From: Rhizobium leguminosarum
Lineage (GTDB): Bacteria; Pseudomonadota; Alphaproteobacteria; Rhizobiales; Rhizobiaceae
NCBI RefSeq assembly: GCF_001679785.1
Contig: NZ_CP016286.1
Span: 3,776,001 to 3,840,000, forward strand
Reading direction: 5' to 3'
Length of the DNA stretch: 64,000 bases
This document shows positions 1 to 64,000 of this stretch, piece by piece. Every line of letters starts with the position of its first letter. The first letter of the stretch is position 1. Position numbers and translations under genes: made by a program. A model generated the notes under the pieces. The model had not been told where the DNA came from. It did not search any database and saw only the letters and a list, made by a program, of their open reading frames with translations.

Positions 1-1632
1 GTTGGTGAGTTGCTTGCCCTTCAGGACGTTGACTTCAAGGTCGTTGTCGCGCGAATGGATGCCGATGATCATGCCGGCATAGACCTTTTCGCCCGGCTCG
101 ATGATCATCGGGCCGCGATCTTCCAAGTTGAACATCGCATAGGCGACGGCTTCGCCGGGGGCGTTGGCGAGCAGCACGCCGTTGACGCGGCCACCGATCA
201 CACCCTTGTAGGGCTGGTAGTCGTGGAACAGGCGGTTCATGATCGCCGTGCCGCGTGTATCCGTCAGTAGCTCCGACTGGTAGCCGATCAGGCCACGGGT
301 CGGCGCGTAGAAACGCAGGCGGAGACGGTTGCCGCCCGACGGACGCAACTCGACCATTTCGGCTTTGCGCTCGGACATCTTCTGCACGACGACACCGGAA
401 TGTTCTTCGTCGACGTCGACGACGACCTCCTCGATCGGCTCCAGAAGCTGGCCGTTTTCATCCTTGTGCATCACGACGCGCGGACGCGACACGGCAAGCT
501 CGAAGCCTTCGCGACGCATGGTTTCGATGAGAACGGCGAGCTGAAGTTCGCCGCGGCCGGACACGTAGAACGAATCCTTGCCTTCGGCTTCTTCGATCTT
601 CAGGGCGACGTTGCCTTCTGCTTCCTTGAAGAGACGGTCGCGGATGACGCGTGAAGTCACCTTGTCGCCTTCGGTGCCGGCCAGCGGGCTATCGTTGACG
701 ATGAAGGACATGGTGACGGTCGGCGGATCGATCGGCTGCGCCGGCAGCGGTATTGTGATCGAAGGATCGCAGAAGGTGTCGGCGACCGTGCCCTTGGAAA
801 GGCCGGCAATCGCGATAATATCGCCCTGATGCGCTTCGTCGATTGCCGTGCGCTCGATGCCGCGGAAAGCGAGAATTTTCGAAATACGGCCGGTTTCGAT
901 CGTCTTGCCGTCGGCGTGGAGAACCTTCACGGCCTGGTTCGGCTTGATGGAACCGGAATTGATACGACCGGTGATGATGCGGCCGAGGAAGGGGTTGGCT
1001 TCGAGGATCGTGCCGATCATCGTGAACGGACCTTCGTGGACGGTCGGCTCCGGAACATGCTTCAGCACCAGGTCGAGAAGCGGCGTAAGACCCTGATCCT
1101 TCGGACCTTCCGGATTGACGTTCATCCAGCCGTCGCGGCCGGAACCGTAGAGGATCGGGAAGTCGAGCTGCTCGTCGGTCGCGTCGAGATTGGCGAAAAG
1201 ATCGAAGACTTCGTTGATGACTTCTTCGTGGCGGCCATCAGGACGGTCGATCTTGTTGATCGCGACGATCGGACGAAGACCGACCTTCAACGCCTTGGAG
1301 ACAACGAACTTCGTCTGCGGCATCGGGCCTTCAGAGGAGTCGACGAGAACGATCGCGCCATCCACCATCGAGAGAATGCGCTCGACCTCACCGCCAAAGT
1401 CGGCGTGGCCGGGGGTGTCGACGATGTTGATGCGGACACCCTTCCATTCCACCGAGGTCGCCTTGGCGAGAATGGTGATGCCGCGTTCTTTTTCGAGATC
1501 GTTCGAGTCCATCACGCGTTCAGCGACACGCTGATTTTCGCGGAACGAGCCGGACTGCTTGAGAAGCTCATCCACCAGGGTCGTTTTGCCATGGTCAACG
1601 TGCGCGATGATCGCGATATTGCGAAGTGACAT
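1..1632 (-). CDS. typA: GTPase TypA/BipA, C-terminus cut by window edge
   Basis: Ribosome-associated translational GTPase of the EF-G/LepA superfamily, linked to stress adaptation and 50S assembly. The visible 544 codons run from ATG at 1632 to the window edge; the family is usually about 605 residues, so roughly 60 C-terminal residues are missing. Residues 10-17 are the P-loop AHVDHGKT, 72-76 the G3 motif DTPGH and 126-129 the G4 motif NKID. The EF-G-like domains follow and the reading stays open to base 1. It is transcribed leftwards and separated by about 160 bp from the peptidase gene, which has the same orientation. Family assignment is very secure. Confidence 0.97.
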
Positions 1633-1790
1633 ATGTGAAATCTCTGAAGCTGGGGCGCACGCTCTAGAGGACGCGCCTATTAGTTTGGGGCGTCCATACA
1701 GTTTTTTTTGCGTTTGCGAAAGGGGGGGAACGCGCAAAAGCTGCGGCAAGGCTGTCGCCCCGCCGCATCATAGCGTGTCATCAAATTGTC

Positions 1791-3878
1791 TTAGGCGTCG
1801 CTGCCTGTCAATTCCTCGAAGGTCGAAAGTCCCTTTTTGACGAGCATCGCATCCGGGCTCGGCAGCTTGCCGCGGAAGGCCTTGTAGGCGTCTTCCGGAT
1901 CGACCGAACCGCCGACGGAATAGATATTGTCCTTGAGCTTGCGCGCCATCTCGCTGTTGAAGGCGTCTCCCGTCTCCTCGAAGGCGGCAAAGGCGTCGGC
2001 GTCGAGCACCTCCGACCACATGTAGGAGTAATAGCCGGCCGAATAGCCGCCGGAAAAGATGTGCTGGAAGTGCGGCGTCGCATGGCGCATGACGATTGAC
2101 TTCGGCATGCCGATTTCGGCCAGCACCTCGGCCTGCACCGCCATCGGATCCTCGACGGCCGTTCTCGTGTGAAACGCCATGTCGACCAGCGCCGACGAGG
2201 TGAACTCGACGGTATTGAAGCCGGCATTGAAGGTGCGGGCGGCAAGCACCTTGTCGAGCAGGGCCTGCGGCATCGGCTCGCCGGTTTCGACATGCACGGC
2301 ATAGCGCTTCAGAATATCGGGCACCGTCAGCCAGTGCTCATAGAGCTGCGACGGCAGCTCGACGAAATCGCGCGAAACGCCGGTTCCCGCAACCGAGGGA
2401 TAGGTGACGTTCGAAAGCATGCCGTGCAGCGCATGGCCGAATTCGTGGAATAGCGTGCGGGCATCGTCGAGCGACAGCAGCGCCGGCTTGCCTTCCGCCG
2501 GCTTGGCGAAGTTGCAGACATTATAGATGATCGGCAATTCGCCGTGGCGGCCGTTCTTCAGCTTCAGCCTGTGCTGCGATTGCAGCGAGCTCATCCAGGC
2601 GCCTGATCGTTTCGAACTGCGGGCGAAATAATCGCCGAGGAAGAGGGCGACGAGCTTGTCTTCGCGGTCCCTGATTTCGAACACCCTAACGTCAGGGTGA
2701 TAGGCGGCCACGCCCTTCTTCTCGACGGCCCGAATGCCGAACAGCCGGCCGGCGACGTCGAAGCAGGCCTCGATGATCTTCTCGAGCTGCAGATAAGGCT
2801 TGAGCTCGGCCTCGGAGAAATCGAACTTCCGCGCCCGAATCTTTTCGGCATAGTGGCGCCAGTCCCAGGGCATCACCTCGTGGTTCCGGCCTTCCTCGGC
2901 AATCAGCGCCGCGATATCGATCTCCTCCTCGCCGGCGCGTTTCACCGCCCGCGCCCAGACGGCCTTCAGCAGGCCGTTCACCGCATCCGCCGTCTTCGCC
3001 ATCGTGTTGTCGAGTTTCAGCTCGGCGAAATTGCCGTAGCCAAGCAGCGTCGCCACTTGGTGGCGCAGCGCCAGCGTTTCCTTGATGACAGCGCGGTTGT
3101 CCGTCTCACCGTCATTTTCGCCGCGCGCCACCCACGCCTTGAAAGCCTGCTCGCGCAGATCGCGGCGCTCCGAGAATGTGAGGAAGGGCTCGATGATCGA
3201 GCGTGACAGCGTCACCGCATATTTGCCCTCCTCGCCGCGTTCGCGCGCTGCCCCCGCCATCGCGTCGCGAAGGAATTCCGGCAGGCCCTCGAGCTCGGCC
3301 CTATCAGAAAGGACCAGTGCCCAGGCCTTTTCGTCGGCCAGGACGTTCTGGCCGAACTGCGTCCCGAGGCCGGCGAGCTTTTCATCGATCACGGCGAGTT
3401 TTTCCTGCTCGGCCTTATCAAGCTTGGCGCCCGATTTGACGAAGCCTTTCCAGTGGCGTTCCAGCACGCGTGTCTGTTCGAGCGTCAGGCCAAGGCTCTC
3501 GCGGTTCTCCCAGAGCGTGTCGATGCGGGCAAAAAGCGCTGCATTCATCCCGATCTTCGAATAGTGGCGCGACATCTTCGGCGAGATCTCCCGCTCCAGA
3601 GCCTGGATCAGGTCATTGGTATGGGCGCCTGCCTTGTTCCAGAACAGCGCCGAAACGCGCGACAGCGCGTCACCGGCAATCTCCAGCGCCACGACCGTAT
3701 TGTCGAATGTCGGCGCATCGCCGTTTCCGGCGATTTCGTCGATCTCCTTTTCATGCGCGGCAAGTGCGGCTTCGAAGGCAGCGGCGAAATCGCCGTCATC
3801 AACAGCATCGAAACGCGGCAGGCCGTGAAGACCGTCCCAGGTCACCAGCGCCGGATTGAAATCATGTGGAGAAGGCAT
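1791..3878 (-). CDS. M3 family oligopeptidase (oligopeptidase A / dipeptidyl carboxypeptidase type)
   Basis: A 695-residue cytosolic zinc metallopeptidase that degrades short peptides. The zinc-binding motif HEFGH lies at about residues 474-478 (FHEFGHALHG), as in thimet oligopeptidase, PrlC and Dcp. No signal peptide is visible, which favours a cytoplasmic enzyme. The chosen ATG at 3878 begins MPSPHDFNP and has AGGA about 8 bases upstream; the frame stays open to 4034, but the extra 52 residues look non-coding. Length matches the family (about 680-700). Whether it acts as PrlC or Dcp cannot be decided from sequence alone. Confidence 0.93.
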   Translation of the reverse strand: MPSPHDFNPALVTWDGLHGLPRFDAVDDGDFAAAFEAALAAHEKEIDEIAGNGDAPTFDNTVVALEIAGDALSRVSALFWNKAGAHTNDLIQALEREISPKMSRHYSKIGMNAALFARIDTLWENRESLGLTLEQTRVLERHWKGFVKSGAKLDKAEQEKLAVIDEKLAGLGTQFGQNVLADEKAWALVLSDRAELEGLPEFLRDAMAGAARERGEEGKYAVTLSRSIIEPFLTFSERRDLREQAFKAWVARGENDGETDNRAVIKETLALRHQVATLLGYGNFAELKLDNTMAKTADAVNGLLKAVWARAVKRAGEEEIDIAALIAEEGRNHEVMPWDWRHYAEKIRARKFDFSEAELKPYLQLEKIIEACFDVAGRLFGIRAVEKKGVAAYHPDVRVFEIRDREDKLVALFLGDYFARSSKRSGAWMSSLQSQHRLKLKNGRHGELPIIYNVCNFAKPAEGKPALLSLDDARTLFHEFGHALHGMLSNVTYPSVAGTGVSRDFVELPSQLYEHWLTVPDILKRYAVHVETGEPMPQALLDKVLAARTFNAGFNTVEFTSSALVDMAFHTRTAVEDPMAVQAEVLAEIGMPKSIVMRHATPHFQHIFSGGYSAGYYSYMWSEVLDADAFAAFEETGDAFNSEMARKLKDNIYSVGGSVDPEDAYKAFRGKLPSPDAMLVKKGLSTFEELTGSDA

Positions 3879-4106
3879 CGGAGAATTCCTTTTGGCATGC
3901 AGATGGATCGTCAATATAGGAGGGCTGTCGTAGAATTGGTATGTTGCCGGGAAGGACCTTTTGCCCCGCCTGCCAAATTTTGCGGGCGCCTGCCAAATCT
4001 GGTGGACAACAATTGATACGTGAAAATTAACCAATCGTTAACGATTGACGCGAATCACGCGCAGGCGCTAGTTTTCCGATGTTCTTCTTGTAAGGGGACA
4101 TGCGCC

Positions 4107-4538
4107 ATGGAAATTTTTTCTGTGCGGTCTTCTCAGAGTCTTCTTTTTAAAAACGATCCTAATAACGCAAAAAGTTCGAAGACCTCTGATATTCAAATCG
4201 AGACCAGAGCTCCCGCCCCGGCCTCGTTCCAGATCGAAGACGATGTTGGCGAAGGCCCGGATTTCACCGCGGTCAGCCCTGGAGAACTGCGTAATTACGC
4301 GCGCCAGGGTTTCGACAGTGGCCTGATCGACCAGAACACCTATGCCGCGATCTCCGAACCGCTGCCGATGCATGCGATCGATCCGCTCGGCAACATCATC
4401 GATCTCTCCAGCGTCACCGACGGCACCAGCTTCAATTTCCTCGACTATTACAAGAACCAGCTACAGATCGCCATGTCGATCGGCGAACCCAATGAGGTCC
4501 AGACGCTGAAATCGATCGTCAATTTTCTGGATGGCTGA
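4107..4538 (+). CDS. Conserved hypothetical protein, 143 aa
   Basis: I do not recognise a named domain. The start is ATG at 4107 with AAGGGGA 9 bases upstream, preferred over an in-frame GTG at 4020 whose extension contains several Cys and no ribosome site. The protein begins with a Ser/Asn-rich stretch, then an acidic segment, then a well-ordered C-terminal half (ELRNYARQGFDSGLID and later LKSIVNFLDG). No signal peptide or membrane helix is visible. It lies between the divergent M3 peptidase and the convergent LysE gene, so it is probably a single-gene transcript. Confidence 0.7.
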   Translation: MEIFSVRSSQSLLFKNDPNNAKSSKTSDIQIETRAPAPASFQIEDDVGEGPDFTAVSPGELRNYARQGFDSGLIDQNTYAAISEPLPMHAIDPLGNIIDLSSVTDGTSFNFLDYYKNQLQIAMSIGEPNEVQTLKSIVNFLDG

Positions 4539-4565
4539 TCGGACCATGATGCCCGAAATTCTAGG

Positions 4566-5207
4566 TCAGGCCTTGCGCCAGCCGAGCAGGCCGGGCGTTG
4601 CGTGCCAGAGCGCCTGAGCGGCAAATCCCATGAAAAGCACACCAGAGCAGCGCACGATCAGCCGCTCATGGGCACGATAGAAGCGCCGCACCGTACCGGC
4701 GCCGATGATGCCGATCAGGATGATGTCGGCAGTGACGAAACCGACGAACGACACGACGAGCAGCACCGGCAACGCCTCGAAATCGAGCGCGCCGGCCGAG
4801 CCCGCAACGAGTGCGGTGAAGGTGGCGAGCGCCACCGGATAACCCTTCGGATTGGTGACGCCGAAGATCAGACCGCGCCGAAACGGCCGCTCGACCATAA
4901 CAAGCGCCTGCCCCTCCGCTTTCGGCTTTGCATTGACGGCGCTCCAGCCGATCCAGGCGAGGTAGAAGCCGCAGGCAAGGCCGAGCAGGTCGAAGACGAA
5001 GGTTCCGATCGTCTTTGCCCCGACGATCGCGATCAGCGCCAGAGACGACCAGATGAGGTCCCCGACCAGATGCCCCATCATGAAGAAGGCGCCGGCCTTG
5101 CGCCCCTGCCCGGCGCCGATGCCGAGCAGCTGCAGGAAGGCGGGTCCTGGAATGAGCACGTAGAAGAGCGCCGCCAGAAAGGCGCCGAAGAGCAAAGACT
5201 GCGTCAT
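4566..5207 (-). CDS. LysE/RhtB family amino-acid exporter
   Basis: A 213-residue inner-membrane protein with about five or six hydrophobic helices and the LysE-type start MTQSLLFGAFLAALFYVLIPGP, including the conserved PGPA near the first helix. Family members export amino acids or related metabolites; the substrate is not evident. The ATG at 5207 has GGAG about 10 bases upstream. It is the last core-type gene before the accessory region starting near 5.3 kb. A second, distinct RhtB-type exporter lies at 17375-18016. Confidence 0.88.
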   Translation of the reverse strand: MTQSLLFGAFLAALFYVLIPGPAFLQLLGIGAGQGRKAGAFFMMGHLVGDLIWSSLALIAIVGAKTIGTFVFDLLGLACGFYLAWIGWSAVNAKPKAEGQALVMVERPFRRGLIFGVTNPKGYPVALATFTALVAGSAGALDFEALPVLLVVSFVGFVTADIILIGIIGAGTVRRFYRAHERLIVRCSGVLFMGFAAQALWHATPGLLGWRKA

Positions 5208-5350
5208 GGAAATGCTCCGAAGGATGATGTTGCAGACTAGGCGATCACGGCCATCCGTCAAGGGTGGTGCACTGTCATGAAGAGTGGGATCAGGTAGCAA
5301 ACGCTACCGGGGGCGGCTTTCGGGCCGAGGCGGACATCTGTTCGTTGTTG

Positions 5351-5503
5351 AAGGATGCGGCTGCCGCGATGATCTACAAAGCGACGGGCAATCTTCGAGC
5401 AATCCGGATCCTGCTCGGACATACCAAGATCGAGAACACGGTCAGGTATCTTGGTGTGGACATCGAGGATGCGTTGGAACTAGCGGAGCATGCAGAGATT
5501 TGA
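5351..5503 (+). pseudogene. Tyrosine-recombinase integrase, C-terminal remnant
   Basis: About 50 residues resemble the C-terminus of rhizobial phage-type integrases: MIYKATGNLRAIRILLGH followed by TKIENTVRYLGV, ending DALELAEHAEI. The LLGH histidine and the nucleophilic tyrosine of NTVRY are present, but the N-terminal and core domains with the first catalytic Arg and Lys are absent and the HSLR box is degraded. The sequence upstream runs into unrelated DNA after the LysE promoter. It is best read as debris from an old integration event marking the left edge of the accessory region. Confidence 0.75.
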
Positions 5504-5678
5504 CAGAGTGCGGGGCCGTGCCTCTTAGGGAAAACATTTCCGGTTTTAGCAGTTCGATTGAGCGGCTATGCGCCAAGAGCGGGCATCGGCTTCTGCAGGA
5601 GTGCGTGCCAATTTTCCGGCTGGGTGACGAGTCTTCGTTGCTGGGCTGTATCCGTCAGAACCACTCGCCTTCGATGGT

Positions 5679-6371
5679 TCAAGCCCTCATCCGGGGGGTT
5701 TTGGCAAACACACTAAGACCGAGCCATTCCTGCATGTCGCGCGCGAGGACCCTGTCCCCTTCAAGTTTCAGCGTTTCTGCATCGGTTTCCTGACGTATGG
5801 TCGTGAGGCCCATCCAAATTGCGGTCATCGAACGGAGCGACCCTTCAACGAGAAGGTCTACATCATAGCCCGGATCGAAGTTGCAGAGATCGACTTTTCC
5901 GTTTTCGACCACAAGCCACCAGCTCTTTTGCGCGGCCGAAAGTTCCGGGTACAGAAACCGTATCGTACAACGGCGGGTCGGAAGTCTTCTTGTATCGAGG
6001 CTCCGCCGCATGTCCCACATGAGCAGAGAAGGGTCGAGATTCTTCAAGGAAAGTCGCGATTCCATCCACCGTTGAGCCCAATTTCCGAGACCTATGATCA
6101 GAGGTCTCAATTCTTCGCCCGCTACCGTGAGTTGGTAATCGGTAATGCCGTTCGCACTCCTTGTCACCGTGATGACGCCCGATTGTTCCAGTTCTTTCAG
6201 TCGTTTTGATAGGAGTGCCGGAGACATTTTTGGTAGACCGCGACGCAACTCATTAAAGCGCGTCGATCCGCAAAGGAATTCGCGGACGACCAAGGTCGTC
6301 CACCGCGAGCAGAGGATTTCCGACGCCATTGATACTGGACAGAATTGCCCGTAGCCGTCACGCTCTACCAT
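5679..6371 (-). CDS. HxlR family winged-helix transcriptional regulator with C-terminal extension
   Basis: The first ~110 residues are a typical HxlR DNA-binding domain: CPVSMASEILCSRWTTLVVRE, then ELRRGLPKMSPALLSKRLKELE and a wing. The remaining ~120 residues resemble the SCP-2-like C-terminal domain of some HxlR proteins that may bind hydrophobic ligands; that part is inference. Start is ATG at 6371 with GGAGG 4-5 bases upstream; a GTG at 6383 is also in frame but less likely. It is divergent from the acyl-CoA dehydrogenase at 6537, with a palindrome between them, so it probably controls that gene and itself. Confidence 0.85.
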   Translation of the reverse strand: MVERDGYGQFCPVSMASEILCSRWTTLVVREFLCGSTRFNELRRGLPKMSPALLSKRLKELEQSGVITVTRSANGITDYQLTVAGEELRPLIIGLGNWAQRWMESRLSLKNLDPSLLMWDMRRSLDTRRLPTRRCTIRFLYPELSAAQKSWWLVVENGKVDLCNFDPGYDVDLLVEGSLRSMTAIWMGLTTIRQETDAETLKLEGDRVLARDMQEWLGLSVFAKTPRMRA

Positions 6372-6461
6372 AAGGACCTCCACCGGTCTGGATCAGGCAC
6401 AATATTGCAAAACAACCGGCCCGCCAAATGCTCCTTGCCTGGCCATACGGCGGCGGGGTTC

Positions 6462-6478
6462 AGTACAGTTCGTGTACT
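6462..6478. promoter_or_regulatory. Palindromic candidate operator between HxlR and acyl-CoA dehydrogenase genes
   Basis: Perfect inverted repeat AGTACA-N5-TGTACT in the 165-bp divergent spacer. It lies 59 bp before the dehydrogenase ATG and 91 bp from the regulator start. Spacing and position fit an operator for a dimeric winged-helix regulator. Assignment to the HxlR protein is inference. Confidence 0.5.
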
Positions 6479-6536
6479 AGCCGCAATTGTGAAACGAGCG
6501 CAGAGTCTCAATCCTCACGAGATAGGAGGCATTGAT

Positions 6537-7694
6537 ATGCTCGGGCTTACAGAACCAAAACAGAACCTTGCCGGCGGTCGGACCATTATCGAACTAACCA
6601 ATTCGGTCCTGCCCACCATCGCGCAACGCGCCGCATCGATCGACGAGAGCGACACCTTCGTCGGCGAGAATTACGCGCTTCTAAAGGAATCTGGACTCGT
6701 GCGGGTAGGCGTCCCAATCGAATTGGGCGGGCTGGGCGCGGAAGTGCCCGAACTTTCTGAGATGCTCAAATCCATTGCTCGTGCATGTGGGTCCACTGCG
6801 CTTGCCTTTTCCATGCATACCCATCAAGTCGCCATCCCCGCCTGGCGCTGGCGGCATCAAAAGGTGGCCGCGGTGGAGCCGCTCCTGAGACGTGTTGCAT
6901 CGGAGCAAATCATATTGCTCTCGAGCGGCGGATCGGACTGGATCGGCGGATCGGGCAAGGCCATGAAAGTTGATGGCGGATACCGGATCACCGCGCGTAA
7001 ACGCTTCACTTCCGGCGCGGCGGCAGGAAACATCCTGATGACCGGTGCTGTTTATGAAGAACAGGACGGCGCGCGCTCCGTCATTCATTTCGGCGTTCCG
7101 ATGGCATCGCCAGAGGTTTCGATAGAAGATACGTGGCGAACACTTGGAATGAGGGGAACCGGGTCAAACGATATCATCATCGAAAACCTCTTCGTGCCGG
7201 ATGCCAGTGTCGCATTTTCCAGAAGCGCGGGGCAATGGCATCCAGTATTTCAAGTCATCGCCATGATCGCGTTTCCTCTGATCTACGCGGTCTATCTTGG
7301 CGTCGCCGAGAGCGCCCGCGACATCGCAGTCAAGATGGTCCGTAGCAAGGCCAACAGCGATCATGTGATCGGGTTGGTCGGGCGCATGGAAACCTCTCTG
7401 AGGGCCGCACAGATCGCGCATCGCTGGATGTTAGAGGTAGTTGCTCGAAACGAACCGTCCGCGGAAACCGTCAACGAGGTTATGATCGGCCGCTCCTTGG
7501 TCGCACGGCACGCTATCGAGGTGACGGAGCTTGCAATGGAGGTCGCAGGCGGCGCGGCATTCTATCGAGAGAACGGGCTGGAGCGCTGCTTCCGTGACAT
7601 ACAGGGCGCTCGCTATCATCCGATGCAGCCCGGAGCCCAGGCGCAATACGCGGGTTCATTCGCGCTCGGACTTCCCACCGAGAAGATTTTCTAG
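6537..7694 (+). CDS. Acyl-CoA dehydrogenase family flavoprotein
   Basis: A 385-residue protein with the acyl-CoA dehydrogenase fold. It has an N-terminal helical region (ALLKESGLVRVGVPIELGGLG), a middle beta domain (TSGAAAGNILMTGA; DTWRTLGMRGTGSNDI) and a C-terminal four-helix domain ending in a YHPMQPG segment. The C-terminal half resembles the acyl-CoA dehydrogenase type-2 branch, which includes flavin monooxygenases such as DszC/SfnC-like enzymes, so oxidation of a small non-CoA substrate is possible. ATG 6537 has AGGAGG 7 bases upstream. It is divergent from an HxlR regulator and ends just before an insertion sequence. The substrate is unknown. Confidence 0.82.
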   Translation: MLGLTEPKQNLAGGRTIIELTNSVLPTIAQRAASIDESDTFVGENYALLKESGLVRVGVPIELGGLGAEVPELSEMLKSIARACGSTALAFSMHTHQVAIPAWRWRHQKVAAVEPLLRRVASEQIILLSSGGSDWIGGSGKAMKVDGGYRITARKRFTSGAAAGNILMTGAVYEEQDGARSVIHFGVPMASPEVSIEDTWRTLGMRGTGSNDIIIENLFVPDASVAFSRSAGQWHPVFQVIAMIAFPLIYAVYLGVAESARDIAVKMVRSKANSDHVIGLVGRMETSLRAAQIAHRWMLEVVARNEPSAETVNEVMIGRSLVARHAIEVTELAMEVAGGAAFYRENGLERCFRDIQGARYHPMQPGAQAQYAGSFALGLPTEKIF

Positions 7695-7726
7695 CGCCTG
7701 GCGCAACGACGAACTCCGCGGAATCA

Positions 7727-7733
7727 TAGACTA
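7727..7733. repeat. 7-bp target duplication, left, IS copy 1
   Basis: TAGACTA directly precedes the IS left end and recurs at 9395-9401 directly after the right end, as expected for a target-site duplication. Confidence 0.85.
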
Positions 7734-9394
7734 GTTTCCGTCCATAAACGCTGGTTTTCTTGAGCTTGCAGCGCACTTGGGTTCCGCTTGGTGGCCGCTT
7801 TGAAGCCATGCGGTGTGGCTCATGGGTGCTAATTGCGGCGGCCAGGATTTCTGGTGGACATGCGCGCATTGGCAACTGCCGGCGTCACGCCGGTCCGGTT
7901 TTGGCTGGCGACATGGGATGTCAGGTCGGCCTGAGGCGGGCGAAGAGGGCGAGATTGTATGCGACCACCGAGGACCAGACATAAGCCTTGAAGTGGTCGA
8001 GCCCACGCCAGGTGCAGCGCCCCAAGCCGTAGGCGCGTTTGAGGCAGGAGATGCCGGCCTCGATGCCGGCGCGGAAGTTGCGCAGCTTGCGATAGACCCA
8101 GCGGCTCTTGACCATGTCTTCGATCCTGAGGCCGCACTTCTTGTGGAAGGCCATGTCGCAGATGCCCCAGGCTTTGGCTCGGCTCAAATTATCGCGGCTG
8201 GCATAGCCGCCGTCGGCCGCCGCCTGACGCGGCGCCTCGCCCCAGATGCCGATGTGGCGTTCCAGCATCGGCAGCAAGCGCTCGCTGTCGGCCGGGTTGC
8301 CGGTTTCGACGACGAGGTCGAGGATCAGCCCGCTTGTGCCGGTGGTCAAATTGATCTTATGGCCATACTCGACGTCGCGGCTGCCTTTGACGATGATGTC
8401 GGCATGCGGCTCGAACAAACTGACCAGCTTGTCGCCAGCCGGCACCGCCTCGCCGGCCAGGACCCGCCGCTCGGTCTGGGCGATGATCCGTTCGATCAGC
8501 GGCTTATAGTGGCGGAGTTGGGCCTGCCAGAGTTCGACCGCCGGGCCCGCCGCCAAGGGCAGTTGCGCCGCCGCCTGTTCGAGATAGCTCAAGGTGGTGC
8601 GCGTGATCCTGACCAGCGCGCGATAGTGCTGAACTCGTTTCGGACGACCGCGGGTAAATTGGATCGCCCGGGATCGCTTCTTCGCCGCGCGGCAGTGATC
8701 GTGCCATGAGATGGCGCTGCCCAAGGAAGCCGCCTGCTGCAACAGCCGCACCATCACCCGCACGCAGTCCCACAAAAGACTACTGTCGCTCGGTTCGTGC
8801 ATCAGCGCCGAAGTGACGGTGCTGTCGATGCGCACGACCTTGCCGCGTTCCACCTTGTCCTGCCGGGCGCTCGTCAACAGCACGCGATTGATCGCTTCAA
8901 AGGTCCCGGCCCGGATCGCGCTGATCGTCTTGTGCAAGACCGACTTCTTCGGGTTCCACCCCCACGGCAGCCGGGCAAAGGCCCGGAACGAGGCGGAATC
9001 TTCCAGATGAAAGGCCAACTCCTCATAACTCAACTGACGGTGTTGTTTGAGCAGGGCGCAACGCAGCACGGCCTCCGCCGGCAGGCCCTCGCGGCCGGTC
9101 TCCTTGACGCCGTGGCGGCGCAGGTCCTGCGCTACCAGCCCGAGCAGATCACGATGCTCATCCAGCCATTGCGACATGGCTTTCAGCTCGCGGCCGATCT
9201 CGTGTTCGGCGAAAAGATCGAATATATTGGCTTGGACGGTGCGTTCTTGGCGCATTGTCGGCTCCGGCGGTTGCGGGTTTGTCTTTAGAATCAATGGCTT
9301 GATCTAAAGTATACCTGAAACCGCCGGGCTTTGCCCGTCGCAATATCGCTATTCCTCCAATAATTTCAGTGGTTTACCGTTTGTGGACGGGCAC
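7734..9394 (-). mobile_element. Insertion sequence copy 1, 1661 bp (ISNCY/ISDol1-like)
   Basis: Complete element with one transposase gene on the minus strand. The ends carry imperfect inverted repeats of about 17 bp: left GTTTCCGTCCATAAACG, right (complement) GTGCCCGTCCACAAACG, 14 of 17 matching. It is flanked by 7-bp direct repeats TAGACTA. Length, DDE transposase and 7-bp duplication fit my recollection of the ISDol1 group of ISNCY; the family name is from memory and should be confirmed against ISfinder. A second copy lies at 12368-14028, same orientation and length, with one base difference that I could find (C at 8613, G at 13247). Confidence 0.92.
7921..9255 (-). CDS. DDE transposase of IS copy 1
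   Basis: A 444-residue transposase. Candidate catalytic acids sit in RIDSTVTSALMHEPSDS (first Asp), AAADGGYASRDN (second Asp) and GIEAGISCLKRAYGL (Glu), the usual DDE order. The N-terminus (DLFAEHEIGRELKAMSQWLDEH) is typical of rhizobial ISNCY transposases. ATG at 9255 with GGAG 7 bases upstream is preferred; a TTG 39 bases further upstream is in frame. The gene is intact, with no frameshift, and differs from copy 2 by one residue (Val here, Leu there, in HYRAL-RITRTT), so this copy may still be active. Confidence 0.93.
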   Translation of the reverse strand: MRQERTVQANIFDLFAEHEIGRELKAMSQWLDEHRDLLGLVAQDLRRHGVKETGREGLPAEAVLRCALLKQHRQLSYEELAFHLEDSASFRAFARLPWGWNPKKSVLHKTISAIRAGTFEAINRVLLTSARQDKVERGKVVRIDSTVTSALMHEPSDSSLLWDCVRVMVRLLQQAASLGSAISWHDHCRAAKKRSRAIQFTRGRPKRVQHYRALVRITRTTLSYLEQAAAQLPLAAGPAVELWQAQLRHYKPLIERIIAQTERRVLAGEAVPAGDKLVSLFEPHADIIVKGSRDVEYGHKINLTTGTSGLILDLVVETGNPADSERLLPMLERHIGIWGEAPRQAAADGGYASRDNLSRAKAWGICDMAFHKKCGLRIEDMVKSRWVYRKLRNFRAGIEAGISCLKRAYGLGRCTWRGLDHFKAYVWSSVVAYNLALFARLRPT

Positions 9395-9401
9395 TAGACT
9401 A
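9395..9401. repeat. 7-bp target duplication, right, IS copy 1
   Basis: TAGACTA, matching 7727-7733. Confidence 0.85.
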
Positions 9402-9627
9402 GGTGGGTCGTTTGACGTCCAGAATTCGAATGGACGAGCCCCGCCAGCAGGGACGACAGAGCAACCTCGTGTGCGCTTTGGGCCGATATGCGACCTCTAC
9501 CACGGCAGCAATGCGCCTCATAATGGTCATCGAGCCACCCCGTCGCTGTAGCTGCAAAGCGGACATGACGCAGTGACAACGCGGCTCGCAGTTGCGCCAA
9601 AAGCCGCCATTCCGCCCATGCGGGTGA
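9402..9627. other. Intergenic stretch, no gene seen
   Basis: No convincing coding sequence, hairpin or repeat. A 68-codon minus-strand reading exists but has no ribosome site or recognisable domain. Probably decayed sequence between the IS and the MITE-like element. Confidence 0.4.
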
Positions 9628-9855
9628 CTAGAGCCTTTCCGGGTTAGATTGAAGCATTCTGCCGGAGCAGATTTTCGTCAGGACAAAGGCGATTGGCGAC
9701 GGGCATACCCCAAGGTACGTCCGAGCCGATCGCCTTTGTCCTGGCGAAAAGATGCCCGGCCCTTCGGGTTGGCTGAAACGGGCCGGCTGATCGACCGGCC
9801 ATCCGACTCCGTTTGAGCCAACAGAATGCTTCAATCTAACCCGGAAAGGCTCTAG
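9628..9855. repeat. 228-bp MITE-like element with 34-bp perfect terminal inverted repeats
   Basis: Arms 9628-9661 and 9822-9855 are exact reverse complements over 34 bases and begin and end with CTAG, which may be the target duplication. Inside, 9672-9696 and 9726-9750 form a second inverted repeat of 25 bases with two mismatches, so the whole unit can fold into nested hairpins. It encodes nothing. It resembles rhizobial palindromic mosaic elements and non-autonomous transposons; which class is unknown. The right end abuts the stop codon of the pseudogene. Confidence 0.85.
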
Positions 9856-10140
9856 ATCACGAATTCCTCCTGGTACGTATGTGGCTCGGGAACGACCGTA
9901 ACCTCCACTGGAACGATCCAATTGGCCGCATAGCTCTCGCAGTCGGAACGCTGGAGGTCGGGCTGCACGCACCCCGCCCCATCGATTGCGCGACATCGCA
10001 GCATATATCGCCCCACTTTTTCAGGGGTCCACATGTACTCCCACAAGCGCCATGCAAAGGGACGTTCTGTTTCGAGGAGCCTTCCCTCGCGCCAGCCCCT
10101 ACCATCTCCGGTGCAGACCTGCACCGGCCGGAACGAACAA
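9852..10140 (-). pseudogene. Molybdopterin (sulfite-oxidase type) oxidoreductase, C-terminal fragment
   Basis: The minus-strand reading ends with a segment like the Mo-co oxidoreductase dimerisation domain of sulfite oxidase/SorA/YedY-like enzymes: WREGRLLETERPFAWRLWEY, then GRYMLRCRAIDGAGCVQPD and YAANWIVPVEVTVV. Conserved Trp, RA.D..G..QP and the terminal strand are recognisable. The Moco-binding domain is missing and the sequence upstream of about 10140 is unrelated and runs into the cyclase terminus. It is a truncated gene with no start of its own. Confidence 0.65.
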
Positions 10141-10233
10141 CGAGCGCCGAGCGCCGCATCTGGGCTTTCGCGGTCGGTGAAACGAAGGTCGCGTCTCGGA
10201 CCCTTCGAAGCGTTTGTCATCTGTGGCTGCTCG

Positions 10234-12132
10234 TCAACGCGATTGCGGCGAAGCACACTCCGGCAGGCGCAACGGCTTCTTTAGCGTCGTGAGCTCTTCC
10301 GCTTTGGCGCAATCAGGAAAGCCGACGAGCTGCATGGTTTCGATCAACCGCTGGCGCTCCGCTTCGTTGAATCCGGGAATATTGACAAATCCCTCGACGG
10401 TCAAATTGGGAAACCGCCTGAGTGCGTCCGTTACCGAGACCTTCGCCTCTTCAGTTCGGCCAAGAGCCGCAAGCGCGCCAGAACGCATAACCCAGTGTTT
10501 CCTTCCATAGTTTTCCGGCGTCAAGCGGTCCAGCATCCGCAGGGCATCCTCATACCGGCCCGCCATGAAATAGGCATGAGTGAAAATCCTGGCACTCCAC
10601 ATCGGGAAACCGGGGTTGAGACTGACCGCCTTGTCGACCAGTTCCGCGGTGCGCTCTGGCTCGCCGAAGGTCGAGGCCCCATCGATATAGAAAGTCAGAA
10701 CTTCGAACTGGCCGGGAGCGAGGCGCAGCGCGGTGTCGAACTCTGCCTTGGCGCGTTCGAATTCGCCTCTATCGCCTAAAATCATGGCATAAACAGCATG
10801 CGCTTCGGCATCGCTCGGGTCGAGCTGGACGGCGCGCTCGGCAGCCTCGGCAGACAGAGCCCGGTTCTTGTCGGCTTCAACCCCAAAACCGATCAAGACA
10901 CCATGGGAATGGCTAAGTTCGACCCAGGCGCGGGCAAGGCCGGGGTCCAGTTCAACCGCCCGGGTGAGCAGCCTGACGGCCTCTTCGACATCCGCCTGAT
11001 TGACTTGCTCGAGTTTTTCGGTGCCGAGCAGATAAAGTTCGTAGGCGTTGAGATTCTCGGGTGGCTTTCGGTGGGCGGTGATGCGGCCTGCCTCCTGGAC
11101 CAAACCTGCGCCGCCGCCGAGGCGGTTCGAAATCTGCTCGGAAATTTCAATCTGGATTGCGAACAAATTCTCGTCCGGCCGGTCCCAGCGCTGCGTCCAA
11201 AGATGTTTGCCCGTTTTGGCGTCGATGAGCTGCGCCGTAATTCTAACGCGGTCAGACTGACGCTGGATGGAACCCTCGACCACAAATCCCGCACCGAGCG
11301 CCTTACCCACTTCACTCGGCACGGCTGGTTTGTCCCGGTATTGTTCAGTCGAGTTACGGGCGATCACGTGGAATTCAGGAAACCCCGCCAGATCGGTGAT
11401 GATGTCCTCAGTGAGGCCATCGGCGAGGCGTCCGGTCGCCTCGTCGCCGCCATAGTTGTCGAACGGCAGCACCGCTACCGACGGCTTGCCGCTTACTGTC
11501 GCGGTCGGCCAGAATTGCCAGACCGTCCCGGCCAAGACCAGAATAAGGACTGGCACGGCTGCTGCTGCCCAAACCCAGCGCGAAGGCGATGACCGCCCTG
11601 GTTGGCGTGGGGCTTGTCCCTCAAGGAGGACGCGGAAGGCCTGTACCGGTTCGGCGATATTCTTCACCTTCTGCTCGCCCATCGGCTCGAAACCGAAAGC
11701 CAGCTTCTTCTCAACCTCCCTGGCGACCTTTCCCGAGACACAGATGCCGCCAGGGTCTGCCAACTGCTGAAGCCTGGCCGCGACGTTGACGCCCTCGCCA
11801 TACCGGTCCTCGCCCTCAACGATCACCTCGCCGAGATTGATCCCGATCCTGACCCTGATCCGCTGGTCCTCGGGAACGGCGGCATTCCGTTCCGCCAGCC
11901 CGCGCTGCAGCGAGACGGCGCATTCCACCGCGTCCACCACGCTGCCAAATTCGGCGAGCATCCCGTCGCCCATCAGCTTGAAAATCTGGCCGTGATGACG
12001 AGCAATATCCGGCTCAAACAGTTCCTTGCGTCCCGCACGAAGGCGCTCGAATGTACCAGCCTCGTCGCGCTCCATCAGCGCGGAATAGCCCACGACATCA
12101 GCAGCGAGGATGGCGGAAAGCTTGCGGTCCAT
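10234..12132 (-). CDS. Class III adenylate cyclase with membrane segment, TolB-like region and TPR repeats
   Basis: A 632-residue protein. Residues ~1-170 are a class III cyclase homology domain (MDRKLSAILAADVVGYSALM; metal-binding Asp at about 12; later LMGDGMLAEFGS and INLGEVIVEGEDRYGEGVNVAARLQ). One membrane helix follows at about 205-228, then an AVLPFDN...EDIITDLA region typical of rhizobial cyclase-TPR proteins and TPR-like helices to the end. Start ATG 12132 has GAGG upstream. It likely makes cAMP at the inner membrane in response to an unknown signal. It sits between two insertion sequences and looks intact. Rhizobia encode many paralogues, so a specific role cannot be assigned. Confidence 0.88.
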   Translation of the reverse strand: MDRKLSAILAADVVGYSALMERDEAGTFERLRAGRKELFEPDIARHHGQIFKLMGDGMLAEFGSVVDAVECAVSLQRGLAERNAAVPEDQRIRVRIGINLGEVIVEGEDRYGEGVNVAARLQQLADPGGICVSGKVAREVEKKLAFGFEPMGEQKVKNIAEPVQAFRVLLEGQAPRQPGRSSPSRWVWAAAAVPVLILVLAGTVWQFWPTATVSGKPSVAVLPFDNYGGDEATGRLADGLTEDIITDLAGFPEFHVIARNSTEQYRDKPAVPSEVGKALGAGFVVEGSIQRQSDRVRITAQLIDAKTGKHLWTQRWDRPDENLFAIQIEISEQISNRLGGGAGLVQEAGRITAHRKPPENLNAYELYLLGTEKLEQVNQADVEEAVRLLTRAVELDPGLARAWVELSHSHGVLIGFGVEADKNRALSAEAAERAVQLDPSDAEAHAVYAMILGDRGEFERAKAEFDTALRLAPGQFEVLTFYIDGASTFGEPERTAELVDKAVSLNPGFPMWSARIFTHAYFMAGRYEDALRMLDRLTPENYGRKHWVMRSGALAALGRTEEAKVSVTDALRRFPNLTVEGFVNIPGFNEAERQRLIETMQLVGFPDCAKAEELTTLKKPLRLPECASPQSR

Positions 12133-12360
12133 TGGTTCGGCCTCACCCGCCCTATTATAGGACTGGTCGCACGTAAATGAAACGACCGACCTCAACAGCG
12201 CTTCAGGGGAACCCGCGTTTCATCCAACACTTCCACTGCACGCCGCAGGCTGTCCCTCGGTGTGGAATGCCCGCCCGATTGTTCGTGTGCCTACCGCAGC
12301 AATGTGAGGGCCGGCGTCGAACGCAGCCCCACTGTCCGGAGTGGGCGGCGAAGCGGCGCA
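12133..12360. other. Intergenic region upstream of the cyclase, no gene seen
   Basis: Holds the presumed cyclase promoter. A short perfect hairpin CCCACT-N6-AGTGGG lies at about 12328-12345, close to the IS copy 2 insertion point. Nothing coding is evident. Confidence 0.4.
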
Positions 12361-12367
12361 TAACCTA
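12361..12367. repeat. 7-bp target duplication, left, IS copy 2
   Basis: TAACCTA precedes the IS and recurs at 14029-14035 directly after it. Confidence 0.85.
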
Positions 12368-14028
12368 GTTTCCGTCCATAAACGCTGGTTTTCTTGAGCT
12401 TGCAGCGCACTTGGGTTCCGCTTGGTGGCCGCTTTGAAGCCATGCGGTGTGGCTCATGGGTGCTAATTGCGGCGGCCAGGATTTCTGGTGGACATGCGCG
12501 CATTGGCAACTGCCGGCGTCACGCCGGTCCGGTTTTGGCTGGCGACATGGGATGTCAGGTCGGCCTGAGGCGGGCGAAGAGGGCGAGATTGTATGCGACC
12601 ACCGAGGACCAGACATAAGCCTTGAAGTGGTCGAGCCCACGCCAGGTGCAGCGCCCCAAGCCGTAGGCGCGTTTGAGGCAGGAGATGCCGGCCTCGATGC
12701 CGGCGCGGAAGTTGCGCAGCTTGCGATAGACCCAGCGGCTCTTGACCATGTCTTCGATCCTGAGGCCGCACTTCTTGTGGAAGGCCATGTCGCAGATGCC
12801 CCAGGCTTTGGCTCGGCTCAAATTATCGCGGCTGGCATAGCCGCCGTCGGCCGCCGCCTGACGCGGCGCCTCGCCCCAGATGCCGATGTGGCGTTCCAGC
12901 ATCGGCAGCAAGCGCTCGCTGTCGGCCGGGTTGCCGGTTTCGACGACGAGGTCGAGGATCAGCCCGCTTGTGCCGGTGGTCAAATTGATCTTATGGCCAT
13001 ACTCGACGTCGCGGCTGCCTTTGACGATGATGTCGGCATGCGGCTCGAACAAACTGACCAGCTTGTCGCCAGCCGGCACCGCCTCGCCGGCCAGGACCCG
13101 CCGCTCGGTCTGGGCGATGATCCGTTCGATCAGCGGCTTATAGTGGCGGAGTTGGGCCTGCCAGAGTTCGACCGCCGGGCCCGCCGCCAAGGGCAGTTGC
13201 GCCGCCGCCTGTTCGAGATAGCTCAAGGTGGTGCGCGTGATCCTGAGCAGCGCGCGATAGTGCTGAACTCGTTTCGGACGACCGCGGGTAAATTGGATCG
13301 CCCGGGATCGCTTCTTCGCCGCGCGGCAGTGATCGTGCCATGAGATGGCGCTGCCCAAGGAAGCCGCCTGCTGCAACAGCCGCACCATCACCCGCACGCA
13401 GTCCCACAAAAGACTACTGTCGCTCGGTTCGTGCATCAGCGCCGAAGTGACGGTGCTGTCGATGCGCACGACCTTGCCGCGTTCCACCTTGTCCTGCCGG
13501 GCGCTCGTCAACAGCACGCGATTGATCGCTTCAAAGGTCCCGGCCCGGATCGCGCTGATCGTCTTGTGCAAGACCGACTTCTTCGGGTTCCACCCCCACG
13601 GCAGCCGGGCAAAGGCCCGGAACGAGGCGGAATCTTCCAGATGAAAGGCCAACTCCTCATAACTCAACTGACGGTGTTGTTTGAGCAGGGCGCAACGCAG
13701 CACGGCCTCCGCCGGCAGGCCCTCGCGGCCGGTCTCCTTGACGCCGTGGCGGCGCAGGTCCTGCGCTACCAGCCCGAGCAGATCACGATGCTCATCCAGC
13801 CATTGCGACATGGCTTTCAGCTCGCGGCCGATCTCGTGTTCGGCGAAAAGATCGAATATATTGGCTTGGACGGTGCGTTCTTGGCGCATTGTCGGCTCCG
13901 GCGGTTGCGGGTTTGTCTTTAGAATCAATGGCTTGATCTAAAGTATACCTGAAACCGCCGGGCTTTGCCCGTCGCAATATCGCTATTCCTCCAATAATTT
14001 CAGTGGTTTACCGTTTGTGGACGGGCAC
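12368..14028 (-). mobile_element. Insertion sequence copy 2, 1661 bp, identical family to copy 1
   Basis: Same length, ends and orientation as 7734-9394; I found one base difference by comparing translations and flanks. It has its own flanking duplication TAACCTA, different from that of copy 1, which shows independent insertion and not movement as one composite transposon. Near-identity implies very recent transposition. Confidence 0.92.
12555..13889 (-). CDS. DDE transposase of IS copy 2
   Basis: A 444-residue transposase identical to the copy 1 product except Leu for Val in the HYRAL-RITRTT segment (G at 13247). Same start choice (ATG with GGAG) and same candidate DDE residues. Intact, so potentially functional. 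Confidence 0.93.
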   Translation of the reverse strand: MRQERTVQANIFDLFAEHEIGRELKAMSQWLDEHRDLLGLVAQDLRRHGVKETGREGLPAEAVLRCALLKQHRQLSYEELAFHLEDSASFRAFARLPWGWNPKKSVLHKTISAIRAGTFEAINRVLLTSARQDKVERGKVVRIDSTVTSALMHEPSDSSLLWDCVRVMVRLLQQAASLGSAISWHDHCRAAKKRSRAIQFTRGRPKRVQHYRALLRITRTTLSYLEQAAAQLPLAAGPAVELWQAQLRHYKPLIERIIAQTERRVLAGEAVPAGDKLVSLFEPHADIIVKGSRDVEYGHKINLTTGTSGLILDLVVETGNPADSERLLPMLERHIGIWGEAPRQAAADGGYASRDNLSRAKAWGICDMAFHKKCGLRIEDMVKSRWVYRKLRNFRAGIEAGISCLKRAYGLGRCTWRGLDHFKAYVWSSVVAYNLALFARLRPT

Positions 14029-14035
14029 TAACCTA
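14029..14035. repeat. 7-bp target duplication, right, IS copy 2
   Basis: TAACCTA, matching 12361-12367. Confidence 0.85.
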
Positions 14036-14325
14036 GCTTTAGACCAAGTCCATTTCCGCAAGTTTCGCGATATTCGAACTTGCCTCCCGTTATGTCATTG
14101 CGGGCCTTCATAATTTATAAAACGCCGTCCGATTTGGGCCAAACCCTGACCTTGGCGGCAAGAACTCTAATGTCCGTTTTTTGTGTCGGGCGTCCTCGCC
14201 GCGGACGGTCGGCTATCGGGCCCCGTAGCGGTCGTCTATCCAAGCCGAGCCGACGTCCGTTGTTGTTGCAATCCGGCCATCCAGAACGCTCTAGAGTTTG
14301 GTGGCGTTTGCTACCTCACTCCACG
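14036..14325. other. Intergenic stretch between IS copy 2 and argG terminator
   Basis: About 290 bp with no supportable gene. It probably contains the right junction between accessory and core DNA; no direct repeat or tRNA end was recognised here. Confidence 0.4.
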
Positions 14326-14381
14326 AAAAAGCCCGCGCGGCAATGCCGGCGGGCTCACATCCGGTTCGAAGGCGAACCGTG
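14326..14381 (-). terminator. Rho-independent terminator of argG
   Basis: On the minus strand, AGCCCGCCGG and CCGCGCGGGCT pair (14331-14355) and are followed by a T run. A second small hairpin, CGGTTCG/CGAACCG (14362-14379), sits between this and the argG stop codon. Confidence 0.85.
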
Positions 14382-14382
14382 A

Positions 14383-15606
14383 TTATTTCACGAGGTTGCG
14401 CTTGGCGAGCGTGCGCAGGCGCAGCGCATTGAGCTTGATGAAGCCGGCCGCATCCTTCTGGTCGTAGGCGCCCTGATCGTCCTCGAAGGTGACGAGCTTG
14501 TCGGAATAGAGCGACTTTTCGCTTTCGCGGCCGATGACCATGACATTGCCCTTGTAGAGCTTCAGCGTCACTTCGCCTTCGACATGCTCCTGGCTCTTGT
14601 CGATCAGCGCCTGCAGCATCTCGCGCTCCGGCGAGAACCAGAAGCCGTAATAGATCAGCTCGGCGTAACGCGGCATGATGTCGTCCTTGAGATGGGCAGC
14701 ACCGCGGTCAAGCGTGATCGATTCGATGGCGCGATGCGCCGTAAGCAGGATCGTGCCGCCTGGTGTCTCGTAGACGCCGCGCGACTTCATGCCGACGAAG
14801 CGGTTCTCGACGAGGTCGAGACGGCCGATACCGTTGTCGCGGCCGTAATTGTTGAGTGTCGCGAGCAGTGTTGCCGGGCTCATGCGCACGCCGTTGATCG
14901 AAACCGCATCACCCTTTTCGAAGCCGACCTTGATGGTCGTTGCCTTGTCGGGTGCAGCCTCAGGCGAAATGGTGCGCATATGCACATATTCAGGCGCCTC
15001 CTGGGAGGGGTCTTCGAGAACCTTGCCTTCGGAAGAGGAATGCAGAAGGTTGGCATCGACAGAGAATGGCGCCTCGCCCATCTTGTCCTTGGCAACCGGG
15101 ATCTGATGCTGTTCGGCAAAGGCCAGCAGATCGGTGCGGCTCTTGAACGCCCAGTCGCGCCAAGGCGCGATGATCTTGATGTCGGGGTTCAGGGCATAGG
15201 CGGACAGTTCGAAACGGACTTGGTCGTTGCCCTTGCCGGTCGCGCCGTGGGCGATCGCATCAGCACCCGTCTTGCGGGCGATGTCGATCAGATGCTTGGA
15301 AATCAACGGACGGGCAATCGAGGTGCCGAGCAGGTAGACGCCCTCGTAGACGGCATTGGCACGGAACATCGGGAAGACGAAATCGCGCACGAATTCCTCG
15401 CGCACATCCTCGATATAGATCTCCTTGATGCCGAGCATTTCGGCCTTCTTGCGCGCCGGCTCCAGCTCTTCGCCCTGGCCGAGATCGGCGGTGAAGGTGA
15501 CGACTTCGGCGCCGAGCTCCGTCTGCAGCCACTTCAGGATGATCGAGGTGTCGAGGCCGCCGGAATAGGCGAGAACGACTTTCTTCACGTCTTTGTATGA
15601 TGCCAT
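14383..15606 (-). CDS. argG: Argininosuccinate synthase
   Basis: Condenses citrulline and aspartate with ATP to argininosuccinate, the penultimate step of arginine synthesis. The 407-residue length is typical. The ATP-pyrophosphatase loop AYSGGLDTS is at residues 13-21, and the [13 protein letters not shown] segment is present. ATG at 15606 (MASYKDVKK) is chosen; the 32-residue upstream extension of the open frame has no family similarity. A strong terminator follows. No ARG box could be identified by eye. Confidence 0.97.
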
Positions 15607-15711
15607 GATGATGAGGTCCGTTGCATAAAAGGCCGGCAAAACCCGGTGTCGCGGCACTTTTAGCGAGATTGGCGCGTGACGCAAGGGCAAGCCGGACCGC
15701 ACAAGCCCAGT

Positions 15712-16002
15712 TTAGAGATGAGCCGCGATATTCATGCGCCGATGCAGGATGCGAATAACCGTCAACACTTTTTCGGTCTCAGCGTAAATGACGAAATGCG
15801 AGCGAAACGCCAGGGCGGTGTAGCCGCTCCTCAATCCAATGATTTTGCGGCCATGCTTTGTCTGTGCTGCAAGCGCCTCGCAGTAACCCCGGAGCGCAAC
15901 GATATAGTCCTCCGCTTGACCTTGGCCCCATTTCTCTTCGGTATAGTCATAAATCCTGTCGATATCATCGACAGCGGCTGGCGAGAGAACAAGCGCTTTC
16001 AT
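15712..16002 (-). CDS. parE: RelE/ParE family toxin
   Basis: A 96-residue protein with the ParE fold signature: LSPAAVDDIDRIYDYTEEKWG, then RSGYTALAFRSHFVIYAETE and VIRILHRRMN. Such toxins usually poison gyrase; the RelE-type ribonuclease alternative cannot be excluded. It starts inside the antitoxin stop (ATGA overlap at 15999-16002), so the two are translationally coupled. It lies between argG and an SDR gene. Confidence 0.88.
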   Translation of the reverse strand: MKALVLSPAAVDDIDRIYDYTEEKWGQGQAEDYIVALRGYCEALAAQTKHGRKIIGLRSGYTALAFRSHFVIYAETEKVLTVIRILHRRMNIAAHL

Positions 16003-16244
16003 TGGCGGCCGCGTCGCGCTCGCTTTCCCTCGATAAAAGCATCAAAATCAAAAGGCCGTGGTTTGCCAGATTTCTCACCTTCGATAATGGCTGCCTCGAT
16101 TGCCGCAAGCTCTGCCTCGCGCTGCAGAAGCCTCAAGCCGGCGTCGATCACCTCGTCTGCGGAGCCATAGGCTCCCTGATCGAGTTGATTGCCGATAAAT
16201 TCCTCCATGTGGTCATCGATTCTGATGGACACGACCTTGGCCAC
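15999..16244 (-). CDS. parD: ParD-type (CC2985 family) antitoxin
   Basis: An 81-residue ribbon-helix-helix protein: VVSIRIDDHMEEFIGNQLDQGAYGSADEVIDAGLRLL is the DNA-binding and dimerisation part, and the C-terminus (EGEKSGKPRPFDFDAF) is the toxin-binding tail. Start is GTG at 16244 with GAGG about 9 bases upstream; the longer open frame is an antisense shadow of the SDR gene. It is expected to neutralise the adjacent toxin and repress the operon. Confidence 0.85.
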   Translation of the reverse strand: MAKVVSIRIDDHMEEFIGNQLDQGAYGSADEVIDAGLRLLQREAELAAIEAAIIEGEKSGKPRPFDFDAFIEGKRARRGRQ

Positions 16245-16331
16245 GCGCGGGTACCTCGCAGGTTTGGCTTGCACTGCGAAACTACCATATTCGGCAGCGT
16301 CCGAACAATGCTCCGAAGAGAGGCCAGTCCC

Positions 16332-17183
16332 GTGACGAATATTCAGGACATTTTCAAGAAATCGAATGTTGCCGTCATCACCGGCGGCGCCTCCGGCATC
16401 GGCCTTGCCGCGGCGAAATATTTCGCCGGACGCGGCATGAGCGTCGCCATCGCCGATCTCGGCGGCGATCGGCTGGCCGACGCCGCCAACGAACTCAAGG
16501 CCATCGCCGGCGAGGAAAATGTGATGGCGGTCGAGACCGACGTCGCCAGCAGAGAATCGCTGGAAGCGCTCGAGCGCGCCGTGCTCCAGCGTTTCGGCCG
16601 TGTGCACGTGCTGATGAACAATGCCGGCATCGGCCCGGAAACATCGATCTTCAGCCCGCAGGCGAACTGGGACAATATCTTCGCCGTCAACCTGATGGGC
16701 GTGATCAACGGCACGCGCACCTTCGGCCCGAAGATGCTGTCGCATGGCGAGCCCGGCCTGATCATCAACACCGGCTCCAAGCAGGGCATCACCACGCCGC
16801 CCGGCAACCCCGCCTACAACATCTCCAAATCAGGCGTGAAAGTCTTCACCGAAGCCTTGCAGCATGAGCTTCGCAACACCGAAGGCGGAAAGATCTCCGC
16901 CCATCTTCTGATCCCCGGCTTCGTCTTCACCGGCCTCACCAAGGGCGACAGCGCGGAAAAACCGGCTGCCGCCTGGACGCCGGAACAGACCGTCGATTTC
17001 ATGGTCGAGAGCCTGGAACGCGGCGATTTCTATATTCTCTGCCCCGACAATGATGTGGCGCGTCCGGTCGACGAACGCCGCATGGCCTGGGCGGCCGGCG
17101 ATATCATCGAGAACCGCCCGCCGCTGTCACGCTGGCACAAGGATTATGCCGACAAGTTCAAGGCCTTCCTCGAACAGAAGTAA
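16332..17183 (+). CDS. Short-chain dehydrogenase/reductase
   Basis: A 283-residue classical SDR. NAD(P)-binding TGGASGIG is at residues 17-24, NNAG near 97, and the catalytic YNISK near 161-165. The acidic residue after the second strand (IADLG) suggests NAD preference, which is inference. GTG at 16332 has AGAGG 9 bases upstream; an ATG at 16308 is possible but lacks a ribosome site. The substrate is unknown. It is divergent from the parDE operon, with only 87 bp between starts, so the promoters may overlap. Confidence 0.88.
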   Translation: MTNIQDIFKKSNVAVITGGASGIGLAAAKYFAGRGMSVAIADLGGDRLADAANELKAIAGEENVMAVETDVASRESLEALERAVLQRFGRVHVLMNNAGIGPETSIFSPQANWDNIFAVNLMGVINGTRTFGPKMLSHGEPGLIINTGSKQGITTPPGNPAYNISKSGVKVFTEALQHELRNTEGGKISAHLLIPGFVFTGLTKGDSAEKPAAAWTPEQTVDFMVESLERGDFYILCPDNDVARPVDERRMAWAAGDIIENRPPLSRWHKDYADKFKAFLEQK

Positions 17184-17192
17184 TCGGCGCCA

Positions 17193-17300
17193 GAGCATGA
17201 TGCCGAAAAGTGTGCGCGGTTTTCGGATGACATCATGCTCTACTTCTTTGACTTGGATTCGAATTGTTTTAGGCCGATCAGGCCTAAGATCATTCGAATC
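17193..17300. repeat. Rhizobial palindromic intergenic element (two nested palindromes)
   Basis: The first palindrome pairs GAGCATGATG (17193-17202) with CATCATGCTC (17231-17240) and contains the CCGAAAA...TTTTCGG arm typical of repeats scattered through rhizobial genomes. The second pairs GATTCGAAT (17256-17264) with ATTCGAATC (17292-17300) and, inside, TTAGGCC with GGCCTAA. It lies between the SDR stop and the RhtB start and may act in termination or mRNA stability. Confidence 0.8.
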
Positions 17301-17374
17301 TGGAAGTTTGATTGGTAATTTTCTGAAAGCCGGGTAAGAGATCCGCAGATCCTTTCCCGGCTTCAGAGTGTGTC

Positions 17375-18016
17375 ATGGATTTCCTGCCCAGCCTGCCGAC
17401 CCTTCTCGCCTTTGCCGCCGCGACGCTGCTGCTTGCGGCAACCCCAGGCCCCGATATGACGCTGTCGATCAGCCGTGCGCTGGCCCAGGGCAAGAAGGCG
17501 GCGCTCTTCGTTGTCGTCGGCACCAGCCTCGGCATCGTCGTCCACACCATGCTGGTCGCTTTCGGCATTTCGGCGCTGATCACCGCCTCGCCGACCGCCT
17601 TCCTGATCCTGAAGACCGGGGGTGCCGCCTATCTGCTCTGGCTGGCGGTACAGGCGATCCGTTTCGGCTCGAAGCTCACCGTCGCCAAGGTCGAGGAGCA
17701 GAAGGGCACCGCCCTTTCGAACATCTCGTCAGGCTTCTGGGTCAATCTTCTGAACCCCAAGGTCATCATCTTCTTCATGACCTTCCTGCCGCAATTCGTC
17801 AGCGCCGGCGATCCAGCCGTCACCCACAAGCTGCTCTTTTTCGGCTTCTGCTTCATCCTGATCGGCATGCCGGTCAATGCCAGTGTCGTCTTTGCCGCCG
17901 ACTGGCTGGCCTCATGGCTGCAGAACAACAAGAAAGTGCTGCGCGGCATGGACTACACCTTCGCCGGCGTCTTCTCGGTCTTCGCCGCAAAGATCCTGCT
18001 CACCCAGGCGAGATAG
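17375..18016 (+). CDS. RhtB/LysE family exporter
   Basis: A 213-residue inner-membrane protein with about six helices. The N-terminal ATPGPDMTLSISRALAQGKKA is the RhtB signature, and NLLNPKVIIFFMTFLPQFV is the conserved mid segment. Likely exports homoserine lactone, threonine or a similar amino acid; the substrate is not shown. Distinct from the LysE gene at 4566-5207. The start is preceded by the palindromic element. Confidence 0.92.
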   Translation: MDFLPSLPTLLAFAAATLLLAATPGPDMTLSISRALAQGKKAALFVVVGTSLGIVVHTMLVAFGISALITASPTAFLILKTGGAAYLLWLAVQAIRFGSKLTVAKVEEQKGTALSNISSGFWVNLLNPKVIIFFMTFLPQFVSAGDPAVTHKLLFFGFCFILIGMPVNASVVFAADWLASWLQNNKKVLRGMDYTFAGVFSVFAAKILLTQAR

Positions 18017-18313
18017 CCGCAGTTGCGCAGCAATCCCGCGGTTGCGCAGCAATCCGCCCGCGGTCGGTTGATCGATCCGCTCGCGGTCGTGAAACGATCC
18101 GCCGCCGCCAACGACACAACATTCGCGGGACGCCACGCCGGAGCAGGCGGTGACCGCGAATTTCGTCGTCTTCCAAAATTATTCCATGCCTTTCGCGCGA
18201 TTACTTGTGATCAACATATGATCGTAAGTCGGCAATTGTGGCTAGGCCACGCCACCTTCGCTGCCCACATATCCTTTACGGCTCACGAAGAGCTACCTTG
18301 AAATGATAAGTCC
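18017..18313. other. 297-bp intergenic region
   Basis: No gene supported. Near its left end a 16-base motif GGTTGCGCAGCAATCC occurs twice in tandem with small changes (about 18019-18056). The right part is AT-richer and probably carries the promoter of the downstream secreted-protein gene. Confidence 0.4.
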
Positions 18314-18679
18314 ATGATTAGGTTCCGCAATATCATAACGGCAGGAGTTGTTGCGCTGACGTTTGCCGCCACGTCCCTTACAGCGACAACACCTGCCTTA
18401 GCTCACGGCGGCGGAGGCCATGGCGGTGGCGGCTTCTCGCGTGACGGCGGCCACTTCGGCGGTGGTGCGAATATGGGCGGCGGCAATTTCGCCGATCGCG
18501 GCTTCGGAGCGCATTATTTCGGCGGAGCCGGCCATTTTGGCGGACACCGCGACGGCCGTTTCGCCTTCCATGATAGAAATCGTCTGTTCTTCGGCGATGA
18601 CGACTATGACCCGCAACAGTGCCAGCCGGAATGGCTCAACCAGTACGGCCATCGCGTTCTGGTGGAAGTCTGCTCTTGA
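18314..18679 (+). CDS. Secreted Gly/His-rich small protein
   Basis: A 121-residue protein with a clear signal peptide (MIRFRNIITAGVVALTFA..., cleavage near ALA-HGG at residues 33-36). The mature part begins HGGGGHGGGGF and is rich in Gly, His, Phe and Asp, then ends in an ordered tail QCQPEWLNQYGHRVLVEVCS with two Cys. The His/Gly run could bind metal; this is inference. No known domain was recognised, though similar Gly-rich periplasmic proteins are common in rhizobia. Single gene between the RhtB exporter and a convergent ABC operon. Confidence 0.75.
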   Translation: MIRFRNIITAGVVALTFAATSLTATTPALAHGGGGHGGGGFSRDGGHFGGGANMGGGNFADRGFGAHYFGGAGHFGGHRDGRFAFHDRNRLFFGDDDYDPQQCQPEWLNQYGHRVLVEVCS

Positions 18680-18727
18680 TGACGGTCCCCCTGGCCTCTG
18701 AGGAGTCGTGAAACGATCAGCTGTCCG

Positions 18728-19522
18728 CTAACCGATCAGCAACGCATCGTCATCCAGCGTCTGGCCGCGCATCTTGCGGAACATTGCGATCAGATCCTCG
18801 ACCTGCAATGTCTTGCGGCTGTCGCCGGCGACATCGAGCACGATCTCGCCGCCATGCAGCATCACCGTTCGGTGGCCATAATCGAGCGCCTGGCGCATCG
18901 AATGCGTCACCATCAGCGTCGTCAGCTTGCGCTCGGAAACGATTTTCTGGGTCAGGCCCATGATGAATTCTGCCATGCCGGGGTCAAGCGCCGCCGTATG
19001 TTCGTCGAGCAGCAGCACCTCCGAGCCGGCCAGCGTCGCCATGACGAGCGAGACCGCTTGGCGCTGGCCGCCGGAAAGCAGGTCCATGCGGTCCTTCATG
19101 CGGTTCTCCAGCCCGAGATTGAGCTCGGCGATCCTCGCGCGAAAATGGTCGCGCCGTTTTGCGCCAAGCGCCGAAACAAGTCCGCGCCGCTCGCCGCGTC
19201 GCGCCGCAAGCGCCAGGTTCTCCTCGATCGACAGCGCACCGCAGCTTCCGGTCAGCGGGTCCTGAAAGACACGGGCGACGAGCCCGGCGCGCGCCGCCGT
19301 CGTCTTGCGTGTGACGTCGGCATTGCCGATCAGCACCTGCCCTTCGCTCGCCAGCACATCGCCGGCGAGCACGCCGAGCAGCGTCGATTTGCCGGCGCCG
19401 TTCGAGCCGATGACGGTAACGAAGGAGCCTTCCTCGATCGTCAGGCTGACACCCGAAAGCGCCTGCTTCTGCAGCGGCGTACCGCGCCCGAAAACGACCT
19501 TGATGTTCTTGAGGTTGATCAC
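18728..19522 (-). CDS. ABC transporter ATP-binding protein (TrpXYZ-like system)
   Basis: A 264-residue ATPase: Walker A GSNGAGKST at residues 40-48, signature LSGGQRQ near 155, Walker B LLLDEHTAALDP near 175, switch His in VTHSM. Start GTG 19522 overlaps the permease stop (GTGA), showing translational coupling. Last gene of a three-gene operon after the substrate-binding protein and permease. The family is close to branched-chain/urea-type importers acting with PF04392 binding proteins. Confidence 0.92.
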   Translation of the reverse strand: MINLKNIKVVFGRGTPLQKQALSGVSLTIEEGSFVTVIGSNGAGKSTLLGVLAGDVLASEGQVLIGNADVTRKTTAARAGLVARVFQDPLTGSCGALSIEENLALAARRGERRGLVSALGAKRRDHFRARIAELNLGLENRMKDRMDLLSGGQRQAVSLVMATLAGSEVLLLDEHTAALDPGMAEFIMGLTQKIVSERKLTTLMVTHSMRQALDYGHRTVMLHGGEIVLDVAGDSRKTLQVEDLIAMFRKMRGQTLDDDALLIG

Positions 19523-20397
19523 GACGCGGCACCTCCACGCAAACGGGGAAGGATGAGCGCCACGGTCACCAGCACGGCCGTCACGAAATTGAGATCGGAC
19601 GCCTGCAGGCCGATGACGTCGCTCGAAAGCGCCAGCTGGATCGCGATGCGATAAAGGATCGAGCCGAGCACGCATCCAACAAGCGCGATCAGCAGACCGC
19701 GGCGCCCGAGCAGCGTCTCGCCGATGATGACGGCAGCGAGACCGACGACGATCGTGCCGACGCCTGAGGTGACGTCGGCAAAGCCGTTCGTCTGGGCAAA
19801 CAGCGCGCCGCCGAGCGCCACCAGCGCATTGGAGATCGCCATGCCGAGATAGATCTGCCGGCTGGTATCGACGCCCTGCGCCCGCGCCATCCTTGCATTG
19901 GCGCCGGTCGCCCGCATTGCCAGCCCGGCATCGCTTTCCAGGAAACGCCAGACCAGGATGAGCGCGATGACGACGAGAACACCGACGAAGAGTGGCCGCA
20001 CGTAGAAATCGCGAAGGCCATGGCCGAAGAACGGGCTGATCATCGTGTCGGCATTGATGAGCGCGACATTGGGTTTGCCCATCACGCGCAGATTGACGGA
20101 AAACAGTGCGATCATCGTCAGGATCGAGGCGAGCAAATTGAGGATCTTGAAGCGCACGTTGAGCAGCGCCGTCACCATGCCTGCGGCGGCACCGGCCGCC
20201 ATAGCGATCAGCGCTGCAAGCCAAGCATTGACGCCGGCAATAATCAGCACGGCCGTCACCGCCGCGCCAAGCGGAAAGGAGCCATCGACCGTCAGGTCGG
20301 GGAAATCCAGAACACGGAAGGCGAGATAGACCCCAAGGGCGACGAAGGAATAGACCAGTCCGAGTTCGACGGCCCCCCAGAATGCGATTTGGCTCAA
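19519..20397 (-). CDS. ABC transporter permease (TrpXYZ-like system)
   Basis: About 292 residues with roughly eight hydrophobic helices, of the branched-chain amino-acid type (LGVYLAFRVLDFPDLTVDG near the N-terminus; RATGANARMARAQGVDT cytoplasmic loop). Start is taken as TTG at 20397 (LSQIAFWGAVELG), with a GA-rich stretch upstream; ATG 20448 would add 17 residues of poor quality. Single permease, so it probably works as a homodimer. Separated from the binding-protein gene by a strong hairpin. Confidence 0.88.
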   Translation of the reverse strand: MSQIAFWGAVELGLVYSFVALGVYLAFRVLDFPDLTVDGSFPLGAAVTAVLIIAGVNAWLAALIAMAAGAAAGMVTALLNVRFKILNLLASILTMIALFSVNLRVMGKPNVALINADTMISPFFGHGLRDFYVRPLFVGVLVVIALILVWRFLESDAGLAMRATGANARMARAQGVDTSRQIYLGMAISNALVALGGALFAQTNGFADVTSGVGTIVVGLAAVIIGETLLGRRGLLIALVGCVLGSILYRIAIQLALSSDVIGLQASDLNFVTAVLVTVALILPRLRGGAAS

Positions 20398-20465
20398 GGC
20401 TTCCGCCCCTCTTCTGTCCGTTTCCGCTCCGCGCCTTGCGCGAAACATCAGGCTTTTAATACCAT

Positions 20466-20496
20466 CAGCCGCTCCCGTGTGGAACGGGAGCGGCTG
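20466..20496 (-). terminator. Intercistronic hairpin between binding protein and permease genes
   Basis: CAGCCGCTCCCGT pairs perfectly with ACGGGAGCGGCTG over 13 bp with a 5-base loop. It has no strong T run, so it more likely stabilises the upstream mRNA or partly terminates, giving more binding protein than permease. Confidence 0.65.
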
Positions 20497-20527
20497 CAAA
20501 CTCGATCAGCGACGGCAGTCGCCTTGT

Positions 20528-21481
20528 TTATTCGATGACTTTGGTAGCGCGGGAAAGCACGCTCTGCGGCAGGGTGACCCCCATCTTCTCGGCCGCCGCC
20601 TTGTTGACGACGAGATCGCTGCCGGCGGCAGTCTTGACGGCGATGTCGCCCGGGTTCTCGCCCTTCAGCACACGAACGACAATGTCGCCGGTCTGCTTGC
20701 CGACATCATAATAGTTGAAGCCGAGGGCGGCGATCGAGCCGCGCGAAACCGAATCCGTATCGGCGGTAAAGAGCGGCAGCTTGCTCTCCTCGGCAACCGC
20801 GACAGCGCCTTCAAGCGCGGAAATGATCGTGTTGTCGGTCGGAATGTAGATCGCATCGGCGCGGCCGACGAGTGCGCGTGCAGCTCCCTGGACCTCGGCC
20901 GATTTGGTGGCGGCCGATTCGACTACCTTCAGGCCAGCCTTTTCGGCTTCGGCCCTCAGCACGGCGAGCAGCGAAACGGAATTCGCCTCGCCGGAATTGT
21001 AGAGATAGCCGATGGTTTTCACATCAGGCAGGATTTCCTTGATCAGCGCCAAGTGCTCGGCGACCGGCGACATATCGGAGAGGCCGGTGACGTTGCCGCC
21101 GGGCTTGTCCATGTTCTTGACGAGCTGGGCGCCAAGCGGATCGGACACGGCCGTGAAGACGACGGGAATGTCACGCGTCGAGGAAACGACGGCCTGGGCC
21201 GAGGGCGTCGAGATCGGCACGATGACATTGGGCTCGTCGCCGGCGAACTGGCGGGCGATCTGGGCCGCCGTCGCCGGATTGCCCTGCGCCGATTCGAACA
21301 CGAATTTCAGGTTCTCGCCTTCCTTGTAGCCCGCAGCCGTCAGCGCATCGAGAACACCCTTGCGCGCCGCATCCAGCGCCGGATGTTCGACGATCGCCGT
21401 CACGGCAACGGTGACGTCATCGGCCTTTGCGGGCAGGGAAAGGGCCAAACTGGCGGCAAGAGCGAGCAAAATCGGGCGCAT
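20528..21481 (-). CDS. ABC transporter substrate-binding protein (PF04392/TrpX type)
   Basis: A 317-residue periplasmic binding protein: signal peptide MRPILLALAASLALSLPAKA, then VTVAVTAIVEHPALDAARKG and NVTGLSDMSPVAEHLALIKE, characteristic of the ABC_sub_bind family. Related proteins bind tryptophan or other aromatic or small ligands; the substrate is unproven here. ATG 21481 has AGGAGG 6 bases upstream. First gene of the operon with permease and ATPase downstream. Confidence 0.92.
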   Translation of the reverse strand: MRPILLALAASLALSLPAKADDVTVAVTAIVEHPALDAARKGVLDALTAAGYKEGENLKFVFESAQGNPATAAQIARQFAGDEPNVIVPISTPSAQAVVSSTRDIPVVFTAVSDPLGAQLVKNMDKPGGNVTGLSDMSPVAEHLALIKEILPDVKTIGYLYNSGEANSVSLLAVLRAEAEKAGLKVVESAATKSAEVQGAARALVGRADAIYIPTDNTIISALEGAVAVAEESKLPLFTADTDSVSRGSIAALGFNYYDVGKQTGDIVVRVLKGENPGDIAVKTAAGSDLVVNKAAAEKMGVTLPQSVLSRATKVIE

Positions 21482-21574
21482 GGGGATCCTCCTGAATGAT
21501 TTTGGGGGCACTTTTAGGAAAAGCGCCCCCTGAAATCAATCGCGGAGAATTGTAGCGAGGATCAAACTTGCTGA

Positions 21575-22807
21575 TCAGTCGTCGGCGCCGTGATTGGCGA
21601 TCATCATCGCCTCGAAGGCGAGCCGCTCGGTCTTGCGCATGCGTTCGGATTCCGATTTCAGCTGGCCGCAGGCGGCAAGAATGTCGCGGCCGCGCGGCGT
21701 GCGGATCGGCGAAGCATAACCTGCCGAATTGATGAAATCGGCGAACTTCTCGATCTGCTCCCAGTCGGAACACTGATAATTGGTGCCGGGCCAGGGGTTG
21801 AACGGAATGAGGTTGATCTTCGCCGGCACGCCCTTCAGGAGCTTGATCAGCCCCTTGGCGTCTTCCAGGCTGTCGTTGACATCCTTCAGCATCACATATT
21901 CGAAGGTGATGCGCCGCGCGTTCGAAAGACCAGGATAGGACCGGCAGGCCTCGATCAGCTCCTTCAGCGGATACTTCTTGTTGATCGGCACCAGAAGGTC
22001 GCGCAGATCGTCACGCACCGCATGCAGCGAAATCGCCAGCATGACGCCGATTTCCTCGCCAGTGCGGAAGATCTCCGGCACGACGCCAGAAGTGGAAAGC
22101 GTCACGCGGCGCCTAGACAGTGACAGGCCGTCACCATCCGTTGCGATCAGCAATGCCTGCTTGACGGCATCGAAGTTATAAAGCGGCTCACCCATGCCCA
22201 TCATGACGATGTTGCTGACCTTGCGGCCCTCGGCAGGCATGATCGTACCCTGCGGCGCTTCACGGTCCGGGAAGTCCCCAAGCCGGTCGCGGGCAAGCAG
22301 CAACTGCGAAAGAATTTCCTCCGCAGTCAGGTTGCGCACCAGACGCTGTGTCCCGGTATGACAGAAGGAACAGTTGAGCGTGCAGCCGACCTGGCTCGAG
22401 ATACACAGCGTGCCGCGGCCCTCTTCCGGAATGTAGACGGCCTCGATCTCGACGGGACGCCCGGCGCCGCGCGGGGGAAAGCGCAGCAGCCACTTGCGCG
22501 TGCCGTCGTTGGAGACCTGCTCCTCGACGATCTCGGGACGTTCGATGGTGAAATGCTGCTTCAGCATCTCCCGCATGTCCTTGGCAACATTCGTCATATG
22601 GTCGAAGTCGGAGACCCCGCGCACATAGATCCAGTTCCAGAGCTGCGAGACGCGCATCTTGATCTGCTTCTCAGCCACACCCTTTTCGCGGAGTGCCGCC
22701 CCCATCTCCTCGCGCGACATGCCGATCAACGACGGCTTCTCGGCGCCGGATGGCGCGCGCATCAGCGGCTTGGTCACATCTATCGCATCCATGACGGACA
22801 TAGGCAT
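21575..22807 (-). CDS. rlmN: 23S rRNA (A2503-C2) / tRNA (A37-C2) methyltransferase RlmN
   Basis: Radical SAM enzyme that methylates A2503 of 23S rRNA, affecting peptidyl-transferase fidelity. The cluster motif CTLNCSFC is at about residues 141-148, followed by [10 protein letters not shown] and [15 protein letters not shown] catalytic Cys lies near the C-terminus (ILAACGQL). Length about 410 is slightly longer than E. coli RlmN. Three closely spaced ATGs (22807, 22801, 22792) are possible; the first is used because GGGA lies just upstream. Confidence 0.96.
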
Positions 22808-23000
22808 TCATCCCGAATTCAAACATGTGGCTGCTCCTCGCAACCCCGTGGACTTCAGCGGTGAGCCGGAAGACCTGCGGGCGCATGACAGCACATCGGC
22901 AGAAGTTGAATGGCGGAACGGCGACTGAAATCGCGATCTGTCCGCTGTTGGCGCCGGCTTTAGCATCATTTTGCCCGCGCGTCACCATAGATGGAAACGG

Positions 23001-23026
23001 CATGGGCCGGCGCAAGGCCGGCCCAT
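23001..23026 (-). terminator. Hairpin downstream of the IalB-family gene
   Basis: CATGGGCCGGC pairs with GCCGGCCCATG, an 11-bp stem with a short loop, 26 bp after the stop codon at 23052. The T run is weak (CCGTTTCC), so efficiency is uncertain. Confidence 0.55.
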
Positions 23027-23051
23027 GAAATTCTTCGGCCTAAAGGACCGC

Positions 23052-23561
23052 TTACTTGCAGGTTTCGATCTGCTTCAGCGCAGCCGAGATACCCGAGAGC
23101 GAATAGCTGTAGGAGGTGCCGGTGCCCTTGCGCGAAACGGCATTGACCGTCATCGAATGACCGGTCTTCATCGCGGCGACGAGGGCCGGCTCCTGCGCCG
23201 CGTTCTCGACCCAGCCGGCCTTGTCCTTGGTGAACATCACAAAGGTCTTGCTGTCGATGACGACGTTGATCTTCGAATTTTCCTTGACCGTGTAGCCCAT
23301 CATCGCCTGCGGTTCGTAGGAGATGTTCTGGCCCGGACGCTGGGAGACGATGAAGAAATTGTCGCCATGGTCGACGCTTGCCGGCTGCTTTGCCGTCGGA
23401 ACGGACAGCACGTAGCAGACGGTGCTGTTGCCCGACTTGTAGGAGTAGGCGCCCCATGCCTGGAACTGCTGGATGCGGTTCGGCGCGGCCTGCTGCGCTG
23501 TCGCAACTCCGGCCATAACAAGGGTGAGTGCGAGAGCGGATACGATACTTTTTACAAACAT
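23052..23561 (-). CDS. Invasion-associated locus B (IalB) family periplasmic protein
   Basis: A 169-residue secreted protein: signal peptide MFVKSIVSALALTLVMAGVATAQ, then an IalB-type body (WGAYSY...STVCYVLSVPTAKQP, MTVNAVSRKGTGTSYSYSLSG). Two Cys (STVCY and the C-terminal ETCK) probably form a disulfide. IalB was named in Bartonella for erythrocyte invasion, but homologues are common in non-pathogenic rhizobia where the function is unknown. ATG 23561 has AGGA 5 bases upstream. Confidence 0.88.
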   Translation of the reverse strand: MFVKSIVSALALTLVMAGVATAQQAAPNRIQQFQAWGAYSYKSGNSTVCYVLSVPTAKQPASVDHGDNFFIVSQRPGQNISYEPQAMMGYTVKENSKINVVIDSKTFVMFTKDKAGWVENAAQEPALVAAMKTGHSMTVNAVSRKGTGTSYSYSLSGISAALKQIETCK

Positions 23562-23897
23562 GGATTCCTGCCGGTTCTTGCGATTCAAGGCCCGAAGCGA
23601 TCATAGCGGGCGCCGCATAATCACGATCTGCTTTATTTTGACTTAATTCAGGTTACCAAATGGTCAACAATAGCTGCGATTTGTATCTGCCTGTGTCATT
23701 TCAGCTCGGGTGTCAATTTTCGTCCCTTTGACGGTATCGGCCGCGACACCGTGCCCCAATGGCACTGGCCCTCCGTTCGGCTGAATTTAAGACACAAAGA
23801 TTCAGGCAAGAGTTTGACCTTTCCCAAATCCGTTGTACCTCAGTAAGACTTGGAAATCCGGGACGAAATTATTGTCGCAGGGGGCTGGTGAGGAGAT
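23562..23897. other. 336-bp divergent intergenic region (IalB / ECF sigma)
   Basis: No gene seen. AT-richer than its surroundings around 23620-23700 and expected to hold promoters for both flanking genes. I could not identify a convincing ECF-type GGAAC/CGTT promoter or an operator. Confidence 0.4.
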
Positions 23898-24458
23898 ATG
23901 GATGCCGAGGAAAGACAGCGTTTCGCTGCCCTCGCGAAGGCCGTCGCGGACGATCGCGACCAGCAGGCTTTCTCCATCCTGTTCGACTATTTCGCACCCC
24001 GCCTGAAGGCCTGGCTGATGCGCCAGAGGATGACATCAGGCGAGGCTGAGGAACTGGTCCAGGAGATCATGATCGTGCTCTGGCACAAGGCAGAGCTCTA
24101 CGATGCCACGCGATCTTCCCTCTCGACCTGGCTTTTCCGTATTGCCCGCAACCGCCGCATCGACATCCAGCGCCGCGCCAATACCCGCATCTTCGATGAG
24201 ACTGATCCGGCCCTACAGCCGCCGGCCGATATCGGCGCGGAAGAAATCATCGCCAATGACGATCGCGACGCCAAGATACGCGCCGCCGTCGGCCAATTGC
24301 CGGAGGAACAGCGCGACATGCTGCGCGCCGCCTTCTTCCTCGGTCAATCGCATTCGGAGATCGCCGAAGCGACCGGTCTGCCGCTCGGCACGGTGAAGTC
24401 ACGTATCCGGCTTGCCTTCGGCAAGCTCCGCAAGGTGCTGGAACGCGAAATCGCCTGA
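23898..24458 (+). CDS. ECF-type sigma-70 family RNA polymerase sigma factor
   Basis: A 186-residue sigma factor with region 2 (AEELVQEIMIVLWHKAELYDATRSSLSTWLFRIARNRRID) and region 4 (LPEEQRDMLRAAFFLGQSHSEIAEATGLPLGTVKSRIRLAFGKLRKVL). AGGAGATATG precedes ATG 23898. No anti-sigma gene is adjacent: the next gene is convergent and encodes a DUF1232 protein. Regulation is therefore unclear; the regulon and signal are unknown. Confidence 0.92.
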   Translation: MDAEERQRFAALAKAVADDRDQQAFSILFDYFAPRLKAWLMRQRMTSGEAEELVQEIMIVLWHKAELYDATRSSLSTWLFRIARNRRIDIQRRANTRIFDETDPALQPPADIGAEEIIANDDRDAKIRAAVGQLPEEQRDMLRAAFFLGQSHSEIAEATGLPLGTVKSRIRLAFGKLRKVLEREIA

Positions 24459-24461
24459 CGC

Positions 24462-24487
24462 ATGTCGCCCAAAAGTGTGCAGCGGAC
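24462..24487. repeat. Truncated rhizobial palindromic element
   Basis: GCATGTCGCCCAAAAGTGTG, 3 bases after the sigma-factor stop, resembles the left half of common rhizobial palindromes related to the 17193-17240 arm. The matching right half is absent, so it is a remnant. Weak call. Confidence 0.35.
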
Positions 24488-24492
24488 GCGCT

Positions 24493-24885
24493 TTAGATCG
24501 TCTTCATTGCTTCTTCCGGCCGATCGGCGAGAACGCGGTCGGCCGCTTCGTAGTGGCCCGGCCGGATGTGGCCGCGCACCATGGCAAAGGCCGCCGAGAG
24601 CACGGCGATGTCGTCGGAAAAGCCGATGACGGCGAAAATGTCCGGGATCATGTCGACCGGCATGACGAAATAGGCGAGTGCTGCAAGCAGCACGCCGCGC
24701 ACCTTCGTCGGCGTCTGCGGATCGAGCGCGCAATAGAAACCGGCAACGACATCGCGCGAGAACGGGATCTGCCGCACCGCCCGCCGGAAAGTCGGCCAGA
24801 ATTTCTGCCTTACGGTTTTCTCGCGCCGGCTCTGGGTGTCCTCGTCGCCCGGCAACAGGATTTCCCCGAATTTGACCTCGTCCAT
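24493..24885 (-). CDS. DUF1232 (YkvA-like) family protein
   Basis: A 130-residue protein with the family signature LAALAYFVMPVDMIPDIFAVIGFSDDIAVL, which forms two short hydrophobic helices around a conserved MPVDMIPD. Probably membrane-associated; function is unknown across the family. ATG 24885 is chosen over a longer open frame whose N-terminus is low quality. Convergent with the ECF sigma gene and in the same direction as phhB upstream. Confidence 0.82.
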   Translation of the reverse strand: MDEVKFGEILLPGDEDTQSRREKTVRQKFWPTFRRAVRQIPFSRDVVAGFYCALDPQTPTKVRGVLLAALAYFVMPVDMIPDIFAVIGFSDDIAVLSAAFAMVRGHIRPGHYEAADRVLADRPEEAMKTI

Positions 24886-24965
24886 CCCTGCATCCCTTTC
24901 GTCCAAGCGAACATATGGTGATGGCGCCCAGTCTTTCAATCGGCCCCTTTCAATCGGCCCGGCTT

Positions 24966-25271
24966 TCAATCCATACGGCGCGCCGCAGCCTTCTCCATGG
25001 CTCTGGCGAGCTTGAAATCCAGCTCCGTCAGCCCGCCGGCATCATGCGTGTTCAGCGTCACATCCACCTTGGAATAGACATTGAACCATTCGGGATGGTG
25101 GTTGAGCTTCTCGGCCGCGAGCGCTGCCTGCGTCATGAAGCCGAAAGCCTCGATGAAATTTGCGAACTTGAACGTCTTCGATATCGAAGAGCCCGCATCA
25201 TTGAGCGCCCAGCCTGCAAGCTCGGCCAGTTCCGCCTCGGCCGCCGCCCGTTCCAGTCTTTCCCGTTTCAT
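24966..25271 (-). CDS. phhB: 4a-hydroxytetrahydrobiopterin dehydratase (PCD/DCoH)
   Basis: A 101-residue pterin-4a-carbinolamine dehydratase that recycles the pterin cofactor of phenylalanine hydroxylase. The motif [20 protein letters not shown], then [11 protein letters not shown], holds the active-site histidines. ATG 25271 has GAGGAG upstream. The gap to the divergent phosphatase gene is only 33 bp, so its promoter must lie partly inside that gene. No phenylalanine hydroxylase is nearby. Confidence 0.93.
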
Positions 25272-25304
25272 GCCATGCTCCTCTTCTCTGTCGACAGGTT
25301 ACCG

Positions 25305-25778
25305 ATGAAACGCATCAGCATCCTCTTCGTTTGCATGGGCAATATATGCCGTTCTCCGCTCGCGGAGGGAATTTTTGGCCATCTCGTCGCCGAGGCAGGC
25401 TTGACCGGCGATTTTACGATCGATTCCGCCGGCACCGGCGGCTGGCATGAGGGCGAGCCGCCAGACCGGCGTTCGATCGCCGCCGCGAAAAGCCACGGAA
25501 TCGACATATCGGGACAGCGCGCCCGGCGCGTCCGCCCGGGAGATTTCGGGGATTTCGATCTGATCCTTACCATGGACCGCGACAACTTAGCGGCGCTCGA
25601 AAAGAGCGCGCCGCATGGGGCGAATATCCACCTTTTCGGTGATGCTGCGCTGGGAACGGGAGAGGATATTCCCGATCCCTATTATGGCGGCCCTGATGGT
25701 TTCGAGCTGGTCTACACCAGGCTCTTGACCGGCTGCTGCAGGCTGCTCGAAACGCTGGGCGCCGAGCGCACCTCGTGA
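25305..25778 (+). CDS. Low-molecular-weight protein-tyrosine phosphatase
   Basis: A 157-residue phosphatase. The active-site loop C-X5-R is C10-MGNI-C15-R16-S17 near the N-terminus, and the general-acid DPYYGG is near residue 122. ATG 25305 has AGG 6 bases upstream; an in-frame ATG at 25275 is possible. Its 3' end overlaps the convergent thpR by 67 bp (25712-25778), so the two mRNAs are complementary there. The target is unknown; bacterial relatives act on tyrosine kinases or exopolysaccharide regulators. Confidence 0.93.
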   Translation: MKRISILFVCMGNICRSPLAEGIFGHLVAEAGLTGDFTIDSAGTGGWHEGEPPDRRSIAAAKSHGIDISGQRARRVRPGDFGDFDLILTMDRDNLAALEKSAPHGANIHLFGDAALGTGEDIPDPYYGGPDGFELVYTRLLTGCCRLLETLGAERTS

Positions 25779-26305
25779 AGCGGGAACACTTCCTCGGTGA
25801 GGTAAGGCCCGCCGCCGACCGATTCGCGTGACGAAAGCAGCACGAAGCGCGGTGCGGTGAAGGTTGCGGTGTGGAAGTTGCCGCGTCCGGCCAGATATTG
25901 CACGACATCGTCGAGCCGCGAGGATTTGAGCCGCGCCAGCGTCACATGCGGCATGAATTTGCGGGGATCCGGCGGCAGGCCGATGCGCTGGCAGATGCGC
26001 TCTATCTCGCCCTGCAGGGCATGCATTTCAGGCGATTGCGAGACGCCGGCCCAGACCGAATGCGGTTTCTTCGAGCCGAACGAACCGATGCCTTCAAGCC
26101 GGAACTGGAATTCCGGCCGGTCGATGCGGTCGAGGCGTTCAACGATTTCATCGGCCGTCCGGCCGTCGACATCACCGATGAAGCGCAGAGTGATGTGGTA
26201 ATTTTCCACATCGATCCATCGTGCTCCGGGGAGGCCACCGCGCAGCAATGAAAGACTCATCGCCGCATTGCGCGGAATTTCGAGGGCGGTAAACAGTCTC
26301 GGCAT
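25712..26305 (-). CDS. thpR: RNA 2',3'-cyclic phosphodiesterase (2'-5' RNA ligase family)
   Basis: A 197-residue protein of the 2H phosphoesterase superfamily. The two catalytic H-x-T motifs are HIT at residue 37 (NYHITLRFIG) and HVT near 124 (FMPHVTLARLK). ATG 26305 (MPRLFTALEI) has GGGGAG upstream. Family members hydrolyse 2',3'-cyclic phosphate ends of RNA; a role in tRNA repair is suggested but unproven. Convergently overlaps the phosphatase gene. Confidence 0.92.
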   Translation of the reverse strand: MPRLFTALEIPRNAAMSLSLLRGGLPGARWIDVENYHITLRFIGDVDGRTADEIVERLDRIDRPEFQFRLEGIGSFGSKKPHSVWAGVSQSPEMHALQGEIERICQRIGLPPDPRKFMPHVTLARLKSSRLDDVVQYLAGRGNFHTATFTAPRFVLLSSRESVGGGPYLTEEVFPLHEVRSAPSVSSSLQQPVKSLV

Positions 26306-26373
26306 CACGAGCACTCCCCGAATCTTTTGCAGGTGCTCACACGGAATCATGCAATCAACAACCGCGCAAGCCC

Positions 26374-27018
26374 CTAATTCTTCACAGAAGAAATCGTTTC
26401 GACGAAATTTGTGACAGCAGGCTCCATCTTTTCGACCATGACGTCGATCCCTCTCGCATTTGGATGCATGCCGTCGTCGAGCTTCAACCCCGCCTCCAGC
26501 GCAACGCCGTCGAGGAAGAAGGCATAGAGGGGAAGCCCATGTTTTTCAGAAAGTTTCTGGTAGATCGGGTTGAATCGTGCGGCATAATCCGCCCCCATAT
26601 TCGGCGGCGCTATGATACCGGCGAGCAGCACGGCAATGCCACGCTCCTTTAGCCGGGTAATCATCTGATCGAGATTTTTCTCGCTTTGTTCCGGCGGGAT
26701 ACCGCGCAGCGCATCATTGGCGCCAAGCTCGAGAATGACGCCATCAGTGCCGTCGGGTACCGACCAGTCGATGCGCGCAAGGCCCCCTGCCGTCGTGTCG
26801 CCGGAGACCCCGGCATTGGCAATGGTTACGTCGAGGCCCTTCGCTTTCAGGGCCGCCTGCAGCTTTTCTGGAAAGCCGTCGCCGGGCGGCAACTGATAAC
26901 CCGCCATCAAACTGTCCCCAAAACCGACGAGGTTGATTGTCCGGGCATTGGCTGCAGTGGCAAGGATCAGCGAGACGGCGATGACGGTGAATTGAAGGGC
27001 GGCAACTTTAAATCTCAT
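26374..27018 (-). CDS. tesA: Periplasmic SGNH esterase / acyl-CoA thioesterase I (TesA-like)
   Basis: A 214-residue GDSL/SGNH hydrolase. Signal peptide MRFKVAALQFTVIAVSLILATAANA; block I GFGDSL with nucleophile Ser at residue 36; block III GAND; block V D..H (DDGMHPNARG). Acts as lysophospholipase, thioesterase or arylesterase in the periplasm. Divergent from the ABC transporter gene at 27091, the same arrangement as E. coli tesA and ybbA-ybbP. Confidence 0.93.
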   Translation of the reverse strand: MRFKVAALQFTVIAVSLILATAANARTINLVGFGDSLMAGYQLPPGDGFPEKLQAALKAKGLDVTIANAGVSGDTTAGGLARIDWSVPDGTDGVILELGANDALRGIPPEQSEKNLDQMITRLKERGIAVLLAGIIAPPNMGADYAARFNPIYQKLSEKHGLPLYAFFLDGVALEAGLKLDDGMHPNARGIDVMVEKMEPAVTNFVETISSVKN

Positions 27019-27090
27019 TCCAGCTTCCCTAGATTGGCGAAGTGCCGTTATGCGGCCATTCGATTACCGACTTATATAGGGCGATTTCTG

Positions 27091-27798
27091 TTGGCAAAAA
27101 CCATTATCGAGTTGAAGGGCGCCGATCTGACCCTCGGCAGCGCAGCCGCCTCCGTCCATGTGCTGAAGGGCATCGATCTCGATATCGCGGCCGGCGAATC
27201 CGTCGGCATCGTCGGCCCTTCCGGTTCCGGCAAATCCACCCTGCTGATGGTGCTTGCCGGGCTGGAGAAGCTCGATAGCGGCGAGATCAACATCAATGAC
27301 ACGCCGCTCCACAGCCTCACCGAGGACCAGGTCGCCGATTTCCGCGGCCGCAACATCGGCATCGTCTTCCAGTCCTTCCATCTGATCGCCAACATGACGG
27401 CGCTGGAAAACGTCGCCGTGCCGCTCGAACTCGCCAATGTCGGCAACGCCTTCGAGATCGCTCATCGCGAGCTGAAATCGGTCGGCCTCGGCGAACGGCT
27501 GAACCACTATCCCGGTCAGCTTTCCGGCGGTGAACAGCAGCGCGTGGCGATCGCCAGGGCGCTCGCCCCCTCGCCCGCCCTGCTGATCGCCGACGAGCCG
27601 ACCGGCAATCTCGACACCGAGACAGGCCGCCAGATCGCCGACCTTCTGTTCTCCAAGCAGGCCGAACGTGGCACGACCCTGCTTCTCGTCACCCATGACG
27701 TCTCGCTCGCAAACCGATGCTCGCGCCAGATTCGCGTCCGCTCCGGCCGGATCGAAGGCGACAGCGCCGCCCGCCGCAGCGAAGCGGCGATCGCATGA
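27091..27798 (+). CDS. ybbA: ABC transporter ATP-binding protein (YbbA-like, LolD/MacB family)
   Basis: A 235-residue ATPase: Walker A GPSGSGKST at residues 42-50, signature LSGGEQQRVAIARAL, Walker B ALLIADEPTGNLD, switch His in LVTHDV. TTG at 27091 (LAKTIIELKG) is the start, with AGGG 9 bases upstream; no ATG gives a sensible N-terminus. Its stop overlaps the permease start (ATGA at 27795-27798). Probably drives a mechanotransmission-type or lipoprotein-related exporter. Confidence 0.92.
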   Translation: MAKTIIELKGADLTLGSAAASVHVLKGIDLDIAAGESVGIVGPSGSGKSTLLMVLAGLEKLDSGEININDTPLHSLTEDQVADFRGRNIGIVFQSFHLIANMTALENVAVPLELANVGNAFEIAHRELKSVGLGERLNHYPGQLSGGEQQRVAIARALAPSPALLIADEPTGNLDTETGRQIADLLFSKQAERGTTLLLVTHDVSLANRCSRQIRVRSGRIEGDSAARRSEAAIA

Positions 27799-30338
27799 GG
27801 ATCATCACCCCACGCGTCTCGCTCGCTTTTCGCCTGGCGTTGCGCGAGCTGCGCGGCGGCGTCCGCGGCTTCTACATCTTCCTTGCCTGCATCGCGCTCG
27901 GCACCGGCGCGATTGCCGCCGTCAATTCCGTGTCGCAGTCGATCACCGACACGATCGCCTCGCAGGGGCAGGAACTGCTGGCCGGCGACGTCCGCTTCGA
28001 ACTCAACAACCGCGAAGCCACGCCTCAGGAAATCGGTTTCCTCGAAGGCCTCGGCACCGTTTCGGTGTCGACAGGCCTGCGCTCGATGGCCCGCAAGCCT
28101 GACGGTTCCGATCAGGCGCTGGTCGAGGTCAAGGCCGTCGACGACGCCTACCCACTCTTCGGCAAGTTCGTGGCCGAGCCGGACTATCCGCTTGCAGCAC
28201 TGCTTTCGGGCCAAGGCGGCACCTATGGCGCGGTCGCAGCGCCACTGCTTCTCGATCGGCTCGGGCTTGCGGTCGGCGACGAATTGCTGCTCGGCAACGT
28301 CAAGCTCAGCATCACCGGCACGGTGAAAACCGAGCCGGATGCGCTGTCGGAAGGTTTCGGCTTTGCGCCGCGTCTGCTGCTCAGCCGCCAGGCGCTCCAA
28401 GCCTCCGGGCTGATCCAGACCGGAAGCCTGGTCGAGCATGCCTACAAGATCCGGCTGGACGACAAGGGCGCGATGTCGGGCATCCAGGCGCGCGCCTCCA
28501 AGGAGTTCCCCTCCGCCGGCTGGGCGATCCGCACAAGCGACCGCGCCGCGCCCTCGCTCACCGAAAACATCACCCGCTTCTCGCAGTTCCTGACGCTGGT
28601 CGGCCTCACCGCGCTGATCGTCGGCGGCGTCGGCGTCGCCAATGCGGTGCGCGCCTTCCTCGATTCCAAGCGCACCACCATCGCCACCTTCAAATGTCTC
28701 GGCGCGCCGGCGCAGGTCGTCGTTCTGATCTATCTCTTCCAGATCGCCATCATCGCTCTCGGCGGCATCCTGATCGGCCTCGTCATCGGCGCCCTGTCGC
28801 CGATGCTTGCCGCGCAGTTCCTGGCGCAATTCCTGCCGGTCTCGACCGCGCCGACCCTCTATCCCGGCGCCCTGCTGCTCGCCACGCTCTTCGGCATCCT
28901 GACGACGCTCGCCTTCGCCATCCTGCCGCTCGGCCATGCCCGCGAAGTGCCGGCGACCGCACTCTTCCGCGAGCAAGGCTTCGAGGCCCGCCACCTGCCC
29001 TCCTGGCCCTATATCCTGCTTGCCGCGCTCTTCATGGCCGCCCTTGCCGGGCTTGCCATTCTCACCGCCTATGACCGCTTTATCGCCGTCGTCTTCGTCG
29101 GCGCGATCGTCTTCGCCTTCGTCGTCCTGCGCCTGGTCGCCGCGCTGATCGCCTGGCTCGCGCGCCGCAGCCCACGCGTCAATTCGCCGGCATTGCGGCT
29201 TGCGATCGGCAACATCCATCGTCCCGGCGCACTGACGCCCTCGGTCGTGCTCTCGCTCGGCCTTGGCCTGGCATTGCTGGTGACGCTGACCTTGATCGAC
29301 GGGAACCTGCGCCAGCAGCTGACCGGCCGCATGAACGAGGGTGCGCCGAACTTCTTCTTCGTCGATATCCAGAGCGCCGAGGTCGGCGCCTTCCGCAATC
29401 TCGTCCAAGGCCAGGCACCGAAGGGCAAACTCGTCGAAGTGCCGATGCTGCGCGGCCGGATCATCGCCTTCAACGGCGAGGACGTCACCAAGATGAACGT
29501 GCCGGCGGCCGGCCGCTGGGTGCTGAACGGCGATCGCGGCATCACCTATGCCGAAACCCTGCCGGAGAACGCTGCCCTCACCGAAGGCAAATGGTGGGGC
29601 ACGGATTACAGCGGCGAGCCGCTCGTCTCCTTCTCCTCGGAAGAGGCGCATGAACTCGGCCTCAAGATCGGCGATAAGGTGACCGTCAACGTGCTCGGCC
29701 GCAACATCACGGCGAAGATCGCCAATCTGCGCCGCGTCGAGTGGGAATCGCTGTCGATCAATTTCGTCATGGTTTTCTCGCCGAATACCTTCCGCGGCGC
29801 CCCACATGCGTGGCTGGCGACGCTGACCGATCCCTCCTCGACACCGGCCGAAGATGCGGCGATCCTGAAATCGGTCACCAACACCTATCCGACGATCACC
29901 AGTGTGCGCGTCAAGGACGCGATCGATATCGTCAACCAGCTGGTCGCACAGCTGGCGACCGCAATCCGCGCTGCGGCCTCGGTCGCCCTGATCGCCTCGA
30001 TCCTCGTCCTTGCCGGCGCGCTTGCCGCCGGAAACCGGGCGCGCACCCACGACGCGGTGGTGCTGAAGACGCTCGGTGCCACGCGCGCCATGCTGATCCG
30101 CGCCTTCAGCTACGAATATCTGATCCTCGGCCTCGCGACTGCGATCTTCGCGCTGATCGCTGGCAGCGCCGCCGCCTGGTTCATCGTCGCCCGCATCATG
30201 CGTCTGCCCTCGGCCTTTCTGCCCGACGTGGCGGGACTGACGCTTGTGACCGCGCTCGTCCTGACCGTCGGCATCGGCCTCATCGGCACCTGGCGCATAC
30301 TTGGGCAGAAGGCAGCCCCCGTCTTGCGCGAGCTTTGA
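27795..30338 (+). CDS. ybbP: FtsX-family ABC transporter permease (YbbP-like)
   Basis: An 847-residue permease with FtsX-type domains: one N-terminal helix (RGFYIFLACIALGTGAIAAV), a large periplasmic region, then helix clusters near residues 265-480 and 745-840. The length matches E. coli YbbP (about 800). Its start overlaps the ATPase stop. E. coli YbbAP has been linked to export of hydrophobic compounds; the substrate here is unproven. Confidence 0.93.
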   Translation: MRIITPRVSLAFRLALRELRGGVRGFYIFLACIALGTGAIAAVNSVSQSITDTIASQGQELLAGDVRFELNNREATPQEIGFLEGLGTVSVSTGLRSMARKPDGSDQALVEVKAVDDAYPLFGKFVAEPDYPLAALLSGQGGTYGAVAAPLLLDRLGLAVGDELLLGNVKLSITGTVKTEPDALSEGFGFAPRLLLSRQALQASGLIQTGSLVEHAYKIRLDDKGAMSGIQARASKEFPSAGWAIRTSDRAAPSLTENITRFSQFLTLVGLTALIVGGVGVANAVRAFLDSKRTTIATFKCLGAPAQVVVLIYLFQIAIIALGGILIGLVIGALSPMLAAQFLAQFLPVSTAPTLYPGALLLATLFGILTTLAFAILPLGHAREVPATALFREQGFEARHLPSWPYILLAALFMAALAGLAILTAYDRFIAVVFVGAIVFAFVVLRLVAALIAWLARRSPRVNSPALRLAIGNIHRPGALTPSVVLSLGLGLALLVTLTLIDGNLRQQLTGRMNEGAPNFFFVDIQSAEVGAFRNLVQGQAPKGKLVEVPMLRGRIIAFNGEDVTKMNVPAAGRWVLNGDRGITYAETLPENAALTEGKWWGTDYSGEPLVSFSSEEAHELGLKIGDKVTVNVLGRNITAKIANLRRVEWESLSINFVMVFSPNTFRGAPHAWLATLTDPSSTPAEDAAILKSVTNTYPTITSVRVKDAIDIVNQLVAQLATAIRAAASVALIASILVLAGALAAGNRARTHDAVVLKTLGATRAMLIRAFSYEYLILGLATAIFALIAGSAAAWFIVARIMRLPSAFLPDVAGLTLVTALVLTVGIGLIGTWRILGQKAAPVLREL

Positions 30339-30429
30339 CCGGGCAGCGGCACCCAAACCCTTCACCTTACGGCGATTTAACCGACCGAGCCTATGCAAGC
30401 CTCTTGTTTGCAAAGGGCGAAAGCCTCAT

Positions 30430-30518
30430 ATTATCCGCAGGCATGCTGGAGCTCCGCAGCGGCGCCCGGGTCGAAAACCCCGACACCGTATTTCCATCGG
30501 AGCTTGTAAGAGGAAACT
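30430..30518 (+). ncRNA. Candidate ybhL leader RNA
   Basis: The alphaproteobacterial ybhL RNA motif is a structured element upstream of YbhL genes whose last stem overlaps the ribosome site. Here the next gene is the YbhL/Bax-inhibitor gene. AGCTCCG (about 30450) can pair with CGGAGCT (about 30498-30504) around an inner CGGC...CCG hairpin with GGG/CCC. The pairing ends just before AGAGGA. I have not matched it to a covariance model, so the assignment is by context and pairing only. Confidence 0.55.
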
Positions 30519-31247
30519 ATGGCTGATCTTCGTAACTATCAAAGCCGCGCTCAGACCGGCGAGATGATTGATCAAGGCCTGCGCACTTATATGCTCAAGG
30601 TCTACAACCTGATGGCGCTGGGCCTGGCGATCACCGGTGTGGCCGCATATCTGTCGTTCCAATTCGCCTTCGCCAATGGCGAGCTGACCGCTTTCGGTCA
30701 GGCGATCTATGTCAGCCCGCTGAAGTGGGTGGTCATTCTGGCGCCGCTGGCTCTGGTGTTCTTCCTGAGCTTCCGGATCAATACCATGACGGTGGCCGCC
30801 GCCCAGACGACCTTTGCGGTCTACGCCGCGCTCGTCGGCCTGTCGCTCTCGTCGATCTTCCTGATCTACACGGGCCAGAGCGTCGTTCAGACCTTCTTCG
30901 TCACCGCCGCCTCCTTCGGCGCGCTGTCGCTTTACGGCTACACGACGAAGCGTGACCTGTCGGCGATGGGCTCGTTCCTGATGATGGGTGTCTTCGGCCT
31001 GATCATCGCTTCGCTGGTCAACATCTTCCTGGCGTCGTCCGCCGTGCAGTTCGCGATCTCGGTACTCGGCGTGCTGATCTTCGCAGGCCTCACCGCCTAC
31101 GATACGCAGCGGATCAAGGAATTGTACCTGGAAGCCGATGACGTCGCCGTCGCCGGCCGCAAGGCGATCATGGGTGCGCTGACGCTCTATCTCGACTTCA
31201 TCAACCTCTTCATGTTCCTGCTGCAGTTCATGGGCAACCGTAAATAA
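30519..31247 (+). CDS. Bax inhibitor-1/YccA (YbhL) family membrane protein
   Basis: A 242-residue protein with about seven hydrophobic helices. The conserved BI-1 C-terminus GLTAYDTQRIKELYLEAD is present, with Asp residues tied to pH-gated calcium leak in BsYetJ. In E. coli relatives, YccA modulates FtsH. AGAGGA 6 bases before ATG 30519. Preceded by a candidate ybhL leader and followed by a strong terminator. Role in rhizobia is not known. Confidence 0.9.
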   Translation: MADLRNYQSRAQTGEMIDQGLRTYMLKVYNLMALGLAITGVAAYLSFQFAFANGELTAFGQAIYVSPLKWVVILAPLALVFFLSFRINTMTVAAAQTTFAVYAALVGLSLSSIFLIYTGQSVVQTFFVTAASFGALSLYGYTTKRDLSAMGSFLMMGVFGLIIASLVNIFLASSAVQFAISVLGVLIFAGLTAYDTQRIKELYLEADDVAVAGRKAIMGALTLYLDFINLFMFLLQFMGNRK

Positions 31248-31266
31248 GCAGGACCGACTGAGATCG

Positions 31267-31295
31267 AAAAGGCGGCTTCGGCCGCCTTTTTTGTT
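31267..31295 (+). terminator. Rho-independent terminator after the YbhL gene
   Basis: AAAGGCGGC-TTCG-GCCGCCTTTTTT: perfect stem, TTCG loop and T run, 20 bp after the stop codon. Confidence 0.93.
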
Positions 31296-31357
31296 GCGTA
31301 GGCTTCCACGGAATGGTTTTAAAAAAACCTTGCCGCCCTTATGGATCTGCTGCTGAA

Positions 31358-31915
31358 ATGTCCTTCCTCCTGCGCGATGCTTCGAATGCCGATATTCCCG
31401 CCATTGCCGATATCTATCGCGAATCGGTCCTGAACGGCGTAGCGAGCTATGAGATCGTCCCGCCCTCCGAGGCCGAGATGGCACTGCGTTTTTCGGCGAT
31501 CGTCGGCCAGCAATATCCCTATATCGCAGCCATCGGCGCGGACGGGACTCTCCTCGGCTACGCCTATGCCTCGGCCTTCCGCACGCGTCCCGCCTATCGC
31601 TGGCTGGTCGAGGATTCGATCTATCTGGCGCCTGAAGCCCGTGGCCGCGGCATCGGCAAGGCGCTGCTCGCCGAACTGATCATCCGTTGCACCACCCTCG
31701 GCTTTCGGCAGATGGCGGCCGTCATCGGCGGCGCCAGCCCCGCATCGATCGCGCTCCATCGCACGGCCGGCTTCGAGGAGGTCGGACTGATGAAGGGCAC
31801 CGGCTACAAGCACGGCCGCTGGCTGGATACGATGTTCATGCAGCGCGCCCTCGGTGACGGCATGAGCACCGATCCGGACCCGTCGACCTATCCCGGCGTG
31901 CTGTTTAACGGCTGA
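31358..31915 (+). CDS. GNAT family N-acetyltransferase (phosphinothricin/methionine-sulfone acetyltransferase-like)
   Basis: A 185-residue GNAT enzyme. IYRESVLNGVASYEIVPPSE, then RWLVEDSIYLAPEARGRGIGKALL is the acetyl-CoA binding core (motif A RGRGIG) and YKHGRWLDTMFMQ the C-terminal signature of PAT/MnaT proteins. These acetylate phosphinothricin, methionine sulfone or similar amino acids. Start at the ATG giving MSFLLRDASN; an ATG at 31313 is in frame but adds a poor-quality 15 residues. Confidence 0.9.
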   Translation: MSFLLRDASNADIPAIADIYRESVLNGVASYEIVPPSEAEMALRFSAIVGQQYPYIAAIGADGTLLGYAYASAFRTRPAYRWLVEDSIYLAPEARGRGIGKALLAELIIRCTTLGFRQMAAVIGGASPASIALHRTAGFEEVGLMKGTGYKHGRWLDTMFMQRALGDGMSTDPDPSTYPGVLFNG

Positions 31916-31921
31916 TATGGC

Positions 31922-32323
31922 TTATCTGTCGACGAGCTTCAGGGCCTTGTCGAAGACCTTCAGCACCTGGTTCAGCTCGTGACCGCGCTTCAGGATCGTG
32001 CCGTTGACGCTGATCACGGAATAGGCGCCCTGCTTGGCGGCGAGCTTCGGGTTTTTCTCGATGCGGAAGAGCGGCATTTCGCCGGAACGCTTGAAAACGG
32101 AAAAGACCGCCCTGTCCTTCAGGTGATCGATGGCGTAGTCGCGCCACTCACCGTCACCGACCATGCGGCCGTAGATCCAGAGGATCGCGTCCAGTTCGCG
32201 CCGGTGGAAGGTCACCGGAAGCGGGTCCTTGCTTTGTTTGTATTCCCTGAGATCGACGACGACTGAGGAACTATTGTCGACGGAGCGGCTTTCGCCGTGT
32301 CGCAAATCCGGCTGATCTGTCAT
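31922..32323 (-). CDS. DUF2794 family protein
   Basis: A 133-residue soluble protein with core VTFHRRELDAILWIYGRMVGDGEWRDYAIDHLKDRAVFSVFKRSGE, recognised as DUF2794, a small family restricted to alphaproteobacteria. ATG 32323 has GGGAG 5 bases upstream. No signal peptide. Function unknown. Convergent with the GNAT gene, 6 bp between stop codons. Confidence 0.78.
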   Translation of the reverse strand: MTDQPDLRHGESRSVDNSSSVVVDLREYKQSKDPLPVTFHRRELDAILWIYGRMVGDGEWRDYAIDHLKDRAVFSVFKRSGEMPLFRIEKNPKLAAKQGAYSVISVNGTILKRGHELNQVLKVFDKALKLVDR

Positions 32324-32415
32324 CAGTCTCCCGAGGCCTCCGCTTGTGACAGGAGGGTGACAGTTTGCCCGAGCCGCCGCAAATTGCAAGAGTGCCAGCC
32401 GTCACATTCCGCCGC

Positions 32416-32514
32416 ACTGCAGCGCCGCACGTCTCTCGCGCAAGGACGCTGTAGCACTTTGAGTTAGTGCATCATGCCTTCCGAAAGTTGGGTTCGATTT
32501 TCGGAAAGCATGAT
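32416..32514. repeat. Rhizobial intergenic repeat, copy A
   Basis: About 100 bp containing CAGCGCCGCAC, GCGCAAGGACGCTGTAGCAC and a palindrome CATCATGCcTTCCGA ... TCGGAAAGCATGAT. A diverged copy in opposite orientation is at 49583-49686. Together with its flanks it accounts for most of the 383-bp gap between the DUF2794 and DUF1223 genes; I see nothing else there. Confidence 0.8.
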
Positions 32515-32706
32515 ACGTTGGACAGGTCCACGCTTTCTCCGCAGCGCCGCATTTCAGTCAAAACAGCGCCTCATTTGCAGGAGATTTATGAATTCCGGTT
32601 TGGCGCCAGCGCGCCAAAGGGCCCGGCGGAGCGTATCGACCTTAACCCCAGCCCCGAATACGCTCGGCCGGGCCGCCCGGCACTTCATCCGGAACCGGAT
32701 GGAATC

Positions 32707-33447
32707 TCATATATTTTTGCCAGCCATCACCACGGTCGCGCCAAGGATCGCAGCCGGATCGCCGTCTGCGGTTGCCGATTGCAGCAGGATGGCGCAGCCC
32801 TCGAGCTGCGGCCGCTGCAGGACGCTGGCCGGCAGCGTCAGACTGGTTGCCTTACCGTCCCACATGCCGACGGTTTCGACATTGGTGACGCTGTGCAGAT
32901 AGGAGATCTTCTGGCCGCTGTTCTCGCCCTTTTCGACGTCGATCGTCTTTTCCTTATCGAAATAGACCATCACGACATTGGCTCTGCCCTGTCCCGCGCC
33001 GATCTTGATCTCCAACTCGTCGCCGCGCATCGCGGCACTGATCGGAACGGTCAGCCCGTTGCCTTCGCTGCTATAGGTATCGATCTTGCTGTTGATGCCA
33101 TTCAGATCGGCGCCGGCCAAATGGTCACGTCCGTTGACGATGGCTTGCGGCGTGTAGACGTTGCTGCGGCCCATCGTCTTGGCATAGCCATACTGTCGCT
33201 CGGTATTTTCCTTGGAGCTCAGCGTATCGGCCCAGCCGAGATAGTTCCAGTAATCGACATGATAGGCGAGCGCGATGACATCGCCCTGGTTCACCAGCTT
33301 GCGAAAAGCGGCATCAGCGGGAGGACAGGAGGAGCAGCCCTGCGACGTGAAGAGTTCGACAACACCTTTCGGCGTGCCGTCGTCGGCCTGCAGCGGGCCC
33401 GACAGAACAACGCTGGCGATTAGCGGAAGCAAAAAACGGGGGGACAT
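32707..33447 (-). CDS. DUF1223 family secreted protein with CxxC
   Basis: A 246-residue exported protein. Signal peptide MSPRFLLPLIASVVLSGPLQA; then GVVELFTSQGCSSCPPADAAFRKL, a thioredoxin-like CSSC active-site pattern. The family is annotated DUF1223 and its function is unknown; the motif suggests a thiol-redox role in the periplasm (inference). ATG 33447 with AGGTG upstream. Lies downstream of acnA in the same orientation. Confidence 0.85.
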   Translation of the reverse strand: MSPRFLLPLIASVVLSGPLQADDGTPKGVVELFTSQGCSSCPPADAAFRKLVNQGDVIALAYHVDYWNYLGWADTLSSKENTERQYGYAKTMGRSNVYTPQAIVNGRDHLAGADLNGINSKIDTYSSEGNGLTVPISAAMRGDELEIKIGAGQGRANVVMVYFDKEKTIDVEKGENSGQKISYLHSVTNVETVGMWDGKATSLTLPASVLQRPQLEGCAILLQSATADGDPAAILGATVVMAGKNI

Positions 33448-33624
33448 TCACCTGCACCTCTTTTTCAGCGCCGACGGCATGTTTGAACCGGCGGCCCTGA
33501 CATATGAACGTACGAATAATCCTTCCAGGTCCAAACGAAAAGTCACGAACGGGTGAGACGAAGCTCGACAGGAACTTGCGTGAAACAAATCATCGTGAGC
33601 CCCGTTTGAATACTGCCGCCGCAA

Positions 33625-33657
33625 AGAAAAAGCCGCCGGAAACTGCTCTCCGGCGGC
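33625..33657 (-). terminator. Rho-independent terminator of acnA
   Basis: On the minus strand GCCGCCGGA pairs with TCCGGCGGC and is followed by TTTTT, about 25 bp after the acnA stop. Confidence 0.88.
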
Positions 33658-33682
33658 CATTATCATGCGAGTTTCTTAAAAA

Positions 33683-36373
<2,691 letters not shown>

Positions 36374-36635
36374 GAGATACCCCGTTTCTGATAGCCAACA
36401 CAGTCGTGCGAACGCCTATGCACTTAATGCACATCAGGATGCGGGTACGGCCATTTCCGCTGTCCGCACGTGGAACAGACGCTCCAAGTTCGGCGCAAGG
36501 ATGAAATTCACGCCGACCGCTGGCGTGGTTGCAGGTCTTATAGATAATTTCCTAAAAACTTGCCATACCCGAGCACAGTCAAAATCGGACATTTTTTGAC
36601 CCCGCCGCAAGCCGAAACCAAGAAAGAGCCGACGC

Positions 36636-37280
36636 ATGCATCTCACCGCCGAAAATCTGGCTGCAAGGCGCGGTGAGGATCTCATTTTCGTTAACATTTC
36701 CTTTCACTTGGCGGCCGGCGAGGCGCTTGTCCTGACCGGAAAAAATGGATCGGGAAAGTCCACTTTGCTGCGTGTCGTCGCCGGCCTCCTCAGGCCGGAA
36801 AAAGGCACTGTCATATTTCACGGCGAAGAGAGCCCGGGAGGCAGGCACCCCGGCGAGGTCAGCCACTACCTTGGCCACCGAAATGCGATGAAGAATGAAC
36901 TTACGGTTGCAGAAAATCTCGATTTCTGGCGCACCTTTCTCGGCAATACAGGCTCCGCCGCCCTCTCCGTCGAGGACGCCACTGACGCCGTCGGTCTTTC
37001 CGGCATCACCCACCTTCCCTTCGGTTATCTCTCCGCCGGCCAGCAGCGCCGGATAGCTTTCGCCAAACTGCTCGTCGCCCACCGCCCCGTCTGGATCCTC
37101 GACGAACCGACCGCCGCACTCGACGCCAGCGCCGACCGGCTGTTTGCCGATTTGATCATGACGCATCTGGAAAAGGGCGGCATCGTGCTGGCGGCAACGC
37201 ATCAGCCCTTGGGGCTGAGGAATGCGCAGGAATTGAAGATGACGGGCTTTGCCGGAGTCGATGCGGGGGTGTGGGGGTGA
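36636..37280 (+). CDS. ccmA: Heme exporter ATP-binding protein CcmA
   Basis: A 214-residue ABC ATPase of cytochrome c maturation system I. Walker A GKNGSGKST at residues 35-43, signature LSAGQQRR, Walker B VWILDEPTAALD, switch His in ATHQP. With CcmB and CcmC it releases holo-CcmE. First gene of ccmABCDG; a 224-bp palindromic insert separates it from ccmB. ccmE, F, H and I are not in this window, as in rhizobia where the cycHJKL cluster lies elsewhere. Confidence 0.94.
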   Translation: MHLTAENLAARRGEDLIFVNISFHLAAGEALVLTGKNGSGKSTLLRVVAGLLRPEKGTVIFHGEESPGGRHPGEVSHYLGHRNAMKNELTVAENLDFWRTFLGNTGSAALSVEDATDAVGLSGITHLPFGYLSAGQQRRIAFAKLLVAHRPVWILDEPTAALDASADRLFADLIMTHLEKGGIVLAATHQPLGLRNAQELKMTGFAGVDAGVWG

Positions 37281-37297
37281 TGTATCTCGGTGTGGCT

Positions 37298-37470
37298 ACC
37301 CCCCTCTGCCCTGCCGGGCATCTCCCCCACAGGGGGGAGATCACAAGCTGCTTAGCTTTCCCGCCTCGCAACCGGATTGCCGATTTGGATGGCCGATTGC
37401 TTGGGGAAGCGAGAGCATCCAGCCGATCTCCCCCCTTGTGGGGGAGATGCCCGGCAGGGCAGAGGGGGTG
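37298..37470. repeat. Inverted pair of palindromic repeats between ccmA and ccmB
   Basis: Arm 37298-37341 (CCCCTCTGCCCTGCCGGGCA then TCTCCCCCAC) and arm 37426-37470 are near-perfect reverse complements over about 44 bp, separated by about 85 bp. Each arm also folds on itself. The same unit occurs inside ftsY at 42271-42316. It is a mobile-looking rhizobial repeat and could fold into one long hairpin in the ccm mRNA. Confidence 0.88.
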
Positions 37471-37504
37471 CCTCGTCCACCGCACATGCAGAGAGCCGCC
37501 CCGC

Positions 37505-38164
37505 ATGACCGCCCTCTTCCTCCGCGACCTGAAACTCTCGATTCGCACCGGCGGCGGTGCGCTGATCGGCGTTCTGTTCTTCCTGACCATCGTCGCCGTC
37601 ATTCCCTTCGGCGTCGGTCCCGATCTCAAACTGCTGTCGCGCATCGGCCCCGCCATCGTCTGGATCGGCGCGCTGCTTGCCGCCCTTCTCGGCCTCGACC
37701 GGCTGTTCCAGGCCGAGCGCGACGACGGATCGCTCGACTTGATGCTGATACAGGAATCGCCGCTCGTCCTCACCGTGCTGGTCAAATGCTTCGCCCATTG
37801 GACGGCCACCAGCCTGCCGCTGGTCATCGCCTCGCCGCTGCTCGGCCTCTTCATGAACATGGACGAGACGGCGATCGGCGCGACCATGCTGACGCTGCTG
37901 GTCGGCTCGCCCGCCATCACCTTCATCGGCGCCGTGGGTGCTGCCGTTGCCGTGGCGCTGCCCCGCGGCGGCCTGCTGGTCTCGATCCTCGTGCTGCCGC
38001 TGACCATTCCGGTGCTGATCTTCGGCGTCAGCGCCACCTATGCCGCAATCGAGGATCCCGCCCCCTTCCTGCCGCCCTTCCTGATCCTCATTGCGCTGAC
38101 ACTCTTCTTCGCGGTCATCGGCCCGGCAGCCGCCGCCCTGGCGCTGCGAAACACAGCGGATTGA
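37505..38164 (+). CDS. ccmB: Heme exporter protein CcmB
   Basis: A 219-residue inner-membrane protein with six predicted helices. Family features: MTALFLRDLKLSIRTGGGAL start, FQAERDDGSLDLMLIQESPL, and VLPLTIPVLIFGV near the C-terminus. Permease partner of CcmA. The open frame extends upstream through the repeat, but ATG 37505 gives the family length. Spacing to ccmC is 48 bp. Confidence 0.95.
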   Translation: MTALFLRDLKLSIRTGGGALIGVLFFLTIVAVIPFGVGPDLKLLSRIGPAIVWIGALLAALLGLDRLFQAERDDGSLDLMLIQESPLVLTVLVKCFAHWTATSLPLVIASPLLGLFMNMDETAIGATMLTLLVGSPAITFIGAVGAAVAVALPRGGLLVSILVLPLTIPVLIFGVSATYAAIEDPAPFLPPFLILIALTLFFAVIGPAAAALALRNTAD

Positions 38165-38212
38165 TGGGCCATTCGATTGCGGGAAAAGCCGGATCAAGGT
38201 AAGGAAGCGGAC

Positions 38213-38974
38213 ATGAGCGAAACGAGCCTTGCCATCAGCAAATTCAGTGATCTCGCCAATCCGACGCGGTTTCTGGCGCTGGCGGCGCGCGCCATTCCGT
38301 GGCTGGCCGGCATCACCACCCTCTGTTTCGCGGCCGGCCTCTATCTGAGCTTCGCCACCGAAGGCGATTACCAGCAGGGCGAGACTGTGCGCATCATGTA
38401 TGTGCATGTGCCCTCGGCCTGGCTTTCGATGATGTGCTATACGATCATGAGCGTCTCGGCGATCGGCACGCTGGTCTGGCGCCATCCGCTGGCCGATGTC
38501 TCCGCCAAGGCCGCAGCCCCGCTCGGCGCCGCCTTTACCCTGCTTGCACTCGTCACCGGTTCGCTCTGGGGCAAGCCGATGTGGGGTACCTGGTGGGTCT
38601 GGGATGCGCGGCTCACCTCCGTCTTCGTTCTCTTCCTGATGTATCTCGGGCTGATTGCGCTCGGCCGTGCCATCGACGATCCGTCGAAGGCCGCGCGCGT
38701 CAGCGCCGTGCTCATCCTCGTCGGCTTCGTCAACATCCCGATCATCAAATTTTCTGTGGAGTGGTGGAACACGCTGCACCAGTCGGCAAGCGTGCTGCGC
38801 CTCGACGGCCCGGCGATCGATCCGGAATTCCTGCGGCCGCTCTTTGTCATGGCGATCGCCTTCACCCTGCTCTTCTTCACGCTGCACATCATGGCAATGA
38901 GGAACGAGATCTGGCGCCGCCGCATCGCCGCCCAGCGCCGTCTTGCCGCCCGCATGGCGAGCCGGGAGGATTAA
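38213..38974 (+). CDS. ccmC: Heme exporter protein CcmC
   Basis: A 253-residue six-helix protein that transfers heme to CcmE. The tryptophan-rich heme-binding motif [13 protein letters not shown] is present, and histidines sit in VHVPSAW and WNTLHQ. ATG 38213 has AAGGAAG 6 bases upstream. Next gene ccmD begins 3 bases after its stop. Confidence 0.96.
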
Positions 38975-38976
38975 TC

Positions 38977-39156
38977 GTGACACATGCCTTTTACGTCTAC
39001 GCTTCCTATGGCTTTGCAGCCCTGGTGACGATCGCCGTAACGGCCTGGACGTGGGCCGACGGCCGCGCCCGCCGCACGGAACTCGCCGCCCTTGAGGCTG
39101 CCGGCATTCGCCGCCGTTCGGCGCGCCCCAAGGACAGTGTGGGGGATGGCGAATGA
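38977..39156 (+). CDS. ccmD: Heme exporter protein CcmD
   Basis: A 59-residue single-helix protein ([20 protein letters not shown]) with a charged C-terminal tail, the standard CcmD shape; it stabilises the CcmABC-E complex. Start GTG at 38977 with GGGAGG upstream inside the end of ccmC. Its stop overlaps ccmG by ATGA. Confidence 0.9.
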
Positions 39157-39761
39157 ACGACACGCCGGAAAACATCGCCGCCAAGCCGCGCGGGCTTGGC
39201 CGTTACGCATTGGCGCTGCTGCCGCTCGTCGTCTTCGGCGGCATTGCTGCCACGGCCGCAAAGATGCTCTACGACCAGGATTTCCATGGCAAGAACATCG
39301 CCGAAATTCCCTCCGCCCTGATCGGCACCAAGGCCCCGGCGCTGAACCTGCCGCCGCTCGACGGCGCCAACCTGCCGGCGCTGACCGATGCGGCAATCAA
39401 GGGCAAGCTGACCCTCGTCAACGTCTTCGCCTCATGGTGCCTCCCCTGCCGGGAAGAACATCCGATACTGAAAGAACTGGCGAAAGACGGACGGCTGAAC
39501 ATCGTCGCCATCAATTACAAGGACCAGAGCGACAACGCCCTGCGTTTCCTCGGCGAGCTCGGCAACCCCTTTCGGGCGATCGGCATCGATCCGAACGGCA
39601 AGGCAGCGATCGACTGGGGTGTCTACGGCATTCCGGAAAGCTATCTGGTCGGGCCTGACGGCACGATCCTCTACAAGCGCGTCGGCCCCTTCGACGATAT
39701 CAGTCTGAAGGAAGGGCTTTTTCCAGCGATGGAAAAGACGCTCGGCAAGCCGACTTCCTGA
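39153..39761 (+). CDS. ccmG: Thiol:disulfide interchange protein CcmG/DsbE
   Basis: A 202-residue membrane-anchored thioredoxin. One N-terminal helix ([17 protein letters not shown]), then the active site W95-C96-L-P-C99 ([13 protein letters not shown]), and the cis-Pro [10 protein letters not shown]. Reduces apocytochrome c cysteines before heme ligation. Starts within the ccmD stop. Last gene of the cluster, followed by a long inverted repeat. Confidence 0.95.
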
Positions 39762-39775
39762 GTGATCCACAAAAG

Positions 39776-39928
39776 ACCCCTCCCCAACCCCTCCCCACAA
39801 GGGGGAGGGACTTAACGTGCGGCTCTTGCCGTGCGTCCTATCGAACGTCCAGTGTGCAGTTGGTCTGGTTTGCGAGGCGGTGCCACGAGTTAGTCCCTCC
39901 CCCTTGTGGGGAGGGGTTGGGGAGGGGT
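39776..39928. repeat. 37-bp perfect inverted repeat between ccmG and UPF0314 gene
   Basis: Arms 39776-39812 and 39892-39928 are exact reverse complements (ACCCCTCCCCAACCCCTCCC ... ), with a 79-bp spacer. Each arm contains CCCTCCCCCTTGTGGGGAGGG-type self-complementarity. The flanking genes converge, so it may terminate transcription from both sides. It is a second family of rhizobial palindromic repeat. Confidence 0.88.
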
Positions 39929-39947
39929 TTATCGGGACAAAGAAGCC

Positions 39948-40535
39948 CTACACCCCACCCTGCCAGACCTTGATCGCCTCCACCGGCCAGATCAGCATCA
40001 CCACGTTGAGCGTCAGGTTGTCGCGGATCACGTAGCCGGTGAAAATCTCGAAGAAGATGGCGATCGCCACCGTCAGCGCCACCGGTGCGCGCCGCGCGAA
40101 GAAGAAGCCGACGCACATGAAGACGGTGTCCATCGCCGAATTCAGGATGCTGTCGCCGTAATAATCGAGCGCGATCGTCGCCGTACGGTAGCGGTCGATG
40201 ATGAGAGGTGAATTTTCAAGCAGCTCCCAGCCGGATTCGATCACCAGCGCCAGCAGCAGCCTTGCCGCCAACGGCTTGCCGCGCAGGATGAGATGCGCGA
40301 GCCCGTAGAACAGGAAGCCGTGGATGATGTGCGACGGCGTGTACCAATCCGTCAGATGCTGCGAATTGCCGCTGGTATTGACCCCGCCCTCCCACAGCTT
40401 GACAGTGCCGCAGGCGCAGATCGGCACGCGGCCCATCATATATTCGGCGACGATCTGAATGATCAGCACCGCAAGGCAGGCGATAAACCAGAAGTTCTGG
40501 TGTCTTACGCGAGTTTCTACGTCGACAGCGCTCAC
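39948..40535 (-). CDS. UPF0314 (DUF2585) family membrane protein
   Basis: A 195-residue protein with about five hydrophobic helices. Family features: [40 protein letters not shown] and [18 protein letters not shown], with conserved Cys, His and Glu. Function unknown; restricted to alphaproteobacteria. ATG overlaps the ispZ stop (ATGA, 40532-40535). Last gene of the dapF-mtaB-ftsY-ispZ operon. Confidence 0.9.
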
Positions 40536-41176
40536 TTCTCGCCTTCCGTTTCCAGGTTGACGCTATGTTTCAGCACCAGCGGCATCTGCGCCAGCGTGAA
40601 GATGATGGTGATCGGCATCGTGCCCCAGACCTTGAAGGCGACCCAGGTACTGTCGGAAAAATTGCGCCAGACGACTTCGTTCAGCACCGCGAGGAAGAGA
40701 AAGAAGATGCCCCAGCGGATGGTGAGCTTGCGCCAGCCCTCGGCATCGAGCTGGAACGCGGCGTTGAAGACATAGCCGAGCAGCGACTTGCCGAAGGCCA
40801 GCCCGCCGAGCAGCGCCACCCCGAAGAGCGCGTTGACGATGGTCGGCTTCATCTTGATGAAGGTCTCGTTCTGCAGCCAGATCGACAGCGAGCCGAAGAT
40901 GACGACGACGATGCCCGATACAAAAGGCATGATCGGCAGATGGCCGAGCACGATCTTCGAAACGATCAGCGAGATGATCGTCGCCGCCATGAAGAGGCCG
41001 GTCGCAACGAACAGCGGTCCGCCCAATTCGGAAAGAGCAGGAAACGTCTCCACCAGCCACTGACCGCGCAGATTGGCGAAGAAGAAGATCATCAGCGGCC
41101 CGAGTTCCAGCGCCAGTTTCAACAGCGGGTGATGCCGGTCGGCAGCAGACGGGGTGATATCGCTCTCGGTGCTCAT
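40532..41176 (-). CDS. yciB: Inner-membrane septation protein A (YciB/IspZ)
   Basis: A 214-residue membrane protein with about six helices. Family signatures: [62 protein letters not shown] and [15 protein letters not shown]. Affects cell envelope and septation in enterobacteria. Sits 75 bp after the ftsY stop and is coupled to the next gene. Confidence 0.93.
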
Positions 41177-41251
41177 GCGTTCTTCAAACCTGTTTTCCTG
41201 GAAACTGTTTCCGGCCGTGCCCTGCAGGCTTTCGGCGGCATATCTGTGGCA

Positions 41252-42847
41252 TCATTGCCCAAGTCCGGCAATGGCATGGGCAAAATCCTCGGCCTCGAAC
41301 GGCTCCAGATCCTCGACGCCCTCGCCGACGCCGATGAAATAGACCGGCAGCTTGTGCTTGGCGGAGATGGCGACGAGAATGCCGCCGCGGGCCGTGCCAT
41401 CGAGCTTGGTCATGATCAGCCCGTTGACACCAGCGACGTTGCGGAAGATCTCGACCTGGCTGAGCGCGTTCTGCCCCGTCGTGGCATCAAGCGTCTGCAG
41501 CACGGTATGCGGCGCATCGGGATCGAGTTTGCCGAGCACGCGGACGATCTTCTCGAGCTCGGCCATCAGCTCTGCCTTGTTCTGCAGGCGGCCGGCGGTA
41601 TCGACGATCAGCACGTCGCATTTTTTTGCCTTTGCCTGTTCGAAGGCATCATAGGCAAGGCCGGCGGCATCGGCGCCGAGCTTGGTGCCGATGAATTCGG
41701 ATTTCGTCCGGTCGGCCCAGATTTTCAGCTGCTCGATCGCCGCCGCCCGGAACGTATCGCCGGCAGCCAGCATCACCTTCAGCCCGGCGCCGGAAAGCTT
41801 TGCCGCAAGCTTGCCGATCGTCGTCGTCTTGCCGGTGCCGTTGACGCCGACGACGAGGATGACATGCGGCTTGTGCGAGAGGTCGAGCTGCAGCGGCTTG
41901 GCGACCGGCTTCAGGACCTTGGCGATTTCCGACGCCATGATCCGGCTGACATCCTCGCCGGTGACATCCTTGCCATAGCGCTCGGAAGCAAGCGTGTCGG
42001 TAACGCGCATGGCGGTCTCGACGCCGAGATCGGCCTGGATCAGCAGATCCTCGAGATCCTGCAGCGTCTCGTCATCGAGCTTGCGCTTGGTGAAGAGCGC
42101 GGTGATCTGGCCGGTCAGCTGCGAAGAGGTGCGTGCAAGGCCGTTGCGCAGGCGCTGGAACCAGCTGAGTTTCGGCTGCAGGACAACGGGCTCCGGCTCG
42201 ACGACCTTCGGGCCGGTGGCAAAGCCTCTGGGGAGGATGGGAGAGCCGGTCTCCGGTTCGGCCGCGGGGTTGCCCCCCTCTGCCCTGCCGGGCATCTCCC
42301 CCACAGGTGGGGAGATTGGCTGGGAGGGCGAATCCAGCCCTGCGTCATCCTCAGTCGGAATCTCTTCCGGCTCGGTCGGAATCTCTTCCGGAGGCTTTTC
42401 GACGCTCTCTTCGAGGTCAGCCGGCTGTTCCAGCGCTGCGGTCTCCCCAGGATCTGTCGCCTCGTGCGGGAGATGTCCCAGAGGGACAGAAGGTGGTTGT
42501 TCCGTAACGGTTTCGGCGGCCGCCTGGCTTTCAGTCTCCGCCTCCGCTGCTGCCTCGGCTTCCAGCAATGAAAGCGGCACGACACCCATATCGCTCAATT
42601 GGTCGGCGGCGGGCAGGATTGCGGATTCGACATCATCGTCAGCAACCGGCGCCTCGACCCAGCCCTCGTCAATATCTGCAGCGGGCCCGCCGGCAGTATC
42701 CATTTCCTCGGCCAGCACTGGATCGTCAGCAACCGGCAGATCTTCGTCGCGCGAACGCGGCTCCAACTCCTTTTCCACGGCCGCAGGCACAGGTTCTTCA
42801 GCCGGCTTGCCGAAGGTAAAGACCTTTTTGATGAAACTGAGCGCCAT
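41252..42847 (-). CDS. ftsY: Signal recognition particle receptor FtsY with repeat-invaded acidic domain
   Basis: A 531-residue GTPase receptor for SRP at the inner membrane. Residues ~1-215 are an acidic, Glu/Ala/Pro-rich A domain; the NG domain follows with P-loop GVNGTGKTTT near 333, DTAGR near 415 and TKLDGTARGG near 480. Two stretches of the A domain are encoded by palindromic repeat DNA: residues 177-192 (ISPPVGEMPGRAEGGN) from 42271-42316 and residues about 117-135 from a degraded copy. A tandem PEEIPTE repeat lies between. The open frame is kept, so the protein is presumably functional. Confidence 0.96.
   Translation of the reverse strand: MALSFIKKVFTFGKPAEEPVPAAVEKELEPRSRDEDLPVADDPVLAEEMDTAGGPAADIDEGWVEAPVADDDVESAILPAADQLSDMGVVPLSLLEAEAAAEAETESQAAAETVTEQPPSVPLGHLPHEATDPGETAALEQPADLEESVEKPPEEIPTEPEEIPTEDDAGLDSPSQPISPPVGEMPGRAEGGNPAAEPETGSPILPRGFATGPKVVEPEPVVLQPKLSWFQRLRNGLARTSSQLTGQITALFTKRKLDDETLQDLEDLLIQADLGVETAMRVTDTLASERYGKDVTGEDVSRIMASEIAKVLKPVAKPLQLDLSHKPHVILVVGVNGTGKTTTIGKLAAKLSGAGLKVMLAAGDTFRAAAIEQLKIWADRTKSEFIGTKLGADAAGLAYDAFEQAKAKKCDVLIVDTAGRLQNKAELMAELEKIVRVLGKLDPDAPHTVLQTLDATTGQNALSQVEIFRNVAGVNGLIMTKLDGTARGGILVAISAKHKLPVYFIGVGEGVEDLEPFEAEDFAHAIAGLGQ
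42271..42316. repeat. Palindromic repeat inside ftsY coding sequence
   Basis: Matches the ccmA-ccmB arm at 37298-37341 with one or two changes over about 44 bp. In frame, it encodes ISPPVGEMPGRAEGGN of the FtsY acidic domain. Confidence 0.9.
42441..42496. repeat. Degraded palindromic repeat inside ftsY, opposite orientation
   Basis: Resembles arm 37426-37470 (GTCTCCCC, then CTCGTGCGGGAGATGTCCC and AGGGACAGAAGGTGG). It encodes about PSVPLGHLPHEATDPGET. Together with 42271-42316 it forms an inverted pair 124 bp apart, like the ccm pair. Confidence 0.6.
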
Positions 42848-42863
42848 GGGGATTCCGTGAAAG

Positions 42864-44138
42864 TCAGGCCGCTGCTGCGGCCGTCAATTGCATGTCGAGA
42901 TGCTTGCCATTGTGGCCGGTGATCGTGACCGGCACAAGTTCACCGGGACGAAGGCCGGGGGCAGCGACCAGCGTGAAGTTCTCCGTATGCGCCAGGCCGT
43001 TGTTTTCAACAAGCAGCCATTGCCGGGTTCCGATCATCCCATCGAGATGGGATTGATGCAGCATATGTCCAGCGGCGCGTAGCCTTGCGGCGCGATCCTT
43101 GACCAGCGACCGGTCGAGCTGCGGCATGCGGGCGGCCGGTGTGCCGGGACGCGGACTGTAGGGGAAGACATGCAGATGGGCGATGCCAGCCTCTTCGGCC
43201 AGCCTCACGGCATTCTCGAACATCTCTTCGGTTTCGGTGGGAAAGCCGGCAATCATATCGGCGCCGAAGCTCATCTCGGGGCGGAGGCGGCGCGCATCCT
43301 CGATGAAACGCAACGCATCGGCGCGTAAATGCCGGCGCTTCATGCGCTTCAGGATCATGTCGTCGCCATGCTGCAGCGACAGATGCAGATGCGGCATGAA
43401 ACGTGGCTCGTCGGCAATCAGATCCATCAGGTGGGCGTCGGCCTCGATGCTGTCGATCGAGGAAAGCCTGAGCCGGCGGATATCGGGGATCTGCTTCAGC
43501 AACGTCTTCGCCAACAGCCCGAGCGTCGGGGCGCCCGGCAGATCGCTGCCATAGCTGGTGGCATCGACCCCGGTCAGCACGATCTCGCGATAACCGCCGT
43601 CGACGAGATTGCGGGCCTGATCGACGACGGCTCCCATCGGCACCGAGCGGGAATTGCCGCGGCCATAGGGAATGATGCAGAAGGTGCAGCGATGGTCGCA
43701 ACCATTCTGCACCTGGATGAACGCACGCACATGGCCGTCGATGTGCCTGACCATCTGCGGCGCCGTCGCCTTGACGCTCATGATGTCGTTGACCCGCAGC
43801 TTCTCTTCGGCCGAAACGCCGAAATCCGGCAGGCTGCGATAGGAGGCGCTCGTCAGCTTCTCCTCGTTGCCGAGCACGGCATCGACCTCCGCCATCGCGG
43901 CGAAGGTCTGCTTTTCCGTCTGCGCGGCGCAGCCGGTGACGATGATGCGGGCATGCGGATTGTCGCGCCGTGCCCGGCGGATCGCCTGGCGGGCCTGGCG
44001 CACGGCCTCGCCGGTCACGGCACAGGTATTGACCAGGATGGCGTTGTTGAGCCCGGCCTTCTCAGCCTGCGCCTTCATCACCTCGGATTCATATGTGTTG
44101 AGGCGGCAGCCGAAGGTAATGACCTCGATGCCGCTCAC
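42864..44138 (-). CDS. mtaB: tRNA N6-threonylcarbamoyladenosine (t6A37) methylthiotransferase MtaB
   Basis: A 424-residue radical-SAM methylthiotransferase that makes ms2t6A37 in tRNA. The N-terminal UPF0004 domain has Cys at 11 ([11 protein letters not shown]), VNTCAVTG and VTGCAAQ; the radical SAM motif is CDHRCTFC at about 147-154; a TRAM-like C-terminus follows. Start GTG 44138 has GGAGG 4 bases upstream and overlaps the dapF stop (GTGA). It is 16 bp before ftsY. Confidence 0.94.
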
Positions 44139-45040
44139 TGCGCCTCCGCCTCTCGGATACCATCGCGCGCCCAGAGACCGGTCGACGGATCGAGCCTGCC
44201 CGACCATTCCCATTCGGCCGGGCCGGTCATGATGACATGATCGTCGCGCTCGCGCCATTCGATGGAAAGCGTGGCCGGCGGCTTGGCGCTTGCCACATTG
44301 ATCGTCACCGTGCGGCCGGTGCGGCCGGTGCGCGCGGCACTGACGGCAGCAGAACAGGCAGCCGAGCCGCAGGCAAGCGTCAGTCCCGCGCCGCGCTCCC
44401 AGGTGCGCGTCGTCACCGATGTCGGCGACGTCACCTGCGCCAGCGTGATATTGGCGCGCTCGGGAAACATCGGATGGTTTTCGAGCAGCGGTCCGAAGCG
44501 GGCGAGATCATAGGACATCACGTCCCTGTCCACCCAGAAGATTGCATGCGGATTGCCCATCGACATCGCCGACGGCGAATGCAGCACCGGCTTGTCGATC
44601 GGGCCGATCTGCAACTCGATGCGGCTGGTGTCGTGGAATTCTTCCGCCAGCGGGATCCTGTCCCAATCGAACACCGGCCGGCCCATATCGACCGAGATCG
44701 TCCCGTCCTCGTGCTCGACGGCGTTGAGGATGCCGGCGACCGTCTGGAAGGTAAAGGCCTTCCGGCCGGTCTCGGCGGCAAGCGCCTGCACGACGCAGCG
44801 CGTGCCGTTGCCGCAGGCCTGCGCCTTCGAGCCATCGGAATTCAGGATATCGATGAAGGCATCGGTGCCGTCGGCCTTCGGATCATGGATCGCCATGATC
44901 TGATCGAACTCAGTCTGCGGATCGGCATTGAGCGCGACCGCCGCCGCCGGCGTCACCTTGTCCGGCCGGCCGCGCATGTCGACCACCAGGATCTTGTTGC
45001 CAAGCCCGTTCATCCTCGCAAATTCGACCGTTGCGCTCAT
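44135..45040 (-). CDS. dapF: Diaminopimelate epimerase
   Basis: A 301-residue epimerase converting LL- to meso-diaminopimelate for lysine and peptidoglycan. The two catalytic cysteines are in ACGNGTRC (near 80) and ACGSAAC (near 225). ATG 45040 ([15 protein letters not shown]) is used; ATG 45049 is 3 codons upstream. First gene of the operon dapF-mtaB-ftsY-yciB-UPF0314. Confidence 0.95.
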
Positions 45041-45158
45041 GGGTATCATTCCGTCTGTCTTTCCGGTGTATATGGCGGAAATGCGAAGGAATTACCAGTG
45101 GGTGAGTGCCGGGCAGACGTTGCGGCCCGCTGACCCCTTCGAGGCAGCAGTTCGACTT

Positions 45159-45362
45159 TTACCGCTGTGCACCGTCAGGATCGAAAGACGCAGCATGGGC
45201 TTCGACAATGGCTGCGGTGATGACCTTTCTCAGCTCGTAGACCAGCGAGCGGGACCGCTTGCGATCCAGATCCTGTGCCGCCTTCGCAAGATTCAGGCCT
45301 TCATTCAGGACAATATGATGGGCCCGCGCCAGCGCCCAGCTCTCAATATCAGCATTTAGCAT
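45159..45362 (-). CDS. Small hypothetical protein, 67 aa
   Basis: Not recognised. A helical, charged protein (LNADIESWALARAHHIVLNEGLNLAKAAQDLDRKRSRSLVYELRKVI) without signal or membrane segment. ATG 45362 has GGAGA 6 bases upstream, which supports translation. Located upstream of dapF, same strand, separated by 118 bp. Confidence 0.55.
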   Translation of the reverse strand: MLNADIESWALARAHHIVLNEGLNLAKAAQDLDRKRSRSLVYELRKVITAAIVEAHAASFDPDGAQR

Positions 45363-45658
45363 TCGATATCTCCGCCGATTCATTCGGCATCAAGGATATT
45401 CACGAATCATTTTACAGGACGCACTTAAGTAGAAAGTAGAATCATAAGCAGAATAATTTGCAACTGGCATTGACAGCGAATTCGGCCGCCGGGGTAGCAA
45501 TATTTATCGGCAAACCTGAAACCCTGGCAGATTGCGCAAGCCAATACATCACATTGTTTGAATATGTACTTTCGCCGCAACCACTGAATGAAACACTGCC
45601 GCTCTCTTTTCAAACGGCTTCTTAGAAGTCGGTCATGCGGTCATTTGTCCGCATTGCC
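45363..45658. other. Intergenic stretch upstream of the ffh leader
   Basis: About 300 bp, noticeably AT-richer than the average of the window. No gene recognised. A TTGACA at 45470-45475 is visible without a good -10. Confidence 0.4.
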
Positions 45659-45687
45659 TTGACTTTCGCGCGGCTTTCCTGTTTATC
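45659..45687 (+). promoter_or_regulatory. Sigma-70 type promoter candidate for ffh leader
   Basis: TTGACT (45659-45664), 17-base spacer, TTTATC (45682-45687). Transcription would start near 45694, about 180 bases before the ffh ATG. Confidence 0.5.
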
Positions 45688-45693
45688 GCGCCC

Positions 45694-45796
45694 AATCCGC
45701 GACGAGCCACATGACTCCGAGCCGCCGACCGGGACTTAGAGATCCCGGAGGTCAACACCCGACAGCGCGATGCGCCCTCGGGTGCTTTTTGGCTTT
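45694..45796 (+). ncRNA. Structured ffh leader / candidate small RNA ending in a terminator-like hairpin
   Basis: Two hairpins follow the promoter. The first pairs GACC-GGGA with TCCC-GG(A)GGTC (about 45726-45753). The second pairs CACCCGA with TCGGGTG (about 45766-45794), with an inner GCGC/GCGC, and is followed by CTTTTT, the shape of a rho-independent terminator. Read-through would reach ffh; termination would give a ~100-nt RNA. It does not look like 4.5S RNA. Function is inferred only from structure. Confidence 0.5.
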
Positions 45797-45875
45797 GCGT
45801 CTTGTTTTCGTCAAGGAAAAGCACGACGTTTCCGGGCAGGTAAGAACCCGCCCGAAACGTATCAAGGAAGAGCCG

Positions 45876-47462
45876 ATGTTTGAAAACCTCCAGGACCGTC
45901 TTGGATCCATTCTGAATGGACTGACAGGCCGTGGCGCGCTTTCGGAAGCCGATGTTTCCGCAGCGCTGCGCGAGGTTCGCCGTGCGTTGCTGGAGGCCGA
46001 CGTCGCGCTCGACGTCGTGCGTTCCTTCACCGACCGCGTGCGTGAAAAGGCCGTCGGCGCCGAGATCCTGAAGTCGATCAAGCCCGGCCAGATGGTCGTC
46101 AAGATCGTGCATGACGAACTGATCGAGATGCTGGGCGGCGAAGGGGTCGGCATCGATCTGCATGCACCGGCGCCCGTCGTCGTCATGATGGTCGGCCTGC
46201 AGGGCTCCGGCAAGACGACGACGTCGGCGAAGATTGCCCATCGCCTGTCGACGCGCGAGAAGAAGAAGGTGCTGATGGCGTCGCTCGACACGCGCCGTCC
46301 GGCAGCCCAGGAGCAGCTTCGCCAGCTCGGCGCGCAGGCCAATATCGACACGCTGCCGATCATATCGGGCCAGTCGCCGACCGATATCGCCGCCCGCGCC
46401 GTGCAGGCGGCCAAGCTTGGCGGCCATGACGTCGTCATCCTCGATACCGCCGGCCGCACGCATATCGACGAGCCCCTGATGGTCGAGATGGCCGACATCA
46501 AGAAGCGGTCGAACCCGCATGAAATCCTGCTGGTCGCCGACAGCCTCACCGGCCAGGACGCCGTCAACCTCGCCCGCAGTTTCGACGAACGCGTCGGCAT
46601 CACCGGTCTGGTGCTGACCCGCATGGACGGCGATGGCCGCGGCGGCGCCGCCCTTTCGATGCGTGCCGTCACCGGCAAGCCGATCAAGCTGATCGGCGTC
46701 GGCGAGAAGATGAGCGAGCTGGAGGAATTCCATCCCCGCCGCATCGCCGACCGCATCCTCGGCATGGGCGACATCGTCTCGCTCGTCGAGCGCGCGTCCG
46801 AAAACATCGACGCCGAGAAGGCGGCCGCCATGGCCGCCAAGATGGCCAAGGGCAAGTTCGACCTCGACGACCTGGCCGACCAGCTGCGCCAGATGCAGAA
46901 GATGGGCGGCATGGGCGGCATCATGGGGATGATGCCCGGCATGGCCGGCATGAAGGACAAGATGGCCGCAGCCGGCCTCGACGATAAGCTTTTCGGTCGC
47001 CAGATCGCCATCATCCAGTCGATGACCAAGGCCGAGCGCACCAATCCCGACCTGCTCAAGCATTCGCGCAAGAAGCGCATCGCCGCCGGCTCCGGCACCG
47101 ATGCCGCCGCCATCAACAAGCTTCTGAAGATGCACCGCCAGATGGCGGACATGATGAAGATGATGGGCGGCAAGGGCAAAGGCGGCATGATGAAGCAGAT
47201 GATGGGCGGCCTTGCCGGCAAGATGGGGCTCGGCGGCGGCATGGGCGGCATGGGTGGCGGCATGCCCGATCTTTCGAATATCGATCCCCGGCAGCTCGAG
47301 GCCTTGCAGAAGCAGGCGGAAGCGGCGGGGCTTGGAAAACCGGGTGGGGGCATGCCCGGTCTCGGCGGTCTGCCGGGTGGTTTGTCGGGCCTCGGCGGCG
47401 CCAAGCTGCCGGGACTTGGCGGTGGTTTCCCGGGATTGCCCGGATTGCCGAAGAAGAAGTGA
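45876..47462 (+). CDS. ffh: Signal recognition particle protein Ffh
   Basis: A 528-residue SRP54 GTPase. N domain, then P-loop GLQGSGKT at 107-114, DTRRPAAQEQL, DTAGR near 190, TRMDGDGRGG near 247; the M domain binds 4.5S RNA and signal peptides. The last ~110 residues are extremely Met/Gly-rich (GGMGGIMGMMPGMAGM and later GGMGGMGGGMPDLSN), longer than in E. coli. ATG 45876 has AAGGAAG 5 bases upstream. Confidence 0.96.
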   Translation: MFENLQDRLGSILNGLTGRGALSEADVSAALREVRRALLEADVALDVVRSFTDRVREKAVGAEILKSIKPGQMVVKIVHDELIEMLGGEGVGIDLHAPAPVVVMMVGLQGSGKTTTSAKIAHRLSTREKKKVLMASLDTRRPAAQEQLRQLGAQANIDTLPIISGQSPTDIAARAVQAAKLGGHDVVILDTAGRTHIDEPLMVEMADIKKRSNPHEILLVADSLTGQDAVNLARSFDERVGITGLVLTRMDGDGRGGAALSMRAVTGKPIKLIGVGEKMSELEEFHPRRIADRILGMGDIVSLVERASENIDAEKAAAMAAKMAKGKFDLDDLADQLRQMQKMGGMGGIMGMMPGMAGMKDKMAAAGLDDKLFGRQIAIIQSMTKAERTNPDLLKHSRKKRIAAGSGTDAAAINKLLKMHRQMADMMKMMGGKGKGGMMKQMMGGLAGKMGLGGGMGGMGGGMPDLSNIDPRQLEALQKQAEAAGLGKPGGGMPGLGGLPGGLSGLGGAKLPGLGGGFPGLPGLPKKK

Positions 47463-47478
47463 AAGGATCGCTTGCCCC

Positions 47479-47799
47479 ATGATTGATCCAGACGTCAAAG
47501 CCCAGCTCGCGAGCTATCGTCAGTCGATCGACAATATCGATGCCGCTCTCGTGCACATGCTGGCCGAACGCTTCCGCTGCACCAAAGAGGTCGGCGTGCT
47601 GAAGGCCAAATACAATTTGCCGCCGGCCGACCCGGCGCGCGAGGAATACCAGATCGAACGCCTTCGCCAGCTGGCGAAAGCCGCCAATCTGGACCCGGAT
47701 TTCGCCGAGAAGTTCCTGAACTTCGTCATCAAGGAAGTCATCCGGCATCATGAGCAGATCGCTGCGGATCACGCTGAACAGAGCGCTGCAGCCCGATAA
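47479..47799 (+). CDS. Chorismate mutase (AroQ class)
   Basis: A 106-residue all-helical chorismate mutase type II: RQSIDNIDAALVHMLAERFRCTKEVGVLKAKY, then PAREEYQIERLRQLAKAANLDPDFAEKFLNFVIKEVIRHH. Converts chorismate to prephenate for Phe/Tyr synthesis. No signal peptide, so cytosolic. Starts 16 bp after ffh, and rpsP follows in 48 bp. Confidence 0.93.
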   Translation: MIDPDVKAQLASYRQSIDNIDAALVHMLAERFRCTKEVGVLKAKYNLPPADPAREEYQIERLRQLAKAANLDPDFAEKFLNFVIKEVIRHHEQIAADHAEQSAAAR

Positions 47800-47847
47800 C
47801 CGTACCGCTCAAGAAAGCGGTCAAGAAAAGCCCAAGGAGTAAAGAAC

Positions 47848-48219
47848 ATGGCACTAAAAATTCGTCTCGCCCGCGGTGGTTCCAAGAAGCGCCCGTATTA
47901 CCACGTCGTTCTCGCCGATGCGCGCAGCCCGCGTGACGGCCGCTTCCTCGAAAACCTCGGTTCCTGGAACCCGATGCTTGCCAAGGATGACGAGAAGCGC
48001 GTTCAGCTGAACGCCGAGCGCATCAAGCACTGGATCGAACACGGCGCCCAGCCGACCGACCGCGTTCTGCGTTTCCTCGATGAGGCCGGCGTTGCCAAGC
48101 GCGAAGTCAAGAACAACCCGGTCAAGGCAAAGCCCGGCAAGCGCGCCCAGGAACGCGCCGCCGAAAAGGCTCAGAAGGTCACCGACGCCGCCGCTGCTGC
48201 TGCAGACGCCGCGGAATAA
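47848..48219 (+). CDS. rpsP: 30S ribosomal protein S16
   Basis: A 123-residue S16: the conserved N-terminus [35 protein letters not shown] is followed by an alphaproteobacterial Lys/Ala-rich tail. AAGGAG 7 bases before ATG. First of rpsP-rimM-trmD-rplS; a strong hairpin follows immediately. Confidence 0.97.
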
Positions 48220-48237
48220 TCGCGATATCCCTTAGAG

Positions 48238-48267
48238 CGGGCGGCATGGCGACATGCCGCCCGTTTT
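48238..48267 (+). terminator. Intercistronic terminator/attenuator between rpsP and rimM
   Basis: CGGGCGGCATG pairs perfectly with CATGCCGCCCG across a GCGA loop, then TTTTCG. It would reduce rimM/trmD transcription relative to rpsP. Confidence 0.85.
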
Positions 48268-48331
48268 CGTTTCCAATCGCACGCACTTCGTTTATGAGAA
48301 ACCTGTCTTTCGGCTTCACATGAAGGAACCC

Positions 48332-48901
48332 ATGACAAAGCTTGAAAACCCCGTTCTGATGGCGACGATCGGTGGCGCGCAAGGCCTTCGGGGCGAGGTG
48401 CGCGCCAAGGCCTATACGGCCGATCCCGGCGCGCTTGGCGACTATGGCCATCTGCACAGCATGGACGGCCGCAGCTTCGAAGTCCTCGAAATCCGCGAGA
48501 TGAAGAATGTCGTCGTCGTCCGTTTCCGCGGCGTCAACGACCGCAATGCCGCCGAGGCCCTGAACGGGCTTGAGCTCTATATCGAGCGGGACAACCTGCC
48601 GGACGAGGAGCTGGACGAAGACGAGTTCTACTATGCCGATCTCGAAGGGCTCGAAGCGCGCGACGACAAGGGTGTCAGCTATGGCACCGTCACCGGCGTC
48701 TTCGATTTCGGCGCTGGCGACCTCTTGGAACTTAAAGGTCCGGGCAAACGTCCGGTGCTGATCCCCTTCTCGGAAGCCTCGGTGCTGGAGATCGACCTCG
48801 AGGCCGGCACGCTGCTGATCGATCCGCTGGCGGCGGGGCTGGTCGACGATCCCGAAGAGCTTTCGAAATTCACTCCCGACAAGCCGAAAAAGAAGAAGTA
48901 A
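48332..48901 (+). CDS. rimM: Ribosome maturation factor RimM
   Basis: A 189-residue 16S processing and 30S head-assembly factor that binds S19. N-terminal barrel ([22 protein letters not shown]), PRC-barrel C-terminal domain ([19 protein letters not shown] ... [18 protein letters not shown]) and a Lys tail. ATG 48332 has AAGGA 5 bases upstream. Its TAA shares one base with the trmD ATG (TAATG). Confidence 0.95.
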
Positions 48902-49632
48902 TGGCTTTCCGGGCGAGCGTGCTGACACTTTATCCGGAAATGTTTCCGGGGCATCTGGGCTTCTCGCTGGCCGGCAAGGCGATGGAGCGGGGGCAATGGT
49001 CGCTGGACACGGTTCAGATCCGCGACTTCGCCACCGACAGACACCGCACCGTCGACGACACCCCGGCCGGCGGCGGCGCCGGGATGGTGCTGAAGGCCGA
49101 CGTTCTTGCACGTGCGATCGACAGCGCCTCAGAAAACGATACCCGCCCGCGGCTGCTGATGAGCCCGCGCGGCCGGCCGCTGACGCAGGAGCGTGTGCGC
49201 GAGCTAGCGGCGGGTGACGGCGTCATCATCGTCTGCGGCCGCTTCGAGGGCGTCGACCAGCGGGTGATCGAGGCGCGCGGACTGGAAGAGGTCTCGATCG
49301 GCGACTACGTCCTATCGGGCGGCGAGCCGGCGGCGCTGATCGTGCTCGATGCGATTATCCGCATCCTGCCCGGTGTCATGGGCAACGATCTTTCCGGCCT
49401 GCACGAAAGTTTCGAAGGCGGACTGCTGGAACACCCGCATTATACCCGGCCGCAGGAATGGGAAGGCCGCGAAATCCCCGCGATCCTCACCTCGGGCAAC
49501 CACGGCGCCATCGAAAAATGGCGGCATCAGGAAGCGGTGCGGCTGACGCGGGAGCGGCGGCCGGATCTGCTCGAAAAGGCTGGTGCATCGCCCGGAAAAT
49601 CGGGATCGAATTTCGGAAAGCACGATGCATAG
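48901..49632 (+). CDS. trmD: tRNA (guanine37-N1)-methyltransferase TrmD, tail derived from a repeat
   Basis: A 243-residue SPOUT methyltransferase that makes m1G37 and prevents frameshifting. Knot region: [30 protein letters not shown]. The conserved protein ends near [10 protein letters not shown]; the last ~16 residues ([16 protein letters not shown]) and the stop are encoded by the intergenic repeat at 49583-49686. This extension is probably tolerated and unlikely to be functional. Confidence 0.95.
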
Positions 49633-49686
49633 ATTCAAAGTGTCACAGCGTCCTTTGCGCGTCTGAAAAGGTGCGCGGCGCTGTAA
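49583..49686. repeat. Rhizobial intergenic repeat, copy B, overlapping trmD 3' end
   Basis: Reverse-complement relative of 32416-32514. It contains the palindrome GTGCATCGCCCGGAAAATCG...TTTCGGAAAGCACGATGCAT, then ACAGCGTCCTTTGCGC and GGTGCGCGGCGCTGT. Its first 50 bp are the trmD coding end and stop. Confidence 0.85.
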
Positions 49687-49918
49687 AGTGAGAAAAACGG
49701 CTGATTTCGCAGCCCTTTTCACAAAAATGCCGTCCAAGGGATGACAAGCCCTGGCCTTTCGTGTATTGGCGCACGCGGAAATGGGGTTTATCCCCGTCTG
49801 CCAGCAAACAAAGAATGGCGAATCCGCTCCCGCCCTTGACGGGCAAAGTCCTGAGGCCAGTTCCGAAGGATCAGTGTTGAGCGCTCTGGCTGTTTCAGAA
49901 GAACCAAAGGTTAAGACG

Positions 49919-50458
49919 ATGAACATCATTCAGCAGCTTGAGGCCGAACAGGCCGCCAAGATCGAAGCCAAGCGCACGCTTCCCGAATTTTCGCCGGGCG
50001 ACACCGTCCGCGTCAACGTGAAGGTCACGGAAGGCACCCGTACCCGCGTTCAGGCCTATGAAGGCGTCTGCATCGCCCGCTCCGGCGGCGGCCTGCAGGA
50101 AAACTTCACGGTCCGCAAGATCTCCTACGGCGAAGGCGTCGAGCGCGTATTCCCGATCTACTCGCCGATGATCGAAAGCGTCGACGTCGTTCGCCGCGGT
50201 AAGGTCCGTCGCGCCAAGCTCTATTACCTGCGCGACCGTCGCGGCAAGTCTGCCCGTATCGTTGAAGACACCGGCGTCCGCGCCCGCAAGCTCAACGACG
50301 CCGAGCGCGCCGCCATTGCCGAGGAAAAGGCACGCATCGAAGCTGAAAAGGTTGCAGCAGCCCAGGCGCTCGCCGCCGAGAAGGCAGCAGCAGAAGCTGC
50401 GGAAGCCAAGGCCGCTGCGGAAAAGGCCGCCGCTGCAGCGGAACCGGCAGCAGAATAA
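49919..50458 (+). CDS. rplS: 50S ribosomal protein L19
   Basis: A 179-residue L19. The conserved core is residues 1-~125 ([64 protein letters not shown]). An Ala/Glu/Lys helical extension of about 50 residues is typical of rhizobial L19. The 230-bp upstream leader contains short hairpins (GGCTG/CAGCC; GGGG-TTTAT-CCCC; GCCC/GGGC) and may be regulatory. Confidence 0.96.
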
Positions 50459-50489
50459 GATCTGCGCCACGCAAAATTCTTTTGCTTGG

Positions 50490-50522
50490 AAAGGCGGCCT
50501 TCGGGTCGCCTTTTCTATTTTT
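50490..50522 (+). terminator. Rho-independent terminator of rplS
   Basis: AAAGGCGGCC-TTCG-GGTCGCCTTTT with a T-rich tail, 33 bp after the stop. Confidence 0.88.
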
Positions 50523-50602
50523 TGCGCGGGCACGCAGTGGCGGCCTTGCCTCGGGCCTATCTTCCGTGACAGTTTTTGCCGTTCAATTTGGGGAACCGTT
50601 CA

Positions 50603-51400
50603 ATGTTGTTTCGTCGTACCGTTCTTGCGAGCTTCGCCGCCCTTGCTCTTCTACCCCTCGCCGCATCGGCGGCCGAGCTGCCCGATCTCGACGGCAAGAG
50701 CGTCGTCGTCGTCACCGAGAATGCCTATCCGCCGCTGCAATTCGTCGATCCGAAATCCGGCAAGGCGATCGGCTGGGAATATGATGCGATGAACGAGATC
50801 GCCAAGCGGCTGAATGTCAAGGTCGAATACCAGAACACCAGCTGGGACGCGATGATCCAGGCGGTGTCCGACGGCCAGTACAACATCGGCATGACCGGCA
50901 TCACCATCAAGGATGACCGCAAGCAGAAGGTGGATTTCTCCGATCCCTATATGCGCTCGCAGCAATTCATGCTGGTGCGCGGCGATGAGAAGCGCTTCAC
51001 CGACGCCAAGTCCTTCGGCGAATTCAAGGACGGCCTGGTCGGCGCGCAGCCCGGCACCACGCCCTTCTACACCGCAGTCTACGAAGTGCTTGATGGCAAC
51101 GAGCAGAACCCGCGCATCAAGCTCTTCGAAACCTTCGGCGCCACCGTCCAGGCGCTCAAGGCCGGCGACGTCGACGTCGTGCTGACCGACGGCACCGCCG
51201 GCAAGGGTTATGTCGATGCCTCGAACGGCGCCCTCAAGCTGATCGGCGAACCGCTCGGCACCGAAGATTTCGGCTTCATCTTCCCGAAGGGGTCCGAGCT
51301 CGTCGCCCCTGTCAACGCCGCCATCGCCGCACTCAAGGCCGACGGCACGCTGGATGGGCTGAACAAGAAGTGGTTCCTCGACTACAAGATGGGCGAATGA
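50603..51400 (+). CDS. Amino-acid ABC transporter substrate-binding protein
   Basis: A 265-residue SBP_bac_3 protein. Signal peptide [23 protein letters not shown]; mature part [33 protein letters not shown] and [24 protein letters not shown], the polar amino-acid (Gln/Arg/His) pattern with the ligand-binding Arg/Asp set. Start ATG 50603 with GGGGAA upstream; 17 bp ahead of the permease. Confidence 0.93.
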
Positions 51401-51416
51401 CGCCGAGCAACTGCTG

Positions 51417-52229
51417 ATGGCCCTGCGACCATCTCCAGACAGACACGTCAAGGACGACTATCCCTGGTGGCTGGTCGCCCTCGTCACGATCGGCATCGTC
51501 CTTGCCGCCGTCATCGTCGCCAACGATATCTATGCCCAGGTCTTCCGCACCGTCGTCAACGGTGTCGGCGTCACTGTCTTCGTCACGCTGGTCGCCTTCG
51601 TGCTCGCCACCGTGCTTGGCCTCGGCATCTGCCTGCTCGGCATGGCCGACAGCCAGGTGTTGCGTCAGATCGCGCGATTCTACATCGAGATCATCCGCGG
51701 CATACCGATCCTCGTGCTGCTGTTCTACGTCGCCTTCGTCGGCGCGCCGGCTCTGGTCGCAGCCTATAATTTCCTGATTTCGCCGCTGGTGACATCCGGC
51801 GTGACCGAGCCCATTCTGGTGCGCGACCTGTCGCTGATGTGGCGGGCGATCATCGCGCTGACGGTCGGTTATTCCTCCTTCATCGCCGAAATCTTCCGGG
51901 CCGGTTTCCAATCGGTCGATCTCGGCCAGATCGAGGCGGCCAAGGCGCTTGGCCTGTCGCGCTACCGGCGCTTTCGCTCCGTCGTCTTCCCGCAGGCGAT
52001 CCGGGTGATCTTCCCGCCCCTCTCCAATGATTTCGTCTCGATGGTGAAGGACAGCTCGCTCGTCTCGGTGCTCGGCGTCGCCGACATCACCCAGATGGGC
52101 AAGGTCTATGCCGCCGGCTCCTTCCGCTTCTTCGAGACCTATTCGATCGTCACCTATATCTATCTGATCCTGACGATCGGCCTGTCGCTGGCGCTGCGGC
52201 GGACGGAGAAATGGATGAAGTCGCGGTGA
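51417..52229 (+). CDS. Amino-acid ABC transporter permease (HisMQ/GlnP type)
   Basis: A 270-residue membrane protein with about five helices. The HisMQ domain is seen in FYIEIIRGIPILVLLFYVAF, and the EAA loop is QIEAAKALGLSRYRRFRSVVFPQA. No ATPase follows: the next genes encode small secreted proteins. It probably shares an ATPase encoded elsewhere, and acts as a homodimer. Confidence 0.93.
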   Translation: MALRPSPDRHVKDDYPWWLVALVTIGIVLAAVIVANDIYAQVFRTVVNGVGVTVFVTLVAFVLATVLGLGICLLGMADSQVLRQIARFYIEIIRGIPILVLLFYVAFVGAPALVAAYNFLISPLVTSGVTEPILVRDLSLMWRAIIALTVGYSSFIAEIFRAGFQSVDLGQIEAAKALGLSRYRRFRSVVFPQAIRVIFPPLSNDFVSMVKDSSLVSVLGVADITQMGKVYAAGSFRFFETYSIVTYIYLILTIGLSLALRRTEKWMKSR

Positions 52230-52300
52230 ATGCATCAACTTTTTGCTTGCATTTCCCCAAGAGCAATTTTTAGGTTGCATAAATCTTGGAGCATTTTTGA

Positions 52301-52663
52301 ATGACAGCGCCCATCTCCCTTTTCTTGGCGGCCTTTGTTCTTATCAGCACGATATCATTTTCGACCAAGGCTGCCGAACTGCCCGTCTTCCAGGGTTACT
52401 GTGAAGAAGTGTCGCAACATCCGATCAAGCCCGCCCAGCGTTTCCTTGCCTATATGCAATGCAATAATTTCGAAAATCGCTTCAAGGAGCAATTGCAGAA
52501 ACATTGGTTCCTGGTCACCGACGATGACATGAAAATCTGTATGAAATACAAGGGAACCAAGAACGAAACGAAATCATATCAGCAGCTTATGGGCTGTCTT
52601 TCGCAGGCTGTCGGCGAAAAATGCTATTCGGGAAAGCTGACCTGTCGCGGAAAAACGCTATGA
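52301..52663 (+). CDS. Small secreted six-cysteine protein (paralogue 1)
   Basis: A 120-residue protein of no family I recognise. N-terminal signal peptide (MTAPISLFLAAFVLISTISF..., cleavage near KAA-ELP). The mature part has six Cys, in the pattern GYC, MQCNN, KICMK, MGCLSQAVGEKC, LTC. The downstream protein has the same pattern and shared blocks AELP, HW..V, L..CL...VG..C. GGAG before ATG. Lower GC than its neighbours, suggesting transfer or relaxed selection. Coupled to the next gene by ATGA. Confidence 0.7.
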   Translation: MTAPISLFLAAFVLISTISFSTKAAELPVFQGYCEEVSQHPIKPAQRFLAYMQCNNFENRFKEQLQKHWFLVTDDDMKICMKYKGTKNETKSYQQLMGCLSQAVGEKCYSGKLTCRGKTL

Positions 52664-53013
52664 GAATATCATTCTTGGAATTTTCGGTCGCGTCGCTTCT
52701 TTTGGTAACCGTTGTTGCAACACCGAATTCTCTGCAAGCGGCAGAGTTGCCTGAATATGACGGCTCGTTCTGTGTCCGGCTAACCTCAAAGATGCTGAAT
52801 GCGGATGAAAAAAACGTCGAGACAAACAAGTGTCTTCAGGATGAAGCCGACGCAAAGAAAAAGCTCGCTGAGCACTGGGCGATCGTCTCGGAAAAATCAC
52901 TTACTTACTGCCGCACTTTAGGCCAGGGATCTTATCGACCACTCCTACGCTGCTTGGCAAGCAATGTCGGCTATCGTTGCTTTCAAGACGAACTAAGCTG
53001 TAATTGGAATTGA
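52660..53013 (+). CDS. Small secreted six-cysteine protein (paralogue 2)
   Basis: A 117-residue protein with signal peptide (MRISFLEFSVASLLLVTVVA..., cleavage near QAA-ELP). Six Cys occur at SFC, NKCLQ, TYCRT, LRCLASNVGYRC and LSCNWN, matching paralogue 1 in order and spacing; shared blocks are AELP, L.EHW..V, and L..CL...VG..C....L.C. Start lies within the stop of paralogue 1 (ATGA), so the two are translated together. Likely a tandem duplication forming disulfide-stabilised periplasmic proteins. Function unknown. Confidence 0.72.
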   Translation: MRISFLEFSVASLLLVTVVATPNSLQAAELPEYDGSFCVRLTSKMLNADEKNVETNKCLQDEADAKKKLAEHWAIVSEKSLTYCRTLGQGSYRPLLRCLASNVGYRCFQDELSCNWN

Positions 53014-53315
53014 GGCCGACAGTTCGCCTGAGAAATATTCGACTCTGTCACCCGCTCTATCCATTGGCCCATGTGACTTTGCAGAACATTGCCCAGGCGG
53101 CGGAAAGTTGGTATATGCAGGCCATGGAATCCAAGTTCAGATGCATTGGTGCGCATATTTTCGTGCTGCAGGACCATTATCGCCTGCCGGCACGGTTTTT
53201 TGCGTGCGTGTCTGGTGCGCTCAACAGCCGACTTCGTTGATCGAATGACGGCCGGCGGAGCCTGATCCGCCATTTCTCGATTTTCCAAAAGCTTTAGAAA
53301 AACGGACTTACCGCC
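53014..53315. other. 302-bp region upstream of leuC
   Basis: No gene supported. A 78-codon reading over most of it has no ribosome site or recognisable features. A small hairpin GGCGG-N8-CCGCC sits at about 53254-53272. It must hold the leuC promoter. Confidence 0.4.
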
Positions 53316-54725
53316 ATGAGCGCACCGCGTACCCTCTACGACAAGATCTGGGACGATCATCTGGTCGACGAACAGGCAGACGGAACCTGTCTTCTCTACA
53401 TCGACCGCCACCTGGTCCACGAAGTGACTTCGCCGCAGGCGTTCGAAGGCCTGCGCATGACCGGCCGCAAGGTTCGCGCGCCGGAAAAGACGCTCGCCGT
53501 CGTCGACCATAACGTTCCGACCTCGCCCGACCGCCATCTCGGCATCAAGAACGAGGAAAGCCGCATCCAGGTGGAAGCGCTGGCGACCAATGCCGCCGAA
53601 TTCGGCGTCGAATATTATTCGGCAAGCGACAAGCGCCAGGGCATCGTCCACATCGTCGGTCCGGAACAGGGCTTCACCCTGCCCGGTATGACCATCGTCT
53701 GCGGCGACAGCCACACCTCGACGCATGGCGCTTTCGGCGCGCTGGCGCACGGCATCGGCACCTCCGAGGTCGAGCATGTGCTGGCGACCCAGACGCTGAT
53801 CCAGAAGAAGGCAAAGAACATGCTGGTGCGGGTCGACGGCGTGCTTCCGCCGCATGTTACCGCCAAGGACATCATCCTTGCCATCATCGGCGAGATCGGC
53901 ACGGCCGGCGGCACCGGCCACGTCATCGAATTTGCCGGCGAAGCGATCCGCGCGCTGTCGATGGAAGGCCGCATGACCATCTGCAACATGACGATCGAAG
54001 GCGGCGCTCGCGCCGGCCTGATCGCCCCTGACGAAAAGACCTTCGAATATATCAAGGGCAAGCCGCGCGCGCCGAAGGGCGAGGCGCTGGAACAGGCGAT
54101 CGCCTACTGGAAGACGCTGCAGACCGACGAGGGCGCTCATTACGACCGCGTCGTCGTGCTCGACGCCGCCAGCCTGCCGCCGATCGTTTCCTGGGGCTCC
54201 TCGCCCGAGGATGTCATCTCGGTCCAGGGCATCGTTCCGAACCCGGACGACATTCCGGACGAAACCAAGCGCACCTCCAAGTGGCGCGCGCTTGACTATA
54301 TGGGCCTGAAGCCGGGCACGAAGATGACCGATATCACGCTCGACCGCGTCTTCATCGGCTCCTGCACCAACGGCCGCATCGAGGATCTGCGCGAAGTCGC
54401 CAAGGTCGTCGAAGGCAAGACGGTTGCCCCAACTGTCGACGCGATGATCGTGCCGGGCTCCGGCCTCGTCAAGGAACAGGCGGAAGCCGAAGGTCTCGAC
54501 AAGATCTTCAAGGCCGCCGGTTTCGACTGGCGCGAGCCGGGCTGCTCCATGTGCCTTGCGATGAACGACGACCGCCTGAAGCCGGGCGAACGCTGCGCTT
54601 CGACCTCGAACCGCAACTTCGAAGGCCGCCAGGGCTTCAAGGGCCGCACGCACCTCGTCTCGCCGGCAATGGCCGCTGCAGCCGCTATCGCCGGTCACTT
54701 CGTCGATATCCGCGAGTGGAACTGA
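53316..54725 (+). CDS. leuC: 3-isopropylmalate dehydratase, large subunit
   Basis: A 469-residue [4Fe-4S] dehydratase of leucine synthesis. Cluster cysteines: GSCTNGR near 349 and CSMCLAMN at 409/412. Conserved [25 protein letters not shown] and [13 protein letters not shown] are present. No leuD is adjacent, as is common in rhizobia. Terminator follows. Confidence 0.97.
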
Positions 54726-54748
54726 TCCGTCAAAACAGATGACAATCA

Positions 54749-54791
54749 AAAGCCCACCGATGCCGCTGCGCATCGGTGGGCTTCACATTTT
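54749..54791 (+). terminator. Terminator after leuC (possibly bidirectional)
   Basis: GCCCACCGATG pairs with CATCGGTGGGC with a short loop, then TTCACATTTT; the other strand carries AAAAG to the left (TTTTGATTGT). It could serve both leuC and the convergent reductase gene. Confidence 0.75.
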
Positions 54792-54881
54792 ATGCCGCCC
54801 GCCCTCGGTCGTCTTTTACAACGGACACCGCAGGCGGTCTTTTGCGGGACGACCTTGGCTTGGCGATAATCGAGACGACGA

Positions 54882-55712
54882 TCAGAAGGTTGCCGTCATC
54901 GGATCAGGCCCCATGCGGGCGTTTGCGTTGTCGAGCTTGGCGATCGCGGCCATATCATCGGCGTCGAGCTTGAAGTCGAACACCTGGAAATTCTCCTCGA
55001 TACGCGACGGCGTCACCGATTTCGGGATGACGACGAGGCCGGTGTCGATGTGCCAGCGAATAATGACCTGAGCCGGTGTCTTCTGATGTTTTTTGGCGAT
55101 CGCGCCGATATCGGCGTTCGAGATGAACTTGCCCTGGCCGAGCGGGCTCCAGGATTCGGTGGCGATGTCCAGTTTTTTGTGAACCTCCTGCGCCGCCTTC
55201 TGTTGGAAATCGGGATGCAGCTCGATCTGGTTGATGGCGGGAACGACGCCGGTTTCGCCGATGATGCGCTCGAGATGTTCAGGATTGAAATTCGACACGC
55301 CGATCGAGCGGGCGCGGCCCTCTTCCCGGATGCGGACGAAAGCCTTCCAGGTCTCCGTATAAAGGCCGCGATGCGGCGACGGCCAATGAATGAGATAGAG
55401 GTCGACATATTCGGAGCCGAGCTTCTTCAGGCTGCCGTCAAAGGCGCGCAACGTATTGTCGTAGCCTTGATCGGTATTCCTGAGCTTGGTGGTGACGAAG
55501 ATGTCCTTGCGGTCGAGGCCGGAAGAGCGGATGCCTTCGCCGACGCCCTCTTCGTTGTCGTAGCCGGAAGCCGTATCGATATGACGATAGCCGGCGGCGA
55601 TCGCCGTGCGCACGGTGGGAGCGGCAATATCCTGCGGCGTCTGCCAGACACCGAGGCCGACTTGGGGAATGGAATGTCCGTCATGGAAAGTAATGATGGG
55701 TTGAGCGGTCAC
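54882..55712 (-). CDS. Aldo/keto reductase
   Basis: A 276-residue AKR (2,5-diketo-D-gluconate reductase-like). Catalytic tetrad: D46 and Y51 in HIDTASGYDNEEG, K76 in VTTKL, H109 in LIHWPSPH. Uses NADPH to reduce aldehydes or ketones; the substrate is unknown. Start GTG 55712 has GGAGA about 9 bases upstream. Convergent with leuC. Confidence 0.93.
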   Translation of the reverse strand: MTAQPIITFHDGHSIPQVGLGVWQTPQDIAAPTVRTAIAAGYRHIDTASGYDNEEGVGEGIRSSGLDRKDIFVTTKLRNTDQGYDNTLRAFDGSLKKLGSEYVDLYLIHWPSPHRGLYTETWKAFVRIREEGRARSIGVSNFNPEHLERIIGETGVVPAINQIELHPDFQQKAAQEVHKKLDIATESWSPLGQGKFISNADIGAIAKKHQKTPAQVIIRWHIDTGLVVIPKSVTPSRIEENFQVFDFKLDADDMAAIAKLDNANARMGPDPMTATF

Positions 55713-55844
55713 AATCTATCTCCGGGAGCTTGGAAGAATTGGACGAGGCATGAATTGCGCCCGCGCTTGCGGACGTCCCAGAACGCATTTCAGCCGGAGC
55801 GTTCGGTCACCGGAAGCATATAGGCGGCCGCATCCGGAAGACAA

Positions 55845-56366
55845 TCAGACGACGCGGACAATCGTTCCCTTTCGAAGGTGGGGCAACAGGCGGCGCATGT
55901 CGCGCAGGCTCACCGCCACGCAGCCCGCCGTCGGCTCGTAGCCCGGCCGAATGAGATGGAAGAAGATCGCCGAGCCGCGATTGCGCGCACGCGAGGAGAT
56001 GTTCCAGTCCATCACCAGGCAGATATCGTAGAGCCCGTCGCTGCGCCGCATTTCCTCGTGACTTGCACTGAACGGCGCCCTGACGAGGCGGTTGTAGCTG
56101 GCACTGTCAGACTGATCGCACCAAAGCATGTCGGGGCGGATGCTGCGGATGGGCAGTGGAGTGACGAGCCGGCCGTTCCGCTCGCCGCGCCGGAAGCCTG
56201 ATATCAGCTTCATCGAAGCGATCGGCGTGGCGCCGTCGCCCTCGCGTTTCATCACTGTGCGGCCGGAGCGGCCGATCGCAGCAGGCACGGTGATGGTGCC
56301 GAGCCGGACGATCGCCCGGCTCTTGCGCCCCGGCGCAGGACGCACCACCATCGTCGACGGCGTCAT
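55845..56366 (-). CDS. L,D-transpeptidase (YkuD-like) family protein
   Basis: About 173 residues. The C-terminus HLIRPGYEPTAGCVAVSLRDM gives the His and catalytic Cys of the YkuD/ErfK H...(S/T)xGC motif, with Cys near residue 150, though the usual arginine after Cys-Val is replaced by Ala. KREGDGATPIASMKLISGF is the family signature. No signal peptide is obvious in any start choice; ATG 56366 with GAGG is preferred over 56393 and 56438. Could also be a related non-transpeptidase domain. Confidence 0.75.
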   Translation of the reverse strand: MTPSTMVVRPAPGRKSRAIVRLGTITVPAAIGRSGRTVMKREGDGATPIASMKLISGFRRGERNGRLVTPLPIRSIRPDMLWCDQSDSASYNRLVRAPFSASHEEMRRSDGLYDICLVMDWNISSRARNRGSAIFFHLIRPGYEPTAGCVAVSLRDMRRLLPHLRKGTIVRVV

Positions 56367-56533
56367 ACCCCGCCTCTGCCTTGCTTTTTCCATTTTTCTC
56401 GCATGTCGTGCCTTGTCTGGGGCTTCGATTGAAATCATATCAAAACCGACCCGGCAACAGCCCGCTGCCCGATCCTTGCCAAACCAGGAATTTGGCGTAG
56501 GACTAGGGAACTTAACATGAGGACGCAAACGGC

Positions 56534-57217
56534 ATGACCGCACGCACCATTCTTCTGGTGGATGACGACAATGACCTTCGGCAGACGCTGACGGAGCAAT
56601 TGTCGCTGTATGAGGAATTCACGGTTCTGCAGGAAGCCAATGCCGGCAAGGGTGTCGCGACCGCCCGTTCGATGCCGATCGACCTGCTGATCATGGATGT
56701 CGGCCTGCCCGATATGGACGGCCGCGAGGCGGTGAAGCTGCTGCGCAAGGGTGGTTTCAAGGCGTCGATCATCATGCTGACCGGCCACGATACCGATTCG
56801 GACACAATCCTCGGCCTCGAAGCCGGCGCCAACGACTATGTCACCAAACCTTTCCGCTTCGCCGTGCTGCTCGCCCGCATCCGCGTGCAGCTGCGCCAGC
56901 ATGAGCAGAGCGAGGACGCGACCTTCACTGTCGGCCCCTACCTCTTCAAGCCGAGCCAGAAGCTCCTGACCACCGATAACGGCCAGAAGATCCGGCTTAC
57001 GGAAAAGGAAGCGGCGATCATCCGCTATCTCTACCGCGCCGAACAGAAGGTTGTTACCCGCGACGTGTTGCTTGAAGAGGTCTGGGGCTATAATTCCGGC
57101 GTGACGACGCATACGCTGGAAACCCACGTCTATCGCCTGCGCCAGAAGATCGAGCGAGATCCCTCCAATGCCGAAATCCTCGTCACGGAAAACGGCGGCT
57201 ACAAGATCATACCCTAG
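56534..57217 (+). CDS. OmpR-family response regulator, CenR-like
   Basis: A 227-residue regulator. Receiver with acidic pocket D10-D12, phosphorylation site D55 in MDVGLPDMDG, T83, K105 (YVTKPF); winged-helix output domain LTEKEAAIIRYLYRAEQKVVTRDVLLEEVWGYNSGVTTHTLETHVYRLRQKIE. It closely resembles CenR, the essential cell-envelope regulator of Caulobacter and relatives, by memory only. No histidine kinase is adjacent. ATG 56534 is used. Confidence 0.82.
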   Translation: MTARTILLVDDDNDLRQTLTEQLSLYEEFTVLQEANAGKGVATARSMPIDLLIMDVGLPDMDGREAVKLLRKGGFKASIIMLTGHDTDSDTILGLEAGANDYVTKPFRFAVLLARIRVQLRQHEQSEDATFTVGPYLFKPSQKLLTTDNGQKIRLTEKEAAIIRYLYRAEQKVVTRDVLLEEVWGYNSGVTTHTLETHVYRLRQKIERDPSNAEILVTENGGYKIIP

Positions 57218-57329
57218 TATTTCCGTTTTTCTCCGAATGACGGAAATGCCTATCTCTTTGTTTTCACGTAATTCCGGACGCAGAACCGGACGCACTTCTG
57301 CTGGAATTTCTCTAAGGCGAAAAGCCCGC

Positions 57330-57785
57330 ATGGCGCTGACCGACGACATCCACATGCTCGCGCAGCTTCCTCTGTTCAAGGACATGAACGAGGATCAGCT
57401 GCGGTTGATCGCCTTCGGCGCCGACCGGCGCATGATCGCTGCCGGCCAGATGCTGTTTCGCCAGGGCTCGCCCGCCGAGAGCGCCTATGTCATCCTCAGC
57501 GGCAGCCTGGAGCTGAGCGCGACGAGCAACGACGGTATGCAGAGGACAGAGGGGATCGCCGGCCCCGGCACCCTGGTTTCCGAGCTGGCGCTGGTGACGC
57601 TGGTGGAGCGCAAGTTCACCGCGGTAGCGCGCGAGGACACCAGCATCATCCGCATCACCCGCGCCCTCTTCCACCGGCTGATCGAGGAATATCCTGACGC
57701 AGCCCGGCTGATCGAGAACCGCATCCGCGACAATCTTGCCGAACTCGCGGCAAAGGCCGCAAGCCAGTTCTACCGCTTCAGCTGA
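57330..57785 (+). CDS. Cyclic-nucleotide-binding domain protein
   Basis: A 151-residue single cNMP-binding domain (CRP-like N-domain) without a DNA-binding part: LAQLPLFKDMNEDQLRLIAFGADRRMIAAGQMLFRQGSPAESAYVILSGSLEL and the phosphate-binding GPGTLVSELALV. The usual Arg of the cAMP cassette (RxA) is not evident in ALVTLVERKFTAVA, so ligand binding is uncertain. ATG 57330; the gene lies 112 bp downstream of the response regulator. Confidence 0.82.
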   Translation: MALTDDIHMLAQLPLFKDMNEDQLRLIAFGADRRMIAAGQMLFRQGSPAESAYVILSGSLELSATSNDGMQRTEGIAGPGTLVSELALVTLVERKFTAVAREDTSIIRITRALFHRLIEEYPDAARLIENRIRDNLAELAAKAASQFYRFS

Positions 57786-57832
57786 TCCCAGTTCGCGATA
57801 AGGATCCCTGCGCTTCGACGAAGCTGCACCGC

Positions 57833-58636
57833 TTAGAAATCGAAATGTGCCGTCACCGGTACGTGGTCGGAGGGCCGGTCCCAGCCGCGCGCCTCCTTCA
57901 GGATTTCTATCCGCTTCAGATGCGGCCCGAGATCCGACGACGACCATATATGGTCGAGACGGCGGCCGCGATCGGCGGCTTCCCAGTCCTTGGCGCGGTA
58001 GCTCCACCAAGTGTAGAGTTTCTCGCTTTCAGGCACATGCTGGCGCATCAGATCGAGCCAGGCACCGCGCTTCATCACCTCGAGCAGCCCCTCGGTTTCG
58101 ACAGGCGTATGGCTGACGATCTTCAGAAGCTGCTTGTGCGACCAGACGTCATGCTCCAGCGGCGCGATGTTGAGGTCACCGACGAGGATGGCTGAGGTAT
58201 TGGCCTCGCCATCGGCTTTCAGCAGCTTCATCTCCTCGATGAAATCGAGCTTGTGGCCGAATTTCGGATTGATCGTGCGATCCGGCTCGTCGCCGCCGGC
58301 AGGGACATAGAAATTGTGCAGCCGAACGCGGCGATTGCCGTGCTCGAAGATCGCCGAGATGTGGCGCGCATCGCCGACGCCGCAAAAATCCTGCCGGTGA
58401 TCCTCGGTCAACGGAATGCGCGAGGCGATCGCCACGCCGTGATAGCCCTTCTGGCCATGGATGATGATGTGATTGTAGCCCATCGCCCGGAGCGGTGCCG
58501 CGGGAAACAGATCGTTCGTCACCTTGGTTTCCTGCAGGCAAAGGATATCGGGCCTGTACTTGAGAACGAGCTGCTCGACGATGGGCATGCGTAGCCGCAC
58601 CGAATTTATGTTCCAGGTGGTGATCGAAAAACCCAT
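57833..58636 (-). CDS. xthA: Exodeoxyribonuclease III
   Basis: A 267-residue AP endonuclease/3'-5' exonuclease. Catalytic residues: N9, E36 in LQETK, D in GDLNIAP, and the terminal SDHVPV. The 3' end overlaps nothing. ATG 58636 has AAGGGG about 7 bases upstream; ATG 58642 is too close to it. Confidence 0.94.
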   Translation of the reverse strand: MGFSITTWNINSVRLRMPIVEQLVLKYRPDILCLQETKVTNDLFPAAPLRAMGYNHIIIHGQKGYHGVAIASRIPLTEDHRQDFCGVGDARHISAIFEHGNRRVRLHNFYVPAGGDEPDRTINPKFGHKLDFIEEMKLLKADGEANTSAILVGDLNIAPLEHDVWSHKQLLKIVSHTPVETEGLLEVMKRGAWLDLMRQHVPESEKLYTWWSYRAKDWEAADRGRRLDHIWSSSDLGPHLKRIEILKEARGWDRPSDHVPVTAHFDF

Positions 58637-58696
58637 GCCCATACCCCTTCACGCTTTCATGAAAGGGCTTTAAAACAAAGGCGGACGCGAGGGAAC

Positions 58697-58721
58697 CGGC
58701 CGCTTGTAAAAGGAGCGGCCG
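58697..58721 (-). terminator. Hairpin after the LolA-like gene
   Basis: CGGCCGCT pairs with AGCGGCCG (8 bp); no T run follows on the minus strand, so weak evidence of termination. Confidence 0.35.
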
Positions 58722-58736
58722 ATCAACCGAAAAGGT

Positions 58737-59405
58737 TCAATCGCGCGATTGAGGCGTGCCTGGAATGGTCTCATAGGGCACGCGGAAGACGCGATCGTCG
58801 AACTGCATGCCGGTTTTGACGTTGAAGATCATCACCGAGGTGTCCTTGCCCTGATTGTCGGTGATCGTCCACTGACGCAGGTCGTAGGTCTTCGGGTCGA
58901 ACATCATGGTAATGGTCGAGTTTCCGAACACCGTATTGTTGCCGAGTGCGATCGTCGTCAGGTCAGACTCTTCCTTCACGCCCTTCACCATGCCGGCCGA
59001 CAGATCGATGCGCTGCGCCAGGAGCAGGCTGAGCGGGGTCTTGGACAGCGGATAGAGATCCCAGGTCTTGAGCTTCATATTGCCGATGGCGACGTTCCTG
59101 CCGTCGGCGATCACCCGCATCGGCGACGGATCATCATAGTTGAAGCGCAGCTTGCCGGGGCGCTGGATGAAGAACTTGCCGCCGGTCTGTTCGCCGCGCG
59201 GGCCGAACTGCACGAATTCGCCCTGCATCGTCGTGACGCCGGAAAAATGATCGGCGATCGCCTGCGCCGTGCCGGAGGCGGGAGCTGCCGCCTGCGCATA
59301 AGCGCCAAGGGGAATGGCGCTCGCTATCGCAGCGACTGCAAAGGCGCGGAGAAGGTCGCGGCGCGTTACCGTCAGGCCGGAGAGGAAGGTATCGGAGTGA
59401 CTCAT
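58737..59405 (-). CDS. Outer-membrane lipoprotein carrier LolA-like protein
   Basis: A 222-residue periplasmic protein. N-terminal RRDLLRAF before a hydrophobic stretch suggests a Tat-type or long signal peptide (cleavage near AYA-QA). Body has IADHFSGVTTMQGEFVQFGPRGEQTGGKFFIQRPGKLRFNYDDPSP, typical of LolA family proteins. Could be an outer-membrane carrier or a related lipid-binding protein. AGGAGA 7 bases before ATG 59405. Confidence 0.9.
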   Translation of the reverse strand: MSHSDTFLSGLTVTRRDLLRAFAVAAIASAIPLGAYAQAAAPASGTAQAIADHFSGVTTMQGEFVQFGPRGEQTGGKFFIQRPGKLRFNYDDPSPMRVIADGRNVAIGNMKLKTWDLYPLSKTPLSLLLAQRIDLSAGMVKGVKEESDLTTIALGNNTVFGNSTITMMFDPKTYDLRQWTITDNQGKDTSVMIFNVKTGMQFDDRVFRVPYETIPGTPQSRD

Positions 59406-59544
59406 CTAAATCTCCTTTATGCGATCTGCATGCTGCCGAAAGGCGGCGTCTTCAAGGCGTTGCGATCGGCCTGCGAGAGGTAACGGCTTCGATGCTATCA
59501 GGTTTCCGCAAAAGCGGCTGCATCGGAAATATATGCCTGTTATG

Positions 59545-62238
59545 TCAGCGGTCGAGGATGTCGCCTTCGGTCGGAACCAAAATTTCGCGTTTGCCGGCAT
59601 GGTTGGCCGGTCCGATGATGCCCTCCTTCTCCATGCGCTCGACGAGCGAGGCGGCACGGTTGTAGCCGATGCCAAGTCGGCGCTGCACGTAGGAGGTCGA
59701 CGCCTTGCCGTCGCGCAGCACGATGGCGACCGCCTGGTCGTAGGGATCTTCCGATTCGGAAAGATTGGACGTGCCGGCCGGGCCGCCGCCACCGCCGCCA
59801 TAATCGCCGTCTTCGTCGTCATCGGCGGTTATCGCGTCGAGATATTGCGGCGAGCCCTGGGTCTTCAGGTAGGAGACGATCTCTTCCACCTCGACATCCG
59901 AAACGAACGGGCCGTGCACGCGCTGGATACGCCCGCCACCCGCCATGTAGAGCATGTCGCCCATGCCGAGCAACTGTTCGGCGCCCTGTTCGCCAAGGAT
60001 GGTGCGGCTGTCGATCTTCGACGTCACCTGGAAGGAGATGCGGGTCGGGAAGTTTGCCTTGATCGTGCCGGTGATGACGTCGACCGACGGACGCTGTGTC
60101 GCCATGATCACGTGAATGCCGGCCGCACGCGCCATCTGCGCCAGACGCTGGACGGCGCCTTCGATATCCTTGCCGGCGACCATCATCAGGTCGGCCATCT
60201 CGTCGATGATCACGACGATATAGGGCATCGGCCGCAGATCGAATTCCTCGGTCTCGTACATCGCCTCGCCGGTATGGCGGTCGAATCCGGTCTGCACCGT
60301 GCGCGAGATCGCCTCGCCCTTCGACAGCGCCTGCTCGACGCGGCTGTTGAAGCCGTCGATGTTGCGCACGCCGATCTTCGACATCTTCTTGTAGCGCTCT
60401 TCCATCTCGCGCACGGTCCATTTGAGCGCGACGACGGCTTTCTTCGGATCGGTGACGACAGGCGAAAGCAGGTGCGGGATGCCGTCATAGACGGAGAGTT
60501 CGAGCATCTTCGGGTCGATCATGATCAGTCGGCACTGTTCCGGCGTCATGCGGTAGAGCAGCGACAGGATCATCGTATTGATGGCGACTGACTTGCCGGA
60601 GCCGGTGGTGCCGGCGACGAGCAGATGCGGCATCTTGGCAAGATCGGCGATGACGGCTTCGCCGCCGATCGTCTTGCCGAGCGCCATGGCGAGCTTCGCC
60701 TTGCTGCCTTCGAAATCCCGGGAGGCGATGAGTTCACGCAGATAGACGGTTTCGCGCGTCTGGTTCGGCAATTCGATGCCGATCGCGTTGCGGCCGGGCA
60801 CGACGGCGACGCGGGCGGCAATCGCGCTCATCGAGCGGGCGATATCGTCGGCAAGGCCGATGACGCGCGACGACTTGATACCGGGCGCCGGCTCCAGTTC
60901 GTAGAGCGTGACGACGGGACCGGGACGGACATGGATGATCTCGCCCTTGACGCCGAAATCTTCGAGCACGCCTTCGAGCATGCGGGCATTCTGCTCCAGC
61001 GCATCGGCCGAAAGCGTGGAGTCGCGCACGACGTTCTTCGGTTCGGCGAGCAGATGCATCGACGGAAGCTGGAAACCCTCGGGACGGATGAACGAGCCCT
61101 GCGCCTCCCGCTCGATGCGGGCGCTGGGCTTCGGACGTGCGACGACGGGAACGACGCGCGGTTCCGGCTTGCCGGCCGCTTTTGCCGGTGCGCGGATCAT
61201 CCAGTCGTCGTCATCGTCGTCGGGCAGGATATCGGCCGGGCGCGGCGGCATGTCGTTATCGAAGGGCAGGTCGTCGTCATTTTCATCATCGTCATCGATG
61301 GACATCGACGGCGCGGAGACGATACGCCGCGGCGAAGCCGTTCTTGACCCCATCGATGGCTCCATCGACGGTTCCATGCGCTCGCCGCGGACGGTCGACG
61401 CCTTGGCGCGGACGGGTTCGTTCAGCGTGCCGAACTCGTCATCGTTGAAATCATAAGGTGATTCGTAATCGCCATGGCGCCGCTTGCGCGGCCCCATGCC
61501 GAAGAGCCGACGCAGTCGGCCCTGGCTCATGTACCAGGCATGCGTCACGGCGCCGCTGAGAGCGACCCAGCGGGATTCGTCCTCCTCCTCGTCCTCGTCT
61601 CCGACGACGCGGGCCTTGCTGCGCGTATCGACGTAGTCCTCCTCGATCTCCTCGTCGACGTCGCTGCGGCCGACAAGGCCTGATGCAAAGAGCATCAGCC
61701 AGGCGGTCGGCGCGGCGAAGATGCAGCCGACGACCATGGCGAAGGTGCCCGTCGGATAGGCGCCGACGAAGAGTGCGGGAAAACGCAGGATCATGTCGCC
61801 GATGACACCGCCGATGCCGTTCGGGATCGGCCAGGTGAGCGGCGGCGGAAAGCAGCCGAGGACGGCGCAGGAAAGCACCGAACCGCCGAACCAGGCGCCG
61901 GCACGGGCAGGAATGCGGCTGAAGCGGCGGCCCGAGATCAGCGTCAGCGCCCAGGCGACGATCGGCAGCATCGAAACGACGCTGGCAAGCCCGAGGAACT
62001 GCATGACGATATCGGCAAAGGCAGCCCCGCTGTAACCGAGAATATTCGTCGGCAGGTTGGCGGTCGCATAGGAATAGCTCGGATCCGCAACATTCCATGT
62101 CGCCAGTGCCGCGACGCAGAACGCCAGCAGCAGAAAGATCGCAAAGCCGATGAGCGCCTGGATCTGCCGCAGCATGAATGCCGAGAAGGAAAACCGATCC
62201 GGACGGCCATCCATCGCCGGCGACGTGCTTCTTGCCAT
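59545..62238 (-). CDS. ftsK: DNA translocase FtsK
   Basis: An 897-residue septal DNA pump. About four N-terminal helices (residues 20-190), an acidic linker with [16 protein letters not shown] and DDDDDDW, then the RecA-like motor with Walker [10 protein letters not shown] near 542 and Walker [15 protein letters not shown]. The C-terminal gamma winged helix ([40 protein letters not shown]) reads KOPS and activates XerCD. ATG 62238 used. The linker is shorter than in E. coli. Confidence 0.96.
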
Positions 62239-62377
62239 GTGTCTAACCCGTCCAATGCCTGAGGACACGCGAATCGCTGAAGCTTCGGTGCCAAAATGCG
62301 TCCGCTCTACCTAATCAGAGCCGGGTTAAAGCGATGTTAACCATGCATGCCTGGACGTGCATTCCGAACCGGGAAAT

Positions 62378-62410
62378 GAAAAAAGCCCGAACCTTGAAAG
62401 GTCCGGGCCA
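62378..62410 (-). terminator. Rho-independent terminator of amtB
   Basis: On the minus strand GCCCGGACCTT pairs with AAGGTTCGGGC (one G-T pair), followed by a long T run, 77 bp after the amtB stop. Confidence 0.88.
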
Positions 62411-62486
62411 AATGCGGTCTATGGTTAGATAGGCCGCGACGGGCCGTGAAGCGGCGCCCTTCTGCCGGGCGCCGCAAACCCTGTGA

Positions 62487-63914
62487 TCAGGAAGAGTGGT
62501 AGGCGGCTTCGCCGTGGGTCGAAAGGTCGAGACCTTCGCGTTCGGCTTCAACGGTGACACGCAGGCCGATGACGACGTCGACGATCTTGTAGAGGATCGC
62601 CGAGCCGATACCGGACCACAGCAGCGTCGTCAGCACGCCCTTGGCCTGGTTCCAGACCTGGGTTGCCGTGCCGGCATAGGAGGCTGCGAAATCGGCGGTC
62701 GAATAATCGACGATGCCTGCACCGCCGAGCGCCGGGTTGACGAGGATACCGGTGCCGAGAGCGCCGATAATGCCACCGACGCAATGGACGCCGAAAACAT
62801 CGAGGCTGTCGTCGTAGTTGAACTTGTTCTTCACGACGTCGACGAAGAAGTAGCAGGCCGGCGAAACGAGGAGGCCGAGAACGATCGAGCCCATCGGGCC
62901 GGCAAAGCCTGCCGCCGGAGTGATGGCAACGAGACCGGCAACCGCGCCGGAAGCGCCACCGAGCATGGAAGCCTTGCCGCGGGTGAGGGTTTCGACGATG
63001 CACCAGGACACAGCGGCGGCAGCCGCTGCAACGAAGGTGTTGATCATAGCGAGAGAAGCGTAGGCATTGGCTTCGAGGTTGGAGCCGGCATTGAAGCCGA
63101 ACCAGCCGACCCAGAGCAGCGAGGCGCCGACCATGGTCAGCGTCATCGAATGCGGAGCCATGATTTCCTTCTTATAGCCCGTGCGCTTGCCGAGCATGAT
63201 GGCGCCGACGAGGCCCGCGATACCGGCATTGATGTGAACGACCGTGCCGCCGGCAAAGTCGATTGCGCCGTAGGAGAAGATCAGGCCGGCCGGCGAGGTG
63301 TAGGAGCTCGGACCGCCCCAGAACCAGACCATGTGCGCCATCGGGAAGTAGATGAAGGTGACCCAGAGCACGACGAAGAGCATGACGGCCGAGAACTTGA
63401 TGCGCTCGGCGAACGCGCCGACGATCAGGCCGGGCGTGATGCAGGCAAACGTCATCTGGAACACGATGAAGGTGTATTCCGGAATGGCGACGCCCTTCGA
63501 GAAGGTTTCTACGAGCGACGAGGTGTTGACGCCGGCGAGGAAGGCCTTGGAGAAGCCGCCGACGAAGCTGTTCAGCGAACCGCCATCGGTGAAGGCGAGC
63601 GAATAGCCGTAGGTCACCCAGATCAGCGCCACGACGGCCGTGATCATGAAGACCTGCATCAGCACCGAGAGCATGTTCTTGGCGCGAACGAGACCGCCGT
63701 AGAAAAGCGCAAGGCCGGGGATGGTCATCAGAAGGACGAGCGCCGAGGAGACGAGCATCCAGGTATTATCACCCTTGTCCATGGTGAGAGCAGGAGCAGC
63801 AGCGGCAGTGGCGGCTGGCGCAGCCTCCTGCGCGAAAGCGACGGCCGGCGCCAGAAGGGCGGCCGAAGCTGCGCAAAGCCGCGCAAAGGTGGAAGAAAAC
63901 TTCGAAATTGACAT
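62487..63914 (-). CDS. amtB: Ammonium transporter AmtB
   Basis: A 475-residue trimeric ammonium channel with signal sequence MSISKFSSTFARLCAASAALLAPAVAFA and about 11 helices. Signatures: PGLALFYGGLVRAKNMLSVLMQ, DFAGGTVVHINAGIAGLV (pore His), VGWFGFNAGSNL, GVHCVGGIIGALGTGIL (second pore His). AAGGAG before ATG. Preceded on the same strand by glnK, the standard nitrogen-regulated pair. Confidence 0.97.
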   Translation of the reverse strand: MSISKFSSTFARLCAASAALLAPAVAFAQEAAPAATAAAAPALTMDKGDNTWMLVSSALVLLMTIPGLALFYGGLVRAKNMLSVLMQVFMITAVVALIWVTYGYSLAFTDGGSLNSFVGGFSKAFLAGVNTSSLVETFSKGVAIPEYTFIVFQMTFACITPGLIVGAFAERIKFSAVMLFVVLWVTFIYFPMAHMVWFWGGPSSYTSPAGLIFSYGAIDFAGGTVVHINAGIAGLVGAIMLGKRTGYKKEIMAPHSMTLTMVGASLLWVGWFGFNAGSNLEANAYASLAMINTFVAAAAAAVSWCIVETLTRGKASMLGGASGAVAGLVAITPAAGFAGPMGSIVLGLLVSPACYFFVDVVKNKFNYDDSLDVFGVHCVGGIIGALGTGILVNPALGGAGIVDYSTADFAASYAGTATQVWNQAKGVLTTLLWSGIGSAILYKIVDVVIGLRVTVEAEREGLDLSTHGEAAYHSS

Positions 63915-63941
63915 TGGAAAAAGCTCCTTGATCTGCCGTTC

Positions 63942-64000
63942 TTACAGCGCTTCTGAATCGGTTTCGCCCGTACGGATGCGCACGGCATGGTCGATCGAAT
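63942..64000 (-). CDS. glnK: Nitrogen regulatory protein P-II GlnK, C-terminal end only
   Basis: The minus strand reads SIDHAVRIRTGETDSEAL followed by TAA at 63942-63944. This is the RIRTGE C-terminus of P-II proteins. Only 18 codons and 2 bases are inside the window. It lies 27 bp before the amtB start, so the two form the glnK-amtB operon. Confidence 0.9.
   Translation of the reverse strand, partial: SIDHAVRIRTGETDSEAL

What the first reader, a model, noticed from the sequence alone, without database searches (positions are those of the whole stretch)
42271..42496. Palindromic intergenic repeat captured in frame in the FtsY acidic domain
The 44-bp unit at 42271-42316 is nearly identical to the arm at 37298-37341 between ccmA and ccmB, but here it is coding and contributes ISPPVGEMPGRAEGGN. 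A degraded inverted copy at 42441-42496 contributes a second block, giving the same inverted-pair layout as the ccm insert. This suggests recent or ongoing invasion of coding DNA by a rhizobial repeat, tolerated because the domain is unstructured. Repeats inserted in coding regions are known in Rickettsia; a case in FtsY is unfamiliar to me.
Basis: partly seen in the sequence, partly recalled or inferred. Interest (0 to 1): 0.72.

Follow-up and report, generated by a model that had tools for sequence, protein, structure and literature searches.

The report
Mobile repeat embedded in ftsY gene
A palindromic DNA repeat that is scattered between genes in Rhizobium also sits, read in frame, inside the gene for the essential protein FtsY in most sampled species of the genus, so the insertion is old and often remodelled rather than a fresh oddity of this strain.

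Summary
Window 42274-42316 and 42451-42493 are two inverted 43-nt arms of a dispersed rhizobial palindromic element, read in frame in the FtsY acidic domain (ISPPVGEMPGRAEGG; PSVPLGHLPHEATD). The arm core occurs 47 times in this genome, 0 in the reversed control. The reading 'recent invasion' does not fit this site: 103 of 120 same-genus genomes carry at least one arm in ftsY, 87 both, several arm-less ones keep decayed remnants, and 13 of 106 genomes of other genera carry arms. The site does turn over: element subfamilies differ between close species, and the own arm 2 is identical over 43 nt to several genomic copies. ftsY is not alone: ribD and two cobN sites hold the element in frame, with losses, scars and some frame-broken copies. 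Arms are conserved at third codon positions too, and arm divergence hardly tracks host divergence. This is not peptide-level selection; it is element turnover or constraint on the nucleic acid. Best reading: a RIME/MITE-like element captured in a permissive linker, resembling Rickettsia palindromic elements, unusually persistent in ftsY. New variant of a known kind.

The parts
41252..42847 (-). ftsY coding sequence, 531 aa; host gene of the element
42274..42316 (-). arm 2 of the in-gene element (C-run continues to 42271); encodes ISPPVGEMPGRAEGG; 43 nt identical to other copies in the genome
42317..42450 (-). acidic spacer between the arms; no match to the ccm element's spacer
42451..42493 (-). 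arm 1 of the in-gene element, degraded here and in near relatives, intact in sister species; encodes PSVPLGHLPHEATD
37298..37470 (.). intergenic copy between ccmA and ccmB with inverted arms (37298-37341 and 37427-37470)

Best explanation
A dispersed, probably non-autonomous palindromic element of rhizobia (about 160-220 bp, two inverted ~43-nt arms, each able to form two small hairpins) entered the acidic-domain part of ftsY before most of the genus Rhizobium radiated, and perhaps more than once in the family. It stayed because its arms are mostly free of stop codons in all six frames and because the frame used falls in a permissive linker. Since then the site has turned over: arms decay, are lost, are replaced by other subfamilies, or are homogenised with genomic copies. 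Selection visibly keeps the overall reading frame of ftsY, not the encoded peptide. Shown: repeat identity, in-frame position, genus-wide presence, subfamily differences, other captured genes. Inferred: that it moved as a transposable unit, that it is tolerated rather than useful, and the number of independent insertions.
For: 47 arm cores in the genome, 0 in control. Arms in ftsY of 103/120 genus genomes and 13/106 of other genera. Three arm types at the site (PSVPSGHLPHKGGD, PSVLPDISPTRGEI, PPTLPGVPPTGGG), different types or states between genomes with NG regions 2.5-4.2% apart. On the NG tree presence/absence needs 17 changes (at least 12 forced by starred branches), and the PPTLPG type 12 changes among 13 rows (at least 5 forced), about as scattered as shuffled labels. 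Own arm 2 identical over 43 nt to other genomic copies. Decayed remnants in arm-less genomes, e.g. PMSPAAEEISARTEED, PPAVEMPDKAEDD. In-frame copies in ribD with deletion scars in relatives and at two cobN linkers. Four of five arm forms tested have no stop in six frames. Arms lack a coding signature: arm 1 divergence by codon position .195/.166/.114, against .014/.007/.188 in the G domain.
Against: No clean empty site with a target-site duplication was found, so transposition is not demonstrated. Stop-freedom holds for the arms, not for the whole element: the ccm copy is open in only 3 of 6 frames. The arm-1 loop type of ftsY occurs only in ftsY in 7 of the 10 genomes that have it, of 12 searched, so refreshing from the same genome does not explain arm 1. 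Arm 1 is identical over 43 nt between genera whose 4-fold sites differ by about 0.4, more conservation than simple tolerance predicts. Some captured copies are frame-broken: cobN site 2 in this genome, cobN site 1 in L481 and L488, and ftsY in five assemblies.
Confidence: 0.7

Rival explanations
1. Domesticated nucleic-acid structure: the ftsY copy is kept because the DNA or mRNA hairpin itself does something (for example pauses translation of the acidic domain, affects mRNA stability, or binds a protein), so selection acts on the bases and not on the peptide.
For: Third codon positions of arm 1 are more conserved (divergence .114) than positions 1 and 2 and than third positions in the other regions of the gene (.188-.390; arm 2 .153). 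43/43 identity between genera at 4-fold divergence ~0.4. The two most variable positions of arm 1, 13 and 31, are hairpin-loop positions. The ftsY arm-1 loop type is rarely found elsewhere. The intact element of a sister genome (L044) folds at -132.8 kcal/mol, z -9.5.
Against: The own copy has lost most of this stability (z -2.25, 2 of 200 shuffles as good) and several lineages lost the element. Paired cells exceed shuffles only slightly (840 of 924; shuffled mean 821, maximum 833) with few compensatory changes, and relatedness inflates that. Own arm 2 tracks the genomic copies exactly, which fits homogenisation. Requiring 33/43 matches biases towards conservation; the most diverged genus pairs (4 pairs, 4-fold .55) reach arm divergence .30.
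Confidence: 0.2
2. Recent, private invasion of ftsY in this strain or species.
For: Own arm 2 is 43/43 identical to several genomic copies. This fact was found on rechecking and raises these odds slightly (0.04 to 0.05).
Against: Present in 103 of 120 genus genomes and in other genera; remnants in others. Arm 2 alone may have been homogenised.
Confidence: 0.05
3. The arm-encoded peptides are functional FtsY motifs kept by protein-level selection.
For: Arm 2 is read in one frame in 101 of 104 arms scored in loci with a recognised start.
Against: No coding signature in the arms; arm 1 encodes three different peptides; the same peptides appear in ribD and cobN; ribD of L387 changes frame inside the element and keeps only the overall frame.
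Confidence: 0.04
4. Low-complexity or chance similarity.
For: Arms are G+C-rich with homopolymer runs.
Against: 0 control hits against 47; Markov maximum 28 of 44.
Confidence: 0.01

Closest known systems
Rickettsia palindromic elements (RPE; Ogata 2000, 2002, not read; known from passages of the review PMC10969869)
   Same: palindromic repeats of ~150 bp found in frame inside protein-coding genes
   Different: other lineage (plant symbiont and soil bacterium), mostly not in genes as far as examined here, one gene occupied genus-wide; RPE sequences were not compared
RIME (Rhizobium-specific intergenic mosaic elements; Osteras 1995, not held; known from passages of citing papers PMC2573895 and PMC2245857)
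   Same: dispersed repeat of rhizobial genomes, called intergenic in the citing papers; palindromic arms (recalled)
   Different: here also inside coding sequence; the published RIME sequence could not be compared
Intragenic REPs (Di Nocera 2013, PMC3733652; section 15 read, other passages seen)
   Same: palindromic units, often as inverted dimers, some inside genes such as uvrA and recB; the authors suggest flexible linkers or loops
   Different: GTAG/CGTC tag not seen at the arm ends read here (by eye, not scanned); no Y1 transposase in this genome; ftsY is not named in the section read
MITEs
   Same: small, inverted ends, multi-copy
   Different: no cognate transposase and no target-site duplication identified

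Membership tests
RIME elements of rhizobia | multi-copy and dispersed in a rhizobial genome | tested here: met
   47 arm cores in G000, 0 in control; near relatives are R. leguminosarum and allies
RIME elements of rhizobia | built of palindromes (recalled) | tested here: met
   inverted arms, each with two inner hairpins
RIME elements of rhizobia | sequence match to the published RIME1 | not testable with these tools
   Osteras 1995 not held
Rickettsia palindromic elements | in-frame presence inside functional protein genes | tested here: met
   ftsY, ribD, cobN by position in open frames of recognised genes; expression not tested
Rickettsia palindromic elements | sequence homology to an RPE family | not tested
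   no RPE sequence was fetched
REP/RAYT system | REP-associated Y1 transposase in the genome | tested here: not met
   PF01797 has 0 matches in G000; control rings in 5 of 14 genomes
MITE | terminal inverted repeats | tested here: met
MITE | target-site duplication at an empty/filled pair | tested here: inconclusive
   ribD and cobN element-free alleles are scars or unalignable at the junction
MITE | cognate autonomous element | tested here: inconclusive
   four arm pairs ~1.5 kb apart hold IS481- or IS256-family sequences rather than a parent with these ends

The most novel reading that the evidence does not exclude
The ftsY copy is a domesticated nucleic-acid element inside an essential coding sequence: an ftsY-specific hairpin arm conserved base for base, silent sites included, across several genera of the family, with the encoded peptide a by-product.
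Probability: 0.2. Interest if true: 0.78.

Novelty: new variant of a known kind. Interest (0 to 1): 0.5.

Why it matters
In-frame palindromic repeats are best known from Rickettsia. Here a common group of plant symbionts carries one in the SRP-receptor gene across most sampled species, with the same element also in ribD and cobN. That gives a large comparative set to ask how mobile repeats feed new protein sequence, why one reading frame prevails, and whether the ftsY copy has acquired a role at the DNA or RNA level.

Tried and rejected
Parent transposon: arm pairs ~1.5 kb apart looked like an autonomous element, but they hold two unrelated ISs (IS481 and IS256 families). RAYT mobilisation: no Y1 transposase. 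Rfam: three matches with E up to 1, all below their gathering scores. Peptide function: set aside on codon positions. Compensatory pairing in arm 1: weak. Programmed frameshifting in ftsY: 9 of 120 genus genomes lack a continuous ORF. Read in three frames, 5 change frame in or at an arm (L099, L105, L109, L135, L145; assemblies of 2-5 contigs), 1 has Ns at an arm (L114), 2 have contigs ending in an arm (L117, L120) and 1 ends elsewhere (L130). Sequencing or assembly error at homopolymers cannot be told from real slippage here, so no claim is made. AlphaFold2 model with 31 sequences: mean pLDDT 49.6; residues 111-224 are below 50 without secondary structure, but the whole model is poor, so disorder is not proven. 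Papers: nine searches; no title or abstract start listed reported a repeat in ftsY. I saw passages of five papers and one whole section; Osteras 1995 and Ogata 2002 are not held.

Full report
Observation. ftsY runs from 42847 to 41252 on the minus strand (TIGR00064). Two inverted arms of a repeat lie in its acidic domain: 42274-42316, and a degraded one at 42451-42493 (35 of 43 matches to the FtsY-type arm of relatives). The ccm element (37298-37470) has the same arms. The 27-nt arm core occurs 47 times in this 8.57-Mb genome, 43 with no mismatch to the degenerate pattern, and never in the reversed control. Ungapped similarity of the two window arms is 38/44, against a maximum of 28 in 60 Markov windows. 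Arm 2 is identical over 43 nt to copies at seven or more other sites.

Distribution. FtsY was found in all 120 same-genus genomes searched, this one included, and the 120 ftsY regions were read. 103 of 120 carry at least one arm of 20 bits or more, 87 carry both. For 9 of the 120 no start was recognised, so 1500 bases upstream of the NG motif were scanned instead. Of the 17 without an arm, L120 is cut by a contig end, and several others (for example L064, L073, L078, L083, L085, L089) show decayed remnants in the protein; L113, L115 and L123 show none that I can see. In the family search there were 158 genomes of other genera. I read 107 of them (27 loci, 80); L361 was dropped because no NG motif was recognised, and 13 of 106 carry arms, all 13 in loci with a recognised start. 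Two of these (L158, L162) hold two element copies in tandem, and L311 has three arm copies. Named relatives with arms include R. leguminosarum, R. laguerreae, R. phaseoli, R. tropici and Neorhizobium galegae.

Turnover. Arm 1 comes in three types with different peptides: PSVPSGHLPHKGGD, PSVLPDISPTRGEI and PPTLPGVPPTGGG. Genomes with NG-region divergence of 2.5-4.2% differ in type or presence; in the pair L034/L078 the whole acidic domain differs, so recombination there is possible. On an NG FastTree of 226 rows, presence/absence needs 17 changes, at least 12 forced by starred branches; the PPTLPG type needs 12 changes in 13 rows, at least 5 forced. The tree rests on 828 columns, 82 of its 223 inner branches are open, and the type labels came from peptide patterns that left 24 rows as 'other', so these counts are approximate.

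Not only ftsY. I read the surroundings of 24 other elements of this genome (not all that one search found) for open frames spanning them. By eye and by HMM, three lie inside recognisable genes: one in ribD, two in cobN; the other spanning frames were not scanned. RibD was searched in 61 genomes and the 30 best loci, own included, were aligned: 10 hold a full or nearly full element, 3 a partial one, and at least 3 (L389, L391, L392) keep only a short end of an arm. CobN was also searched in 61 genomes. At site 1, 28 of the 30 fetched loci were readable: 7 (own included) read both arms in frame, and 3 more hold damaged copies (L481, L487, L488). CobN site 2 is filled in frame in G035, G023 and G069, but in this genome the part of cobN beyond it lies in another frame.

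Frame. In the in-frame copies at all four sites arm 1 begins in the PS(V/A) frame (PT in the PPTLPG type) and arm 2 reads ISPLVGEM-like; in ftsY 101 of 104 scored arm-2 copies share the frame. If each arm could be read in three frames, four sites sharing one of nine combinations by chance is about (1/9)^3. Exceptions are the frame-broken copies above, L387 in ribD, and 3 of 104 in ftsY. The frame used lacks the Cys and Trp found in the other two frames of most arm forms, though one form (loop CTTCG) has a second frame without them. My peptide-guided search favours this frame, so the count is biased.

Selection. In 30 genomes (L031-L060) pairwise divergence by codon position is .195/.166/.114 in arm 1 and .051/.080/.153 in arm 2, against .293/.336/.390 in the spacer and .014/.007/.188 in the G domain; the 11 nearest genomes give the same picture (.129/.145/.065 and .026/.052/.013). 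The arms thus lack a coding signature and are more conserved at third positions than the rest of the gene. Within the genus, mean arm-1 divergence stays at .09-.18 while 4-fold divergence runs from .05 to .50; four pairs at .55 reach .30. Between genera, arm 1 can be identical at 4-fold divergence of .3-.4 (L158 and L164 against L044 and each other). The threshold of 33/43 limits the divergence that can be seen. The ftsY arm-1 loop type was found in 10 of 12 genomes searched, and in 7 of those 10 only in ftsY; G179, G080 and G110 hold 2, 3 and 2 further copies. So copying within a genome is not an easy explanation for arm 1, while it fits arm 2 of this genome. Pairing in arm 1 is only slightly above shuffles.

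Structure. The intact element of a sister genome (L044) folds as RNA at -132.8 kcal/mol (z -9.5); the own copy gives -99 (z -2.25). The protein model is of low confidence throughout.

Comparison. The phenomenon resembles Rickettsia palindromic elements (review PMC10969869, passages seen) and intragenic REPs (PMC3733652, section 15 read). A RAYT transposase is absent from this genome.

Verdict. A real mobile-type repeat, captured in frame in ftsY and present in most of the genus. The claim of a recent first insertion falls; the claim of in-frame capture stands and widens to ribD and cobN. Why arm 1 of the ftsY copy is so conserved at silent sites is open.

Noticed in passing
G000 C1:1906218-1906245 (locus L547), in cobN: The cobN linker contains an exact 28-nt copy, in antisense, of the 3' end of a tRNA-Met gene (C1:3210452-3210479), giving the in-frame peptide VAEEGFEPPT; similar peptides occur in several relatives.
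   Followed up: partly
G000 C1:1904407-1904592 (locus L374): Beyond its second element, cobN of this genome continues in another frame, while G023 has one 1390-aa frame with both elements.
   Followed up: partly
G000 C1:11562-13059, 185052-186549, 4147349-4148856, 4720898-4722390: Copies of the element are interrupted by IS481- and IS256-family insertion sequences, so the elements appear to be IS targets.
   Followed up: partly
L297, L311, L314, L369: FtsY of some other genera holds several repeat-like peptides (such as PSPLRGGSVGEADRGGV and TPSGPSGHLPLKGGEE), suggesting capture of a second palindromic family and growth of the acidic domain by duplication.
   Followed up: no
L475, L477, L484, L489: The cobN linker holds peptides that look like other palindromic repeat families.
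   Followed up: no
L513 and G000 C1:4186732 (L010): An element lies just upstream of a lytic-transglycosylase-like gene (named by eye) in two genera, so an apparently intergenic copy may also be old.
   Followed up: no
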